From Gaeumannomyces sp. JS-464 (Eukaryota; Ascomycota; Sordariomycetes; Magnaporthales; Magnaporthaceae), in the NCBI GenBank assembly GCA_002197995.1, contig NGZR01000002.1, positions 8,122,001 through 8,186,000 of the forward strand: a stretch of 64,000 nt of DNA, read 5' to 3'. Position 1 is the first letter of the stretch; every line of letters starts with the position of its first letter. The translations under genes were made by a program, and so were the position numbers. Positions 1-64,000 of the stretch are shown piece by piece. The notes under the pieces are model-generated. The model ran no database searches. It was given only the letters and a program-made list of their open reading frames with translations, and was not told the DNA's origin.

Positions 1-382
1 AAATCCGTTGCCTATCGGCATAGCCGCCTGGCTTTTGCATGCGCCCAACCACCTGCCCGTCGTCGGGTGTTTGGAAAGGAGGGAGGTATAGAAAGTTCTA
101 ATTTCGTAATTTTGACAATAAAATCCGGGAAATCTATATCATGAAGTAGGCTCGCTTCCATCGGCGACCATCCCGTGTTCCAGTGTTTCGCGATGGGCGA
201 GCTGGGGGTTTTGTTTTGTGGCGTAAATCTCGACACTTCATCGATGCTCTCCGGTTTGATGCAATACTGGTCTGGGGATTCGCATCGCACCACATGTCCG
301 CTCGCATGCCTCTGCCAACGACCCGGCCGTGCCGTCCTTGCTGCGTCGCCCACCAGGGCTCTACAGCGACTGTCGATTACAA
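1..382. other. left edge, no assigned gene
   Basis: This is the 3' flank of the gasdermin-like gene. A minus-strand open frame runs through 12-476 and overlaps the end of that gene. Its stretch around 60-240 has a fairly protein-like composition (hydrophobic and charged alternation), but I recognise no domain. It could be the end of another gene cut by the window or simply UTR. Confidence 0.3.
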
Positions 383-1252
383 CTAAGACTCTGCACCATC
401 GACGACTATCTGCACAGGATGGCACTCTGAAAAGTCCTTCGCCCTGTCCTGCTCCGTCAGGAACTCCAATTCCCACGGGCCAGCCCCGGCTTTGTCGAGC
501 TCTCCCTCCCCATCGTCCTCATCATCGTCCCCGACGCCGTACTTGCCACCACTCCGGTGGTCGAACTTGACCTTCCCACCCAGCCTGCTTTTGATCCTGA
601 TGGCCTTGTACGCAAATAGGACCTTGTTCACCGCCGTCCCGCTCACACCGCCGTTTCGACCGGCCTCGAGCTCAAGGTGCAGGCCGGCCGGCATCGGGAA
701 GCCGCCAGCCGCGCGGGGGGCCCCGACGGTCAACCCCGGCCCGTGCCTGGTGCTCCCCAAGGTGTCCATCGCGAGGTCCGTCGCGACCTTGAGGCCGGTG
801 ATCATGTACACCCTGCGTCTCCCAAACACCGCGTTCTCGAGATAGTTACGCACGCGGGGCGACGCGCCGATGCTCGCCGCGACGAAGTCGTCCGTCGGCA
901 GGAACTCGGTGGTCTCGAGGAGGCTGCAACGGTACGACTCTGACCGATCACGGTTGAAGTTGTACACGAACCCGCCCGCCTCCGCCTGCCCCAGAGCGCT
1001 GGCGTTCGCTCCGGCCCCGGTTATGCTGAGCCCCGCGGCGCCGCGGACGCTGCTTCCGCTGGTAGCCGAGAATTTGGAGATTGCGCTGCTGTTGCACAGT
1101 TCGGTGGGGATTGGCAGGCGTTCCTGCTGGTTGAGGGGCCCGCTCAGGCCGAAGCTGCCGATGTCACGGTAGATGCTGCCAAGCCGGGGCGCCGTCTCGC
1201 TCTCCGGGTTGATGTCGAGGTTGGGTGCCTGGAAATAGTAGAGTTTAGGCAT
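383..1252 (-). CDS. gasdermin-like pore-forming protein (HET-Q1/RCD-1 type candidate)
   Basis: Single-exon gene of 289 residues with no signal peptide. Residues 1-225 have alternating beta-strand character with a Gly/Ala/Ser-rich stretch at about 65-95. A strand with the core VYMITGLKVA sits at 148-157, where gasdermin N-domains carry a comparable 'YxVTxxL' strand, and FAYKAIRI lies near 213-220. Residues 226-240 form a basic linker (KVKFDHRSGGKY), followed by a highly acidic stretch and a tail of about 50 residues. In fungi, gasdermins are short proteins of roughly 250-300 residues kept inactive by a small C-terminal tail; removal of that tail by a linked protease lets the N-domain permeabilise the plasma membrane in allorecognition cell death. 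The subtilisin gene lies 465 bp upstream on the same strand, which is the known pairing. The family call rests on length, pattern and context, not on a profile search. The alternative is another fungal protease-associated domain of unknown function. Confidence 0.6.
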   Translation of the reverse strand: MPKLYYFQAPNLDINPESETAPRLGSIYRDIGSFGLSGPLNQQERLPIPTELCNSSAISKFSATSGSSVRGAAGLSITGAGANASALGQAEAGGFVYNFNRDRSESYRCSLLETTEFLPTDDFVAASIGASPRVRNYLENAVFGRRRVYMITGLKVATDLAMDTLGSTRHGPGLTVGAPRAAGGFPMPAGLHLELEAGRNGGVSGTAVNKVLFAYKAIRIKSRLGGKVKFDHRSGGKYGVGDDDEDDGEGELDKAGAGPWELEFLTEQDRAKDFSECHPVQIVVDGAES

Positions 1253-1717
1253 TCCGACCTAGTATCTCTCTTGGTGAGCCGTCGGCTTTACTCGAGAGCT
1301 TCTCGTTAGGCAGTCTCACAGTCCAAGACCGGAAGCTAGAACCGGCTCGCTCGTTTATCGTACTCTTTGTGTGTGTGGCTGTTATGTGAAAGGAACAGAA
1401 AAAAAGCAAATGTGGAAAACCAGAAATTTCTGTAAAAGGCGGGGGTCCTGAGAAAAGACCATGGATGCGTAAAGGAGGGTAGGAAAGGGGCTTGGTTCCT
1501 GCAGTCAGTCACCTGATTCCTCCTCTGACACTCATTGGACGCCTTACCAGACAGGCGTCCTCCTGTCAAGCCATACCTCATAGCTGAGACATGGAAGCCC
1601 ACGGCCCGCCGCATATCGCCGATTGGTGGTGGTGGAAAACATGGTCGCAAGCTCGACTCTCCCCCGTGTCGGCAAAGCACTCTCTAACCAAGTGTTCTTG
1701 CTAAAAGACGACCGCCA
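1253..1717. other. spacer between protease and gasdermin-like genes
   Basis: 465 bp holding the terminator of the protease gene and the promoter of the gasdermin-like gene, both minus strand. Neither an open frame with protein-like composition nor a repeat is apparent. Confidence 0.5.
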
Positions 1718-4700
1718 CTACAAGTACGCCCCGATGGAATTCTCGATCCACGCTTTAGTATATCTGACCTGGAACCAGGCCCAGTGCATAACCCAGATGT
1801 AGTCCGACGACGGCCCTCCGCCAGGGCCTTCGTTCATCCTGCCGAGGAGGTTCCTCATGTAGTCGGCCCTGTGCATGTTCCGCCACTGCTCGTCGGTCAA
1901 GAAGCCCCTCGCGTAGCCCATGACGACGGCCGCAATTCCCGCCGCCACGGCCGCGGCGCACGAGGTCCCGGTCATCGCCACGCTGCCGCTCTCGTCTGCG
2001 CTAGGAATGCCGCCCTTCGGCATCAGCGCCGGTGGCCACGCCGAGACAACCCCCTCCCCCATCGTCATGAGCCTCATGTTGTCCATGGGCCTGGGAGTGA
2101 ACCGGGACGGGTTCCCGAAGCCGTCTGCCGAGTGGACGCAGATGACGTCCGGGTCCCTCGCCGGCCACGCCACGCCGCCCGGGAGGTTCCGGCCGTCGTT
2201 GCTGGCCGCGGCGAAAAAAAGAATGCCGTTGTCCGAAGCATTTTTTATCTCGCGACCGAGATCCGGAACCTTCCCTCCAAAGCCGAACGCCATCACGATG
2301 ATGTCCACTTTCCATTCCGTAACTGCGTGGCGGATGGCCTGGGGAGCGCGGCTTGTCAATCTCCTGGTCATTCCGCCTGATCTGGGAGCTGCGCTCGTGG
2401 CCTACCTGGGCGATTCTTGTGGGGGTTTCTTTCACGTCCGGGTTTCTACTGAACACCCGGGCCACATGAATGATTGCCTCCGGCGCGATCTTGCGGAGCA
2501 GGATGGAGAGGTGCGTGCCGTGACCTGCCTCGTCCCTCCTCTCCTCAGGATTGCCTACCCAGCTCCGATACTTGATACGCGGCTCAAAATCGTAGCAGTC
2601 CTCTTGAGCCCCGGACAGTTCCAGACCGCTGTCGAGGATAGCGATCTTTACCCTCTTGTCGTCCGAGGGTGCGCCTTCCCTCAGATCTTCGATGCGTTCC
2701 AGGACGCCGTGGTGCCACTCGAACCACCGATCTGCGCTCGACCTCCTGGGCCGTAGAGAATCTGTCAGCACTTTGGGCTCCACAGCGGCCAGTAAGTGAA
2801 AACCCAACCAACGTACTTCTCCGCCATCGGGAGCCCGTGATCTTGCCCGCAGAGCGATACGTCCCGATCCCACGCCCACGGGATCCCACCTTGTTCTGGC
2901 TGCGCCCTCCTCAAAGTTGAGAAGCTCGTCGCAGGCGCACTCGCGGAAGGCGCCTCTATGAACTCGTCATCACGCGGCTTGCTGATCTGTTCAGCACCTC
3001 CAAGTCCGAGTTGGAGCGCTAGAGGGTGAACTATGTTCGTGAGGATGTGGTGTCGAATCGGCCCTTCCTCAGACATTTGTTCCTGCCGGAGGTTCGGGAG
3101 CGGCCCAGCCTCAGGCACGACCTGATCGTGTGCCTGAGCCCCGGCGTGAGAAATCTCGTGCCACGGCAGCATCTCGTTTTCTCCAGCGAGCTGAGCAGCT
3201 GCAGGGCCGCGATGTGGTCATCGTTGCAGCGCCTCGATAAGATTGGGGAGTCTGAGCGGGGAAATTGGCTGCCGGTGACTATTTCCAGGAGCATGATCCC
3301 GAGCGCCAAGATGACGGGGTGTCGGTGTGACTGCATATGCGGTGGCGGCCCGGCCTGGCCTTGACATTCGGTGAGACGTACCGACAGGTAAGGCGAGGAG
3401 AGCGTCGGGCGATCGGAGTCTTGCGCCCTGGCCAAGAAGATCCTGCTGCTGCTCCAGCTGTCTCGGAGCCATGACCCTGGGTAGTACCGCAGAGCTGAAT
3501 CGGCGAGAGAGTAACAGAGCAGATGTTGCTCCTCAGGTGTGTAGGTAAGGATATTGAGACCCGGTTCGGTGCCCCCAAGAAGACGACGCAAAGGTAGGAT
3601 ATGCTCATCGTATCGCCTTTTGAGGTCAATGTCTGGCCGGAGGTGCCATAGTATGCCCCTCTCCACCAGGAATTTGACAGTGAGGTAGTTGCTGTCTTTG
3701 ATCCATCGGCAAATGTCCTTGTCCGCTGCCACGCGCTCCCCGTCTGGTAGCTCTCCTGGCCTGCTCTATTGTTAATTGTCTGCACTCTGCGTAAAACCGC
3801 GGGGCATGCCCTAGCTTCCTCCCTAGCCCCATCTCTTACCTGCCATCTTCAACCTCGACCACGATCTCCTTCCACTCCCTCCTGTCCTCGCAAATCTGCA
3901 GGAGCAGCTCAAACGATGGGCTGCCCGGCGCCACCTGACCGGGGCTTTTCAGACCAAGTCTCACCTCTTTGGCTTGGCCAGCCTCGGAGGCCTGCCGAGG
4001 ACAGGCGCACTGCCAGTGATCTTTTATGAGTTCATATACCTCGTTGGCGGCGTTGCGGACGCCATGGCTTGGGTGCTGCGAGAGGCTAAGGCAGGCCGCA
4101 CCGGAACCTGTTGGGGCTCCGTAGCCGCAGTAGATATCCTGAAGGTGCCTCCGGGCCTCTTTGACCCTCCCCAGAAACTTCCGGCGCTTGCTCGAGAGCC
4201 TTATCTCACTTCCGCGGAAGATTTGAATGCCACTAGTGAGCGACCTGAGCCGTTCGAGGAGCGCGGCATGCTGTTCGGTTGGCATTGTGAAGAGCTCTGA
4301 GCACTGCAGAAAACCGCCTAGTTTGCGCGAACGAATGTCCTGGGCTAGCGCCCGCAGCCGTGGGAAATTGTCTATACCGGCCAAGACCGCGGCATCCTAA
4401 AACAGGTCAGTTTCGTTCTGAAGACAGCCACGTTGTTCAGTGTGAGCTCATCTTGCCTCGTTGGTCTCGTAAACATATGCCTCCACGGGGCCGGACTCTT
4501 CGGAAAGCGGGTCTCCAAAGCCTTCAGAAAGCCCACAATAACATCATCTCGCAGCCCCGGGGACCATTCGCCCTTGGAACGGAATATAGCCAGCCCAATG
4601 TTGACGATGTCCGAGTAGCAGTCATCAGCGTCACGTCTCAGTGCTTCGTGTTTGTCTTCGCGGATCCCATCTCTGCACTCTTTCGCAAGGGCCGCGAACG

Positions 4701-4737
4701 CCGGTGTGGTCAGACTTAGGTGGACCAGGTACCACAT
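1718..4737 (-). CDS. DUF7580 + subtilisin (S8) serine protease, HET-Q2-like
   Basis: Multi-exon gene. Supported exons are 4396-3840, 3760-2998, 2953-2406 and 2338-1718. The introns are 79, 44 and 67 nt, with donors GTAAGA, GTGCTG and GTAGGC. A first exon inside 4737-4400 is less certain. The N-terminal half matches the fungal DUF7580 pattern, with a 'WQCACP' element, then a 'YLTVKFLVERGILW' block and a 'HPVILALGIMLLEIVTG' block. The C-terminal half is a subtilisin with an intact triad: Asp in AILDSG (codon 2631-2633), His in GHGTH (2520-2522) and Ser in GTSCAAA (1961-1963), plus the oxyanion Asn in AASNDG. The product is about 900 residues. Downstream lies the gasdermin-like gene, so the likely job is proteolytic activation of that protein. 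One base appears to be missing near 3101-3106; with it restored the four exons sum to 830 in-frame codons. Start and exon 1 are unsure; the protease call is firm. Confidence 0.88.
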
Positions 4738-4799
4738 CGATGAAGGGACACGAGTATATATCTAAGCGGTGCAATTTGAGGTGAGGGTTTCGAATAGGC

Positions 4800-6891
4800 A
4801 TGGACGTCTTTGACTGGGTGCGTCTTCGAATTTTCAGCTCGTGGTATCCTTCCAGCGACATGCGGGGTAGATCTGTCGCAGGGTGTGGTAGACGAGGGGC
4901 AGCTAGGCGCTTCTGGGCGAGGTCAGGCTGGCATCCAGCTGGGCAGCCCGAGGACCGCACCTGCGTTCGACCAGCATCCTCGAGCGAGCCGACACCAGAA
5001 CAGGAAGTCAACCTCTTCAACTCGGCGGGAACTCTCTTGCCTGACTATGGTATAAGTATAACTCTGCGACGAGACCGTACAAGCTGAAGTTCCCTGTTCT
5101 CCGGGGATGGGACCGCCGAGCGGCCTCGGACAGGGCGCACTCAGCCGGAGCAACTGTACCCTCCTTGCACTGAGATGTGAAGACTACCTAGATTACCTCT
5201 CTGAAGTGGAGAAGCGTGACAGGGCCGGCTTCTTCTGCTGCTGCGGCTTCTGGGCCTCGGTGCAACTTCCGAGTACGGCAGGAGCACGCGGATCAGAGTG
5301 AGCGGGCACGGCGACGGGTTGATGGATGCGAGACTGGAAATTTTTACGCAACTACGCTCCATCCTAGAGCGGCGCTTCTTGTCACTGTGCAGAGACCTGG
5401 GCCGGTAAGTATAGAATCACTGGATATCCTAGCAGTGTGGATACTTGAGTCTCTGATTCCTCCCCACTCCTCCAGAGCTCGCTGGACAACCACAAGAGTC
5501 CGAGGTTGCTTCAACAACGAGTATTGAGGATATCAGTCAAACGCTTCATTTGGAAGGGCCAGAAGCCACTGCTTCCTACGACTCCCTTTCCTCCTCCTCT
5601 GGTGATGAGGCTGACGGCTACGATCAGGCTACTCGTAGACGGCTTGCTCTTCGCGCCCACATCGAGGACACGATAGAGCGACTACAAGGGCACGCCGTGG
5701 GGCTCGAACAAGCGGAGACAAACAAATTGGAAAGAGAAGTGGATCACATGCTCGGGAAGCCGGAACTCCTGTCCGTGGGGCAGACCAACGACGACTCTCG
5801 TTTCTGGGCCTTGGCCCGTCAAAGCGCCTCTACGGCCGTTTTGCAAAACAGGATTTTTGAGACGTTGTCCCGACGAAAGGCCAGGCTCCAGTATCTACGG
5901 GGGGCAAGGCTGCACGGCGGAAAGGGGCCACCCGCGGTTAAGGCGCCGCGAGTTCTGCGGGTCTCGGTCCCAGGGCTCCATATTCAACAGCGAGAGGCCG
6001 AGGGCGGCGCTGACCGCAAGGGGAAGGGGCCGGCCTCGCCCGGCCCCGCCCATCTCCGCTTGCCTTCGCCGCCGGACATAGTCGATGGCCATTTCACATG
6101 CTTTTACTGTGGCGATGACCGGCTTTCATCCGAAGAGGCAGAGCCAAGCCGCTGGGTGTAAGCGAAGAATATAGAATATGGGCGAGCCCGCCGCAGACCA
6201 TCAGTCCGTGGGATAGTTTGTTTGCCATGCTGACACTCTCACACAAGTCACCATATTATGCAAGATTTCCGGCCGTACTTCTGCACAGTCGAGCGCTGCG
6301 ACGCTCCGCTCGATGTCCCGACTACTTTCGACGGCTTGGTGGAGCACCTGCAGACACACATGCCCGTTAGGTACCACCTCGCCATGCCGGACGGCAGCTA
6401 CAAGGAGTTCGAGAATGAGGCCGACTATGACGACCACGCGGGGAAAATGCCCGAATACAGCTACATGACCCCCGACGCCCTCGACACTATGAGGGCTTTC
6501 AGCCGTCGTCGTAGTGTCTTCAAACTTACCGCCTGCCCTCTCTCCGGCTGCTCCCCACCCAAATTTCCTGACGGGGTCGACGGTACAGATACACGGGAAC
6601 ACCAGAGGCAGCTGATTGCCCACTTGCAAAGACACATGCTGGGCATCGCCTTCTCCCAGACGAACCTGTACCGTGACAACACTGCCCCAAAAGCAGTTAC
6701 CCGGCAGCCTTTACGTCCGCAGTGGCAGGAGCAGGAGCCACAACCGCAGCCAAAAGTGCAGTTGCGACCACCCCAGGAATGGCACCCACATCGACAAAAT
6801 TATCCACTCGCGCGTGTCCCTCTCGAGACCGCAAGCACGTGAGTATTGATACTGATTCTTTGTTTTCTCTGCTAGGAATTTCAATCTTTAG
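4800..6891 (+). CDS. acuF-type C2H2 zinc-finger protein
   Basis: Last exons are clear: an exon ending at 6157, then 6248-6838, then 6876-6891. Introns are 6158-6247 (GTAAGC...CACAAG) and 6839-6875 (GTGAGT...GCTAG). The junction at 6157/6248 rebuilds a W-V-H-H-x-M-Q-D-F-R-P-Y-F-C block. The Cys/His pattern gives two adjacent fingers (FTCFYC...HH, then YFCTVERC...EHLQTH), typical of the fungal 'oxidoreductase acuF-like C2H2' family. Upstream are a helical, charged region (5550-5960) and an acidic-serine patch. The family's N-terminal 'DE-x-QLG...' block is recognisable near 4890-4930, but frames change several times between 4800 and 5550. The start and first exons are therefore approximate, and the 4800 start is only the first plausible ATG. 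The gene is divergent from the subtilisin gene. Its function is unknown beyond probable nucleic-acid or protein binding. Confidence 0.6.
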
Positions 6892-7948
6892 ACGGAAGAC
6901 GGTGTTGCAGCCGGGCTAGGTTGCTTCTCCGCTGTTGGCGTGACATTGGCTCCCCAGCTCGAGAGTCAACAAAACCCCCCGCATTGTTCTTACTTTACTA
7001 ATAGTCATTTTATAAAGCCCTGCAACCATTAGCTCCGACCACGAGGCATGGTCAATCTTTATCAATAGGGGCTCGGTTGGGGATGGAAGCAGCGGAGGAA
7101 CTTCGCGACCTAGCGTCCTAGAATCAAGCGTCATGGAATGGTTAGATGACCAAGAGAAAAGTACCGTGCCAGCGGCCCTACTATCCCGCGCCGCGGCGTC
7201 CAGGACCCCAAGTCAATGCGGAGAGGAGGCTGAATTTAGGATGACAAAGTTGCTAGAGGCTCTGGGCTTTGGAGGGACCACGGGCGCATCGTTTTGGATT
7301 TCCCGAGAAATTAATTGGCGCGGCGCTCCGTAGTTCCCGCTCACCCCCCGGGGTCCGGACCCTGGAGAGAAGGATCGCCAAGGGAAAGCCCTCCGGATGG
7401 TCCTTCTGGTCTTTTCGCAGTAAATGGATTTCTTTAGCGGACAAGCTTCAACACTACTTGCTTCATCCCCTTGGTTCTGCTTCTATCTGATTGTGCCATC
7501 TCCCACGAGGCCCTCCATCGTCTGGGTTGGGACGTCTCTCATCAACAAATGAGAAAGATCTTTGGGCAGTGAGGTATGATGGCCGCGTCTCATTGGGCAC
7601 TTCATATGAAGAAAGAAGTTGATTATCGCAGCGGTTGCTATTCTGTACCAGGTATCATATCACACACTCTCTCCCCATGCTCGACCGTATGCCATCCCGC
7701 CCCCTTATTCACCGCTCTAGACGCCAAACATGCAGGAAAAGAAAAAGCTTGTAAACAATAAAAACTTGCTCATCGACCAAAACAAGAAAACGGCCACGAA
7801 CGCGGTGGCCCATGTCTATACACTATCGTTGCCTCCTTCCTTCCCCCGTCGCGCTCTCCGGATATCGTAAAGCTCTCCTCCCGAAAAAAAAGTCTTTGTG
7901 AAACGAAAAAAGCACCACTGGTTCCCCCTAATTAACCCTCCTCTCCCC
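6892..7948. other. convergent intergenic region
   Basis: Lies between the 3' ends of the zinc-finger gene and Tra1. It contains A-rich stretches near 7740-7790 that would act as Tra1 3' UTR/poly(A) context. No gene is recognised. Confidence 0.5.
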
Positions 7949-10900
7949 TCACAGGTACGGCATCCAGAGCGCATCGCAGAGCGCCAGGTTCGTCGGCGCC
8001 ACCGCCTTGCTGATCAGGTCAATCACCGTCTGCGTCGCCGGCAGGTTACCTACGGGCGCCTGCGCCAGGCTGACCGCCTTCTTGACGATCATGTCGCTGT
8101 TGGTCTGCACCGTGTCGCGCAGCTGCTGCTCCGTCAGCACCCCCGTCCGGTGGCTGCTCGTGAACCAGAACATGACCTCGTCGCGCACAAACAGCGTCAG
8201 CGCGTGCTCGAGCTCGTGCTCCGGCTCCGTCAGGCACCGCGCGATCGCCATCATGGCCGCGCTGAAGATGCCCTCGGTCGCGAGCGGGCCCATCAGCGTC
8301 TGCAGGTTGGGCGTGAGCCTGAACGGGACAGGTTCCGTGTTAAGGAAGATGGGCCGCTGCGGCGTCATGAACGACATCAACTCCGAGCCCCAGATGTTGC
8401 CCGAGCCCCTCGCAATGTTGATCTTGTGCGGGTAGCGCTTGTCGATGTAGAGTATGTACGTCATGAACGTGAGCGCCGCCAGCTGGTACGAGAAGCGCCG
8501 CCGGAACAGCCAGAACTCGGCAAAGTCCGGGTACGCCGCCTGCACGTACTCGAGCGCCACCGTGTGCGGCACCCACTTGTCGCGGATTGCCGTGAACACC
8601 TCCAGCCGGGCCGCTGTGTGCTGCTCCGAGTTCTTCTGTTCAGACGTAAAATAGTCTCTGGTTAGCCATTGTTGCGTCTCAAACTCCAACCCAAAGCCAT
8701 GTCCACTTACAACTCCTGGTTTGGTGTCCACAAGCCCCCGCAGCCTGTCCATGGTGAACATGACCGCCTCGTCCTTGGACATGCCGTTGCGCCGGCAGTG
8801 GTCCTCGTACATGCCCTGCAGCGTCACGTAGGTCGTGTCCTCCTGCACGATGCGGATGTGCGGCGCCAGCGGCACCATGAGCGGGAGCGTGAACTGCAGG
8901 TCCCGCTTTCGGCTCTCCTTCTTCCTGCCCAGCCTCACGTTGAGCTGGCGGAACAGCTGCAGGATACGCTCCTCGCGACGGCAGTGCCTGGCCGCGGGGT
9001 GCTGGATCGCGAAGCAGTGAACACTGCCGTCGTGGCCGCGTATCTTGAGCCGCCGGTGCGACCCGCCGATCGTCCGCACCAGGTCCACGTTGGGCAGGAA
9101 CCGCTCGATCCGGACAAAGTCCTGGTTCCTGTCCTTGTGCTGCAGGTACTGCCCCGGCACCTCCACGTCATCGAATTTCTGGTAGCGGAACTCGCTGAGG
9201 TGCGGCGAGAACGACTCCAGGTTTGCATGGCAAATCCGCCTGTCGAGTTTCTCCTCGAACTTATCGCGCCACCTTCGTAGCTTCTGGATATACTCGTACA
9301 TGGTCGGTTTCACCTTTACGAATTCAGCTTCAAACGTCGGGCGCGTGTGAGGCGGCAATATCGTCTCAGCGAAGCGCGTGATGTTTGTTTCTGTCGGTGC
9401 CGGCAGTTTGACGTCCTTGGCGTACGACGTTGGCATGCGGCTAACATAGGCCAGGCCGTCGTTCAGGAGCGCCACGATGAGCCGGTACGCATCTTCGTCC
9501 GGCGGGCACTTGAAGTTCTTCTGAATCTGGTCCACCATCGTCTCCATCGACAGCGCCAGTAGCGGGAACGCCGTCTTGAGGACGCTCATGATCTCCTCGG
9601 TCAGCTCCCACGGCGGCTTCTTCTGGACTCCGCCCGTTTGCTGCTGATCACTAGGAGCTGAAACGCCGTTGGTCGCAGTGGGTGTTGCGGCTGCTGCTGC
9701 CGCTGCGGCGGCGGCGGGATTCGGGGGTGCAGGCGTGGACGACGACGAGTTCTGCGGCGCGGGCGTCGATGCAGCGCCCTCGCCCTCTGCCCCTTCACTC
9801 TTAACCTGTTCGCCATTGGCCGTGCCCGGCCTCGGCGTGCCGGATTCTGTCTTTGCAGAATTGGACGCGGGGGTCTCGGCCCTGGCCTGCGATGGCGACC
9901 CGCTGGGCTGCTTGTTCGCGGCAGCCGCCGCGTTGGCAGCCTGCAGCTTCTGGCGCTGGAGCCTCTCCTTCGCCTCCTGGGTCTTCTTGATGATCACCAT
10001 GTCCTCGCGGTTAGTGCGGAGCTGGAAATAGAGCGCCTGCGGGTACGACTTTGCGATCTTAAGCAAGATGGAGTGCACCCGGACCGCCTCCTTGTGGCCT
10101 AGGCCCGTCAGGAGCTGCGGGATAAAGGTGATCCAGTACCACGTAGGTGTGTCGCCCTTGAAGTCGTCAAATCCGGCGGCGATGGTACCCTTGGAGTCGT
10201 CGAGGCTGAGCAGCCAGAGGATGCGCGAGAGCAGCTTGCGCGACTTGGCGCTGCGGTAGCTCCCCGCGGCCTGCAGGTACGAAGTAAGTGCCTGACGGGC
10301 CGACTGCAGATCTGTGGGCTCCTCCTTGAAGCGACGCTCGTTGAAGTAGCCCCACTCGGCCCAGGCTTTTGCTGCGGTGATATCGAAATACAATGCCGTG
10401 CCGTAAGCGTGGTCTGCCTCGTCCTTCTGCTTGAGCTTCTCGAGGAACATGCCCTTGAGGGTGTAAAACTCTGCCTTTTGCGGAGCACTAAAGTAGTTGA
10501 GATTAGTGTTGTTGATCACCTCGAGGCCGCTCGTGAGCTCGTCCGGATTCTGGAAGTGGCACTTGGCCTGTTCGCGCAGCTTCAGGAATGCTTCCTGGAT
10601 CTCGATGTTCGGCAGCAGATAGATGCGACTCAGTTGACCCACGCAGACCTCGGGAAGGCTGTGCTTGCGCGCCACGTGCGCGAACCGGTTGATGATCCAC
10701 GCCGTCTCGTGGTAGCCCCGGTACGCAAACGTCGACCCGCCCGTCTGCTGGTTTTGCTGCGGCAGCAGCGGAATGTACGTGCTGTTGATGAGGCCGAAGA
10801 TGTGCTGCCTCCACGTGACCAGGTCCTGCCACGTCGTGATGTCGTCCCACGTGTTGGGCAGCCTATCGCGCCACGCGCCGAGGAGCAGTTTCAGCTCGCT

Positions 10901-13900
10901 GGACTTGTTGTCCAGGTTCTGCAGCGACGTGCTTGCCAGGCTCGCGCAGATAACGCTAGCATCGTGCAGCTCAACCAACTGCTGGAAGTTCTGCAGGAGC
11001 GGGATGTGCGCGGCCGTGAAGCGGCGAGGCAGCTGGTGCCACTTCCTTATAGATAGCTGTATGGCCTCGTCGCACACCCGTGTGAACTCGGGAAGGCCCT
11101 CCTGCTTGCTGTGCAGCTTGAGCAGAGACATGAAGGCCTGGAAGAAGGCCCTCCTCGGCGTCGGCGCGTCCATAACACCCTTGATGAGGTTGTCGAGAGC
11201 CTCGCGGTGCTCCTGGTTTGTCCACATCTCCGTGTTCCTCCACGCGCACTCGAGCAGGAGATCTTGGAAGTTCTCGTGCTTGGCAAAGTCCTGCAGAATG
11301 TCCCACTGCTGCAGCTTCTGCGCGCAGAGCACCCAGTGGTCCTCCCAGAGCATGTACTCGGCCTGGGAGAAAGGGATCACGCCCGTACGCGCCTTGATCT
11401 GGGCCGCCTCGTAGCCCTTTTGCGCCTTGTCCCACATGCCGTTCTGCTCATACGAGAGCGCCGAGTTTGTCTCGAGGAACTGGCAGCGCCTCCGCCACGT
11501 GCCGTAGAAAAGATCGTCCTCCTGCAGCAGCGCGTAAAGTTCAGTCAAGGCGTCAAGATTGCTCTCCCTAACATTGGCCGAGTCGACCTCGGGCAGGACC
11601 GCCGACTTCTCCAGCTGGCAGAGCGCCGTGTACCAGGCATCAAAGGTCTTAGCCTCGTACTTGAGCACATGCGGCGGTATCTTGCACTCGGGCCATGCCT
11701 TCGCCGCGCCCTCCAGAAGGGACTGTACTACGTTCGGCCTCTTGTCTATCTGACGCGCGTGGAAGTCCTTGGTGAGGAGCTGCACCATCCCGCGCTCGAG
11801 CTCCCCCGCTCCTCCCGGAGGGTCGCTGCCCAGTACATGGGGAACAGGGCAACCCAGAGCTGGTGCGCGAGGGCAGGGTCGGTGTGCTGCAGCTGGGACA
11901 GCGGCTCGATGATGTCGCGGACCCTCACGTCGCCGAGCTCCGCGACGAACTTGCGGTGGCGCGCCATGAGGCTGTCGTACTTGTCGTCCGCCATCGTGCT
12001 GGGCTCCCTCGGGTCCTTGGCGTAGTTGTTGAACCGCTGCGACACAGGCATGATGCGGAAGTCCTCCTGGTGCAGCTGCGTCGGCGTGTTAAGCTCGACC
12101 GCGCCCAGCAAGAGCTGCGTCGCCTGGCTGAGCCAGTACGACTCGGCCAGCGTGTCCCAGTTCTGCGACTTGATGACGTACCCGAGCCGCACCGTCGCGA
12201 CCTTGGGCAGGCTCTTGTCGAAAATGGCCATGAACCGGTTGCGCATGTCGACATCCTGCGCTCTGGTGCCGATGAGGAACGCATGCTCGAGCCGCACCGT
12301 GAGCTCGGTGTGGGCGATCTTGGGGTCTTCGTAGATGCGGATGACCAGCTCCAAGAAGCGCTGCAGCATCGTCGGGTCCTGGCGTTGCTCGAAGGACAGC
12401 ATCTTATGTAGCACAGCGCACTTCTCCTTAAGCGTAGGCCAGGTGCCCTCGGAGCGGAACACCCAGTTCTCGACCATCTTGAGAATCATGTCGCACAGGG
12501 GGATGGTCAAGGACTTGTCGACCAAGGACGCGAGCACACTAAGGAACGGCCGCCTGTTGTCGCCAAGGATCTCCATGCGCTTGGCCACGACCTCGACGGC
12601 CTTCAGGATGAGGCCGCTCTGGATCTCGAGATCGTACGGGGCCATCTCGATGACCGACGCATCAGTGGGCCGCTGGCCCATGCTGATGCTCATCTTGGCC
12701 TGGAAGTGCGAGACGTGCTCGCGGGCCAGCTTGACCTGCAGCGACTTCATGAGCGCCGGGATGTGCGGGTCGACCGACGACGGATCGCGGTTCCCGAGGA
12801 CCAGATGATGTTGATGCCCGACACATAGTTCGATGCGGCCATGGTCTCGGTCGCGATGCCGGAAAGGAAGTTGACCACCTCCGAGGACTGGCTCTCGGAT
12901 TCGCCCTCGGCGTCGGCGTCCTCCATCTGCACGTCATCAGACGGCACGGGGACGGCATCGAGGACACGCTTGATGGTTGGCCGGATGTCGCGGTCATCGT
13001 CGTACTTGGGGTCGGCCAGGTGCAGACAGTCTTGGATTTCGGGGTTCTCCGATTTGAGGCACTTCTCGAGCACCTTCTGAACCTTTTCCATATTTTTGAG
13101 GACCCATTCGTCCGACTTGGAGTTGAGGATGATGCGCACGACCTGTAGGGTGTTGATGATGTTGGTGAGGAACTTGTCGTCAAACTTCTCCTTGTCTGCG
13201 GGGTCCGCCGTCAGGATGCTGCTGGTCTTGTCACTAGCGAGAATGATCTCGGTGACGTTGGGGAAAAGATCGACGTCCAGGTCACCCCAGTACTGCGGTT
13301 GCAGCAGGTTGTACAGCAGCTGCATCGCACGCTTGCACATGTCCGTAGACGGCGGAGGCAGAGTTGGGCCCGGAGTGGAGGTCGTGTCCCTCGGCTTGGC
13401 GGACGGCAGCTGGTATCGCTCGCTCAGCTGAGCAATGAACTCGACCAAATACCGAACCATCTTTTGGCGGGCCATTGGCGGGATCAGGAACTCAGCCCTC
13501 TCGGTCCTGGTTGTCGGGGGCGACGACGTAGCCATCTCGGTCTCGAGTCTCCTCTTCTTGGTCGTCGGAGACTCCGACGGCGCACGGCTGGCTCCCAAAG
13601 ATGACTCTACGCCCTCGACGCGGCGCTTCTCCCACTCCCAGATGAGCCACATCATATTAAGGGCGAGCTTCTTGCTCTCGTTTGATGGGTTAGGCGGTGC
13701 CGCAACCTTACGCAACGACTGTATCAGGAGAAGCGCAAACTTCTCGCGGGCCTCGTAGAAGAGATTGGGGTGCTTGACAAGGAACTGGAAGATGCTCGTC
13801 ATCTGCTGCACGTTCTGGCCCTCCTCCGCGAGGATGCGGCGCGGAGCCACCGCCCAGACGGCGTTGCGATCATCTGGTCGCGTAGGACAACGCCTGGGCA

Positions 13901-16900
13901 GCACGGGAGCCAGGAGCTCTAGGGCCTGCGTTACGAGCACGCGACCCTCGTTTTGGCTCGTCTTGAGCAGCGCAAAGTAGATCTGGCTGACAATCTTGGC
14001 GGGCGTATCGTACTGCGCGATAAAGTACGAGATGACCACGTATGCAGCGTGCTTGTTGATGACATCCTCAAGACGGATGTACGCCCAGCCGAACCGGATA
14101 ATGTCCTTCCTGGCGTCCTGAAGGCTGGCGTGGTGATACTTGACCAGCATTGCCGACAGCTGCAGCACCTCCATGCGCGTGTGGTCGATGCCAGGCTGCA
14201 AGAGATCCTCTTGGGCGTCTCCCAAGTTCACCTTCCAGATCTTGCTGTTGATGGACTCGATCACGGTCCGGTCCATGAGGCGCGGGCCACCACCCTGCTC
14301 CGGCTGATCCCAGTAGCGCATTACGTCCATGGCCACGATGGGGTTGACGATGGAATGCAGCAAAAAGCGTTTGGTCTTCTGCGACGCGGCCCTCCCGGCG
14401 TACAAGTCCAGGCACCTCAGGACAATGGTCCTCCAGAACTCAATCGACTCGTTGCAGATGATGCCTTTGTAGATGTACGAAAGCAGCGTCTGCGTCATCC
14501 TGAACTCGTCGTTCGTAACGGCGTCTACCAGGCTGAAGAAGGCGTCGAGGTCCTTGGGCGCCCGCTCCAGGGACTTGGTCAGGATCCCGATGAGCTGCTC
14601 GCCGGCCTGGCTGGCGGCAAGGCGCAGCTCGGGGGGCAGATCGTTACTCCGCAGGTGCTTCTCGAGGTCCTTGCCGTTCTGCTTGAGCCAGGCGAGGTGC
14701 TCCCTCCGCTCCATCCAGGACTTTGAGTCCGGCCAACGGGAGAGCGCGTCGAGCACGTTGATGGTCTCGATGATGGCCGCATATCTAGTCTCGCGCCCGT
14801 CGTTGATGACGCTGCTGCAGGCCCGAATGAGCTCGTCGACGTGGCTGGCGGCGTGGTCCCGGATGGGCTGGCTCTCTGCGTCACGCAGCACCTGCGACAG
14901 AAAACGCCCGTATTTGATGTTGTCAATCTTGCCGAGCAGCAAAGCCCAGACCTGGTTAGGATACCGGTTGAGATACTTGTACAGCGGCGCCCGGAAGGGG
15001 CTGCAGTGGGTCCGCCGCAGCTTCTCCTCGAGGTCAAGGACGGTGTCGATAACACGCTCGAGGAACACGTCCGCGGCAGGTGGAAGCAGGTGGAAAATAT
15101 TAAAGACCGCTGCTATGACCTTCATCGTCGGGTGCTGCTCAAAGAATGTGAAGGAGATCTGCTGCAGGGACGCAGGGTCGACGAGAGACTTGGTGTGCTC
15201 CAGCAGCCGCGAGCCGATTTCCACTTTGAAGTACGACGTGAGGAGTCTGAGGAGTCTCGCCAGGTTATCCAGGCCGTGAACCGTCAGCTGCTTGGCGTTT
15301 TGGAGACTAGCCAAGACGGGCCGCAGGCCTGACTGAAGGAGCTCCTTGGGCAGCTTGTTGGTGGGCGAAAGCACGCCCTTCAAGGCATCGTTGGCGGCCT
15401 CGATGGTGGGCTTTGGCTCCTGATATAGGCACTTGAAAAACACAGACACAATCTTGGTACGATGCCTATCATTCGGGCCCTTGGCGAACTCCTCGAAGCC
15501 CATGGCCGTCTTGAGGATCTTGATGCACGACACCCTCAGGTTGACGATGTACTCGTGAGTGCGGAACTCGCCCGGTTTCCCGGCCAGAGACTCGTCGCTC
15601 GCGTCGGCCAGTGCCAGAGACTCCATGAGCAGCCTATTCAGGTGGTCGTCGAACTGGACAAAGTCGCTCTTGAGCGTCATGTAGTACGTCACGGCATCGA
15701 TGTAGCCGATCTGCACCGCAAACGGCAGCGCCCGCAGAGGCTTGCCGTAGATTGGGGCGAGCAGGCGGTCCTTGTATGGCTCAATGAGCTCCCAGACCTC
15801 AGCACCCGTGGCCTTTGCGATCGTCTCGAGCAGGCGCTTGGCTGTCTCGCGAACGTGTCGGTTCATATGCGACAGCTCGTTATTCAGCGCGTGACAGACC
15901 TGCGCCATGCGGGGAAGGCGAGGTTGCGGCTGGCCCGGCTGGCTGGGCGCCGCAAGGACATCCTCCTTCTTGATGTCCTTGGTTATCCTCCCCAAAAGAA
16001 CATCCAACGTCTCCTGTGCGGACCGGCGCGTCTTCTCGGGCAGGTCCTGGGCATGTCTTTGACCACGTGCATGAGGGCGCGGATGAAGTCCATTTGCCTC
16101 GCAGCCACAAACCCATCACCCAGGTCGACTTCGGTCAAGAGGGTGTGTATTCCGAGAGTGCCGCCCATCTTGTGAACCACTCCTCCTCGTAACACCCATG
16201 ACAGAAAGCCGAGGCCAGGTGGTTGAAGAAAGGCAGACGGCCGACCTGGCTCTCCGACCCGAAGATGATTCCGGTCGTCTTGAACACCTCGCAAATTGCG
16301 CGCTGGGCGGCAGCGCGGATGTCGGGGTGCTCTGAAGCGAGTGAGTCCAGGATCGCATCGGAGAGGACCCGTGTGTCGAGAAACAGCGGACCCTCTCCAG
16401 CTTCGACGACAAAGGAAGTGTTGGACGCGCGCTTCAGCTCCTGCAGGCCCCTGCCCACCTCGATGATTGTAAAGTGGCGGCAGATGTTCATCAAGAACAC
16501 GTCCACGTCGGCGGCGTAGTCGGGCAGAGACTGGGCAAAGAAGAGCGCCTTGAGAAGTCTCTTGAGCACATTGCACTGCTCTTCGTTTTTCTGAATGGAG
16601 CGCCTGCGGTCGTTGGACTCGAACGCCGAGAAATCGCCGTCAAGCTTCTCGCCAGTAGGTCCTGGGCCTGCAGGCGCACCTGGCGGGAGACGTCGTCTGA
16701 AAGCTGGTCGATGCCTATCCTGAGCTTCACCTGTGCGATGATGAAGTGCAGGGCGTGCTTGGTGTAATACGCATCCGACTGCTTCGATGTCTGAGGGCCC
16801 TTGCCTGGCTTCGGCACCTCCATCAGCTTTTGGATAGCGAGCTCGACGCCGATATCGACCGGGAATGCCCTGTCCTTCTTGGATCCTATAAGCCGAAGGT

Positions 16901-19745
16901 CGATGCTAGACCGGTCGTCCACGTACTGCTGGAAGGTGACGGGCAGCGCGTCCGTCATGAACTTGCGGTTCCGGCCGCCGAGCTTCCCCAGAATCCTCAT
17001 CGTAGTATGCGCGTGGAAGTGGCTGTATGGGTGCGGCTTCAGGTGCTCGAACAGGGCCGTCATCAGGTCATCTATCACTGGGGCCATGATCGGGTCTAGA
17101 TAATCCGCAGTCAGGTTGTCGACACACAGCTCGAGCGTGCGCAGCCCCTGGCCGACCAGTTCCGTGCCCGCGCGAAGGGCCACCACCAGCGGTCTCATGA
17201 GGTAACTGAGATGAGGAAGCAGGTTACTCAGACGGGCAGGCACGGTCAAGCACAGCTCGACATAGAGGTCCCGCTCGATCGGCTTCCGGGCCGCCATGAG
17301 GAGGTTATTGAGCACATCCAGGAGCATCTCGAGAAGCGGCAATATCTGCTTGTAGAGGTGCTCGAACTTTCCACCACCGATGCTCCTAAAGAGAGACCTC
17401 AGCAGGAGGAAGTAATTCATAGGCTCCTCCGCGCGGGTCGAGAGGTCGATACTCTTGGTGACGATGTCCAAGACGTGTGGGAGCAGGACCGGCTCGTTCT
17501 GGGTAGCGAACAACGTGACAGCCATGAAAGCGAGCTTGAACAACCTCAGGAGAATAGACGACTTCTTGACGTCTGCTGACCCGATGTCCTCGATGCGCTC
17601 CATCAGGAAGCGGAGCAGCATGCCGCAAAAACTCGGCGAGGTGGCTTCGCTGGCGAGGAAAAACTGGGGGATGTGGAGGAGGGCATGGTGGTCGAAGATC
17701 ATCTCGTACAACCGCGGCATCTCCTGCTGGAACACCTCGTGAAAGGTGGCCGGGTCGATGCAGTGGAAGACGGTGGCGAACGTCTCGAGGAGATCTTTCT
17801 CCTCCTTTCCACTAGAAACCATGTAGAGGTTCGCCATCTCGACCGACGACGTCGAGTTCGCGTCGGGAACAGGCTTCTCGGCCTCGTAGTACCTAAATAC
17901 ATAGGCGCCTTCTCGGAAGAGCTTGACGATGACCTGCACCTCCTCGGCAGTGAAGCCGTAGCTCACATCCTGCCAGTGCTGCGGCGCCTTGGCGGGGTCA
18001 ATGACCTGCCCAGGGTTGCAGAACTTGAGTTGGTAAAATGTGTTCTTAAGCTTCATCTCATCAGATTCTTGAACAGAAACTTGTTGTCCACGACAGGGTC
18101 CGTCCCCCTGTCACGCGGGTTCGACGTCTTGATGGGCATTGCATTAAAGATGTCGATCTCGTCCCACTCCGGACGCTGGTCCTTGTGGGCGAGATAAGTC
18201 TCCTGGGTGCCCTCCTGCTTCCGGAAGGCCTCGGACAGCTTGACCGCGTTCTCGTACTGCCTGTTCATGGCGGCAAACTTGTCCCCGATGGCGTTGAGGA
18301 TCATGATGAGGTAGTGGCGGGCATCCACCTTGTTAGGCATCTTGGCAATGCACTCGGCCATGTTCAGCAGGAGCTTCGCGCTCATAGTCTGGAAGCTCGT
18401 GCCGGGGAAGGTGTCCTGCAGGTTCTTGGTGTAGACCTCGACCGTCTTGCGGATCTGCGCCGGCGAGAGGTTGTCGCGCACGTGGTGGATGAGATCCGCC
18501 AGCATACTATACGCAAGAGGGCGCATCGTCTCGTACACGGTCAGGCCGTCGCCGATTAGGGTGCGCTCCTCAAGGAGCTCGTCAATCTTGGGCAGAAAGA
18601 TCTTCCTGAAATTAAAGTTAATAATGTGCCTGATCGCGACGAGCAGCTCCTTGCGCGCGCTAGACCGCTCGCGCGGGCAGTCCTTGAGCAGGCGCACCAC
18701 GATGTCGGGGAGCGTCGGCAGGAAGTCGGTCAGCTGCTGCGAGTACTGACGCAGCAGGTACGCCAGGAAGCTCATGGTCTTAACCTGCGCCGTGATGAAC
18801 TCGCCAAACGCGGCCCGGTTCTTGATGCCCGGGCTCACGCCCGCGAAGATGGTGCCCTTGGCGGCCGCCTCGGCGTGCGCCTGCTCCTGCGCCTTGGCCT
18901 GGAGACAGAGGACGCCCTTGATCAGGGGCACAAAGGCCTTGACGTTCTGCGGCACGGTGTTGCGGTACACCTGGAAGATGGACACGACTATTATTGGGCA
19001 CTCGGACAGCACCTTGAAAGACTGCATTCCCCGGAGCAGCGGCCTCGAGTTCTGCTGTTGGTCGAAATCAGGGGCCGGCGCCACCGGCGACGCGGGGCCC
19101 GACTGCTGGAAAGTGGTCTGTGAGCTGGACGGGGTGGACGGCCCGCCCGGGGCGCTGGCGGCAGCCGAGCCGTTGTCGAGCTGCTCGTGCACGACGCGCT
19201 CCATCTGCTGAAACAGCTCCTGGATCAGGGAGAGGAAAAGCTGGACCTTGCCGGCCATGATCTTGTGCTGGTGGCGCATGATGTCGGAGATGATCTTGAC
19301 GCACAGCGTGGCATTGTCCTCGTTGTCGGTGCGGGACGAGGCCCATCAGCAGGTCGACCACCTCGTCGGCATAGGGCTCGAAGGGCTCGGCGGGGCTCGG
19401 CGTGGTCGGCAGTCGGTGCAGGATCTCGAGGATGCAATTCCGTAGCCTCTGCTCCGGCGCGGCGCTCTGAAATATGCATGGTCCCCTCAAGACGTTGATG
19501 AAGGCGGGCATCACCCGCTTGAGGAACTGGGGGTAGATGACGAGGCCCGAGGTGTAGTGGTCCAGGGTGTCGCGAAGGTTAGTCGCAGACTCTAGCTTCT
19601 GTTTCGGGTCTGTGAATATAAGGTCAGTACGGCGCGGCAAGTCGGCTGCGCGGACCGGCAGCGAGGGGGGTCATGGGACGGGAGACGCACCCGTCTCCGG
19701 AGAGACGAGCCGCTTCACGGCCTCCTCTAGCACGCTGCCCGACAT
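7949..19745 (-). CDS. tra1: Tra1 (TRRAP) subunit of SAGA and NuA4
   Basis: Activator-binding scaffold of the SAGA and NuA4 acetyltransferase complexes, about 3,890 residues, acting in the nucleus. Exon 1 (19745-19691) encodes the N-terminus, spliced over an 81-nt intron (GTGCGT...TTCACAG) into 19609 and onward, restoring the 'NLRDTLDHY' start typical of the family. HEAT-type helical repeats fill most of the protein. The FAT region is interrupted by a long Ala/Pro/Ser-rich disordered insert (about 9640-9970). A degenerate PI3K-like domain follows (about 9120-8000) with no recognisable catalytic loop, and the FATC end is ...LWMPYL at the stop. A further small intron is possible near 8646-8698 but does not fit the frame cleanly. 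Seven single-base indels (near 19334, 18055, 16650, 16172, 16050, 12800 and 11805) break the frame while protein similarity continues on both sides. Because Tra1 is normally indispensable, I treat these as sequence errors. Confidence 0.93.
9640..9970 (-). other. low-complexity insert in Tra1
   Basis: Encodes an Ala/Pro/Ser/Thr-rich, presumably disordered segment including a run of ten alanines, between FAT-region helices and the kinase-like part. Fungal Tra1 proteins vary in length at such loops. Confidence 0.7.
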
Positions 19746-21131
19746 GGCTATGAGCTGTGCCAGTGAAGCGGATGAATTGGCCACATGGGGAGCAATCGAG
19801 AGAAAGCGCAAGCCAGAAGTGGTTGCGCAGCTATGGGCGGATGGTGGTGGTCGTGTGCGCAGGTCGGGGGGGAGGTCGACTTTTGCGAAAGCTGCAGCTT
19901 CAGCGCCGGCGCGACTTAGACGTCGCTCGATGACGCGAAGCGAGTGCGCCAACCAGCTTCAATCGCTAGGCTGGACAGGCGGATTAAAAGATAATAAGGT
20001 TTAAATGGTTCGTGATGTCGTAAAGCTCGACCCCGTAAAGCAGAATGGTGAGTAGAGGTTATGTCGGGGTTCGAGGGCTGGATGCAGTTCTGCAAAGTGT
20101 AGAGGTAGTGTCGCCTGGCACCTCGCTGAGCAACGGCCTAGAATTGATAGCTACAAGGCTCCCCACGCAAGCCACGGCCATCAAAAAAAAGTTCGAGAAA
20201 CGCGGACAGAAAGCAGCCGGGCGTTGCGGTCACCAAATCAAATTGCGCTAGGCAAGGGACTAACAATTTTCCGTGCATTAGCGCGGTGCATCCTGTCTTC
20301 CCATTGGCTGACGGAAGCCTAAAAAGCGGGATCTGGGTGGCCCCGGCGCTATTTTCTTATCGGGTCTTATCGAGGTCCCCGGAAGCTGGTCCGTGGCAAA
20401 CGGGAGATGGACGGGGACGCAAATGAAGTCGCGCCATGGCGTGGACGGAACGTTGCGGCTTTTGGAAATTATAAACTCAACCGACACCCCAGATCTCACA
20501 TGCAGAGCCGCAACCTCGCACTAACAACCAGATTACCTGTTTTGGAAAGCCAGTGCTTTTTGCAAATAGTGTCGAGGCGCTTCAGATAAATACGCACGCA
20601 GGTTGGTACACACAATGAGCTGGACAATTGCTCGTGTCGAGAAAGTTACGTCGTTGAAAGCATCATGCGGTGCAGGTCACATCATAGGAACGCGTGGTTT
20701 TCAAGAAGAGTTTTATCAAGGTGTTTCTAGACCAACCCTCTTGCGAGGGAGGACTGTCTGATAAACGTCAGAGAGTTTCTGCCCAAGGGCCTGTCCGGCC
20801 AACTAACCCAAGTGTGGGTGTATGTACACAAACGAAGGTCATGAAGAAGAGGGATATCATCCGAAAAAATTGTTCCATGCCCAATAAAAAAAATAAAAAA
20901 ATGAATGCGCTGCGCCTCCCAAAGCTTCAAAATGCTTTGTCTCACAAAAACCCTAGTTTTTTTACCCGTCCAAATGAGGAAAGAAAAAAAAAAGAAGTTC
21001 AAAAAGGGGGAATCGAAGAAGAGAAGTTTGTTACTCGTACAACAGAAGAAAAAGATGATCATAAGACGTGTGTGCTCAAGAAGTTAGGATTGAAAGGCGC
21101 CGAAACCCGTTCTGACAGCTTTGTGGACCGC
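19746..21131. other. intergenic, Tra1 promoter and LPMO 3' flank
   Basis: 1.4 kb with no recognised gene. 20870-21060 is purine/A-rich on the plus strand, that is T-rich downstream of the minus-strand LPMO gene, as expected for its 3' UTR. Confidence 0.5.
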
Positions 21132-22458
21132 TTAGGCGCGGAAGGCAGCGACCCTCCTGCCGACGGCGGCGATGGAGAGGCTGGAAGACTGGCCGGGGGT
21201 GCAGCTGGTGCCGGCGGAGAGGGGCATGACGACCGACCAGACACCGCTGCCGCAGAGCTGGTAGGAGCTGCCGCCGACGCAGTTCCACTGGCCCTCGGGG
21301 CTGCAGGCGGAGCCGGCAGCCTGAGCGCCGACGGTGGAGCCGGAGCCAGGAGCCTTTCCGGCGCCCGAGCCGGAGCCAGGGGCCTTTCCAGCACCTGAGC
21401 CAGAGCCAGAACCGGAACCGGAACCGGAACCAGAGCCGGCGCCGGCACCGGAGCCAGGAGCAGGGGCAGTGGTGGGAGCAGGCTTAGTAGGAGCAGCGGT
21501 GGAGCTGGGAGCAGGGGCGAAGACACCACCCGGAACCTTGGTAGGCTTGCCGTTGTTGCCGTTGCCGTTGCCATTACCATTACCGTTTCCGTTTCCGTTT
21601 CCGTTTCCGTTTCCGTTGCCATTTCCGTTGCCGTTACCAGAGCCAGGGTTGCCGTTGTTGCCACCGCCGCTCGCAGGCTTAGAGGGCGACGACGCGGGAG
21701 GCTGCGAGGGCTTGGAAGGCGTCGACGGGGTCGAGGGGCTGCTGCCGGCAGAGCCGCCGGGGTGCCGGCGGCGCACTGCAGCTGGATGAGCCTGTTGGCC
21801 TGGCCCATGCGCTGGACCGACTTGCCGGGGTTGGGGTACTTGTAGTCGGAGCCCTCGACCGTGTTGCAGGCGTTCTTGCCGTCGATGTTGGTGACGAGCA
21901 TGTCCGGGAGGGCGTCGTAGGCCGACTTGGAACCGCCCGAGCCCGTCAGCTCGACAGGGGCGCAGTTCATGTAGAACTCGCGGTTGCCGATGCGGTTGAG
22001 CCAGGTCCAGGCGAGCGTGGCCTTGCCGGCGGGGATGTCGCTCGGGATCGGGAACTGGAACTTGAAGGGGCTGGCGGCAGTGGCCGAGTTGCCCATGTTG
22101 CCGTCGACGTTGGCGACGCAGCCGCCCTCGATCGAGTGGATCACCTTCCAGACGGACTGCTTGGTGGGGCCTCGTCGTAGGTGATGGAGATCTGGCACGA
22201 GCCGCCGCCGTGGGTGGCCTGGCCGGTGAAGGCCAGGTTCTGCGAGGAGCCGAGGGCCATCTTAGTGGGGGTGCCGGCGTAGCCTCCAGCACCAACCTGG
22301 CAGGGGAATGCGCGGCCAGACGCAGTGTCGAGGGGACCGTTTTGCACGGCGGGCGAGCTGAAGGGCTTGGGCTCGGCCATGATCATGTGGGCGTTGGTGC
22401 CGGCAGTGGCAAAGGCCAGGATGGCGGCAAGCGCCGAGTTCTTGTTGCTGAAGTGCAT
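21132..22458 (-). CDS. AA11 lytic polysaccharide monooxygenase with C-terminal X278-like domain
   Basis: Secreted copper enzyme expected to cleave crystalline chitin oxidatively. The signal peptide is residues 1-23; cleavage gives His24 (HMIMAEP) as the N-terminal histidine-brace residue. The second copper His is in [10 protein letters not shown]. The AA11 core includes [32 protein letters not shown] and [21 protein letters not shown] long linker follows: Ser/Pro/Lys, then (Gly-Asn)n, then Gly/Ser/Ala repeats. The last 45 residues ([12 protein letters not shown]...QLCGSG.W) match the small Cys-rich X278 module attached to many AA11 enzymes, thought to bind chitin. Two frame breaks, each apparently one lost base in a four-base C run (22166-22169 and 21759-21762), separate clearly contiguous parts of the protein. 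Start is the ATG opening the signal peptide. Confidence 0.9.
21340..21660 (-). repeat. coding minisatellites of the LPMO linker
   Basis: Tandem hexamer-like units (GGAAAC/GGCAAC class) at about 21555-21650 encode alternating Gly-Asn. Units encoding Gly-Ser and a duplicated [10 protein letters not shown] block lie at about 21340-21470. Confidence 0.85.
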
Positions 22459-25400
22459 CTTGATCAAAGGATCCTCGTTCTGGTGTTGTGGGAATCGAAG
22501 TTTTCGTTCCGGACGAGAGCAAAAATTCCTGCTTTTTTGTTGGGTTACCGTGGGACTTGATCTTTGAGTTTCCTCGAGTTGTCTGTGAGACAGATAATGA
22601 GACGATGAGATGTGGCTGGAGGGAGAGTCACAAAAGTGCAAGCACTTTTATATCCGTTCGACTTCTGATAATGAAAGTACTGCGCCAGGCGAGTTGACGG
22701 AAGTCAAGAGAAGGAAGACAATGGAACAAGTTCTAGCCTTGAAAGGAGTGAAGGCAAAGAAACAAAAAACAAAAAAGGGTTTGTCGAAGGACAGTTCAGT
22801 CAGTCGATGAGCGTGAGGAGAAAGAAGGTCCTGGACGACAAAGAAGGTGAGGGCAAAGAGAGCCTTATATGTCGATATGCTGAGAGGCACAGTCGAGCGT
22901 AGTGGTCGCCACAAAAAGTGCGAGTGAGAAAAAATCGGGATTGGCTAGGCCTGGTTGGTTCTAGGTTCCCGAAAAAAGAAGGTGATGCTGCAGGAGCAAA
23001 CGAAAGGTAATCCAACAACTGATTGGACACGAATGGCACAAGGTCGAACGGACGGTGTGGAGGTGAGGGCCAAAAGGAACATCGAGAGCCAGACCTTCTC
23101 GGGAAGCCGCCTAGATATGGATCTGGCAAACCACAGCGCAGAGCACGCGCCATCACACCGGGAGCGGGCACTGGCAGCCCCCGGGGTCCCCCTGGGCGCC
23201 GTGCCGACGGCAGCCAGTGAAGCTCAGCCATCGCCTCTCGCCCCTGGCTCGACGAGGCATGGAGGATCGACGACATGGGTCGTCCGGTCCCCGGGGCTGG
23301 CAGCTGCGCCCTCTGATAGGACGGCCCACGCATGCCGGCGTGTTTCGAAGTGGGACAATATCGATGGGAGGGAAAAAGAAGAAAGGGCCAGCATTCTTTC
23401 TCCTCGTCTTGCGCCTTGGCTCCGCAGCTGTGGAGTTTTTTGGTGGTCGGGGAGTGGGCGCGCGGAACCTGTGGAGTGGAGGGGCCAAAGGAGTGGCAGA
23501 AAGCCAAGCGGGAGGGATAAGACAGGATGACAGGGTCTTATGACTTAGGGGCCGCTGGACGCTCCGAAGCTGGGAGCAGGGTGGGCCGCTTTTTTTTTCT
23601 CTTTACCCCTGACCAGCGACGGGGAGGCGGTCCCAAAACGGAAGGTGGAGACCTGAGCCAGCAGGGGTCGCTGAGCCGCGGCCCCTGAACGCCCAAGGAG
23701 GGGACTGGCACACACGATCATGGCCCCTCCAGCTCCATGCTGACGGCAGGCATGCGAAGGGACGAAAAAAAGAGGAATACGGCGTACGTCGTGCAGTGTG
23801 ACCTACAGGCAGGTGCTAGACCAGATCAAGAGCCTCCGCGGCGAGCATGCAGGAGCAAACACGCGCCCTTGGTGCAGGGGGTGAGGGGGCAAACACGAAA
23901 AAATAAAGAAAAAGTGGGAAGGGCAGCGGAAAAATGGAAGACGGAAGAAAAAGGAGAAAAAGAAAGAATGTGCCGGAGGCCGCATTGGCGCGCGCACTCT
24001 GCGACGATCATGGTTCAGTCTCCCTTCCCAACAGCATTCTCGGTATAGTCGGCCTGGCCCATTGGGCGTAGCGCTGTCTTTTTGGGGGTAAACGGCGCAA
24101 TGGACCAGACCCCAACCACATTCCCAGTGAGACACACCCAACGGTGTTTTGGATGCGTCGTACGAGCCTCGACGGTGCCAGTCCCAAGGACCAGCTTCTT
24201 TCCCCCAGAGTAGGCCGTCAAACATGGCCTCTGTAGGCCGCGGCCAGGTCGACCAGATGGATTTCAGCCGTCTTCCATCAGCAGCATGCCAAGGTGGTGA
24301 CGTGAGGTCGAGCTACACAGGCAAAGACTCAATCGGGCAGCGCGGCTCCAGGCAGCTGCCACCTCAGCCAGGCGCTGGGCAGTGATTGGCCGCTTCTGCA
24401 CGTGCCTGCTGGTGGCCTCCCGGACTGCAGCCCGACCACGACAGCATCAGCCCCGAAAGAAAAAGAAAAGGTCGTGTCAGTGCCTGTCGGGCTGCGTCGG
24501 CTCCACCGACCGACTACTGGGGTCGCCTCCCACCGGACGTCTTTTTCCTTGCCCACCGAACAGCATCGCACATCGCATCAGCGTCGGCAATCCCCAGCCG
24601 CTTGACTGACAGGGGACATGCAGTCCCTCAGGGTAATGCCCTGAAATAAACGACGTTGAGGATAGATCCCCACCATCCCAACTCCACCAGCGCCGATCTA
24701 TCACCACGCACATCGGATGCTACGTGCAGTCTGATGTCTCTCTCTTTTTTGAGCGTGATCCTCTCTTTGAGCTCAGGCTGTTTGCACCTGCGACCAGCTC
24801 GCTGCGAGCCTGATTGGCGCAACTCGCGCGACTGGCTGCTGGATGCTGGTTGTTTTGCGCCAGATCCTATATGTACCTATGTGTTTGCTGTGCCTTTCTT
24901 TGCAACACCGCGCCGCCGTTTTGCAGCGTGTTGGATCTTGTGCATGGGATGGCTTTCTAAAACAGACAACGGCACCGACCCCTCGCCTCCGCATGCTTCT
25001 TCGATTTTAACGTTGCGTGTGCTGGTAGCATCCAGATTTACGAGAGGGGTTTGGTTTCCGGCACTTTTGTTCCGTCGATTTCTTGCTGTGGGTCAGGGTG
25101 TCCTGCCGACAAAAAGACCACCTGGTCATCATCGTCGTCGTCGTCACGGCCCGGCCAGCCTGGTCGTCAGGCGCTTGTCCAGGAGGAGCTGGCATTTTCC
25201 TGGACGCCGCCACTAGAATCTCCCGCCCGAGTCGCGCGACGATTGAGCACCAGACGGACGTCTGTGTCACATCGAGTCGCAAGGCCGTGCAATCCATTTG
25301 ATGGCGGCCATTTTTTTCCAGCCGGGCTTGCCAGGTGTTTTTGCGTACGCACGTCCATCCCGGGGGCGGGGAGAAGAGCAAAAAACTGCCGCCCGACCCG

Positions 25401-27774
25401 ACCACGACCAACCCCTTTTCGCGCGCGGCCTCGCGGCGGGGTTCGGCTGGCATCTGACTCTTGCTGGTGTGCAGAGACGGACGCACTTTTCCACCCCACC
25501 GCAGCATTCAGCTGGACGTGCGCGCCAAAAGGGCACGGGCGGCACGCCTCGGGAGCCTAAGAGGGTAGCAGCCGGCGGACCCAGAGCGCGGCCGGGCTGG
25601 CCAATGGACGGCTCTCCAGGATTTGCCTGCGTAGCGGTTGAAACCAGGGCTAGAGTTTCACATGGCCGCCCCCTGCAGCCAATCCCCTCCCGACCTGCCC
25701 TGCTTTTCTGCCGCCTCTTTGCAGCCGCAGGGGGCTTCTTCTTTTGGGAGCGGTTGCAATTGGCCATCAGCCCGCTGCACCACGTTGCTGCGCTGATCGC
25801 TGATCTGATCTCGCCCGGTTCGTCCTGACGAGTAGGAAGCTTCGTCAACACCAAGCTTCAGGAACCAAACGCCCAAGACCAATCACCGTGTCTGTGCTGT
25901 TCGTCCGATGGTCTGGGCATGGAATAAGCAAAAGACGAAAACTTTTCCAAAAACACACAATCACCTCCCGCAATTTTGTTTCCTCGCCGTTGCCACACGA
26001 GGAAAGTGTTTCGCTTGGGCGGCGGCGAAGATCTCTCTCTCTTGGGAACCCAACCACCAGCTTGCCCAGGTGGCGTGTTTCCATGTCCGATTTTTCGATA
26101 GACTGGCGGTCTTGAAGTGATGAACCCGCTGGGCGAGCAGGGGACTGCGGGCAATCAGGTTGCGTGAATCCTTCCTTTCGTCTTCTTGATATTTCCCGAC
26201 TGCCTGGTTCCGGCAATTGCCCCGATTCAGACCAGTCTCGGCCGAGGTTGGTGGCGTCGGCCAAGGGAATGTGGGAATGGGGGAGGCAGCCGTCAACACG
26301 AGTGACAGAAATGGGGTCCGGACGGACAACGGCGGCCGGAGGCTCAACGCCGCGAAGCATGAACTCGGATAGATTACGATGTGGAGTCCTACCAGGTCTG
26401 GACTGCTTGTCTGGTGCCTTTGTTCCCGAGCCCTCAACGAACAAGCGCCATCGCTCCAAGGGGCGCAGCAGAGCAGAGCCGTTCCCTTCCCACACGGGCA
26501 CACCGTGATCGCCACAGGGTCGAGAGCAGCTCGGCTGCGCAACATTGGCGCGTGTGCCACACTTTTAGGCGGTGCGGCGGAACTAGAGCAGGCGAGGCAG
26601 GCGAGGAAAGAGCCGGTAGCGACGGCCCCATACTGTGGCGTCGCGAGGGGCCAGAGGCGAGCGGCTCGCATGAATCTTGCTCCACCTCGTAAGGATGATC
26701 ACCCCCGTCCGAGCATGAGAACCGCAGAGGGGACGACCCTTGAGCCTTTGATTGTGTTCTTCCGGGAACATCGGATCAAAAGGCAAAAAAATCCAATCCA
26801 GAAAGATAATGCGCGCACCCCCCACAAACCCGATGACCACCAGTCGAACGACATGGCCCCAACCCACAGGTCACTCGCCAACGTCACCCTCCCTGTCTAG
26901 CTGTCAAAATCTGCCTACCAGAGACCAGCATCCATGCCACGCAACGCACACACGCACGCGCCCGGGCCGCTTGGTGTCTCGAGTCAAGTGAGGCTGTCGG
27001 CCTGTGAGTCGATGTGGCTGCCTCCTGCGTCTTGTTCATGCACCTCCAGGGAGGAAAGAAAAAGAAACCACAAGAGGGGAAACGGTGGCGGCGGCCGCGG
27101 CGGTTGGTCCACCGCGGACGCGCGCGGGAAAGACAAAGCGTTTCGAAACGAAAAAGCTTGTCCTTTCTCTTCACACATGGCACCCATGGCCAACCAACAC
27201 TTTCGACCAGAAGGGGTGGCGAGACCACAGTGCCGGCATGCCGGGGGTTTCTGCTTGTTCTGTTCACCATCATGGCCTCATGGCATCAGATCCACTCTCG
27301 GCTTTGCAAAGTTGAACTCAAGCTTCGTCGGCTATGGGTCGGGGTTGTCTAATCATGGGCCAGCTCGAGCGGCGCTTCTCGGGGTGGACGCAACTTCCTC
27401 CCCGCCACTCCCCATCTTCCAAGTGTTTCTCCTCCTCTCTCTCTCTCTCTCTGGTATTTCCACCTCTATTTCCACATAGTGCCCGTGCCCTTCCCCCTCT
27501 ATCTCCCGGGGGCGAGGCAAGACTTCCGACTCGGTGAGTTAAAGTCGTTGTCTTTTATTCCCTCATCACCGAAACGGCGCCACCCAGACACCCCCGCCCA
27601 GAGAAGACATGGTGCCGTCGCCCCGGCCCTCCTGCATTTGGGGGAAGTGTCTCCGTGCCTGAGGAGTTCTGTCGGAGATGGGTAGTACACAGCACCATCA
27701 CAGAAGTTGAGCGCCTCGCCGCCCTCATCCCAACCTCTTTCGGTGAACGGGGGCGAGGAACCTGCCTTTCCTCC
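22459..27774. other. 5.3-kb gene-free region upstream of the LPMO gene
   Basis: No open frame here has protein-like composition or a recognisable domain; the longest frames are Arg/Pro/Ser-rich and overlap on both strands. CT-rich tracts (27425-27460) and isolated splice-like signals (GTGAGT at 27533) could belong to a non-coding transcript. The first few hundred bases must hold the LPMO promoter. Confidence 0.5.
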
Positions 27775-28973
27775 CTAGCTCTGCTTTGCCTCATCTCCGG
27801 CATCCGTCGCGACTGTTGCCGGCTGCTCGGGATCGCAGTCTGATTGGGTGAAATTGTGAGATGAGCACTTTTTTAGCAGAGGGATTTTCATGAACGGTGG
27901 TCGGACAGACAGGCAAGTCGAGACGAGCCCCTGCTCTTGGAAAAAAAAAAAAAAAATGGCCGGGGTGGTTGATTTGTGAGGAGGGGTGGGTGGAGGGATG
28001 GATTGATGGTGAAACAAACGGCCGCGATGCCCACAAACCACCATCCACCACCAGCTACCAAACCCCCAAAACTCACCGGCAAACACGTAGTCCTCCCTCG
28101 CCCACAGCTTCAGCTTGTCCCTGCGGAACTCCTCAAAGTCCCACCCCCTGTCCTCGAGGTGCGCCCTGTGCTTGAAGACGTAGACCTGCGTCTCGACGAC
28201 CTCTGCGCCGCCCTCGACGTCGCCCGCCCCCTTGTCGCCGCCGGCGCGGGCGTCCAGCAGGCGGACCCTGACGGTCCGACGCTCGTACTCGCTGCCCTCA
28301 AAGTAGTCGAGCTTGGCGACGTTCTCGGCCGTCAGGCCGTCGACGAAGGCGCCGCGCACCTCGCGGCCGGGCGAGCCGTCCTCGACCACGCCCGGGTAGT
28401 CGGCGTACCGCACCCGGTGCCGGCAGTAGCCGGGCAGCACGGCGGGGCGGAACCGGTAGGCGTTGCGCACGGCGGCAGGCGGGTTGCTGAGCCGGAAGCA
28501 GACGGTGAAGAAGACCTCGGGCGCCATCTGTTTTTGTCCCCCAGGTGGATGAGCTCAGTTAGAATGTGAGATGCATGGCCGCGGCGGAGATGCCTGAAGC
28601 GGCATGAGAGGTTGGGCGGAACTGGGCATGGAGCTGGCGACAGCAAGGCTGCCGCCGCCCGCCTGCCAAGAAACAAGTGGCTGGCTGGCTGGCTGGCTAG
28701 GGGGGGCTTGTACCAATGTTCCTGAGTTCAAAAGAGACTTGTCAGATAAGGTGATCAGGTCGAGGCCCAAGAAACGGAGCGCGCGGGGCCTTGCTCGCTG
28801 TGGCATCTCTGTGCGCGAGGTCGGGCCCATGCGTCGGGCAGCCCGGGCAAGGGCATGACCAGACGATGTGGAAATGGACACTGTGATGTCAGTGCTGTCT
28901 TACCATAGAAGAAGGCCGAATACGATTCTGGCTTTGCGGCGGGTTTGCCGCTCTCCGTTGTGCTCTCGCCCAT
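27775..28973 (-). CDS. gamma-glutamylcyclotransferase-like (AIG2) protein
   Basis: Four-exon model: 28973-28904, 28721-28714 (8 nt), 28527-28077 and 27935-27775. Exon 1 ends in ...SAFFY plus one base. The micro-exon GAACATTG, flanked by CTCAG and GTACAA, supplies Gly-Thr-Leu, and exon 3 opens with Met-Ala-Pro-Glu. Together they give FYGTLMAPEVFF, the substrate-binding 'YGTL' start of the family. The catalytic-type Glu is in YFEGSEYERR. Branch points CTGAC and CTAAC precede the acceptors. The last intron (141 nt, GTGAGT) ends after a long T tract. Family members open gamma-glutamyl amines or dipeptides to 5-oxoproline; the substrate here is unknown. The frame is intact without indels. The region between exon 1 and exon 3 could otherwise be read as a longer first exon, but that loses the motif. 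Confidence 0.85.
28677..28699. repeat. (CTGG)n microsatellite
   Basis: About five tandem CTGG units, inside the second intron of the AIG2-like gene. Confidence 0.9.
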
Positions 28974-29772
28974 GTTTCGCTCTTATGGATGTAGGATGTA
29001 GGTCGATGCCGGGCTCGGTTGTTGAATGTTTCGCTTTGGAGCTGGCGCGGGGTGAAAACGGGCTGTGCGGTATAAGGCTGGGTTGGCGGATGCCCGAGGT
29101 CTTGGGGCAAAGAGTTGCCTTAAAAAGAATCCAGAAAGCCGACAAACGATGCCGCTCAAGCTGTCGAATAGAAATATGATTGTCGCTCAGTATTCAAGTA
29201 AACAAACAGCCTGGTTGCCCGTCGTTGTTGTTTGTTCTTTCACAGCTTGTCCGTTTGTTTGCTCATCCCACTTATTGTGTAGTCTTACCGGCCCTACCTA
29301 CAGTAGTTACTTTCTCGGCTTCCCGCATTGTATCAGTTCGGGAGCCTGAAGCATCGGTGCCTGGTCGGGACCCATGTCCGAAGATCGGAGGGCGGGTTTG
29401 GCGAAGTCAATTGCACGCATGAAATGGGCGATGATGAGCACGGTTTAGAACCCTGGATATTCCAGCGATGAATCAATATTCTTTTAATAATATCCTCTCA
29501 AAATACCGATTCAAAACCCGCAGGTTCACATTCATCGTGTTATTTCATCATGGCGCTCTTCAGGCGAGAGCACGGCTGGTGCAAAACTGCATGGGCTGTC
29601 AGGTCCAACGTGTGGGATTTTTAAGGCTCGCGAAGAACTGAATTCACAAAGCTTCACTGAAAATTCAAAACGCTCCCCGCCAGGTCCCACCAAAACCCGA
29701 ACAGCCACCAAGCGTTCGCGCTCTGGACCCGATTAAGGGGGAATCCGGCATCCGTACCTTGTAATAATAAAA
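28974..29772. other. divergent intergenic region
   Basis: Shared upstream region of the AIG2-like gene (minus) and the Yih1-like gene (plus). AT content rises at 29430-29530. No gene is seen. Confidence 0.5.
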
Positions 29773-30686
29773 ATGTCGGAAGAGCTGCAGGACGAGGTCG
29801 AAGCCCTCAACTCCATATACGGAGACGGCACGCTCTCCCCCTCGGGCGACCCGGACATCTATATCCTCCAGCTCCCCAGCAGTAACAGCAGCGATGACGG
29901 CCCATCTTCAGCAACGGCAGCAGAAGACCGGCCGTCCCTGCGCCTGCACCTGCCCGCGTCGTACCCGGACGAACCGCCCGCGGTGCTGGGGACCCACAGC
30001 TCCGGCGGCCGCGCGCCCGGCGCCGCCGCCCGCGATCTCGCCCTGTTCCGCCAGGCCTTGGGCGCCGCCTACCAGCCGGGCGCCGTCTGCCTGTTCGACG
30101 CGCTCGAGGAGCTGGCCCGGCTGCGCGAGGACGAGGACGCCGCCATCGCCGCCGCCGCCGCTGCTGTCGCTGCCGAGGACGGCCATGGGGAGGAAGGGCA
30201 TGCATCCCGGCGCGAAGCAGACGTCCCCCACAACCACAGCATCTACAGCTTGAACTATCGGAGCCGCCGCCCTGGGTGACGTCCGACCCCATCGTCGAGA
30301 TGAAGTCCACCTTTGTCGCCCGCTGCGCCCGCGTCACCTCCCCGCAGCAGGCCGAGTCATTCCTCGCCCACCTGCTCGCGACCGACAGGCGCGTGCGGGC
30401 GGCGACGCACAACATGACGGCGTGGCGGATCCGCGGGGCCGAGGGCACCGGCACGGCCTTTCAGGACTGCGACGACGACGGCGAGCAGGCCGCGGGAGGG
30501 CGGCTGCTGCACCTCATGCAGCTCATGGACCTGTGGGACACTATGGTCGTCGTGTCCCGGTGGTACGGCGGCCAGAAGCTCGGCCCGCGCCGGTTCGCCG
30601 TCATCAACCAGGCGGCCAGGGACGTCTTCGTCAGGGCCGGGCTGGTGCCCGAGCCCGGCGCGGCCAAGAAGAAGGGGCACAAGTGA
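29773..30686 (+). CDS. yih1: Yih1/IMPACT homologue
   Basis: Cytosolic regulator that in yeast competes with Gcn2 for Gcn1 and thereby damps general amino-acid control. The N-terminal RWD domain starts at residue 1 (ELQDEVEALNSIYGD, residues 3-17) and includes LPASYPDEPP. The C-terminal IMPACT (UPF0029) domain is at 30290-30640, with KSTFVARCARV, DCDDDGEQAAGGRLL and MVVVSRWYGGQKLGPRRF. The RWD part and the IMPACT part lie in different frames; the shift near 30250-30253 fits one lost base and there is no credible intron. The linker between the domains is Ala- and acidic-rich. The Met at 29773 is the natural RWD start. Confidence 0.88.
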
Positions 30687-31017
30687 GGGCGGTTGGCGGC
30701 TGCGCCAGAGGGAGGGCTGGACGGGATCAAAAAATCCAGGCGTCAATCTTCGGTACTCGATGAGCGTCATAACTCAGTGGCTATATGCTACTCTAGGCCA
30801 TCTCGCAGTTCAGGCTTCGAACCCCTACTCCGTTGTTTTAATGCTCGTCCTCAACATTTACACGTCCAGGGCAATCGTGGATCCCAGCCGGGCATTCTTG
30901 GAAGCTCTGGGCTACATGCCAGCTCCCTGGGTTTTCCTCATCGTATCGGTTTTTTTTCTTCCCCACGTCTTGCATTTCAGCTATCCCGAAACCCATCGCC
31001 CCCCATGTCGCTTGGCT
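30687..31017. other. convergent spacer
   Basis: 331 bp between the 3' ends of the Yih1-like and CASTOR-like genes; nothing recognised. Confidence 0.5.
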
Positions 31018-32661
31018 TCAGTCCTTCACCAACAACGGCCTCAATATCTTGAGCGCCTTCTCAGACTGCTCGCGCGGCAATATCACCGCGCCCGCCCGGG
31101 CCGTCGACAGGTACGACAGCTCTGGGAGCAGCGGCGAGTTCAGCGCCTGCTGCTGGCGGGCCGCCTCCTCCTCCTCGACCATCTCGCGCACGACGCGGCC
31201 CGCGACGCCCGACACGATGCCCGTGGCCTCGAACGGGCCGCGGGCGAGGTCCAGGAAGATGGGCACCAGGTCGCCCTCGGTGTGCCCATGACCGAGTCGC
31301 CAAAGAGCGGTAGTAGCGTCTTGTCTAGTAGCAGCGACGGCGGGTCGTCCTGCGCCAGCGTCACCGACAGGAACCGCGGCCGCGACGCCAGCGCCGCCAC
31401 CAGGCACGCGTACAGCCGCGTGTCCACCGTGTCGGCCCACGTGTGCGTCTGCTGGAACTGCTGCTGCTGTTGGTTGTATTGGCGGTGGTTGCTGCTGCTG
31501 TGGCTATGGTTGTTTCCATGGCCGTGATGGCTCCCGCCATTCTGGCCATACCTCAGGCCGCCGCCGCCGCCGCCACCATCCCCTCCTCCTCCTCCTCCTC
31601 CGGGCCCGCCTCCCCCTGAGCCGTTGGGGCCCGTGTTCAGCCGGCTCAGCGACGGCCTATTCATCAGCCCGACCGAGATCTCGCCCGCCAGCTGGCGCGT
31701 CGACGTCTCGTGGCCCGAGCAGTGGATGAGGTGCAGGTCCGGGTCGACGCGGGGCTCGACGCGGCGGCGCCTGAGCAGGTCGAACGTGCGCGCCTGCAGC
31801 TCCGCCGCGTCGTGCGGCACCGGCGACCCGGGCTCCGGGGGCGGCTCCAGCCTCGACGGCCACTCGTGGCCGACGCTGCTGCTGCTGCCGCTCCTGCTGC
31901 TGCCGCTGCCGCTGCCCGCGCGCGAGTGCGTTGTCTGGAGCCCGCCGGGGCCGCCGCCGCCGCGCGCCATCAGCGGCGACACAAAGGACGAGTCGCTGTC
32001 GGAGCTGAAGTCGAAGCCGCTCGCCAGCAGCGCCGCCACGACGGACCGGCGGTCCTTGCTGGGGGCCAGGATGAAGTCGCTGTAGTAGGTCGTGATGAAG
32101 AAGATGGGGATCCCCGCGAGGGCCAGGGGCGACGACAGGTCGACGACGCGGCTGCCGGCGTCCATGCCGCGTTGATGACGCACAGCGCCACGTAGCGGTC
32201 GCGCGACACCGACACCTGGCGCGCGGCTTCGCGGGGGAGCAGGCGTTTTATGGCCGGCTCGAACACGGCGCCCACCCACGAGGCGTGGCACACGACGGAG
32301 CACTCGACCGGCGTCACGCTCACGTTGAGGAAGCCGTGTCTGTGGTCCGGCCCCAGGACGCCGTCGGGCGCCGCCGCCGTCGCCGCGTCGTCGGCTGCGC
32401 GGGCGCGGTTCCCCGGCCAGAGGCTCTCGCGCTGCGGCAGGAGGACCTGCAGGATGGGCTGGAGCAGGGACGAGTACAGTTCCAGCGGGATGTGGATGAG
32501 GCTGAGCTCGCCGTCCTGGTGCGGGATTGGGGTGTCAGTTGGATTGTGGTGCTCTTATTTTTATTTTTCTTGTGTCATATCCTTGACTGGGACGGCGTCG
32601 ACTCAAAGGGGAGGATCTCGACAGGGTCATGACTTACGAGGAACGAAACCTGGGCGTTCAT
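31018..32661 (-). CDS. CASTOR/GATS-like ACT-domain protein
   Basis: Exon 1 (32661-32638) encodes only MNAQVSFL. After a 122-nt intron (GTAAGT...CACCAG) the protein continues at 32515 with DGELSLIHIPLELY. The 'IFFITTYYSDFILAPSKD' block parallels the ACT fold of animal CASTOR1, which binds arginine and controls TORC1 through GATOR2. A second ACT-like half is encoded near 31460-31220 (TRLYACLVAALASRPRFLSVTL, then DLVPIFLDLARGPFEATGIVSGVAGRVV). The two halves are separated by a long low-complexity insert rich in Gly, His, Asn, Ser and Gln. Two frame breaks (about 32166 and 31286) each fit one lost base. Amino-acid sensing in this fungus is inference from the fold; the ligand is unknown. Confidence 0.75.
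31440..31640 (-). repeat. Gly/His/Asn/Gln low-complexity coding repeat
   Basis: CTG/GTTG and CCGCC/CCTCCT repeats encode glutamine, histidine/asparagine and glycine runs in the middle of the ACT-domain protein. Confidence 0.8.
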
Positions 32662-33311
32662 CGTGACGACCCTCCTAGATAGTGACTGGCCAGAAGTGCA
32701 ACCCGGCCTCGCTGGATGTTTTCTGTATGCTCCACCAAGCAATGGTCCCAAGTGATTTGACCGTTGGAGAATCCCAAAGCTGGGGACCCCAAGTTTCCAG
32801 GCGCCAACTGCTCTCTGCTATCGGGTTTGAAAGAAAATAAATAGTAAAAACGGGGAGACCCAGTCAGAGAGCAGACCTAGGTGTGGGGAAAGAGAGATAA
32901 GGGCTGGGCCGCCGTGGCTTTTTTTTTTATTGTCCTCCTTCTTTGCCCGTATGGTTTCCAGGATATGGCGTTGGCGCTCGCGTTTTTGTTCCTACGATTT
33001 GACTCATGGAACGATGGGGTTTGGCCACTAAGAAGGCGCTGCAACCGGAAAATGGCGACGGGGCGGCCTCGAATTGGGGGATCAATAGATGCAGGTAGCC
33101 TATTGACGGCAGCTGCATCCGAAAGAAGTCGCAGGCGACGGGCCTTGTCCCTCTTTTTCTTCTTTCGTCTCTCCTCCCAACCAGCTCGGAGTTCTTTGTT
33201 CGTTGGCGTTATGATGCCATCGCGGGGTTGGTGGAGATCAAGGTCTCGAACTCTAACCGTGCAATTTCGAGACGAAATGACGGGGTCTGGGGCGTCGGGA
33301 TGGCGACTACG

Positions 33312-33350
33312 AAAAAAAAAAAAAAAAAAATTTAATAATAATAATAATAA
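33312..33350. repeat. poly-A plus (AAT)n microsatellite
   Basis: A run of about 19 A followed by tandem AAT/ATA units. Confidence 0.9.
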
Positions 33351-34940
33351 ATAAAAAAATACAGTTGGTGACGGGTGGATGGTACGATGGCAGATAAAAT
33401 CAGGATTGCGATTCGACGGCCGTTGCAAGCGGCAAGGGCGAAAAAGCAACGTCGTAGAGTGATATAGCTGTAGGTATAGGTACCCAACCCACGAACTAGT
33501 TTGGAGGTTCGAGGTCCTGGTGTATTAATCTAATTCGCTGTTTTGATGGAACGAAGAAACACTACATGCAGCAACCCGAAGGGACGTCGTAGAATGGCGT
33601 GGGGCTCGCGGCGAGTGACGAAAGGAAGAGAGGACTGGCTTCTGCCTCGCAGGACCAAAGAAAAACCGTCGTCATTCGCAAAGAGACAAGCAGGGGGTCG
33701 CCGATTATTGGACCAAGACGAAAGAGGGGGTGGTGACCTGGGGTTCGACGCTGGCGACACCCTTTCGGCCGTGGACGACACCACCACTAAACGACAGCAA
33801 GTTACTCGCTTGCTGCGATTGGACTGCCAGTCTGGGGCCGCTAGCTAGTCTCCCCATGCATGTCGTCTTTTATTTTTGCACGGCGGCAGGCAAGCGTATG
33901 CACATTCGTGTGCGCGTGCGAAGGCGGATAGAGTGCCATGCCAACAAGCATTCTCTCGCGGTGTGGGACGTGGGGGGTTCTTCGTCCTCCGCTTGGGCTT
34001 GGCGGCGAGAGATGTGATAAGGCACCCAAACCACGTCAAGAAAAAAAAAGCCACCATGGCGCCTAGTGGAAGCCCCGTCCGCCCAGTGTGCTGCTGCATC
34101 ATGCAACTCCTCAACCGGTGTCCGCTCTTGTAGTCCACATCGCTTCTCGCCGGGACCGCCGCTCAAACACGATTGGGCATTGCCCCTGTGTTGTGTGCTA
34201 CCTCGGGAGTCACATACAGGGCCAGCACAGCGGAGATCAAGACCGGCGAGCGATGGGAAAACGGATTGATGTGATGGAAGTGATTCGACGGATTGGGGGG
34301 CTCGGGAAAAGCCAGCGAGGCCTTCCTCCAATGGGCGCCCCCGGCTCCAGGATGCGCCTCAGGTGCAAAAGTTAAAACGGACGCCCGACGGCTAGACCGG
34401 TCTCGACTGAAAGCGGAGGGAGGGCAAGAAGGGAAAAAAAAAAGCAAAGAAAAGGGCTGGGGCAGGACCGGCAACCGGGGTTGCACCATAGAGCTGGAAA
34501 TCTCCAGCAAAAACGCACTGGCACTTGCACGCTTGGCAACGCTACGGATAGCGCCAGAAATCGTATACAGCTTGAGACATTTCAACCCTGGGCTGGGATC
34601 AAGCAGGCGGGAGAATTGACTTTTTCTTCGTCCCGACCCTGACCGAGCTTGAGTGCCGCACGCGGCCTGCCCATCATCGATGGACGGGGACGACCCTCGA
34701 TTTTCCTTTTGACGCATGCAAAAAAAGGCCCACGTGCCGGCCCCAGCAAGGGATCTCCTTGCCGCCGCCAGAACGGCGGGCCAGGGCAGCTGGGGGAACC
34801 CACTGCGGCCATGCCGTGTCCATGTACACTTATCTTGCCGCCCTTGCTTGGCAATTGATAAGTGTCCAGTCGATCCCATCATCAGTCATCATCTTGCGGG
34901 TACACGGGGAAGCGGGAGAGAACGAGAGGGGCCAAAAGGC

Positions 34941-34963
34941 AAAAAAAAAAAAAAAAAAAAAAA
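34941..34963. repeat. poly-A tract, 23 nt
   Basis: Uninterrupted A run in the gene-free region. Confidence 0.95.
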
Positions 34964-37077
34964 GACCGAGGCCCAGTCTCTATCCGTCTAGCCCCGTCCC
35001 TAGCCCGGTGGCCTGCGGTGTGACGGCTGATGCTGATCTGTCCTCCGAATGGGCCTCGTCTCTCCGGCCACCGAGAGCAAAAGCTCGATTGTCGGGCGGG
35101 CGAATCAGTCGAGCCACCGAGGCCCGTCATAAGACCGTTTCTGAGCAGCACAACCAACACCGTTCCTAGGACTTATTTTCTTCCCTTCGTCAAGGAGGCA
35201 AGCAGCCACTCGGCTTACCGCATCCATCCAAGCGGCTGAAGGAAGCGAGCAGGCCTGAGCGCACGCTTCAGAGCCGGTGATGTCAGCGCAGAGGCTTCCC
35301 CCGCGCGCGAGTCAGGGGTCGTCCCAGGCTCCACTTGCTGCGCTCCTCCAAAACTCCAATCTGATATTGGATCTGGGCGTGACGGATGTGATGACCTCAA
35401 GCCGATGCCTGCCGAGGACAATAGCACAGCGAACAACCGACCTACTGCAAACCTTGAGAACCATACTTGGCGACATGTCACCACTGATCCATCTTCCTGA
35501 TGTGTGCACTGCAGAAACCAGAAACACACAAATGCCCAGCCTCACCCCACAGACTCCCGTCGCCGTGTTTGATCCCAAGCCCGGCGCGCGCAACGCATGT
35601 CTGACGGATGCCGCACCATATTCCAACCCCCAAGTTCCCACCACTCGGAGTCGCAATGGGGGGTTTTCTGCATGCAACCCGTGCGTCCCATCCCATACCC
35701 AGGCATCCATTGGTGATTGAGACATCCTTCATTTCACGCTTGAGGCAGCAAGATCGCATTGCGCATAGTACTTTTATTCGGTACCCCTCGTTTTTTTATT
35801 TTATTTCCGTCTACACACAACCTGCCCTGGATGCCTGCCGGCAGGCTTCATTTACCATGGATGCAACACCGGGAATAACAAGACGGGCTGCACTGGAAAA
35901 TGATAACTTGGCAAGAGTCTCGATTCACGCTCGGTCCGTACGCCCACAGCAATGTTCCGGCAGGCAGATGATCCTGTTTCCCCTAAACCTCCTCCTTTCC
36001 TTGAATCCTGTCACATCTCACTTGCGGCATCACATGACAGAGCACGCTATTCCCTAGCGCCCGCCGCCTTCCAGCCACCAGGGGGCGTCGAGCGGGGAAA
36101 AAGAAAGAAAAGGGAAGTAGAAACACCAACAGCAAATCACACCCAAGAGGCGAGTGCCAATGGGGACCTATGTGTGATGGAAAGATGAGCCGGAATCTTG
36201 TGATGATGCAGGTGACATGGCAGGCAGAGGGGGTGGGACGGACGCGCGGGCTGGCAGGCAACGCGGGGGTCAGGCAGTGTCAGGCTTCTCCTTGCATCGC
36301 CGCGCAGAGTGCGAATCTAGGCTGTTGGGTCTTGTTCCATCGCCCGATCCCGACCACAGCCCGCGAGGGCACAGCAGCCACCGATACGCCGGCCCGAGGG
36401 AGACTTGCTATCTCCGGCAAACTGGGCGGGATTTCTTTTTTTGGCCCTCGTTCCCTTCCCCCCATCCTCAAGCCTCACTGAGAAACCCGTCAAGGCATAA
36501 CCGCTTGTCCGCACTCACAAGTCAAATCCCCCGCGCTTTACCGTCGCTCACCTTCGCCATAATCTCACGCCTGGGAAGACATGTCACAAAAGCCACGAAC
36601 AAAGCCGCGCGGTCCTGTTTTTATCCCGTCATATGCAACATGCCGACGACAGCCGCACATCAGTAAGCCCTCCATGAACTGAAGAGAACATGATACCCAG
36701 ATTCGTTCGTTTGCCCGCCCGGAAAGAGGCGGGTTAACAGCTCGAGCCTCGGCGGCAGTTGTCTGCCTGGATGTCCTTTAATCCTCCTGTTCATGGGACC
36801 TGAGCCTGCGAAAAGGAGGGTATGATTCTGCATTTTATTGCTTCTGGCATGGTGTTCTGTTTTGACATCACCTCGCACCAGGCTAGCATCGTGGCTGCCA
36901 GGGGCTTCCGGGGGACACGCATTTTCCACGAGCGCAGGGTAGCATTCGCTCTATCCAGGCGGAAACAGGGTCGCCAGAGGATGGGAGGGGTTGCCCAACC
37001 AACTGCCGGATCAGGCAGACCGGTCGTTGTCAATATCCAACCCATCCCACCACCATGCAACTAAACCACCCACGTCG

Positions 37078-37102
37078 CCCCCCCCCCCCCCCCCCCCCCC
37101 CC
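37078..37102. repeat. poly-C tract, 25 nt
   Basis: Uninterrupted C run just beyond the 3' end of the METTL25-like gene. Length in the true genome is uncertain given the indel pattern elsewhere. Confidence 0.9.
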
Positions 37103-37169
37103 TCCACCACCGTGACGTGCTTCTGTTGTGTTGTCTGATTGGCGGGTTGGCAACAGCCAGCACCGGGGC

Positions 37170-39201
37170 CTACCTCTTGATGCCGACGACGACCAGGTTG
37201 CGCGGGCTGAGCCTGTAGTCGAAAACGGGCTCGACCCAGCAGTCGCGCACGACGTCGCCGTGCTCGCGCAGGAACAGCCAGCGGTCCGTGACGATGAGCG
37301 ACTCGACCACGCACGCGCTGAAGGCCATCAGGCTCCACACGGAGCTCAGCTCCCTCTTCCTGTGCCCGAACCGCTCCTCGTACTCGGCGATCTCGCCGTC
37401 CGTGATGCCCGCCACCTTGTCCCTGATGCGTGCCGCGTACTCGCCGTCGCTCTGCTCCCCGTTGGTCGCCGTGACCGTGGTCAGCTTTTCGACGGCGCCG
37501 CGCACGTACGCGTTCAGGGACTCGTAGCACCGCTTGCGCAGCGACCCGATGATGACCGGGTTGGTGCTGACGTTGAAGGCCGTCTCGCGCCACGCCTCCC
37601 CGCCGCTCTCGGGCCCGTCCCTTCGCCCTCGCGGTAGTAGACCTTGGAGATGGCGCCGCGGTCCAGCAGGATGCGCTGCAGGACGGCGCGGTAAAAGTGC
37701 CGGTAGAAGAACGACTGGCTCTCCTCCTCGGTCCAGTTCTGCGGCGCCTGGCACGCCATCATGCGCGCCGTGATGTTGAGCCGCACGCCGTTGTCGCCGC
37801 TGGTGTTGTCGCCCTGGTCGCCTGCCCCGTTGCCGTAGGTTGCCAGCCGTCGGCTCATGGGGAAGCCGTGGGGGTCGCGGCGCTCCGACTCGCGGCGCAC
37901 CCGGCCGTTGATGCTGTCAAAGGTCGGCCGCGCAAACGGCGGCTTCACCGTCGGCGGGCCCAGGCGCTCCGTCATCAGGTTGTAGCAGCACCCGACGATG
38001 GCGACGGCCTTGATGGGCGGATTTAGCAGCATGGACCGGATGCCGTGGTGTGAGAGGTTGCCGCACGAGTGTATCGACACTGCCAACAGCCTCAAGTCGT
38101 CCTGCTCGCCCTGTTTCTGACCCTCGTCTTGCTGCTGATCCTGTGTCTGCCCTTCTGAAGCCTTATCTCCTGGTTGCTGTTGCTGTTCCTCACAACTGCA
38201 GCCATCGGTATCCGTGTTCCCGTTCTGCGACTTGGCACCACCTTTCATGCTTGTGCGCACCTTGCTCAGCACCTCAGACAGGTCCCCATCCTCCAGCCTG
38301 CCCGCCACGTAGTGGATGCGCCCCTTGCCCTGCTCCGGGGCGTGCTCCCGACGCGATCTCGCGGCGCGACCGAAAGTCCGCCTTGGCCATCTCCTCGGGC
38401 GACACGACGGGCCCCTGGGCGAGGCGGCGCTGCGACTTCTCGCTCATGCGCCCCACCCTGTCGGCCGAGGCCCGGCTGTCGAGCCACTGCATGTAGGCCT
38501 TCTTGTTGCGCATCAGCTTCTCCTTCTCGACGACGCCGGCGAGCATGTCGAGCGGCGGGCCCCGCTGATGTTCTCCTCGCGGCCCTCGACCGCGATCATG
38601 GCCCGGTTGTACGGCTCCGACGCCAGCATGCGGCCCAGGTAGTTTTGCCCGGACCCAAAGTCCACCAGGTGCGTCACGCCGCCGCCGTCGCCGCAGTGGT
38701 CGCGCGCGAGCCGGTCCACGTAGTCGGCGAAGCTGGCCACCTCGTGCGCCTTCTTGGGCTTCATGCCGATGGCGATGTTGCGCGGCAGCGTCGGCGCCGC
38801 GGCGGTTCGCTCGGGTGGCAGGTCCCGCCGGAGCGAGAGCCGCCGTATGTCCCGGATGTACTGGACGAGACTCGGCGGCGGGGCTAGGCTGCCGTAGGGG
38901 CTGCTGCTGCTGCTGCTGCTGCTGCTGCCTCCCCGTCCGCGGTGGGCACGGCGTCGAGGTCATCGCGCATGAGCAGGCCGAGCAGGGCCATGGGCTCGCA
39001 CTGGAGCAGGAAGGCCTGCCATTCCTGCGGGATGGCGGCGTAGTAGAAGCCCGGCTCCGAGGTGAAGAAGTCCAGGACGTGCACGCCGCCGCAGAGGATC
39101 TGGAAGATCTCGGTGTTGGCGACAAATTGCAGGAGCTTCTCGACGTACTCGCCCTCAGAGGAGAAGTCGTCTGATATGGGCAGCAGTTTCCTGGGCTTCA
39201 T
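37170..39201 (-). CDS. METTL25/RRNAD1-like methyltransferase-domain protein
   Basis: Start at 39201 (MKPRKLLPISDDF). The N-terminal helical region includes HVLDFFTSEPGFYYAAIPQEW. A run of GCA codons (Ala) at about 38900-38925 is followed by the family hallmark MKPKKAHEV and an AdoMet-binding segment VDFGSGQNYLGRMLA. The second half has SIHSCGNLSHHGIRSML, AIVGCCYNLMTERLG and DPHGFPMSRRL, as in METTL25 family proteins, and ends ...RNLVVVGIKR. Four single-base frame breaks (about 38898, 38562, 38348 and 37613) lie between contiguous conserved blocks. The gene is divergent from uS13m with 384 bp between starts. Animal METTL25 was reported to modify a ribosomal histidine; the substrate here is unknown. 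Confidence 0.82.
38902..38928 (-). repeat. (GCA)n coding microsatellite
   Basis: Nine GCA units encoding poly-Ala (or Gln in the shifted frame). A frame break lies right beside it. Confidence 0.9.
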
Positions 39202-39585
39202 TCTGTGTCCTGCGATCGAGCCCGGCTGCGCGGCCAGTATCTGATATTTTTCGAGCTCCGCTTTCACATATTTTCGCGTCCCCTTTCCTCCAAGAAAATA
39301 ATTTTTATGTCCATGGAGGGGGACTCCTCGCGGGCCGCAGAGGTGCGTCACAGTGCGCCTTTCGTGGCGTATACCCCACCCATTCCGTGCCCCACCAATA
39401 GGAAACCGCCCCCAACTGCCCGGTTCCGGCTGGCAGGGGAAATTTGCGGCACGGAATCAAGTCGTCCATTGAAGTGCATCGCGAGCTGGAAACCACAGCA
39501 AAAGACCTCTCCTCAAGGTCCCTACTGGCAATCGAAACATGACAAGATAGCGACGATCGGCCACGCCATCCGAGATCTAGACAAG
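39202..39585. promoter_or_regulatory. bidirectional promoter region
   Basis: 384 bp between the divergent starts of the METTL25-like gene and uS13m; neither TATA box is obvious. Confidence 0.5.
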
Positions 39586-40024
39586 ATGGTGCTCATCCTC
39601 GGGTCAACTTCAACGAGCAGAAGCTCGTCAAGGTGAGCCGCAGCAGCAGCCACAGTCCCCTCCCTCCTCCGCGACGTCCTCTTTTTGACAAGACCAAACA
39701 TCCCCTCCTCAGAAAGCCCTCGAGTCCTTCTACGCCCTGGGCCCGCAAAAGTCGGCGCGCATCCTGGCAAAGTACTGCATCCACCCGATGGCCAAGGTCG
39801 GCACGCTGCCGCCAAAGACGGTCACGGCCCTCACGGCCGAGCTGTCGACCATGACCATCGAGACGGACGCCAAGAAGGTCGTGCTCGACAACATCAAGCG
39901 CCTGAGGGACTTGGGCACCTACCGCGGCCGCCGCCACGCCATGAACCTGCCCGTCCGCGGCCAGCGCACCAGGAACCAGAACTCGACCGCCATCAAGTTC
40001 AACTTTGTTGAGAGGAGGTTGTGA
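39586..40024 (+). CDS. sws2: mitochondrial small-subunit ribosomal protein uS13m
   Basis: Two exons, 39586-39632 and 39713-40024, split by an 80-nt intron (GTGAGC...CTCCTCAG). Product about 119 residues. Diagnostic uS13 features are the early 'LILGVNF' strand, the ALxxxYGLG-like segment ([17 protein letters not shown]), the helical middle, and the C-terminal [26 protein letters not shown], which contacts rRNA in the decoding-site head. Yeast homologue: Sws2. Exon 1 reads correctly only if one G is restored in the GGG at 39601-39603. Without that the second half of the exon shifts frame. Confidence 0.9.
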
Positions 40025-40364
40025 GACGGCGGTGGCTGCGGTTTTTGGAGGTGATACGACAGAGGGGTGTGAGATTTGCGAAAAGCAAAGGAATACGGCG
40101 TCGGGCTGGTCGACTGTACGATTTACCGTTCGGGGCATGGGTGATTGGAACCCACGAGCCGCTTGATGTTGCTGTTCTGTACCTAGGCGGAAAAAACACA
40201 TACCATGGAGTTACTTTCACTAAATCTGGACCTGGGCCCCGAGCGGCGGGCGTCTGATGGAACAGGAACCGGCAATTTCTGCCTGGAAATCTATTGTAAG
40301 ACGAAAGTTGCCTATATACAGAGATTTAAGAACACAGCACAGCCCGGCGCAACAGACCACCCTC
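40025..40364. other. convergent spacer
   Basis: 340 bp between the 3' ends of uS13m and the dipeptidase. No gene seen. Confidence 0.5.
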
Positions 40365-41886
40365 CTACACATCAACAAACCTGTCTCCAGAACCCAACGA
40401 CCCCCGAGCAGACGACGGGGAGGCCAAGCTGTCCTCGAGCGGCAGCTCCCCCTCGGCCTGCAGGCGCTGCGCAACAGCATCGACCTCGCGCCAGACGCGG
40501 AGCAGGTTCCCGCCCACGACCTTTGCGGCGTCCTCGTCGCTGACGCCGCGGCGGAGCAGCTCGGCGACGAGGTCCGGGAACTTGGACACGTCCTCGAGCC
40601 CGCGGGGCGTCGACTGGATGCCGTCAAAGTCGCTGCCGAGCCCGACGTGGTCGAACCCGACCAGGTCGCCGATGTGCATGACGTGGTCGGCCACGCGCGC
40701 CAGCGTCGAGTTGGCCGGGTAGAACTCGGGCAGGCCGTTGCCGCCGCCCCCGTCCTTGGCCGCCGTGCACGAGACGAAGTCGGGCGAGAAGTTGACCATG
40801 ACGAGCGAGTCGCGCCGCTTGACGAGCCGCAGGACCGAGTCCTTGACGTTGCGCGGGTGCGGGCACAGCGCGTGCGCGCTACTGTGGCTGAAGATGACGG
40901 GCGCGCGCGACCCCTCCCAGCCGCCCTGGCCCCCGCCGAGCACGTCGACCATGGTGGCCTCGCTGACGTGCGAGAGGTCGACCATGAGGCCCAGGCGGTT
41001 CATTTCGGCGACGACGCGCCGGCCCTCGGGGCTGACGCCGTTCCACCGCGGCTCGGCGACTCGCAGAGGCCCCTCGAGCAGGGCGGCGTCGGCGAAGCGG
41101 TTGTGGCAGTTGTGCGTTAGGGTCGCGTACCTGACACCCATGGAATGAAAACGGCGCAGGTTCGCGACCGAGTTGCCGATCTGGTGCAGGCCCTCGACGC
41201 CCATGGGCGAGATTAGCTTGCCCTGCTTGAAGGCGGCCAGCGCGTCGCTGCTGTTCAGCGAGACGGAGGAGAAGTCGTCCGGATAGGCCTCGGTCAGGCG
41301 TGTGACGAGGTCTATCTGCTGCAGCGTATCCTGGACGCCTTTATGAAATCCAAGTCAGTATGTGCGTTTCAACGGTCAAAAGGAAAGTAAGCACATGATA
41401 TTCGAGCTATCTCTTACTTTGCGCGTAGTTCTGGTCCGAAAAGTCGGTCCCGTTGTCAGGACAGGGAACAAAGACGCTCCAGAAGGCGCCGCCGTTCTTG
41501 CCGGCGCGAAGCCTTGGCCGGTCCACATGGTAGGGCAAGCCCGAGGTCTCAAAGCCCTCCTTGAAGCTCTTCTCATTTATGTGGTTGTTATACTTGAACC
41601 GTATAAAGATGGCGAAGTCGTTGTGTCCGTCTATCAATGGCGTCTTTCTCAAGATCTCATCCACGCGCTCGGCAATGGTCTTGTGAGACAGGCGCTGTGA
41701 CGAGTGGCGTCCGCGGCCGATGGCAGGATAGTGGGCGGGAGTGAGGAGCATGTACGATAGAAGCATGAGTCCTAGGAAGAGGGCTAGCACCCTTTTGCGA
41801 TGCCTCCGACCATGGCTCTCATCTGGGATCCGCGACTCCGTGATAGGGAGGGGCAGGTGCTTATCGTCGCTCTTTTTGGACAACAT
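40365..41886 (-). CDS. membrane dipeptidase, peptidase family M19
   Basis: Two exons (41886-41418 and 41338-40365) with a 79-nt intron (GTAAGA...ATAAAG), 480 residues, frame intact. A short cytosolic basic N-terminus (GRRHRKRVLAL) precedes a single transmembrane segment at about residues 32-50, giving a type II membrane topology. The zinc-site HxD is in PLIDGHNDFAI, the bridging Glu is in MGVEGLHQIG, further ligands lie in DLSHVSEA and FSHSSAHALCPHPRN, and the last Asp is in GFDHVGLGSDFDG. Family enzymes hydrolyse dipeptides, including cysteinyl-glycine from glutathione breakdown. The C-terminal tail lacks an obvious GPI signal. Confidence 0.93.
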
Positions 41887-43532
41887 GATTGCGAGGTAGG
41901 CTGGGAGAAGGGATGGAGCAGGCGGGCGTTGGTTCCCGTGGCTAATGGACGTGATGCTCTGTCTAGCAGAGTGCTGCTGGGGGACTGATGAGGGAAAGCG
42001 CAGCGATTGAGGGTATCTATTCCGGATGTTCCGGCTCAGGTCTGAGTCTGCGATTCACGGTGTTTGATCGAGGCCAAGGCGTGCCTGGTATCTGATACCC
42101 ATCGTGCAGTAAGGCACGCAAGGGACAGGGTCAGGGAAGCTTTGGCCAATAGCGTCGCCAGCTCAGCCATCGGATCCACAGCAGGGGCCCCAGCTTTCGC
42201 CGCCAAGAATGCACGCGTGGCAGCCAGAGTTGAGGGCTCCAGCTGGAGACCTTTGAGCACGTGCGGTTGTCGAGTTCCACAGAGCAGAACCCAACTGCGG
42301 CGCCGGGGTCGAATTTTACGAAAAGGGGTGGACCTCGCTCCGTCATCACGAAGCATCGACAGGCGGGATATTATTAGATGGAGGATCAAAGTGGCTTTAT
42401 GCAGCCCCGTGCCGCTGTCCCTGGTGGCTGCCATTTGAGCCTGACATCGTGGGGTGCTTGGATCGGCAGGACGTTGCTGCTGGTCGTCGTTGGGCGCGAT
42501 GGGGTGCCGTTTTGCTTGCGGTTGCGTGCGTTTGTGCAGACGTTCTCGATGGAGGCCTGGACCGAAAGCACGGGCAGGCAAGAACACACAAAAGACAGAA
42601 CAGAAAACACAGGGCTGGGCTGCCCGGCAGGGGTTCACCGCTGGCTGCCACTACATGTTTCAAGATCTGCCCTGCTCTGGAATTGTGGAATCTGCCTCTT
42701 CAGACGGGTTCCCCGTGGGCCCGTATACGCAAGTGTCAGGGGTGTTTGGCAGCCAAGGTTGGCGTCACGGCCAGGCTAGCGGGGCTGGCTCAGCGCGTCG
42801 ACCCGACGGGCAACCAATGGGGCGCAGCGTCTGGCAAACTTGAAGCCAACTGAGAGCCGGCTGGGAGACGGCGGGTGCGAAGGACGGGCACACGGGCTAC
42901 GAACCCAGCGGCAGTGATCAGCACTTCATTCACCTCCCGCCCCCTTTTTCCTTTTCCGCAAATCTACTTGCAACGCTTCCTCACCAGTAAAGGCTGCTCG
43001 GAAGTGGCCGCTCGCAACCCCACGCTTTAATCATAATTTCCCACCACGGCTTCGTGACATCTGCCCAAAGACAAAGCCTCGACCTCTCCCACCACTGACT
43101 TAGCCTTTGGCCGACCATAATCCACTGCCGTTGCATCCCCGCGTTCCAGCCCGTCTCTGCTTGATTCTGCAGCTGCGTGAGCGAGCTAGCTTCATTGGCT
43201 TTGCGCCCTTTTTCTTGTCGACGAACCCGGCCGACAAACGACGTCACACGTAATTACGCCCAACCCAACCAAGGGACCAACCGACAGCCGACGGCCTGCC
43301 CGCATCGAGCGAGCCCTCATTTTTTTTTCTTTTTTCTGCTCAACACCACCATCCTTTGTTCGCGACTTTGCTTCGATCAACCCACCTCGACGCCTCACCG
43401 GATCGAGAGCGAGCGCATCGAGTCCACCATCACCGCCCACTCCCACCCCGCCGTGTCCTGCCTCGCCGGCATCCCTGATCCTGCCGTTGATTGAGCCCTT
43501 TGGTGGCGCGCATCCCGTCCCCTCCCGCAGCC
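41887..43532. other. divergent intergenic region with CT-rich leader
   Basis: Upstream of the dipeptidase (minus) and the RhoGAP (plus). The last 350 bp before 43533 are pyrimidine-rich, with a T run at 43320-43335, typical of a 5' UTR. No gene recognised. Confidence 0.5.
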
Positions 43533-46505
43533 ATGCCGGGGTTTAGCGATTCCTTCTGGTCCAATGACTATGCCGCAGGTATGTTTTCGGTGGCTGTGGC
43601 TGCTTGACGCCCTTCTCGGCGCCGCCCCGCGTGCAGCAGCAACCAGCCAAACTGACACTCGTTTGAATCCAAGGTCTCGGTGTCCTGTTCGGCAAGCTTC
43701 AGCAAGGCGTGATAGAAAACCGACAAGTTCTGACAATAGCTCGCCTACGAGCCGAGGCGGAGGAGGTCTATGGCCAACGCCTAGCAGACATTGCACCGAC
43801 AATGGACAAGGTTCAAGGTGGCTTCTCCCGCGACGATGGAGCTACCGTCCGAAAAGTATGACAGACACCTGCCAGGCCGCCCGTTTGGAACGGCTCCCCG
43901 CAGGGACGCGCGCTGAGGGGCTGCGCGTCTGAGCGAATATAACGCTGACCAAAGACTGTTCTGGACTTCTAGGCATACGAGGGCGTGCGGACTGAGATGG
44001 AGGAGGGCGCCAAGAACCACAAGAAAATCGCCCAGAACATCCGTGACCTCGTCGTGAACCCTTTCTCTCGATGGTGCGACGCCCACGAGCAGCGCGTGCA
44101 GGACTCGCAGGATGAGCTGCAGTCCCGCATCAAGGCACACGACAAACAGGCCGAGCTTGTCAAGAAGCTGAGGAGCAACTATTTCAACAAGTGCCGCCTG
44201 GTCGAGGATCTCGAGGAGGAGGACAAGCTGGCGTTCCAAGACCCCGAAAGCAGCCCCAAGGGCAAGGTGCCTGAGATCAAGGTTGACAAGGAGGAGGCCG
44301 CGGAGGAGGATCAGATATTCGAGATCGGCGACGAGACGTACCAGCTCGACACCATGAAGAAGATCCTGCGCCACATGCTGGAGAACATCAAAATGGGCGA
44401 AACCAAGGTCCCCATCCTGGGCACCTACACCAACACATCAGCTGGCGCCGACATCGTCGAGTATCTGCAGCGAAGCATGGACTCGACGACTGTGGCCTAT
44501 GCCGAGCGCATCGGCCAGGACCTGGTGACTAACAAGTTCCTGCGCCTGGTTGGCAATGTCGGCAACACCTTCGCCAACAGCTCCAAGCTCTTCTACCAGT
44601 GGACCCCCGCCGCCTTCAAGCTGGCAGGCGTGCCCGAGAAGAAGATGACTGTCAGCAGGACCCTGTCCATGCAGACCACCGGCTCCGATGGCTCCGAGTC
44701 GCCCGTCGTCGGCACCGTCAGCGAGTACCTGGAGAAATGGAACATCGTCAACACGGCTCACCCCAACGAGACCCCCGCAGAGCGCCTGCGCCGTGAAGGA
44801 AGGGAAGCCGATGAGAAGTACAAGGCGGCTGTGGTGAAGCTGGACGAGCTCCGGTGCGAACTCGAGGAGCAGATCTTCCTACACCTCCGGTTCCTGGAGC
44901 GCTGCGAGCTCGACCGACTCAAAGCCATCAAGACCGTCGTCCTGGACTTCTCGGGAACCATCAGCAACGTCATCCCCAGCCTGCAGTCCGCCGTCGACCA
45001 CATGATGCTGTACCAGGAGACGGTCCAACCGCAGGGCGACCTGAGGTACCTACTGGAGAACTACCGCACGGGAAGCTTCATCCCCAAGGTGGTGACTTAC
45101 GAGAACTACTACAACCGCGTCGACGAGCAGACGTTCGGCGTGGATCTCGAGGCGCGCGCGAGGGCGGACAAGAAGCGAGTGCCCATCATCGTCACCACCA
45201 TCCTGACCTACCTGGACCACCACTACCCGGACCTTGAGGGCGATGAGGCCAGGCGCGGGGTCTGGCTCGTCGATGTGCCCCTGGCCCAGACGCACAAGCT
45301 GAGGCGCAAGGTCAACAACGGCCGGGGCTTCTCGCCCGATGTTTTTGTTGAATTTGATATACCCACTGTCGCCAGCCTGCTCAAATTGTATTTGCTTGAA
45401 CTTCCTGGTAAGCACCCCATCGCCCCGACGACCCTGCTTTCAACGAGGGCAAGCAGCTAACTTGGCAACGCGCTCAGACTCGCTCGTTTCTTCTCACGTG
45501 TACGAAATTATCCGAACTCTTTACCAGACCTCTACCGGCGACACTGAGGCTACACGCGTGCCGGTGCTGCAACAGACGCTGTCGCAGCTGCGGCTCACGA
45601 ATATCGCGACGCTCGACGCCTGCATGAACCACTTTACTAGGCTTATCGATCTCACGTCGGCGGACGAGACGTACGTGGCGGCACTGGCAACGTCGCTGGC
45701 GCCAACTATCTTGCGGCCTCGCACCGAGACGTCGCTCACGATGGAGGAGAAGCACGCATACCGCCTGGTCCGGGATTTGTTTGCACACAAGGACGCCATC
45801 TTCAACGAGCTCAAGCGCATGTCGACCCTAACACACTCGACATCGGTGGGTGGAGGCAACGGCGCCGCGGCAGCTGCGGCCGATCGGCGGGGCCGGGCTG
45901 TCAGCACCGACGAGAGCAACAGGCGGGCGCTCATAGAGGAGCGCAACAGGCTTATCGCCGAAAAATCGGCGGCGGCAGGCGGCAGCCGTAGTAGGGCCAC
46001 GTCGCCGGCGCCTGGACCACGGGACCGGGCGAGGTCTCCCGCGCCGCGCGGGCACCGCAGGGACAGGAGCAGCGGCGGCCCCGAAACGAGGTTCCCTATT
46101 TCGACCGGCATGACGAGCCCGACCCAGCAGCACCGGCAGACCATGGGAGGGACTCTTGGCGTCAAAAGGGCGAGTCTCGAGGTGCCGGGCAACAACGATG
46201 CGCAGTTTGGAGGCCCGCTGACCCTAACGTCGGCGCAAGAGGAGCATCAGCAAACACCGCAGTCGCCCGAGAGCAACGGAAACAGCGTCACCAACGGCTC
46301 TCTGACCGAGTCGCCCCAGATCAACTCCATCGTAGCGGACTCGACGGTTAGGAAGCGCAACAGTCTGGGCCGCAGCGGGGCGAGGTTCGTGGGCGGGAAG
46401 CGTGTATCGTTGTCGATGGCTCCCGCCAGCATCCCTGCGGCTACGCCCGAGGGCGGCCATGCCCAGCATGGGGTGCAGCTAGTGGATAGGCCGATGGACG
46501 ACTAG
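43533..46505 (+). CDS. F-BAR / DEP / RhoGAP protein, Rgd2 type
   Basis: Four exons: 43533-43578, 43674-43855, 43973-45407 and 45478-46505, total 896 residues, frame fully intact. Donors are GTATGT, GTATGA and GTAAGC. The F-BAR domain starts near residue 15 (GVLFGKLQQGVIENRQVLTI) and is interrupted by a DEP domain (about residues 180-285, IVEYLQRS...FLRLVGNVGNTF), then resumes through the long helix EEQIFLHLRFLERCELDRLK. A RhoGAP domain follows (about 45150-45800: PIIVTTILTYLDHHYPDL, PTVASLLKLYLLELPDSLV). The C-terminal third is Ser/Arg/Pro-rich and disordered. Yeast Rgd2 with this architecture acts on Cdc42 and Rho5 at sites of membrane curvature. Here the position of the catalytic arginine finger reads Leu (GVWLVDVPL), so GAP activity is doubtful or atypical. 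Confidence 0.93.
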
Positions 46506-47689
46506 TGATCGTGACGAGGCATGTTTTTTTTTTTTATGCCATGGCCAAGGTTGTCTTTAGACCACACGCGCCCAAGTTCATGACGACATGTAATGGATGG
46601 ATCGGAGCAGGGGTCTTGGGAAAGGAGTAAAAACACAAGGGTGTCTTGTAATTCGCCTATAACCTACCAAATCATGGGAAACGGACAAACAGGAGGGTGG
46701 GCTTTCTCGGGGGGTTCGGGTTAGAAACGAGACATAAATACGCGGCGATGTTTGATTCCGTATGCATGTTGTCTCTTTTTATTAGGTCCTTGACGCTTAG
46801 CTGCGGTCGCTTTTCCTTTCTCATTCTCTCACTCTGATTTTTCTTTGTTGCAACACAAACAGTAGCAACACGCCCTTTTTTCATGTGTGACGATACATGA
46901 TGTAGATAGTAGCAATTGTCAAGGGACATCTCTCTTTCAGGGGCTTGGGACTGAAGAGGAGGTTGGTTATATGGCACGGGATTTGTAGTTTAGGATCACT
47001 GTTTATGACCTATTCGACGTGCTCAATCTGCGTGGATGTCTACCTAGGTACCTAGGTACTCAAGAGGTTTGGAGTGCGGGAAACGGCCTCTAAAACGATC
47101 CGTCACGGAACAAAAAGCTTCAGGCTAGGAATAACCTCCAGAGACACCTGCGTAACCAACACATCTAGCACTTGATCGCAGTGAAGGCTGCAATTGAAGG
47201 CTGTTGTGCACGAGAAAAGAGTGAATATTCTGGATTGAAGCCGCGTCACGCTTTTCAAGGTCGGCAACAACACCAACAAACATATGCTAGCTATCCGCTT
47301 CGGCGAATCGTCGCCGTCGAAGCCAATGACGCCACTCGGTTGTACCCGGCCTGGGCTGAAAGCCCGACCGGAATGACGACTTTATCCCTTCGACTAGGGT
47401 TTACGAGGTATCTACTGGGATTCAAATAGGTCTCGGCCAGTTGAGGGGCTCGGCGGGCTCCTCCATGTTTGGGACGGGTTCCTGCACCAGCCGTTCAGGT
47501 AGAAGACGACTGCTTGCTGTGCGACAGACACCTTTGTCAAGCCAGCTTGCAAGCCCCATTGCACACCTGCCCGGACCCTGACGTAGGTGCCTTGCCTACA
47601 TCTCGCAACCAAAGCTACACCAAGGCCATGTTCTGCTGATCACATCGCGCTCGAGGGCAACTGGAATGAGAACTCTGCGCAATCCGCCA
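46506..47689. other. intergenic region
   Basis: 3' UTR of the RhoGAP gene with T-rich stretches, then unassigned sequence. A short direct repeat of ACCTAGGT lies at 47042-47059. Confidence 0.5.
47042..47059. repeat. ACCTAGGT direct repeat
   Basis: Two adjoining copies of ACCTAGGT with partial further units; each unit is itself palindromic. Confidence 0.7.
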
Positions 47690-48417
47690 CGGCCGAGGAC
47701 CGTCGCATGGACGAGCAGTGCCTCAGGATCGACGCCGCCAAGCTTTTGCCCGCGCGCGTCGCCGCTGCGGGGCGGCGTGCCCTGCGCCGTCGGCCTCTCT
47801 CTCGCCAGGGGCCCTCTCCGCCATGATGGGCGGGGAAAACTGCCACGCCGAGATCATCTTTGGGGACGGCGTGCGGTGGGCTCACCCGTTTCCGTCGCAT
47901 GCACGTCAAGGCCCCGCGCCCCGAGGTTTGCGACTACGTCCCTTGGAGCGAGGCTGCGGTGGTGCTGTTCCTGGGGCGCTGGACTGGGCGTGCGAGCGCG
48001 ACTCGTGCAACCCCCTGGGGGACGTCGGCTACATCCTCATGGAGAAGCTGTAGGGGCGTCCCTTGAACTGGGCAGGGGCGACTGCTGAGCAGAAGGAGAC
48101 GGTCATGCAGCAACTGCTGGCGGACCATTGTGATTCAGTTCGAGAGGCATCCGTTCGATCTTGTGGGGTCCCTGGTCCCTTCGAACGGCGCAGCCGCCGT
48201 AGATTCTGCAGTCTGGGTTGGAGGTTTGGCTGATCCCTCAACCTCCCGCATCGACGACGACGACGATAGCAGGAGCGGCGGTGTGTTCCTGGCGCACCGG
48301 TTCCGGCTCGACTTCCTCGACTCGAAGCCGTGTTCTCGGAGGAAGCGGGGGACGTTCGTCAACCACTTCATGGGCGTGAAGCGCGCCGTTGACAGCACAA
48401 CCACCAAAGAGGAGTGA
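47690..48417 (+). pseudogene. aminoglycoside-phosphotransferase-family (APH) remnant
   Basis: Fragments in successive different frames line up with the order of fungal APH-like kinases: RMDEQCLRIDAAKLL, then GGENCHAEIIFGDGVRW, then TRFRRMHVKAPRPEVCDYV and SEAAVVLFLG, then DWACERDSCNPLGDVGYILMEKL, then NWAGATAEQKETVMQQL, then FERHPFDLVGSLVPSNGAAA. There are at least four frame changes plus an in-frame TAG right after MEKL. The catalytic HGDL...N region and the following DxD are not recognisable before the last open frame ends at 48417. Because the defects include a nonsense codon and a lost catalytic part, this looks like a true pseudogene, unlike the indel-only breaks elsewhere. No start is defined. 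Confidence 0.65.
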
Positions 48418-51400
48418 GCCTGGCGGCGGGAGAAGACGCTCGAGAGGTGGAAAGGCGACACTTTGCTGCAAGTCTCTGCTGAAGGGCACCGGCTAGTTCC
48501 GACCGATCCCATCAAGGTTGATCACTGGGGAGGCACCCACGCCTAGGTCTAAAATCGCTACAGCACAATGCCGCGTTTTGTGGCGGCCTTTGCGGTGTAA
48601 AGTTGAGCGCCACGCGCTTAGAGCAATTCGACCAACACAAGGAGCAAATCACGCGATGGGCTTGTTGCGCCACTATCCCAGCGAAGACCCAAACCGGGAT
48701 GGGGGCTGTCGATCATGGCTCCGCGACGGAGATGGATCGGAGCCCGACGGCGGGAGTCGATCCCCGACAACACAAACACGTTATCCCAAACGTGGTATTT
48801 CCTTCTGCTGCTCATTTCCTTTTCGGCACGTCTCATGCTCGTCCTGGGGTCAAGACAAGACGACACGTCGACGTTGCATAGTCTCACGCGCCCCGGCATT
48901 GGCACAGTCTGGGCGGGTGACTTGGTGAAAAAAAGACGCGGCCCCAGGACCCTATAGATTTGATGAGAGGCGGGGTGTCTGTGACCAAAGCGAGGCGGGA
49001 ACTCCGGTACCGCCAAGACGACCGGATGGAGAAGGAAAAAGAGACAAGCCGTGGTTCTCACGACATTACGACGCTGCTTAGTGAATGGAGTCTGTGGAAC
49101 CCCATGGAGCACGTCTAGCGCTTCCATTGAGCGAACCCCGCGGGAAACCGACGTCCGGGGTCAAGGCCCCCGAGGCAGCCGTGCCGTCCCGGTCTGTGGC
49201 TATGCGATTCTTGGGAAATGAGCGTGGTAAAAGTGGCTCATGCATTCGGATGGGCGGGCTGCGTGTCAGCCACATTTGACCGACTGTTCACCGCCTTTCC
49301 CATGCGCCCGTGACGACAACAGGTTGTGCCGCAGGCACACCGCAAAAGCCACCACGGCGCCGTCTGCTGGGTTTTCGGCGAAATCAGAAATCAGACGCAG
49401 GGAGTGTGGCGTGTGTGACGCATGTTGGACTGGGCTGGCCGTGATGGTTGGCTGGTCCAGGCTTGTCTTTGTGCTGCAGGGTGGAGCAGCCCTGGTTTGT
49501 GTCCGGGACTTTCCAATCGTGGAATCGTCACGGCTGCAAAAGAAATGCAGGAGGCAGGCACTGGGCGCTGCTAGCCCCAACTACAGGTCCTGCACGCACC
49601 TGCAAGCCATCGCTGCGTGATATTGAAAAGAGAGGAGCCAGAGATAAAGCAATCGAAATTCGAAGCCAAGCAGTAAAATCAAATGTCTTGGCACCGGCCC
49701 CAAGGGGACCCAGACTCACTTCGCCAAATGTCGAGCCGAAACGAGACATTGGGCGTGGGCCGCGTAGGCCGGGACGGCTTTTGCCACCGTCTGTGTTTTG
49801 CAGGGCTGGTCTTTGGTCTTATTTTAAACAGCCCCAGACAATGGAGGGTCCACCCGATACCCGTGCTCCCGGCCTGGTTCCCTGTTTGGTGCAACGCTGG
49901 CTGCTGGATTTGGATATGGAAGGCAACCTGTGGTTGTCGGCAGACGGTTGAGCGAAGTCAATTTCAAAATAGAATCGACCAAGAACGAAGGCCTGGCTGT
50001 CGAATGCTGGCAGAGGCTGGGACGGCACAGCGACACGCAAGGGAGGGAGGAGGGATAACAGGCAGGAGGGGTTTTCGCACGGCAATCGAGCAAACGCACG
50101 CCGAGGCTCTGGGCGCTGTGTGCGATCCTTTCCGGCAGGAGCACGACGGCCGACTCAATGCGGCGCCACTGGCTTGCTGCTGCGTCAATGATGCTGGCTG
50201 GCTGGCTGGCGTTTGTTTGCGTGTGCCGCTTTGCCGGCTGGGGTGTGTCGTCTTCGTGGCCCCTCTGGGGTTCCCCGTCAATAAGATTCCAATCGACTCC
50301 CGCATCGCGTGAATTCAACCAAAAATTCGGCGTGCATTCGTAATGCCTGCACGACAAGCTCCGTCGGTGTCCCCATTGGCTTATTGGGCCGGCCCATCTG
50401 CAAGCCCGCGCTGCAACCCCTCGCCGGGTGGAAGCCACGAGCATGTCCCGAAGGGCAGATGCAGTCGATCGGAAATGTGATGGCCTCCGCTCTGCTGGTT
50501 GATTGATTCATGGCCTGGTCCCTTGCGTGCCCCTCTGGGTGAGTGTTTTTGGCACCTGGACCTGGCGTCACCTGGACCCGACAGGGGAGCCTGCCTCCAG
50601 TCGATGCGTCTTATAAGAAACCCTGGTGCCCGCTCTTTGCGTCGTCATCCACGCTGCCGTGCTCTTGAGCCTTTTTGGATCCTGCTCCTTTTTTCGCTCT
50701 TGCCCCTTTTCAATCCTCGGTGTCTGCGTCTAGAGTATTCGCTCGCACTCCGCCATCACGTTGCAGCCAAGGGAGCCTGGCCCAGAAGTAGGAAGAATCG
50801 TGCAGACCAGGCAGCCTGGGCTCACGCACAGGAAGGAGGCGCCCACAGCCGGGAGCCTCAATCGTGGCCTTACTACGACGGACGGCCTGGAGGAGCGAAA
50901 CCACGACCTACAAATACCCTCGACCGCATTGAAGCGACCACCCCTCCAAACCAGCGAAACCCCCCGAATGCTGGTCTCTGATTGATTGCCTCGCCCTTGC
51001 TGGCCTGAGGTCTCTCTCGTCGACCAGCCCGGATCGAGCAGCACCCCCGAACCTGCCGCGCGCTTGCTGCCCACCCAGCTGGCCATTTTCCCATCCGAGA
51101 CGCCGAAACGAAACAAAATCCAGAAGCCAGTCAGCGCTCCGCTTGGCTCGCGACCCTCGGACGGCCCTACGGTTTTGCCTCTCCACACCTCTCCCACAGG
51201 GGACCGCCCCTGCGGCGCAGACGAGGCGTACGTCAGCTCCAGCGCTATTGACCCAGCTGCCCGTTTAGGTAAGCAACTGCCAGTTTTCGCTCTGCACCAC
51301 TCGTTTTCCGCCAGCGCCACACACTGCAGCCGCACCACTTCATTGCCCCATTGGGCCTTTGCCCTTTGCCCCCAAAGCCACCCTATCCTGCAGCATCACA

Positions 51401-52493
51401 GTCATTCCCCAACGCCAATGGCCACCCGTCGTCCCAAGAAACCAATCTCCCCACACAAAAGGAAAATGAAAAAGGATTGGGAAAGGCAAAGCAAACGATA
51501 ATGCTTGTGGTGTGCCAAGTCGGCTCCCGCGGCCGACTCCAAGCGGTTGTCTTTTTGCTTTCCATCCAACCCCACGGGCCCGTCTGGCTCGATCGATACC
51601 CGCCGGCCTTGCTACAGGGTCCCTGGGCTTGGCCGCCTCGCGGGAGCCTCTCAGCAAACCAAACCGCCCGACGCATCCCGGCCACGACAAGGTTCTAGCC
51701 GCGGTGATGTGTTGGTGTGGGACAATAGTTCAACGGGCTGCTTGGCCTGCTGCTATTCTTGAGACGCCGCCGCCAACCAGAGGCCTGCTGCAGGCAACAA
51801 ACATCATATCCTCTGCGCAGGGCTGGAATGTGGAAGCCGACCGTCTGGCCGGCCACCCGACGCCCTGCTCGGTCGGCCATGTTGGAATTGTTTTATATAT
51901 CGGAGCAGCCTGGTCTCGAGTTGGGACGAGTCTCAACGCTGCTCGAGGAACTCTGTTTCCTTTCATGTATCACCCGTTCCCTGCTGCAGGCGAACAACAG
52001 CCTAGGCCTTCCTGGTGAATCGCCTGGCGCCCCATTCCTAATCTCCCCTGGGCCCTTCCGCCACTCTCCCCATACTCGGGTGACGGCGGTCCTCTGCTCC
52101 ATGACTACGCGTACAAGGCCGCGGGGTCCTTGATTTCCCTGTCTTTTTTGACTCTTTCAGCGCCCTGCTGTTAATTGTCTTTTTTATTCACTTCGTCTTC
52201 ATTCTCCCCTTGTGCTCGCCAGTAAAGACGTTGTTGCATTACATTGTCCTCTTCTTTTGTCTCCAACCTTGTCATTTTCCACTCTTGTTCCGGACAAGGA
52301 CCCCTTGCTGCGCATCTTCACCACCGACGGTCTTCATAAACCGGACTGGGCGCACGGTTTGCGTGGCCGATCGTCATAGTTTACTCCCCAAAGCTTCGCC
52401 ACCACCTACGACATTTCACTTTCACGTGGACCCACACCACTACACCTAATACCTTAAACACATAATAATCGCCGGAACCTGCCCACCACCATC
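48418..52493. other. 4.1-kb upstream region, probable long leader
   Basis: No coding frame with protein-like composition. The last 350 bp (52140-52490) are pyrimidine-rich and AT-richer than the rest, as in fungal 5' UTRs. The region precedes a small regulatory-looking gene; long leaders and promoters are common for such genes. Confidence 0.45.
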
Positions 52494-53272
52494 ATGCATT
52501 CTCGTCTAACTCGCCGCACCTCGAACTCGCGGAACAGATCACGAAGGTCAATCCTTGAGAGCTGGTCCAGCTGCGAGACAATGGGCTCCATTCCGCAAAG
52601 CCCGAGCATCAAGACGGTGTCTACTCACCGCGACTGGGACACCGGATTCCCCAATCCTTCTGTGGCCGTGAGTATTCCACTTCGCAATACGATCATGCTC
52701 CTATGGCAATATCATGCTGACACAGATATTTCTAGATGGAAACACATCGCTTCGACACCACAGCCATAGTAGGCCCGATGCTTGCATCACGGCCGACGAC
52801 AATTCCGGTATCACGGACCATGCACAGGAAGCCGTTCCTCGGCAGCAAGTACAGCAAGCGGACCATCTCGCACGGCAGGCTCACGCCACAGCAACAACAA
52901 TCGGTTGCACGACAGCAAAATACCGCCTCGGTCATATACAGCGACAACGCCATGCTCGACAGCGATGCCGAGTCTCCCACACTCACCTCGACCCCGTTCA
53001 TGCCCTCGAGGTCAACATCGTACGGGATGCAGCCCGGTCGGCCGTCCAAGGACAGCTTTGACGGGCGTAGGAGCTCGAGCTCGGCACACGACCCTAAGGA
53101 CGGATCCATGATCCCTCCAGGCTCACCCTCTAGCACATCAACGAGCCGCAGCCGAGGATTTCTGAGGAGGCTGCGGTGGACCGCGACGCGACTAGGGGAC
53201 GCAGTCTATCGCTGCTGTGATTGCCGGTCACGACACACCCTCATCTCCATTCGCCCAGCTGTTTCGCCCTGA
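52494..53272 (+). CDS. hypothetical Ser/Arg-rich protein
   Basis: Two exons, 52494-52667 and 52736-53272, joined in phase 0 across a 68-nt intron (GTGAGT...TTCTAG), 236 residues. The N-terminus is Arg/Ser-rich (RRTSNSRNRSRRS), with many SP/TP and RxxS sites. A Gln run (TPQQQQSVARQQ) lies near residue 110. The C-terminus has a basic amphipathic segment RGFLRRLRWTATRLGDAVY followed by CCDC. No domain is recognised and there is no signal peptide. The composition suggests a phosphorylated, disordered regulator, which is inference. The clean splice junction and codon-like composition support a real gene. Confidence 0.6.
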
Positions 53273-54478
53273 CGCACCTCACTGGACCTCGGTCGCGAAT
53301 CACGAGACCATCCAGCCGCCGCACACGCTACAGGAGACTCGATCACTGGAAAGGCCTGAACGGTTTCGACGCGAACACACACGGCCGAGAGACGCGGGCG
53401 ATACCGCACACACGACCGAAACACACACTTCTATTTAATTTTACCACCCTTTTTTTTTCTTGCTTTCTTTTCTTTGTATTATTGCATTGGCTACGGAGTT
53501 CGGGGCAAGCGTCGGTACTCGTGGATCTTCTTGCAGAAGATCACATGTTGGCTTTGTTTTACCTTGCCTGCCATGGCAAGCGTGGCCTCTCGCTTTGTTT
53601 GACGACACACACATCGCATGCAGTAGGCGGAACGTTCTTTTGTCTAGCGAGGAGTTTATCACCGGGAATCCCTTGGTAGGGAGCACATCATTTATGAATT
53701 AACGAATTTCCTTGTTTTCCATCCTCTCTTTATTTTCTACCACCTCCACATTCGTTACCTCATTCCTTCGCTCCCCTCGCCTCGCCATATACGCCCAGAT
53801 GGCGATGTTGGTCGTCTACACATGGATTTGGGTATTCATGGGATCATTGGGTTTGGGGTCACAAATCGAAAATCACAACGGGGGACGCTGTAAAATTGGA
53901 GGGGCGTGCGTACACAAAAGCTAGCATCCAGGCCTTGAGCAGTGGAAGATAGTTCAAGGAATACAATAGGCGGCTTGGAGGCCGCTTTGCACACATGACT
54001 CTGCTCCATTTTGACCATGACGACACAGCTGTCTGTCTTAATTTCTCCAAACGCGCTGAAAGGAAATCCAGGGACTTGGAAAGGGTCTATGGTTGCCAGG
54101 AACATGGCCCTTGGATGTGGCGCCTCGGCTAATTTGTAGCTTGTTTGACCAGCGCGTGTATGTAGGGGATGAGCTGGTGCGCCGCACTGGCCAACTAGCT
54201 CACGGTTGGCAGTTGGCGGACTGGCGTCGTGAACGCGTCGAACGTCGAGCCACGCACAAAGACACACGACCGCAGTTGGACAGAATGGGAGAATCTGAAC
54301 GAGGGTGATTTGATGCACGCTAGCAGTTGTGGGAATAACCCGATCACCTGTGCCCGGCACGCCGGAATATTCCGCACGCCCAGTTCCATGCGGCGGCCAT
54401 TGGAAATTGCAAGGCTGCTCTTGGCTTTTCCGGAGATATCCACGGTCAGAGCGGCTGAATGCCTCGCGCCACGGCGGT

Positions 54479-54496
54479 GGGGGGGGGGGGGGGGGG
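54479..54496. repeat. poly-G tract, 18 nt
   Basis: Uninterrupted G run in an intergenic region. Confidence 0.9.
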
Positions 54497-55000
54497 CACA
54501 GTGTATGCGTTCACGCCTAGGGCAGGGCACTCAGGGACGTGAATGCGGCCGTCCCTTCAGGGCTGACCCGGAGATTTCCGTTGGTGCTCTTCGGCGTTTG
54601 AATCATCGTGATGAAGGCGGTGGCGGTGCAGTGATCAACAGGTGTCTGCGACACTGATGGCGGCCTGGTGTCTGGCTGTCTGTTCACTAGCATGGGTCGG
54701 GCGAGGTCACTGTAGGTGCTGGGGAACGGATGCGTCAGTCGCCTTTCAAGCCGAGCGCCTCCTTGTATTCACGATGGTGTCGACTGAAAGGAAAGCAGGA
54801 CATGACGCAAAGATACGCGTGAGGGAAACGAAGTTGTGTAGTTGATATCATCATAAGGATGCGGCGAAAGTACCCGCCAACAACAAAGGCAATAGCAGAA
54901 GAGGAAGCATACGTTACCGCCCATCTACTGCAGGAGCGACGCAGGAATATATAATAAAAATAAAGATAAAAAGAAGAATAAAGAAAAGGAAAATGCAAAG

Positions 55001-55203
55001 GCTCACTCGGCTGCCCTTCTTTTGGGACAACCTCGCTACGAAAACCCTTTTTTTATAGGGTTTTGCTAGCTCTAATTCGCCGCCAAAGGACGGATTCGAA
55101 CCAGCGAGCTTGGGGCTTCCTGGCCCTCACCTGTGGAAGAAGGTTGTGGCATTTAATTCCATAGCCACAGTTCTCACCCGTTCAACCACTCGGTTTGCCG
55201 CTG
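55001..55203 (-). mobile_element. SINE-like element, copy 1 (tRNA-derived head)
   Basis: On the minus strand a type-II-tRNA-like head carries an A-box-like CCGAGTGGTTGAACGGG and a perfect B box GGTTCGAATCC (plus strand 55092-55102). Possible acceptor-stem halves pair imperfectly, so a functional tRNA is unlikely. Beyond the B box comes a tail with the hairpin AAAACCC...GGGTTTT, then CGTAGC, ending GAGTGAGC followed by a T-rich run. The tail is shared with the element at 59497. Fungal SINEs have this head-tail organisation. No target-site duplication was found by eye. Confidence 0.5.
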
Positions 55204-57408
55204 GGAGCTGTTGGAGGTCTGGCTACCGTCGGTGCATATAAGGAGAGTGGTGCTGCTTGTAGAATGTCTAGATGGCCACGACGCCTACACGGGGCCTCTT
55301 CCCCAGACAAACAAACCCATTCAATATTCAGATGGCATAGGACTCGTGCACTCCCCAAGTAGTCTGTCGCTGTCCATTCATCGTCCGCTCAAAAAAAAAA
55401 GTCCCACCAGGTAGGATTTATCGTCGTTTATCTCGATATATCGCAAAACATGCCGTCACCGACCACCTACAACATTAGCTAGCACTGGCCGAGTCTCCGA
55501 GGGGAGATTTGTGACAGCGCTACCGATATTACCAGTATTTATGACGTTTCTACTGCATGCCCAGCAGCTTTTCCATAAGATGCTCCTGCTCGGTGCTCTG
55601 CGACCTCCCCATACAAAGCGCTTTGCACGGTCCTGGGCACGATGCCGCCGCGAACCACGGCTCTTTCGGTCCCGTGGGGGCTATCCGGGAGGCACGTCGC
55701 TACCCGCGTGCCTGACAAGCACAACCTCTGGCATTCATCATCTCCACCTTCCATGACGGTCCTAACTCCGTGATGCCCTCGGACTCAATGAACATGACCT
55801 CTCTAGCCTCCTCGTCTCCATCATCCTCACATAGTACCGAGATATCATCCGACTACGCCTGATGATGAAGGACCTGGCCCAAAATATACGCATGCATGTG
55901 ACACGCAGCGTAGCGGCGAGGGAGCTGTCAACTGTTGAGGTTGCGGTGACTGATGCAGTACCTGGAATGGGGCCCTCCGAATACAGAGCATAGGTTTTCT
56001 CGGGCACTTGCTTCGAACGCTGGGCGCGTATGATGGAATTTTGGCTGTGTGTTTTGGTTGGGTGCAAGGCGAACAGAACTAACCGCCATTCCTGCCTCGT
56101 AGATCACGATATTAACGGTGACGATTGAAGGTTTGAACGACTGCTTTCTTTGCCGTGATGTGCCTCTAATGCGAGCGCAAAACGTACGCGGTAAATCCCA
56201 ACTAGTAATTCTAATACGAGTAAATAGAGGACAGTCATCTCGTTCGTGAGAAGAGAAGGCGAATGTGATCGAGGAATAAAATGTTGACGTATTCACGCAT
56301 TCTACACGGCTTTAACACCGTCGACTACTGGACCAGACGGCTGTCTGCGGTCAAGGGGAAAGCAAGACCCCGCCTGGCTGGCTACGTTCGAGGCGCCAGA
56401 ACAGAGCCGCGGTCGAATCGTCCGATGTCCTCGACACCAAGATCAAAAGACCGAACATGATTGGCCACAGAATTCGCCTAGGCGCCCCCACTATGGGTGA
56501 TTTAAACGACCATTTTGTTGTGCCTACGCTACAGTCCATATCCCAACCAAGGCTCGCACACTGGTTGAAAGATGCCTTATACTGTCGAGCATAGTTCTGC
56601 GGCAACGTCGTCGCCCACGGGAGGCGAGACATGAAAAAACAATCCTGCACACACTACGGCCGACCGTGACTGACCTTCTCGGGTGCCACTTGCCGAAGTT
56701 CAAACAAACAAGTGACGGCTCGTTGAGATGACAGGACAAACGCGCGCATGTGCGGCAGCTGCACGCATGTCATGCATAGACGCGCACAAACAAACGACAG
56801 CCGCATCAAGGACTGCGCCAGTCAGCCTAGTGGGAGAAGCCCCTGGGAACGGCGTCGCCTAACGTCGCTACCCCCTGATCCGATCAAGATCCCGGGTTGC
56901 ATGAAATCGTCGGGTACCTTTTTCTGGCCCCACCGCCAGTGCGCCAATGGCAAACCGGCGCGACGGCAAGCCGGGTCAGGCGAAAGACGGAGGCGTCGGG
57001 GGGTTGCATGACTTGGCTGGCAGTTCGCTAGCCCCGGCACCCCTGCGCAGATCCGCCCTATACCGGTTGCCTCTGTGCCCATCCAAGGTCGGGCTGGCCA
57101 ACGGTGGCCAACGGCAGCAAGGCATTGTGTTTCTAGAAACAAAAACTGGGCATCGTGCCCCCAAAATAGGAACTTGAAGGGCAATTCCGTGACAGGCGCA
57201 GACGAGGGAATCCTCGGGGGTTTCCAGGGGCAGCATTAAGCTTGAGAGGAAATGGGCTGAATCGGTGGAGTCGGACGATGGCTGCGCGACAGCACTCCTG
57301 GAGATCATGGCCTTGGATATGGAGATGGAGCATTAAGTCGAAACGGGCAGTGCATCATGACATCGCAAAACGTCTCCTCTGCTTGCCTTCGCCGCTCTGG
57401 AAATGTTG

Positions 57409-57415
57409 TATATAA
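57409..57415 (+). promoter_or_regulatory. TATA box of the secreted repeat-protein gene
   Basis: TATATAA, 229 bp before the ATG, followed by a strongly CT-rich leader. This is the pattern of highly expressed fungal genes. Confidence 0.6.
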
Positions 57416-57643
57416 CCGTCGAGACCATCTCGACAATTCTTCGCTTTTTTCCTTCCTCCTCACCACCATCCTCACCTTCTCTTTTCCTTTCTCCTCTCAT
57501 CCTTTCCTTCAGTCCATCTCCTTTGGTCTATTTCCTACAGTCTTTTTTCCTAGGTACTCTCCTCTTATCAGGTCTTCATTTACTGATCACGCGCGAATTT
57601 CTCCACACAACCTTTTTCGTCTTTATCAAATACTTCTTCCAAG

Positions 57644-58862
57644 ATGTATGCCAAGCACATCCTCACCCTCCTCCCTCTCATCCTCTCCGGCGCGGTCGCC
57701 CTGCCCGCCCGAAGACGGACCTTGTTGCCAACGACAACGACTGGTCGCTCCCCGCCGTCCCCGTTGCTCGGGCTGTCATCCCGAGGGCTGCTGCTTCTCC
57801 CCTCCCTAAGGGTGTGAAGCCCAGCAACTCCACCGTCCCGGCCAAGAAGACCAAGCCGGCCAGGAAGAACGGCAAGCCCAACAAGAAGAAGCACGGCAAC
57901 AAGAGGCCCACCAACTCCACCAAGCCCGCCAAGAAGCCGCTGCTGCCGGGTGTGCCCAACCCCAACTCTCCCAAGCCGGTCAAGGTTTCCGAGCTGGCAG
58001 CCAGGGACGACGCCGAGATCGAGGCCCGTGCCATCAAGGAGGAGCTGAAGAAGATCCCCGACGAGCTCAAGAAGCTCCTGCCACCGAACCTCCAGAAGCT
58101 CTCCCCCGCCGAGCTGAAGAAGGCCATCGAGGCCAAGATTAGGGAGCTCGAGGGCAAGCTGAAGAACGGCAACAAGGGGGGCAACAACAACAACAGCACC
58201 GTCCCGCTCACAAGGAGGAGCGAGCTGGAGACCCGCGGGCTCATCGAGGACCTGAAGAAGATCCCGCAAAGCATCAAGAGAAGTTCAACGAGCTCAAGGA
58301 CAAGCTCAAGGGTAAGGGCGGCAACAAGGACAACAACACCGCGCCCCCTGCTGCCGCCCCCGCCACCCCTGCCGAGCCTGCTGCCCCCGCCGTCACCCCC
58401 GCCACTCCTGCTGACGGCGCCGCCGCCCCCGTCGCGGCGAGGAGCGTCATCGAGGCCCGCGGCATCAAGGAGATGATCAATGAGATGAAGCAGGCCCTGG
58501 TCGACGACCTCAAGAAGATCCCCAAGGACATGCTCAGCAAGATCGCCAACGCCTTCAAGAACCTCTTTGGCAAGAAGAACCCCGCTACTCCTGCTGCTCC
58601 TGCTACTCCCGCCGCTCCCGCCACGCCCGCCACCCCTGCTTCTCCTGCCAACCCCGTCACCACCGGGCCCTCGACCCCCTCGGGCGGCAACTCCACCCTG
58701 GCCGCCCGCAGCCCGCGCAGGCTGCTCGGCGGCAAGAGGACTGGCAACTCCACCCGCGTCGTCCGCCGCCCCAACCGCTCCGGCCGCAAGGGCAACAACA
58801 CCGCCGGCCGCCCCGGCAGGAAGAGCACCGGCACCAAGCCCGTCAGGCTCCCAGTTGCTTAA
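57644..58862 (+). CDS. secreted Lys/Ala/Pro-rich internal-repeat protein
   Basis: Signal peptide MYAKHILTLLPLILSGAVAL, then about 385 residues without a single cysteine. Three related amphipathic units each begin with a basic site and an E-x-R motif and carry LKKIP: AEIEARAIKEELKKIP, ELETRGLIEDLKKIP, and VIEARGIKEM...DLKKIP. They are separated by Lys/Asn-rich and Ala/Pro-rich linkers. Basic pairs (TRR-S, AAR-S, GKR-T) precede or follow units and could be processing sites. The C-terminus is Arg/Lys/Gly-rich and ends PVRLPVA. Two frame breaks (57708-57710, just after the signal peptide, and about 58276-58280) fit one lost base each and are needed to keep the repeats in one frame. Function unknown; a cell-wall or secreted-peptide precursor is possible. 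Confidence 0.75.
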
Positions 58863-59471
58863 ATCCAATCAACCAACCAACCACACACACACACAAAAAA
58901 CCATGCCCGGTGCGCTTAACTGCAGCTACTAGGCAAACCAACCACCCTTTGTTACAACACCTTTTTTGTTTATAGACTATGGACACGCCCCCTCATGTGT
59001 TGAGATGACTCTCTTTTTGTCCCCCAACCACACCAGCTTTTTCTTATTGTATATATCAGAGGCCTTTATCGGTCTTTTCTTTTCTTGTGCGATACCCGTT
59101 TTCCTATTTTTGGATAGCCACTCTTTATGACAGCGGAGCAATCAACTATTTGCTTATATCACTTTTTATGCCTGTGCCACTTTTTATGTGATCCAAAACT
59201 CGGTCGTGTTTCAATGTCTTGGTTTATGCGCGGGATGCCCCAACCTTTGATACCGGGACTCGAAGCCGCACCTGGTCTCCCTGGCCCACACAAAACGTAC
59301 AATAGACGGAAGTGCAGTCTTCTTGGGTGATCTTCTCGGCTTTGGGAAAACTTGTGCGGCCGCCTGGTATTATGTTTCGGAGTTGGGCTGTTGCTCTTTG
59401 GTCCTCGTCCATGCGGGCATTCTTCCAGAAGAGCGTGCCTGGGACAAAAGGATGGGCTGCGAGAAAAAGAG

Positions 59472-59496
59472 AAAAAAAAAAAAAAAAAAAAAAAAA
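59472..59496. repeat. poly-A tract, 25 nt
   Basis: Directly abuts the SINE-like element; on the element's own strand it is a 3' poly-T tail. Confidence 0.9.
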
Positions 59497-59675
59497 GCTC
59501 ACCGAGCACTGCTCGGCTACGAAACCCTTATAAAGGTTTACCGTTATTTTGTGGCGAGACACACAGGGGTTTCCACCCGGGTTCGAACCGGGGACCTCAT
59601 GGTGACTTTATGTCCATGTGGGTGGTGTGTGGTGCAATCGCATCCAACTGCACCATCCGCGGTGCCCCGGTTGTT
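59497..59675 (-). mobile_element. SINE-like element, copy 2 (tRNA-derived head)
   Basis: On the minus strand, an A-box-like TGGTGCAGTTGGATGCG and a B box GGTTCGAACCC inside a perfect 5-bp T-stem (CCCGG/CCGGG) form a tRNA-like head. No complementary acceptor stem is found. The tail has a short hairpin (AAACC...GGGTTT), then CGTAGCCGAG and GGTGAGC, and ends in a long T run. The tail matches copy 1 while the head differs. Confidence 0.5.
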
Positions 59676-60938
59676 GAAAGGCACGGCAGGAGCTCGGATG
59701 ATAAAGGCCTGGGGGAGGAATGGAGGAGGGGTTAGCAGACGGGAGGACGTCAGGGCCTACCGTCGCCGGGTGCTCACCGAGGGACCGTTTGCTATGCACA
59801 AAGGACCCCGCCCCGCAGGCTCCTTCCCTCCTCTAGGACACCTGGGTGTGGCGCTCCCGTCCTGGGCAGTCTAGTAGACCACGGAATACAGGAGCCTGGC
59901 TCGGATCCATGTCCGCGGGCTCTTTTTATATCTGATATTCCCTCTCATTATGGCATGCCACACCCCAGCCCATTCGTCGAGCCTTTACTGATATCCAACT
60001 CCCTGGCCCGCACGGCCACTCCATACTGCTAGATATCAGCAGCAAGAACGCATCTCGGACCTGGGCCCATCGAGCCGCAGTCCTTGATCCCCGACGTGCA
60101 TACCTCTTTCTACCGACGGCACCTTTGCTCCGCAGACCTTCCGGTATTGTCCCCCAAGCACGAGATACAAAAACCGTAGTCGCAGCAATCATAATCAAGG
60201 ACGTGCCGGGTTGCGCCCGCAGCCCAGACAGCAACTCGACCACCTCTCCTATCGACAAGTATTGACGACGTTTGCGACCCGGGCACATACTCGCTGCCGG
60301 GGTTCCAACCACACATCCTCGACGCTGCTCTCTGGTGCGCGAATGATACCGACGCCCGCTTAGGACGAAAATGATGGTACCCCTGTTGCCCCAATCTGGA
60401 TTTTACTTTGCTGTTTTCCTTTTGCTTCCTGTTTTCCCTTTTACTCTTCCCTTTCTCTTTTCGTTCCTTGTTTCCTTTCTCTTTTACTTTTCTTTCCCTG
60501 CCCTGACTCTTTCGGGAAAGGGGGTTGCCAGCTACTAACGGAAACGCTTTTGTGGCAGAGGTATATAGGAGGTACTAAATTTTTGACGCAAGCGAGTCAC
60601 AACGTCCCTCAGTATTAATCATACGGCAGGGGTCGTGGACGGCACGACAGGCAGATGACGGTCAGCAAGGGCTGGAGTCGCAGCAGGCTCGTGTTGAGCA
60701 CATTCACTCCTATATCGACTGACGAGCAGTCATTTTGGTACAAGAACCACGGGAGTCAGATGGCAGATACCAGATGGTTTCACTTGATCGGCTGGATAGA
60801 ACCGCAATAAGGGACAAGGAAACGTGATAATTCCGTGGGAGGTGCCTGTTTGCTCCATCTTCCCCTATCCTTTCCGCCAGTCCACCACCCTCGTCCTCCC
60901 GCCTTGAACCAACCTTCCCCCATCAACTCACAATAAAA

Positions 60939-61293
60939 TCAGCTGCCCCGGTAGGTGGTGTAGCCATACGGGCTCAGCAGCAGCGGCACGTGGTAGTGCT
61001 GGCCGCGCTGGACCTCAAACACGACGGCGACCTCGGGGAAGAAGGTGCCCGCGTCGCCAAAATACCCAGCCGTGTCGAAGCGCAGCGTCCAGCGGCTGCT
61101 GCCGGCGCCGCCCGTAGGAGTGGCCTCGACCTCGCCCAGGACGTCGTCGAGCGTGTAGATGGGCACCTCGCCCGAGTCGTTGGAGGCGCTGAAGGGCAGC
61201 CAGGCCTTGACGCGGCCGTCGTCGTCCGTCTGCGACTCGAACGTGCGCGCCGTCGCGCCGGCCCCGCCGTGCTGGCCGTGGTGCGCGACGGCG

Positions 61294-61325
<32 letters not shown>

Positions 61326-61514
61326 GGCGCCCGGGCCCGTGGGCGCGAAGCTGGCGGCCGAGGGGGGGGTCAGCTCGAGGCGCACGCGCACGCCGCGGGC
61401 GGGCTTGCCGGCTGTCGTGTCCAGGATGTGGCAGGTTATGCGGTCCTTGGCCGGGGCGGTGGTGGCGGTGGTGGTGGGGGCCATTTTTGGTTGTCGTGTG
61501 GGTGGTGGTTGCAA
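60939..61514 (-). CDS. 5-hydroxyisourate hydrolase (transthyretin-like)
   Basis: Hydrolyses 5-hydroxyisourate, the product of urate oxidase, in purine breakdown. Residues from about 24 read ITCHILDTTAGKPARGVRVRLEL, in two blocks: the N-terminal signature with the catalytic-type His, and the first strand of the transthyretin fold. Later blocks are FPEVAVVFEV, HYHVPLLLSPYGYTTYRGS, and the C-terminal YRGS that defines true HIU hydrolases as opposed to transthyretins. A Ser-rich and His/Gly loop (residues 55-85) lengthens the protein to 191 residues against the usual 110-140. Single exon; an internal Met at 61484 is an alternative start. No peroxisomal SKL end is present. Confidence 0.92.
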
Positions 61515-63302
61515 TGAGATGGATGAGGCGAGGTGGAAGGTTGGTTTGGTTGGTGTGGATGCGGGGGTGTGTTGGTTTGGCGGGGAACTGCAGGTGCTTT
61601 TGCGGAACGTTCCGGCTTGACTGAGGCCCAGCTATAGTTGTGCCAAAAGAGGTCTTTGATGGTAAGAGATGTCAAAATGAGGCCAAATAGGTCCCAAGGC
61701 TAGCTGGCTCTTGCGGGCAAGCGGGGTAGGACTTGGGTTGTAAGAGACTTTGGCGGGGATGGGGTTGGATCAGTCGTCTCAGCCAAGTTGGCGCGCGACC
61801 AGTCAAGATGGAGGAATGAGACGAGGAAATCGGGGAGCTGTCAGTGGTCGAACCGCTCAGACAGGATCATCTGAAATCCATGTCCTGGTCTGTCCTTCTT
61901 TTGCCATCGGGATGGGGCGACGCCGCCAGTTATTATACTCGAGGAGGCAAACATTGGCCCATGACATGTTGATACCTCGCATTTCAGTAGTGCCGTACTC
62001 GGACGCGGCGTGTTTGCACAAGGCCGGACGGGAATGGAGCTCTCGGCCGGCCGCAGGCGCAGCACAGCCATGCATCGGCTAGGCCAGCTGTGTGTCACTT
62101 ACCAAGGCGAGCATGGGGCCACGAAGCTTTCCCATCTGCGGGCGTGTCCATTAGTACGGCTATCACGGCGACAGGACAGGCCTGCCTGCCTCTCCGAGCC
62201 AACCGGCCCGGACTGATCGACATTGCGTCTCGTCCAATGCATTGATTGTGGTCCGGCCATCAGCAAGGAAGGCGGCTGGTGCGCGCCTGTGGGACAAGCA
62301 CATCTGCAGCTGACAAGCGCGCCTCCTCTTGGATGGCATGCTTGACCTCTTGGGGACTCACCCCCAACCCCAATCGAGACGCGCGGGTTGCACCACATGG
62401 CAGTTCTGGGCGGCTTCTTCACTGGACCAAGACGCAGGCGAAGCCACCCAAGGGTGACGGGCGAAATGGATGATGGGTGCCACGGGGAAAGGGCGGGTCC
62501 CCACATTTCTGCGCGCCGCTCGGCTGCTGAGGCTGAAGATTTCTGGGGGAAGGGTGGCAGCCGGAGCATGGCAGAGGAACATTGAACGGCTGCCCGCAAG
62601 TCTTGGCCTTGTGTGTTCTTTTTGTTCTAATAATAGCAACTCTCATGAGGCAGAATGATCAGGGGTGTGGATCGTCCGGATACAAGCCGTTGGGGGCCAG
62701 ATTGGGTGTGATGGACCCCGAATGTTATTTTATTGATTGCCAGCATCTTCAGCCTCCTCGCAAAACCCGGCTTGATGTCGCAATCAACGGGAGGCGCAGC
62801 GGCCAGCTGTTGACAGCGCTGCATCTACAACACATGAGTTGGTGAGAATCAAGCTCGAGTTGGCGGGGGCGGGTTTGTCGGCGTCTTTGGTCTTGATCAG
62901 GGACAACACAACGGCTTGGGCTGCTCGCCGCATCCATTCGCTCTCGTGGCGGACCCACAGACGCGATTCGGTACCCCGCCATCAGTGACGTCCACCGCCC
63001 CTGACAACCCCAGGCTAATTCCAAACGCTTCTACCGGATGCGATGTGATGTGCGAAGAAGAAAAAAAGAAACCGCCTTTTGTCCACACCCTGCCTGGCGC
63101 CATACGCGACTGGACCTTTGGGCCTGCTCTTCGGTAGATCGCCTGCTTACTGTGTACGTCTGCATCTGCTGGAAGCGTTGCAACCACCGATTTGGAAACG
63201 CAGCAGGGTGGGAACAAACAACCAAGCCTGGGAACGAGCCCCTCCCGCGAGCCAACCGACCCAGCACCGCCGCCTGCTACCCTCTATCCACACACAACGA
63301 AG
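61515..63302. other. divergent intergenic region
   Basis: 1.8 kb between HIU hydrolase (minus) and GET3 (plus). No recognisable gene or repeat. Confidence 0.5.
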
Positions 63303-64000
63303 ATGTCGGCCGCCCTGATCGACGCCGACGCGCTGGAGCCGACGCTCCAGTCGATCCTGGACCAGCGCTCGCTGCGCTGGATCTTCGTGGGCGGCAAGGG
63401 CGGCGTGGGCAAGACGACGACGTCGTGCTCGCTGGCCATCCAGCTGGCCAAGGTCCGGCGCTCCGTCCTGCTCATCTCGACCGACCCGGCCCACAACCTG
63501 TCGGACGCCTTCTCGCAAAAGTTCGGCAAGGAGGCCCGCCTGATCGACGGCTTCGACAACCTGAGCGCCATGGAGATCGACCCCAACGGCAGCATGCAGG
63601 ACCTGCTCGCCGGCCAGGGCGACGACGCTGCCGGCGGCGGCGCTGATCAGGGCATGGCGGGCATGGGTGGCATGATGCAAGATTTAGCGTTTGCTGTGAG
63701 CTAGTCCTTGAGCCTTTCTCTCTCCCTCTACCTTTCCCTCCCGCGTTCTGGTTATGATGTAGAAAACTAAATCGTTCCTCCTCCCAAACGACACAGATCC
63801 CCGGCATCGACGAGGCCATGTCCTTCGCCGAGGTCCTCAAGCAGGTCAAGTCCCTCTCCTACGAGACTATCATCTTCGACACGGCGCCCACGGGCCACAC
63901 GCTGCGCTTCCTGCAGTTCCCCTCGGTCCTCGAGAAGGCGCTCGCAAAGGTGTCGCAGCTGTCGAGCCAGTACGGCCCCCTGCTCAACGGCTTCCTGGGC
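63303..64000 (+). CDS. get3: GET3 / ArsA-type ATPase (5' part)
   Basis: Cytosolic ATPase that receives tail-anchored membrane proteins and delivers them to the ER receptor Get1/Get2. Exon 1 is 63303-63695; a 101-nt intron (GTGAGC...ACACAG) leads to exon 2 from 63797, which runs off the window. The deviant Walker [13 protein letters not shown] lies near residue 32, switch I is in [12 protein letters not shown], and [14 protein letters not shown] is the switch II/A-loop region. The Gly/Met-rich insert ([17 protein letters not shown]) and [13 protein letters not shown] are typical of eukaryotic GET3. The frame is intact to the window end. Confidence 0.96.

What the first reader, a model, noticed from the sequence alone, without database searches (positions are those of the whole stretch)
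383..4737. Gasdermin-like gene paired with a DUF7580-subtilisin gene: a candidate fungal pyroptosis-like cell-death module
Seen: a 289-residue protein with a gasdermin-like N-domain pattern and a short acidic tail lies 465 bp downstream of a subtilisin gene with an intact Asp/His/Ser triad, on the same strand. Known: in Podospora, HET-Q1 (gasdermin) is activated by the linked subtilisin HET-Q2, and fungal gasdermin genes are often found next to protease genes. Inference: this is an uncharacterised pair of that class, working in allorecognition or in defence.
Basis: partly seen in the sequence, partly recalled or inferred. Interest (0 to 1): 0.87.

Follow-up and report, generated by a model that had tools for sequence, protein, structure and literature searches.

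The report
Fungal gasdermin with its subtilisin trigger
A fungal chromosome carries a small membrane-pore (gasdermin) gene beside the gene for a protease that probably cuts it to kill the cell, and the same genome repeats this pairing at several places, which fits a known kind of fungal suicide module rather than a new one.

Summary
Window 383-1252(-) encodes a 289-aa protein; a profile built with same-genome paralogues matches only gasdermins in the PDB (RCD-1 best, E 1e-11; 6 of 6 hits). Single-sequence AlphaFold failed, so the fold is inferred from homology. The neighbour (1718-4737, 465 bp away, same strand) joins DUF7580 to an S8 subtilisin with Asp, His and Ser motifs present. In this 53-Mb genome 5 of 5 DUF7580-S8 loci have a gasdermin nearby; 0 of 29 other S8 and 0 of 14 other DUF7580 loci do. 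This is a fungal gasdermin/Q2L-protease cluster, a known kind. Added here: DUF7580 looks like a divergent pseudokinase (profile score 30.9 against kinases; 200 shuffles at most 19.4), so a pseudokinase sensor probably gates the protease. The protease gene has one frame change with no room for an intron; TRA1 nearby has one too, so I suspect assembly errors. Cleavage, killing and allorecognition are untested.

The parts
383..1252 (-). Gasdermin gene, single exon, 289 aa
   Evidence: ORF; six other loci in the own genome, E 6e-41 to 0.06; profile hits only gasdermins in PDB; window's own subfamily vs RCD-1/HET-Q1 alignment E 2.7e-8
590..1252 (-). Predicted pore-forming N-domain, about residues 1-221, with RLGSI...PLNQ...PIP and VYMITGLKVA motifs
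   Evidence: aligned ranges to RCD-1 and HET-Q1 chains; residues 1-240 net charge +8, pI 9.62
533..589 (-). Linker, residues 222-240, where activating cleavage is expected (F230 or Y238 as candidate P1 residues; a guess)
   Evidence: lies between the last aligned gasdermin segment and the acidic tail; HET-Q1 is cut at F238 of 278 (PMC10989679 passages)
386..532 (-). Acidic tail, residues 241-289, inhibitory role inferred
   Evidence: 17 Asp/Glu of 49, pI 4.05; tails of pI 4.05-4.06 also at L031 (two gasdermins), L032, L034 and L033
1718..4737 (-). Protease-sensor gene: N-region of unknown fold, DUF7580, S8 subtilisin; several exons; frame change 3103-3073 without room for an intron
   Evidence: Pfam; frames; same domain order in L031, L033, L034
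3840..4737 (-). N-terminal region (exons 1-2; first splice not settled); its end (about 3854-4072) matches the start of DUF7580
   Evidence: no other Pfam match; resembles L031 N-region by eye
3761..3839 (-). Probable 79-nt intron, GTAAGA...GCAG
3034..3760 (-). DUF7580 main part; kinase-like (pseudokinase) domain inferred
   Evidence: PF24476 E 6.6e-26; kinase profile similarity
1718..2963 (-). S8 subtilisin domain (start approximate); Asp and His motifs in the exon ending at 2406, Ser motif in the last exon
   Evidence: PF00082; motif positions
2339..2405 (-). Probable 67-nt intron, GTAGGC...CCCCAG, phase 0
   Evidence: L031 and L033 differ at the same place

Best explanation
A two-gene fungal regulated-cell-death module. 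The small gene encodes a gasdermin whose basic pore-forming domain is kept inactive by a short acidic C-terminal tail. The neighbour encodes a subtilisin fused to a pseudokinase-like (DUF7580) sensor that keeps the protease latent. When the sensor is triggered (signal unknown), the subtilisin cuts the gasdermin in the linker before the tail, the tail leaves, and the N-domains assemble into plasma-membrane pores that kill the cell or hyphal compartment. Shown here: gasdermin homology, S8 catalytic motifs, DUF7580 next to S8 in one gene, linkage repeated in this genome, acidic tails. Inferred: pseudokinase nature of DUF7580 (moderate to good support), latency, cleavage, tail inhibition, pore formation, biological role.
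For: Profile of window plus paralogue pieces: 6 of 6 PDB matches at E<=10 are gasdermins, best 1e-11. Other paralogues without the window's subfamily: 5 of 5 are RCD-1 or HET-Q1, best 5.7e-7. Window's own subfamily vs RCD-1/HET-Q1 alignment: E 2.7e-8, score 58.5, 150 column shuffles at most 24.1; window alone 33.2 (probability 38.7%), 150 shuffles at most 20.2. Linkage: 5 of 5 DUF7580-S8 loci have a gasdermin within 8 kb; 6 of 7 gasdermin loci lie within 5 kb of S8; 0 of 29 S8-only and 0 of 14 DUF7580-only loci. DUF7580 vs own-genome kinases: hhalign score 30.9, 200 shuffles at most 19.4, other controls 10.3-14.2. Acidic tails in the window and five paralogues. Published class: about 80% of fungal gasdermins are protease-linked, about 60% with S8.
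Against: No structure model. The window's own subfamily gives only E 0.038-0.92 against RCD-1 in the PDB search, though nothing else is hit. The protease gene has one frame change with no room for an intron and two junctions that are not settled. One gasdermin (C12:654235, L032) has no S8 within 5 kb and no DUF7580 within 6 kb. Linkage was measured in one genome; four clusters if the RIP copy is not counted, and they may share ancestry. Pseudokinase statistics are modest (hhalign E 0.0012, probability 19.5%; PDB kinases 0.015-0.23).
Confidence: 0.82

Rival explanations
1. Decaying module: the protease gene is a pseudogene and the gasdermin is no longer triggered by its neighbour.
For: Frame change between 3103 and 3073 without room for an intron; paralogues L031, L032 and L034 also have frame changes; one cluster is RIP-mutated with stops.
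Against: TRA1 in the same window, essential in yeasts by recall, shows the same kind of break: one PDB chain aligns at residues 2343-2665 to one frame and from 2667 to another, so the assembly itself is a likely cause. The catalytic motifs are all kept, and the module is not RIP-affected (TpA/ApT 0.62).
Confidence: 0.14
2. The gasdermin works like RCD-1: killing follows the meeting of two divergent alleles, not proteolysis.
For: Best PDB match is RCD-1.
Against: Linked subtilisin at 5 of 5 clusters; a repeated acidic tail, which fits the cleaved class (HET-Q1 278 aa; RCD-1 257 and 244 aa). In the passages I read RCD-1 is called an exception among fungal gasdermins.
Confidence: 0.05
3. The small protein is a different beta-rich protein and the subtilisin neighbour is coincidence.
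For: No Pfam match; AlphaFold model uninformative; the single sequence finds only two weak DNA-binding-protein matches in the PDB.
Against: Only gasdermins are hit by the profiles, shuffled controls are far lower, and linkage has P about 5e-13 for 6 of 7, or 8e-9 for 4 of 5 with duplicates removed.
Confidence: 0.02

Closest known systems
Fungal gasdermins clustered with HET-Q2-like (Q2L) S8 proteases (Clave et al. 2022, known here only through reviews PMC12881547, PMC10197012, PMC10989679)
   Same: Gasdermin with short tail next to a multidomain S8 protease; one review (PMC12881547, Fig. 6 legend) says proteases can be fused to 'other predicted kinase-like domains'
   Different: DUF7580 as the sensor domain is named in 0 papers of the searched library; whether Clave et al. 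list it could not be checked (paper not held)
Podospora HET-Q1/HET-Q2
   Same: Gasdermin of similar size (278 aa) with an RLGS...PIP N-terminus, S8 protease
   Different: HET-Q1 and HET-Q2 are alternative idiomorphs and HET-Q2 is 388 aa; here both genes sit side by side and the protease has a large sensor region
Neurospora RCD-1-1/RCD-1-2 (8JYZ)
   Same: Closest solved gasdermin by profile
   Different: RCD-1 is activated by two alleles meeting, not by a linked protease
MLKL and fungal HeLo/HELL pseudokinases
   Same: DUF7580 resembles LRRK2 and MLKL kinase domains weakly; an ORF with HeLo and a sub-threshold DUF7580 match exists in this genome (L063)
   Different: Here the pseudokinase-like domain is fused to a protease and the executioner is a separate gasdermin

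Membership tests
Fungal gasdermin | Sequence homology to the RCD-1/HET-Q1 pore-forming domain | tested here: met
   marginal for the window's subfamily alone in the PDB search
Fungal gasdermin | Gasdermin fold | tested here: inconclusive
   AlphaFold2 single sequence, pLDDT 30
Fungal gasdermin | Short C-terminal segment instead of a large C-domain | tested here: met
   289 aa, about 68 aa after the last aligned segment; inhibition itself untested
Fungal gasdermin | Membrane pores and cell death | not testable with these tools
   needs expression
Q2L S8 protease linked to a gasdermin | S8 domain with Asp-His-Ser | tested here: met
   Asp-His exon under Pfam cut-off on its own
Q2L S8 protease linked to a gasdermin | Within 10 kb of a gasdermin | tested here: met
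   465 bp; 5 of 5 such loci in the genome within 8 kb
Q2L S8 protease linked to a gasdermin | Multidomain receptor architecture | tested here: met
   DUF7580 next to S8, same strand and order, in window, L031, L033, L034; one continuous reading not shown in the window
Q2L S8 protease linked to a gasdermin | Cleaves the gasdermin | not testable with these tools
   needs co-expression
het-Q-type allorecognition system | Gasdermin and protease as alternative idiomorphs | tested here: not met
   both genes adjacent in one assembly
het-Q-type allorecognition system | Allele classes under balancing selection | not testable with these tools
   no population data
Protein kinase (DUF7580) | Kinase-like profile similarity | tested here: met
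   modest E-values, clear of shuffles; no Pfam kinase match in 11 members
Protein kinase (DUF7580) | HRDxKxxN catalytic loop | tested here: not met
   by eye in 0 of 11 DUF7580 rows; 9 of 9 kinases by pattern, two with Y for H; hence pseudokinase-like
MLKL-like / HeLo protein | N-terminal HeLo or four-helix membrane domain | tested here: inconclusive
   no Pfam HeLo match in the window N-region

The most novel reading that the evidence does not exclude
DUF7580 is an MLKL-type pseudokinase, and in this module an ancestral HeLo/HELL-pseudokinase (necroptosis-like) receptor has exchanged its own membrane-killing helix for a subtilisin plus a gasdermin, so a necroptosis-type sensor drives a pyroptosis-type executioner. 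Hints: an N-terminal MSG.EVAG.VLGA.PL-type helix in 3 of 10 fetched DUF7580 loci without S8 and at the N-terminus of 0 of 5 with S8 (my own pattern, partly from recall; some flanks only 1.5 kb), and an ORF with HeLo and a sub-threshold DUF7580 match (L063).
Probability: 0.35. Interest if true: 0.7.

Novelty: new member of a known kind. Interest (0 to 1): 0.45.

Why it matters
The 2025 review (PMC12881547, sections 20-21) names as open what controls the proteases that activate fungal gasdermins. Five paralogous clusters (one RIP-mutated) with one sensor architecture in one genome, and a testable claim that the sensor is a pseudokinase related to MLKL-like fungal proteins, give a concrete handle. 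The pair itself is an ordinary member of a large known class.

Tried and rejected
AlphaFold2 on the single sequence: unusable, so no fold search was run.

Direct PDB search with the single window sequence gave two weak matches to the same kind of small DNA-binding protein (7d; E 0.017, 0.031) in region 217-252; set aside because the profile searches do not repeat them.

Viral-contig scan: 58 pattern matches, none a relative. Pfam for the N-terminal region: nothing beyond DUF7580. Profile scan of five other S8 loci with 9-9.5 kb each (L035-L039): no gasdermin. Divergent gasdermins elsewhere may be missed, because the whole genome was searched only with the window protein.

Counts: the 7 gasdermin loci are all 9 matches at E<=10 (three are one gene). 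A further remnant in L030 (8771-8935, E 0.011 and 0.0005) was left out. C33:371310 (E 0.06) and C1:15269747 (E 0.002) are weak with the single protein but also found by the window-subfamily profile A2 (0.0017, 2.5e-5). The 19 DUF7580 loci include two under Pfam's cut-off.

Full report
What was checked. The window lies in a 53.0-Mb genome of 34 contigs (C12:8122001-8186000). Introns, RIP-type mutation (below) and a TRA1 gene closest to fungal Tra1 chains suggest a filamentous ascomycete (inference; the species is not known to me). The small gene at 383-1252(-) is one open frame of 289 codons. The neighbour begins near 4737 and ends at 1718 on the same strand.

Gasdermin identity. Pfam gives nothing. 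The window protein has six other loci in its own genome: 44% identity over nearly full length to a locus at C12:1.407 Mb (with stops), 48% over the N-half to one at C31:1.077 Mb, and four more distant ones. A profile of these (A1, 10 pieces) searched against all PDB chains returns six sequences at E<=10, all gasdermins: four RCD-1 chains (1e-11 to 1.8e-8), the HET-Q1 pore 9uv9 (1.9e-8) and the bacterial gasdermin 7n51 (0.0025). Without the window's subfamily the profile (A4) still finds only RCD-1 and HET-Q1 (5 of 5, best 5.7e-7). The window's subfamily alone (A2) finds only RCD-1, but weakly (4 of 4, E 0.038-0.92). The two subfamilies match each other at 98.2% probability, E 5e-14. Compared directly with an alignment of the three known fungal gasdermins, A2 scores 58.5 (95.2%, E 2.7e-8) against a maximum of 24.1 in 150 column shuffles, and the window protein alone 33.2 (38.7%) against 20.2. 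Those templates were chosen because the database search had found them, so the shuffles, not the E-values, are the control; DUF7580 against the same templates scores 11.3. Pairwise BLAST of the window protein with the three segments gives 6e-5, 0.002 and 0.20 in that tiny search space. The structure model was useless.

Tail. Residues 241-289 have net charge -14 and pI 4.05; residues 1-240 have +8 and pI 9.62. Acidic tails of pI 4.05-4.06 also end both L031 gasdermins, L032 and L034 and L033; the L030 tail was not measured. By analogy with HET-Q1 (278 aa, cut at F238, losing 40 residues; passages of PMC10989679) cleavage is expected around residues 222-250. The exact residue is a guess.

Protease gene. 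DUF7580 and S8 are confirmed, with the Asp-His exon under Pfam's cut-off on its own. The catalytic motifs are present. The Asp-His exon and the Ser exon are joined by a probable 67-nt GT-AG intron; window and L031 read VAQ before it and AI.HAV..WKVDIIVM after it, L031 with extra residues between, and L033 changes frame there. Between 3103 and 3073 the frame changes with no room for an intron, while the same stretch is one open frame in L031. A further change between 3046 and 2925 may be a short intron, and the exon 1-2 join is unsettled. TRA1 in the same window (ORFs between 7949 and 19279) shows the same kind of break: PDB chain 9ynu residues 2343-2665 align to ORF 12750-11746 and residues 2667 onward to ORF 11788-7949, in different frames. 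TRA1 is essential in yeasts (recalled), so indel errors in the assembly are the likely cause. I cannot exclude real damage.

Linkage. Positions collapse to 34 S8 loci, 19 DUF7580 loci (two under the cut-off) and 7 gasdermin loci. Five DUF7580 loci have S8 within 5 kb; all five have a gasdermin within 8 kb. None of the 29 other S8 loci nor the 14 other DUF7580 loci has one. Six of seven gasdermins lie within 5 kb of S8 (P about 5e-13 if independent; 8e-9 for 4 of 5 after removing duplicates). The counts of S8 and DUF7580 are lower bounds by the tool's statement, and gasdermins were sought genome-wide only with the window protein. The order is not fixed: window and C33 have the gasdermin downstream on the same strand; C12:1.40, C31 and C1 are convergent. 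The exception, L032, has no S8 within 5 kb and no DUF7580 within 6 kb.

Duplication and RIP. L030 (C12:1.40 Mb) is a 77%-identical copy of the C31 cluster over 4.9 kb, with 582 C-to-T or G-to-A against 143 reverse changes; TpA/ApT is 1.22 in L030, 0.65 in L031, 0.57 in the window. It has stops in the gasdermin, DUF7580 and S8 matches. So the cluster was duplicated as a unit and one copy was mutated by RIP.

DUF7580. An alignment of 11 members (A3) against PDB chains gives 22 sequences at E<=10: 18 LRRK2-type kinase chains (0.015-0.025), three MLKL chains (0.063-0.23) and one DOT1L fragment (0.035). Against nine kinases of the same genome hhalign gives E 0.0012, score 30.9, probability 19.5%, colinear over 137 columns that on the kinase side include HRDxKxxN and the DxWSLG helix. 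Leave-one-out scores are 29.3-33.5 (the highest without the window member); 200 column shuffles reach at most 19.4; reversed kinases 14.2; S8 13.9; gasdermins 10.3-13.1. Pfam kinase models match none of the 11 members. HRDxKxxN is in 9 of 9 kinases (Y for H in two) and, by eye, in 0 of 11 DUF7580 members. I conclude a degenerate kinase-like domain, probability about 0.8 (inference). A 564-aa ORF (L063) carries both a HeLo domain (PF14479, 51.2 bits) and a weak DUF7580 match (23.4 bits, under cut-off); a 737-aa ORF (L061) carries a kinase match (27.1 bits) and a weak DUF7580 match (24.1 bits, under cut-off). These look like links between the families.

Literature. Reviews PMC12881547 (sections 20 and 21 whole, other passages), PMC10197012 (passages) and PMC10989679 (passages) describe about 1900 gasdermins in 400 fungal genomes, about 80% near protease genes, about 60% with S8, with 18 protease architectures; [quoted passage not shown] PMC11760362 was seen as outline and abstract only. 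Clave et al. 2022 is not held. DUF7580 and PF24476 occur in 0 papers of the library; two combined searches (gasdermin with kinase-like, pseudokinase or subtilase terms) listed no paper on this pairing by title or abstract beyond the reviews. So the pair is a new member of a known kind; the pseudokinase reading of DUF7580 was not found in print by these searches.

Mechanism. Because both genes lie in one genome, the protease cannot be constitutively active against its neighbour, unlike the HET-Q2 idiomorph model; a sensor-gated protease is the simplest reading. What triggers it is unknown. Allorecognition, defence against mycoviruses or other stress responses remain open.

Noticed in passing
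window 7949-19279(-): TRA1 gene is split over frames (near 11770 by PDB alignment; further frame boundaries near 12750, 16007-16491 and 18056 not tested), suggesting indel errors in the assembly.
   Followed up: partly
L030 (C12:1402000-1411000): RIP-mutated duplicate of the C31 gasdermin cluster, including a remnant of a second gasdermin at 8771-8935.
   Followed up: yes
L031 (C31:1073000-1082900): One protease sensor with two gasdermins of different subfamilies (3896-4729 and 6964-7842), about 2.2 kb apart.
   Followed up: partly
L032 5901-8045(-): The only gasdermin without S8 lies convergent to a long ORF that looks like an ADAM-type metalloprotease (HEVGHTFGADHDC and Cys-rich region; motif recalled, not searched in Pfam).
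   Followed up: no
L034 2927-3196(+): In the C33 protease the Asp motif position seems to read IAIFYAGK instead of I.ILDSG, so that S8 may lack the catalytic Asp while His and Ser motifs remain (read by eye).
   Followed up: no
L063 1240-2931(-): 564-aa ORF with HeLo domain and a sub-threshold DUF7580 match, an MLKL-like architecture.
   Followed up: partly
L061 971-3181(-): 737-aa ORF with a kinase match followed by a sub-threshold DUF7580 match.
   Followed up: partly
L022 244-2853(-): 870-aa ORF joining DUF7580 to a PNP_UDP_1 phosphorylase domain, an effector also known from fungal NLRs (recalled).
   Followed up: no
L024, L028, L029: DUF7580 loci without S8 that carry an N-terminal hydrophobic MSG.EVAG.VLGA.PL-type stretch (3 of 10 fetched; 0 of 5 with S8 at the N-terminus; one unrelated pattern match at window 1793 discounted).
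   Followed up: partly
window 5550-6161(+) and 6258-6842(+): Two ORFs upstream of the module with Cys/His patterns like zinc fingers (by eye); Pfam gives nothing above cut-off.
   Followed up: no
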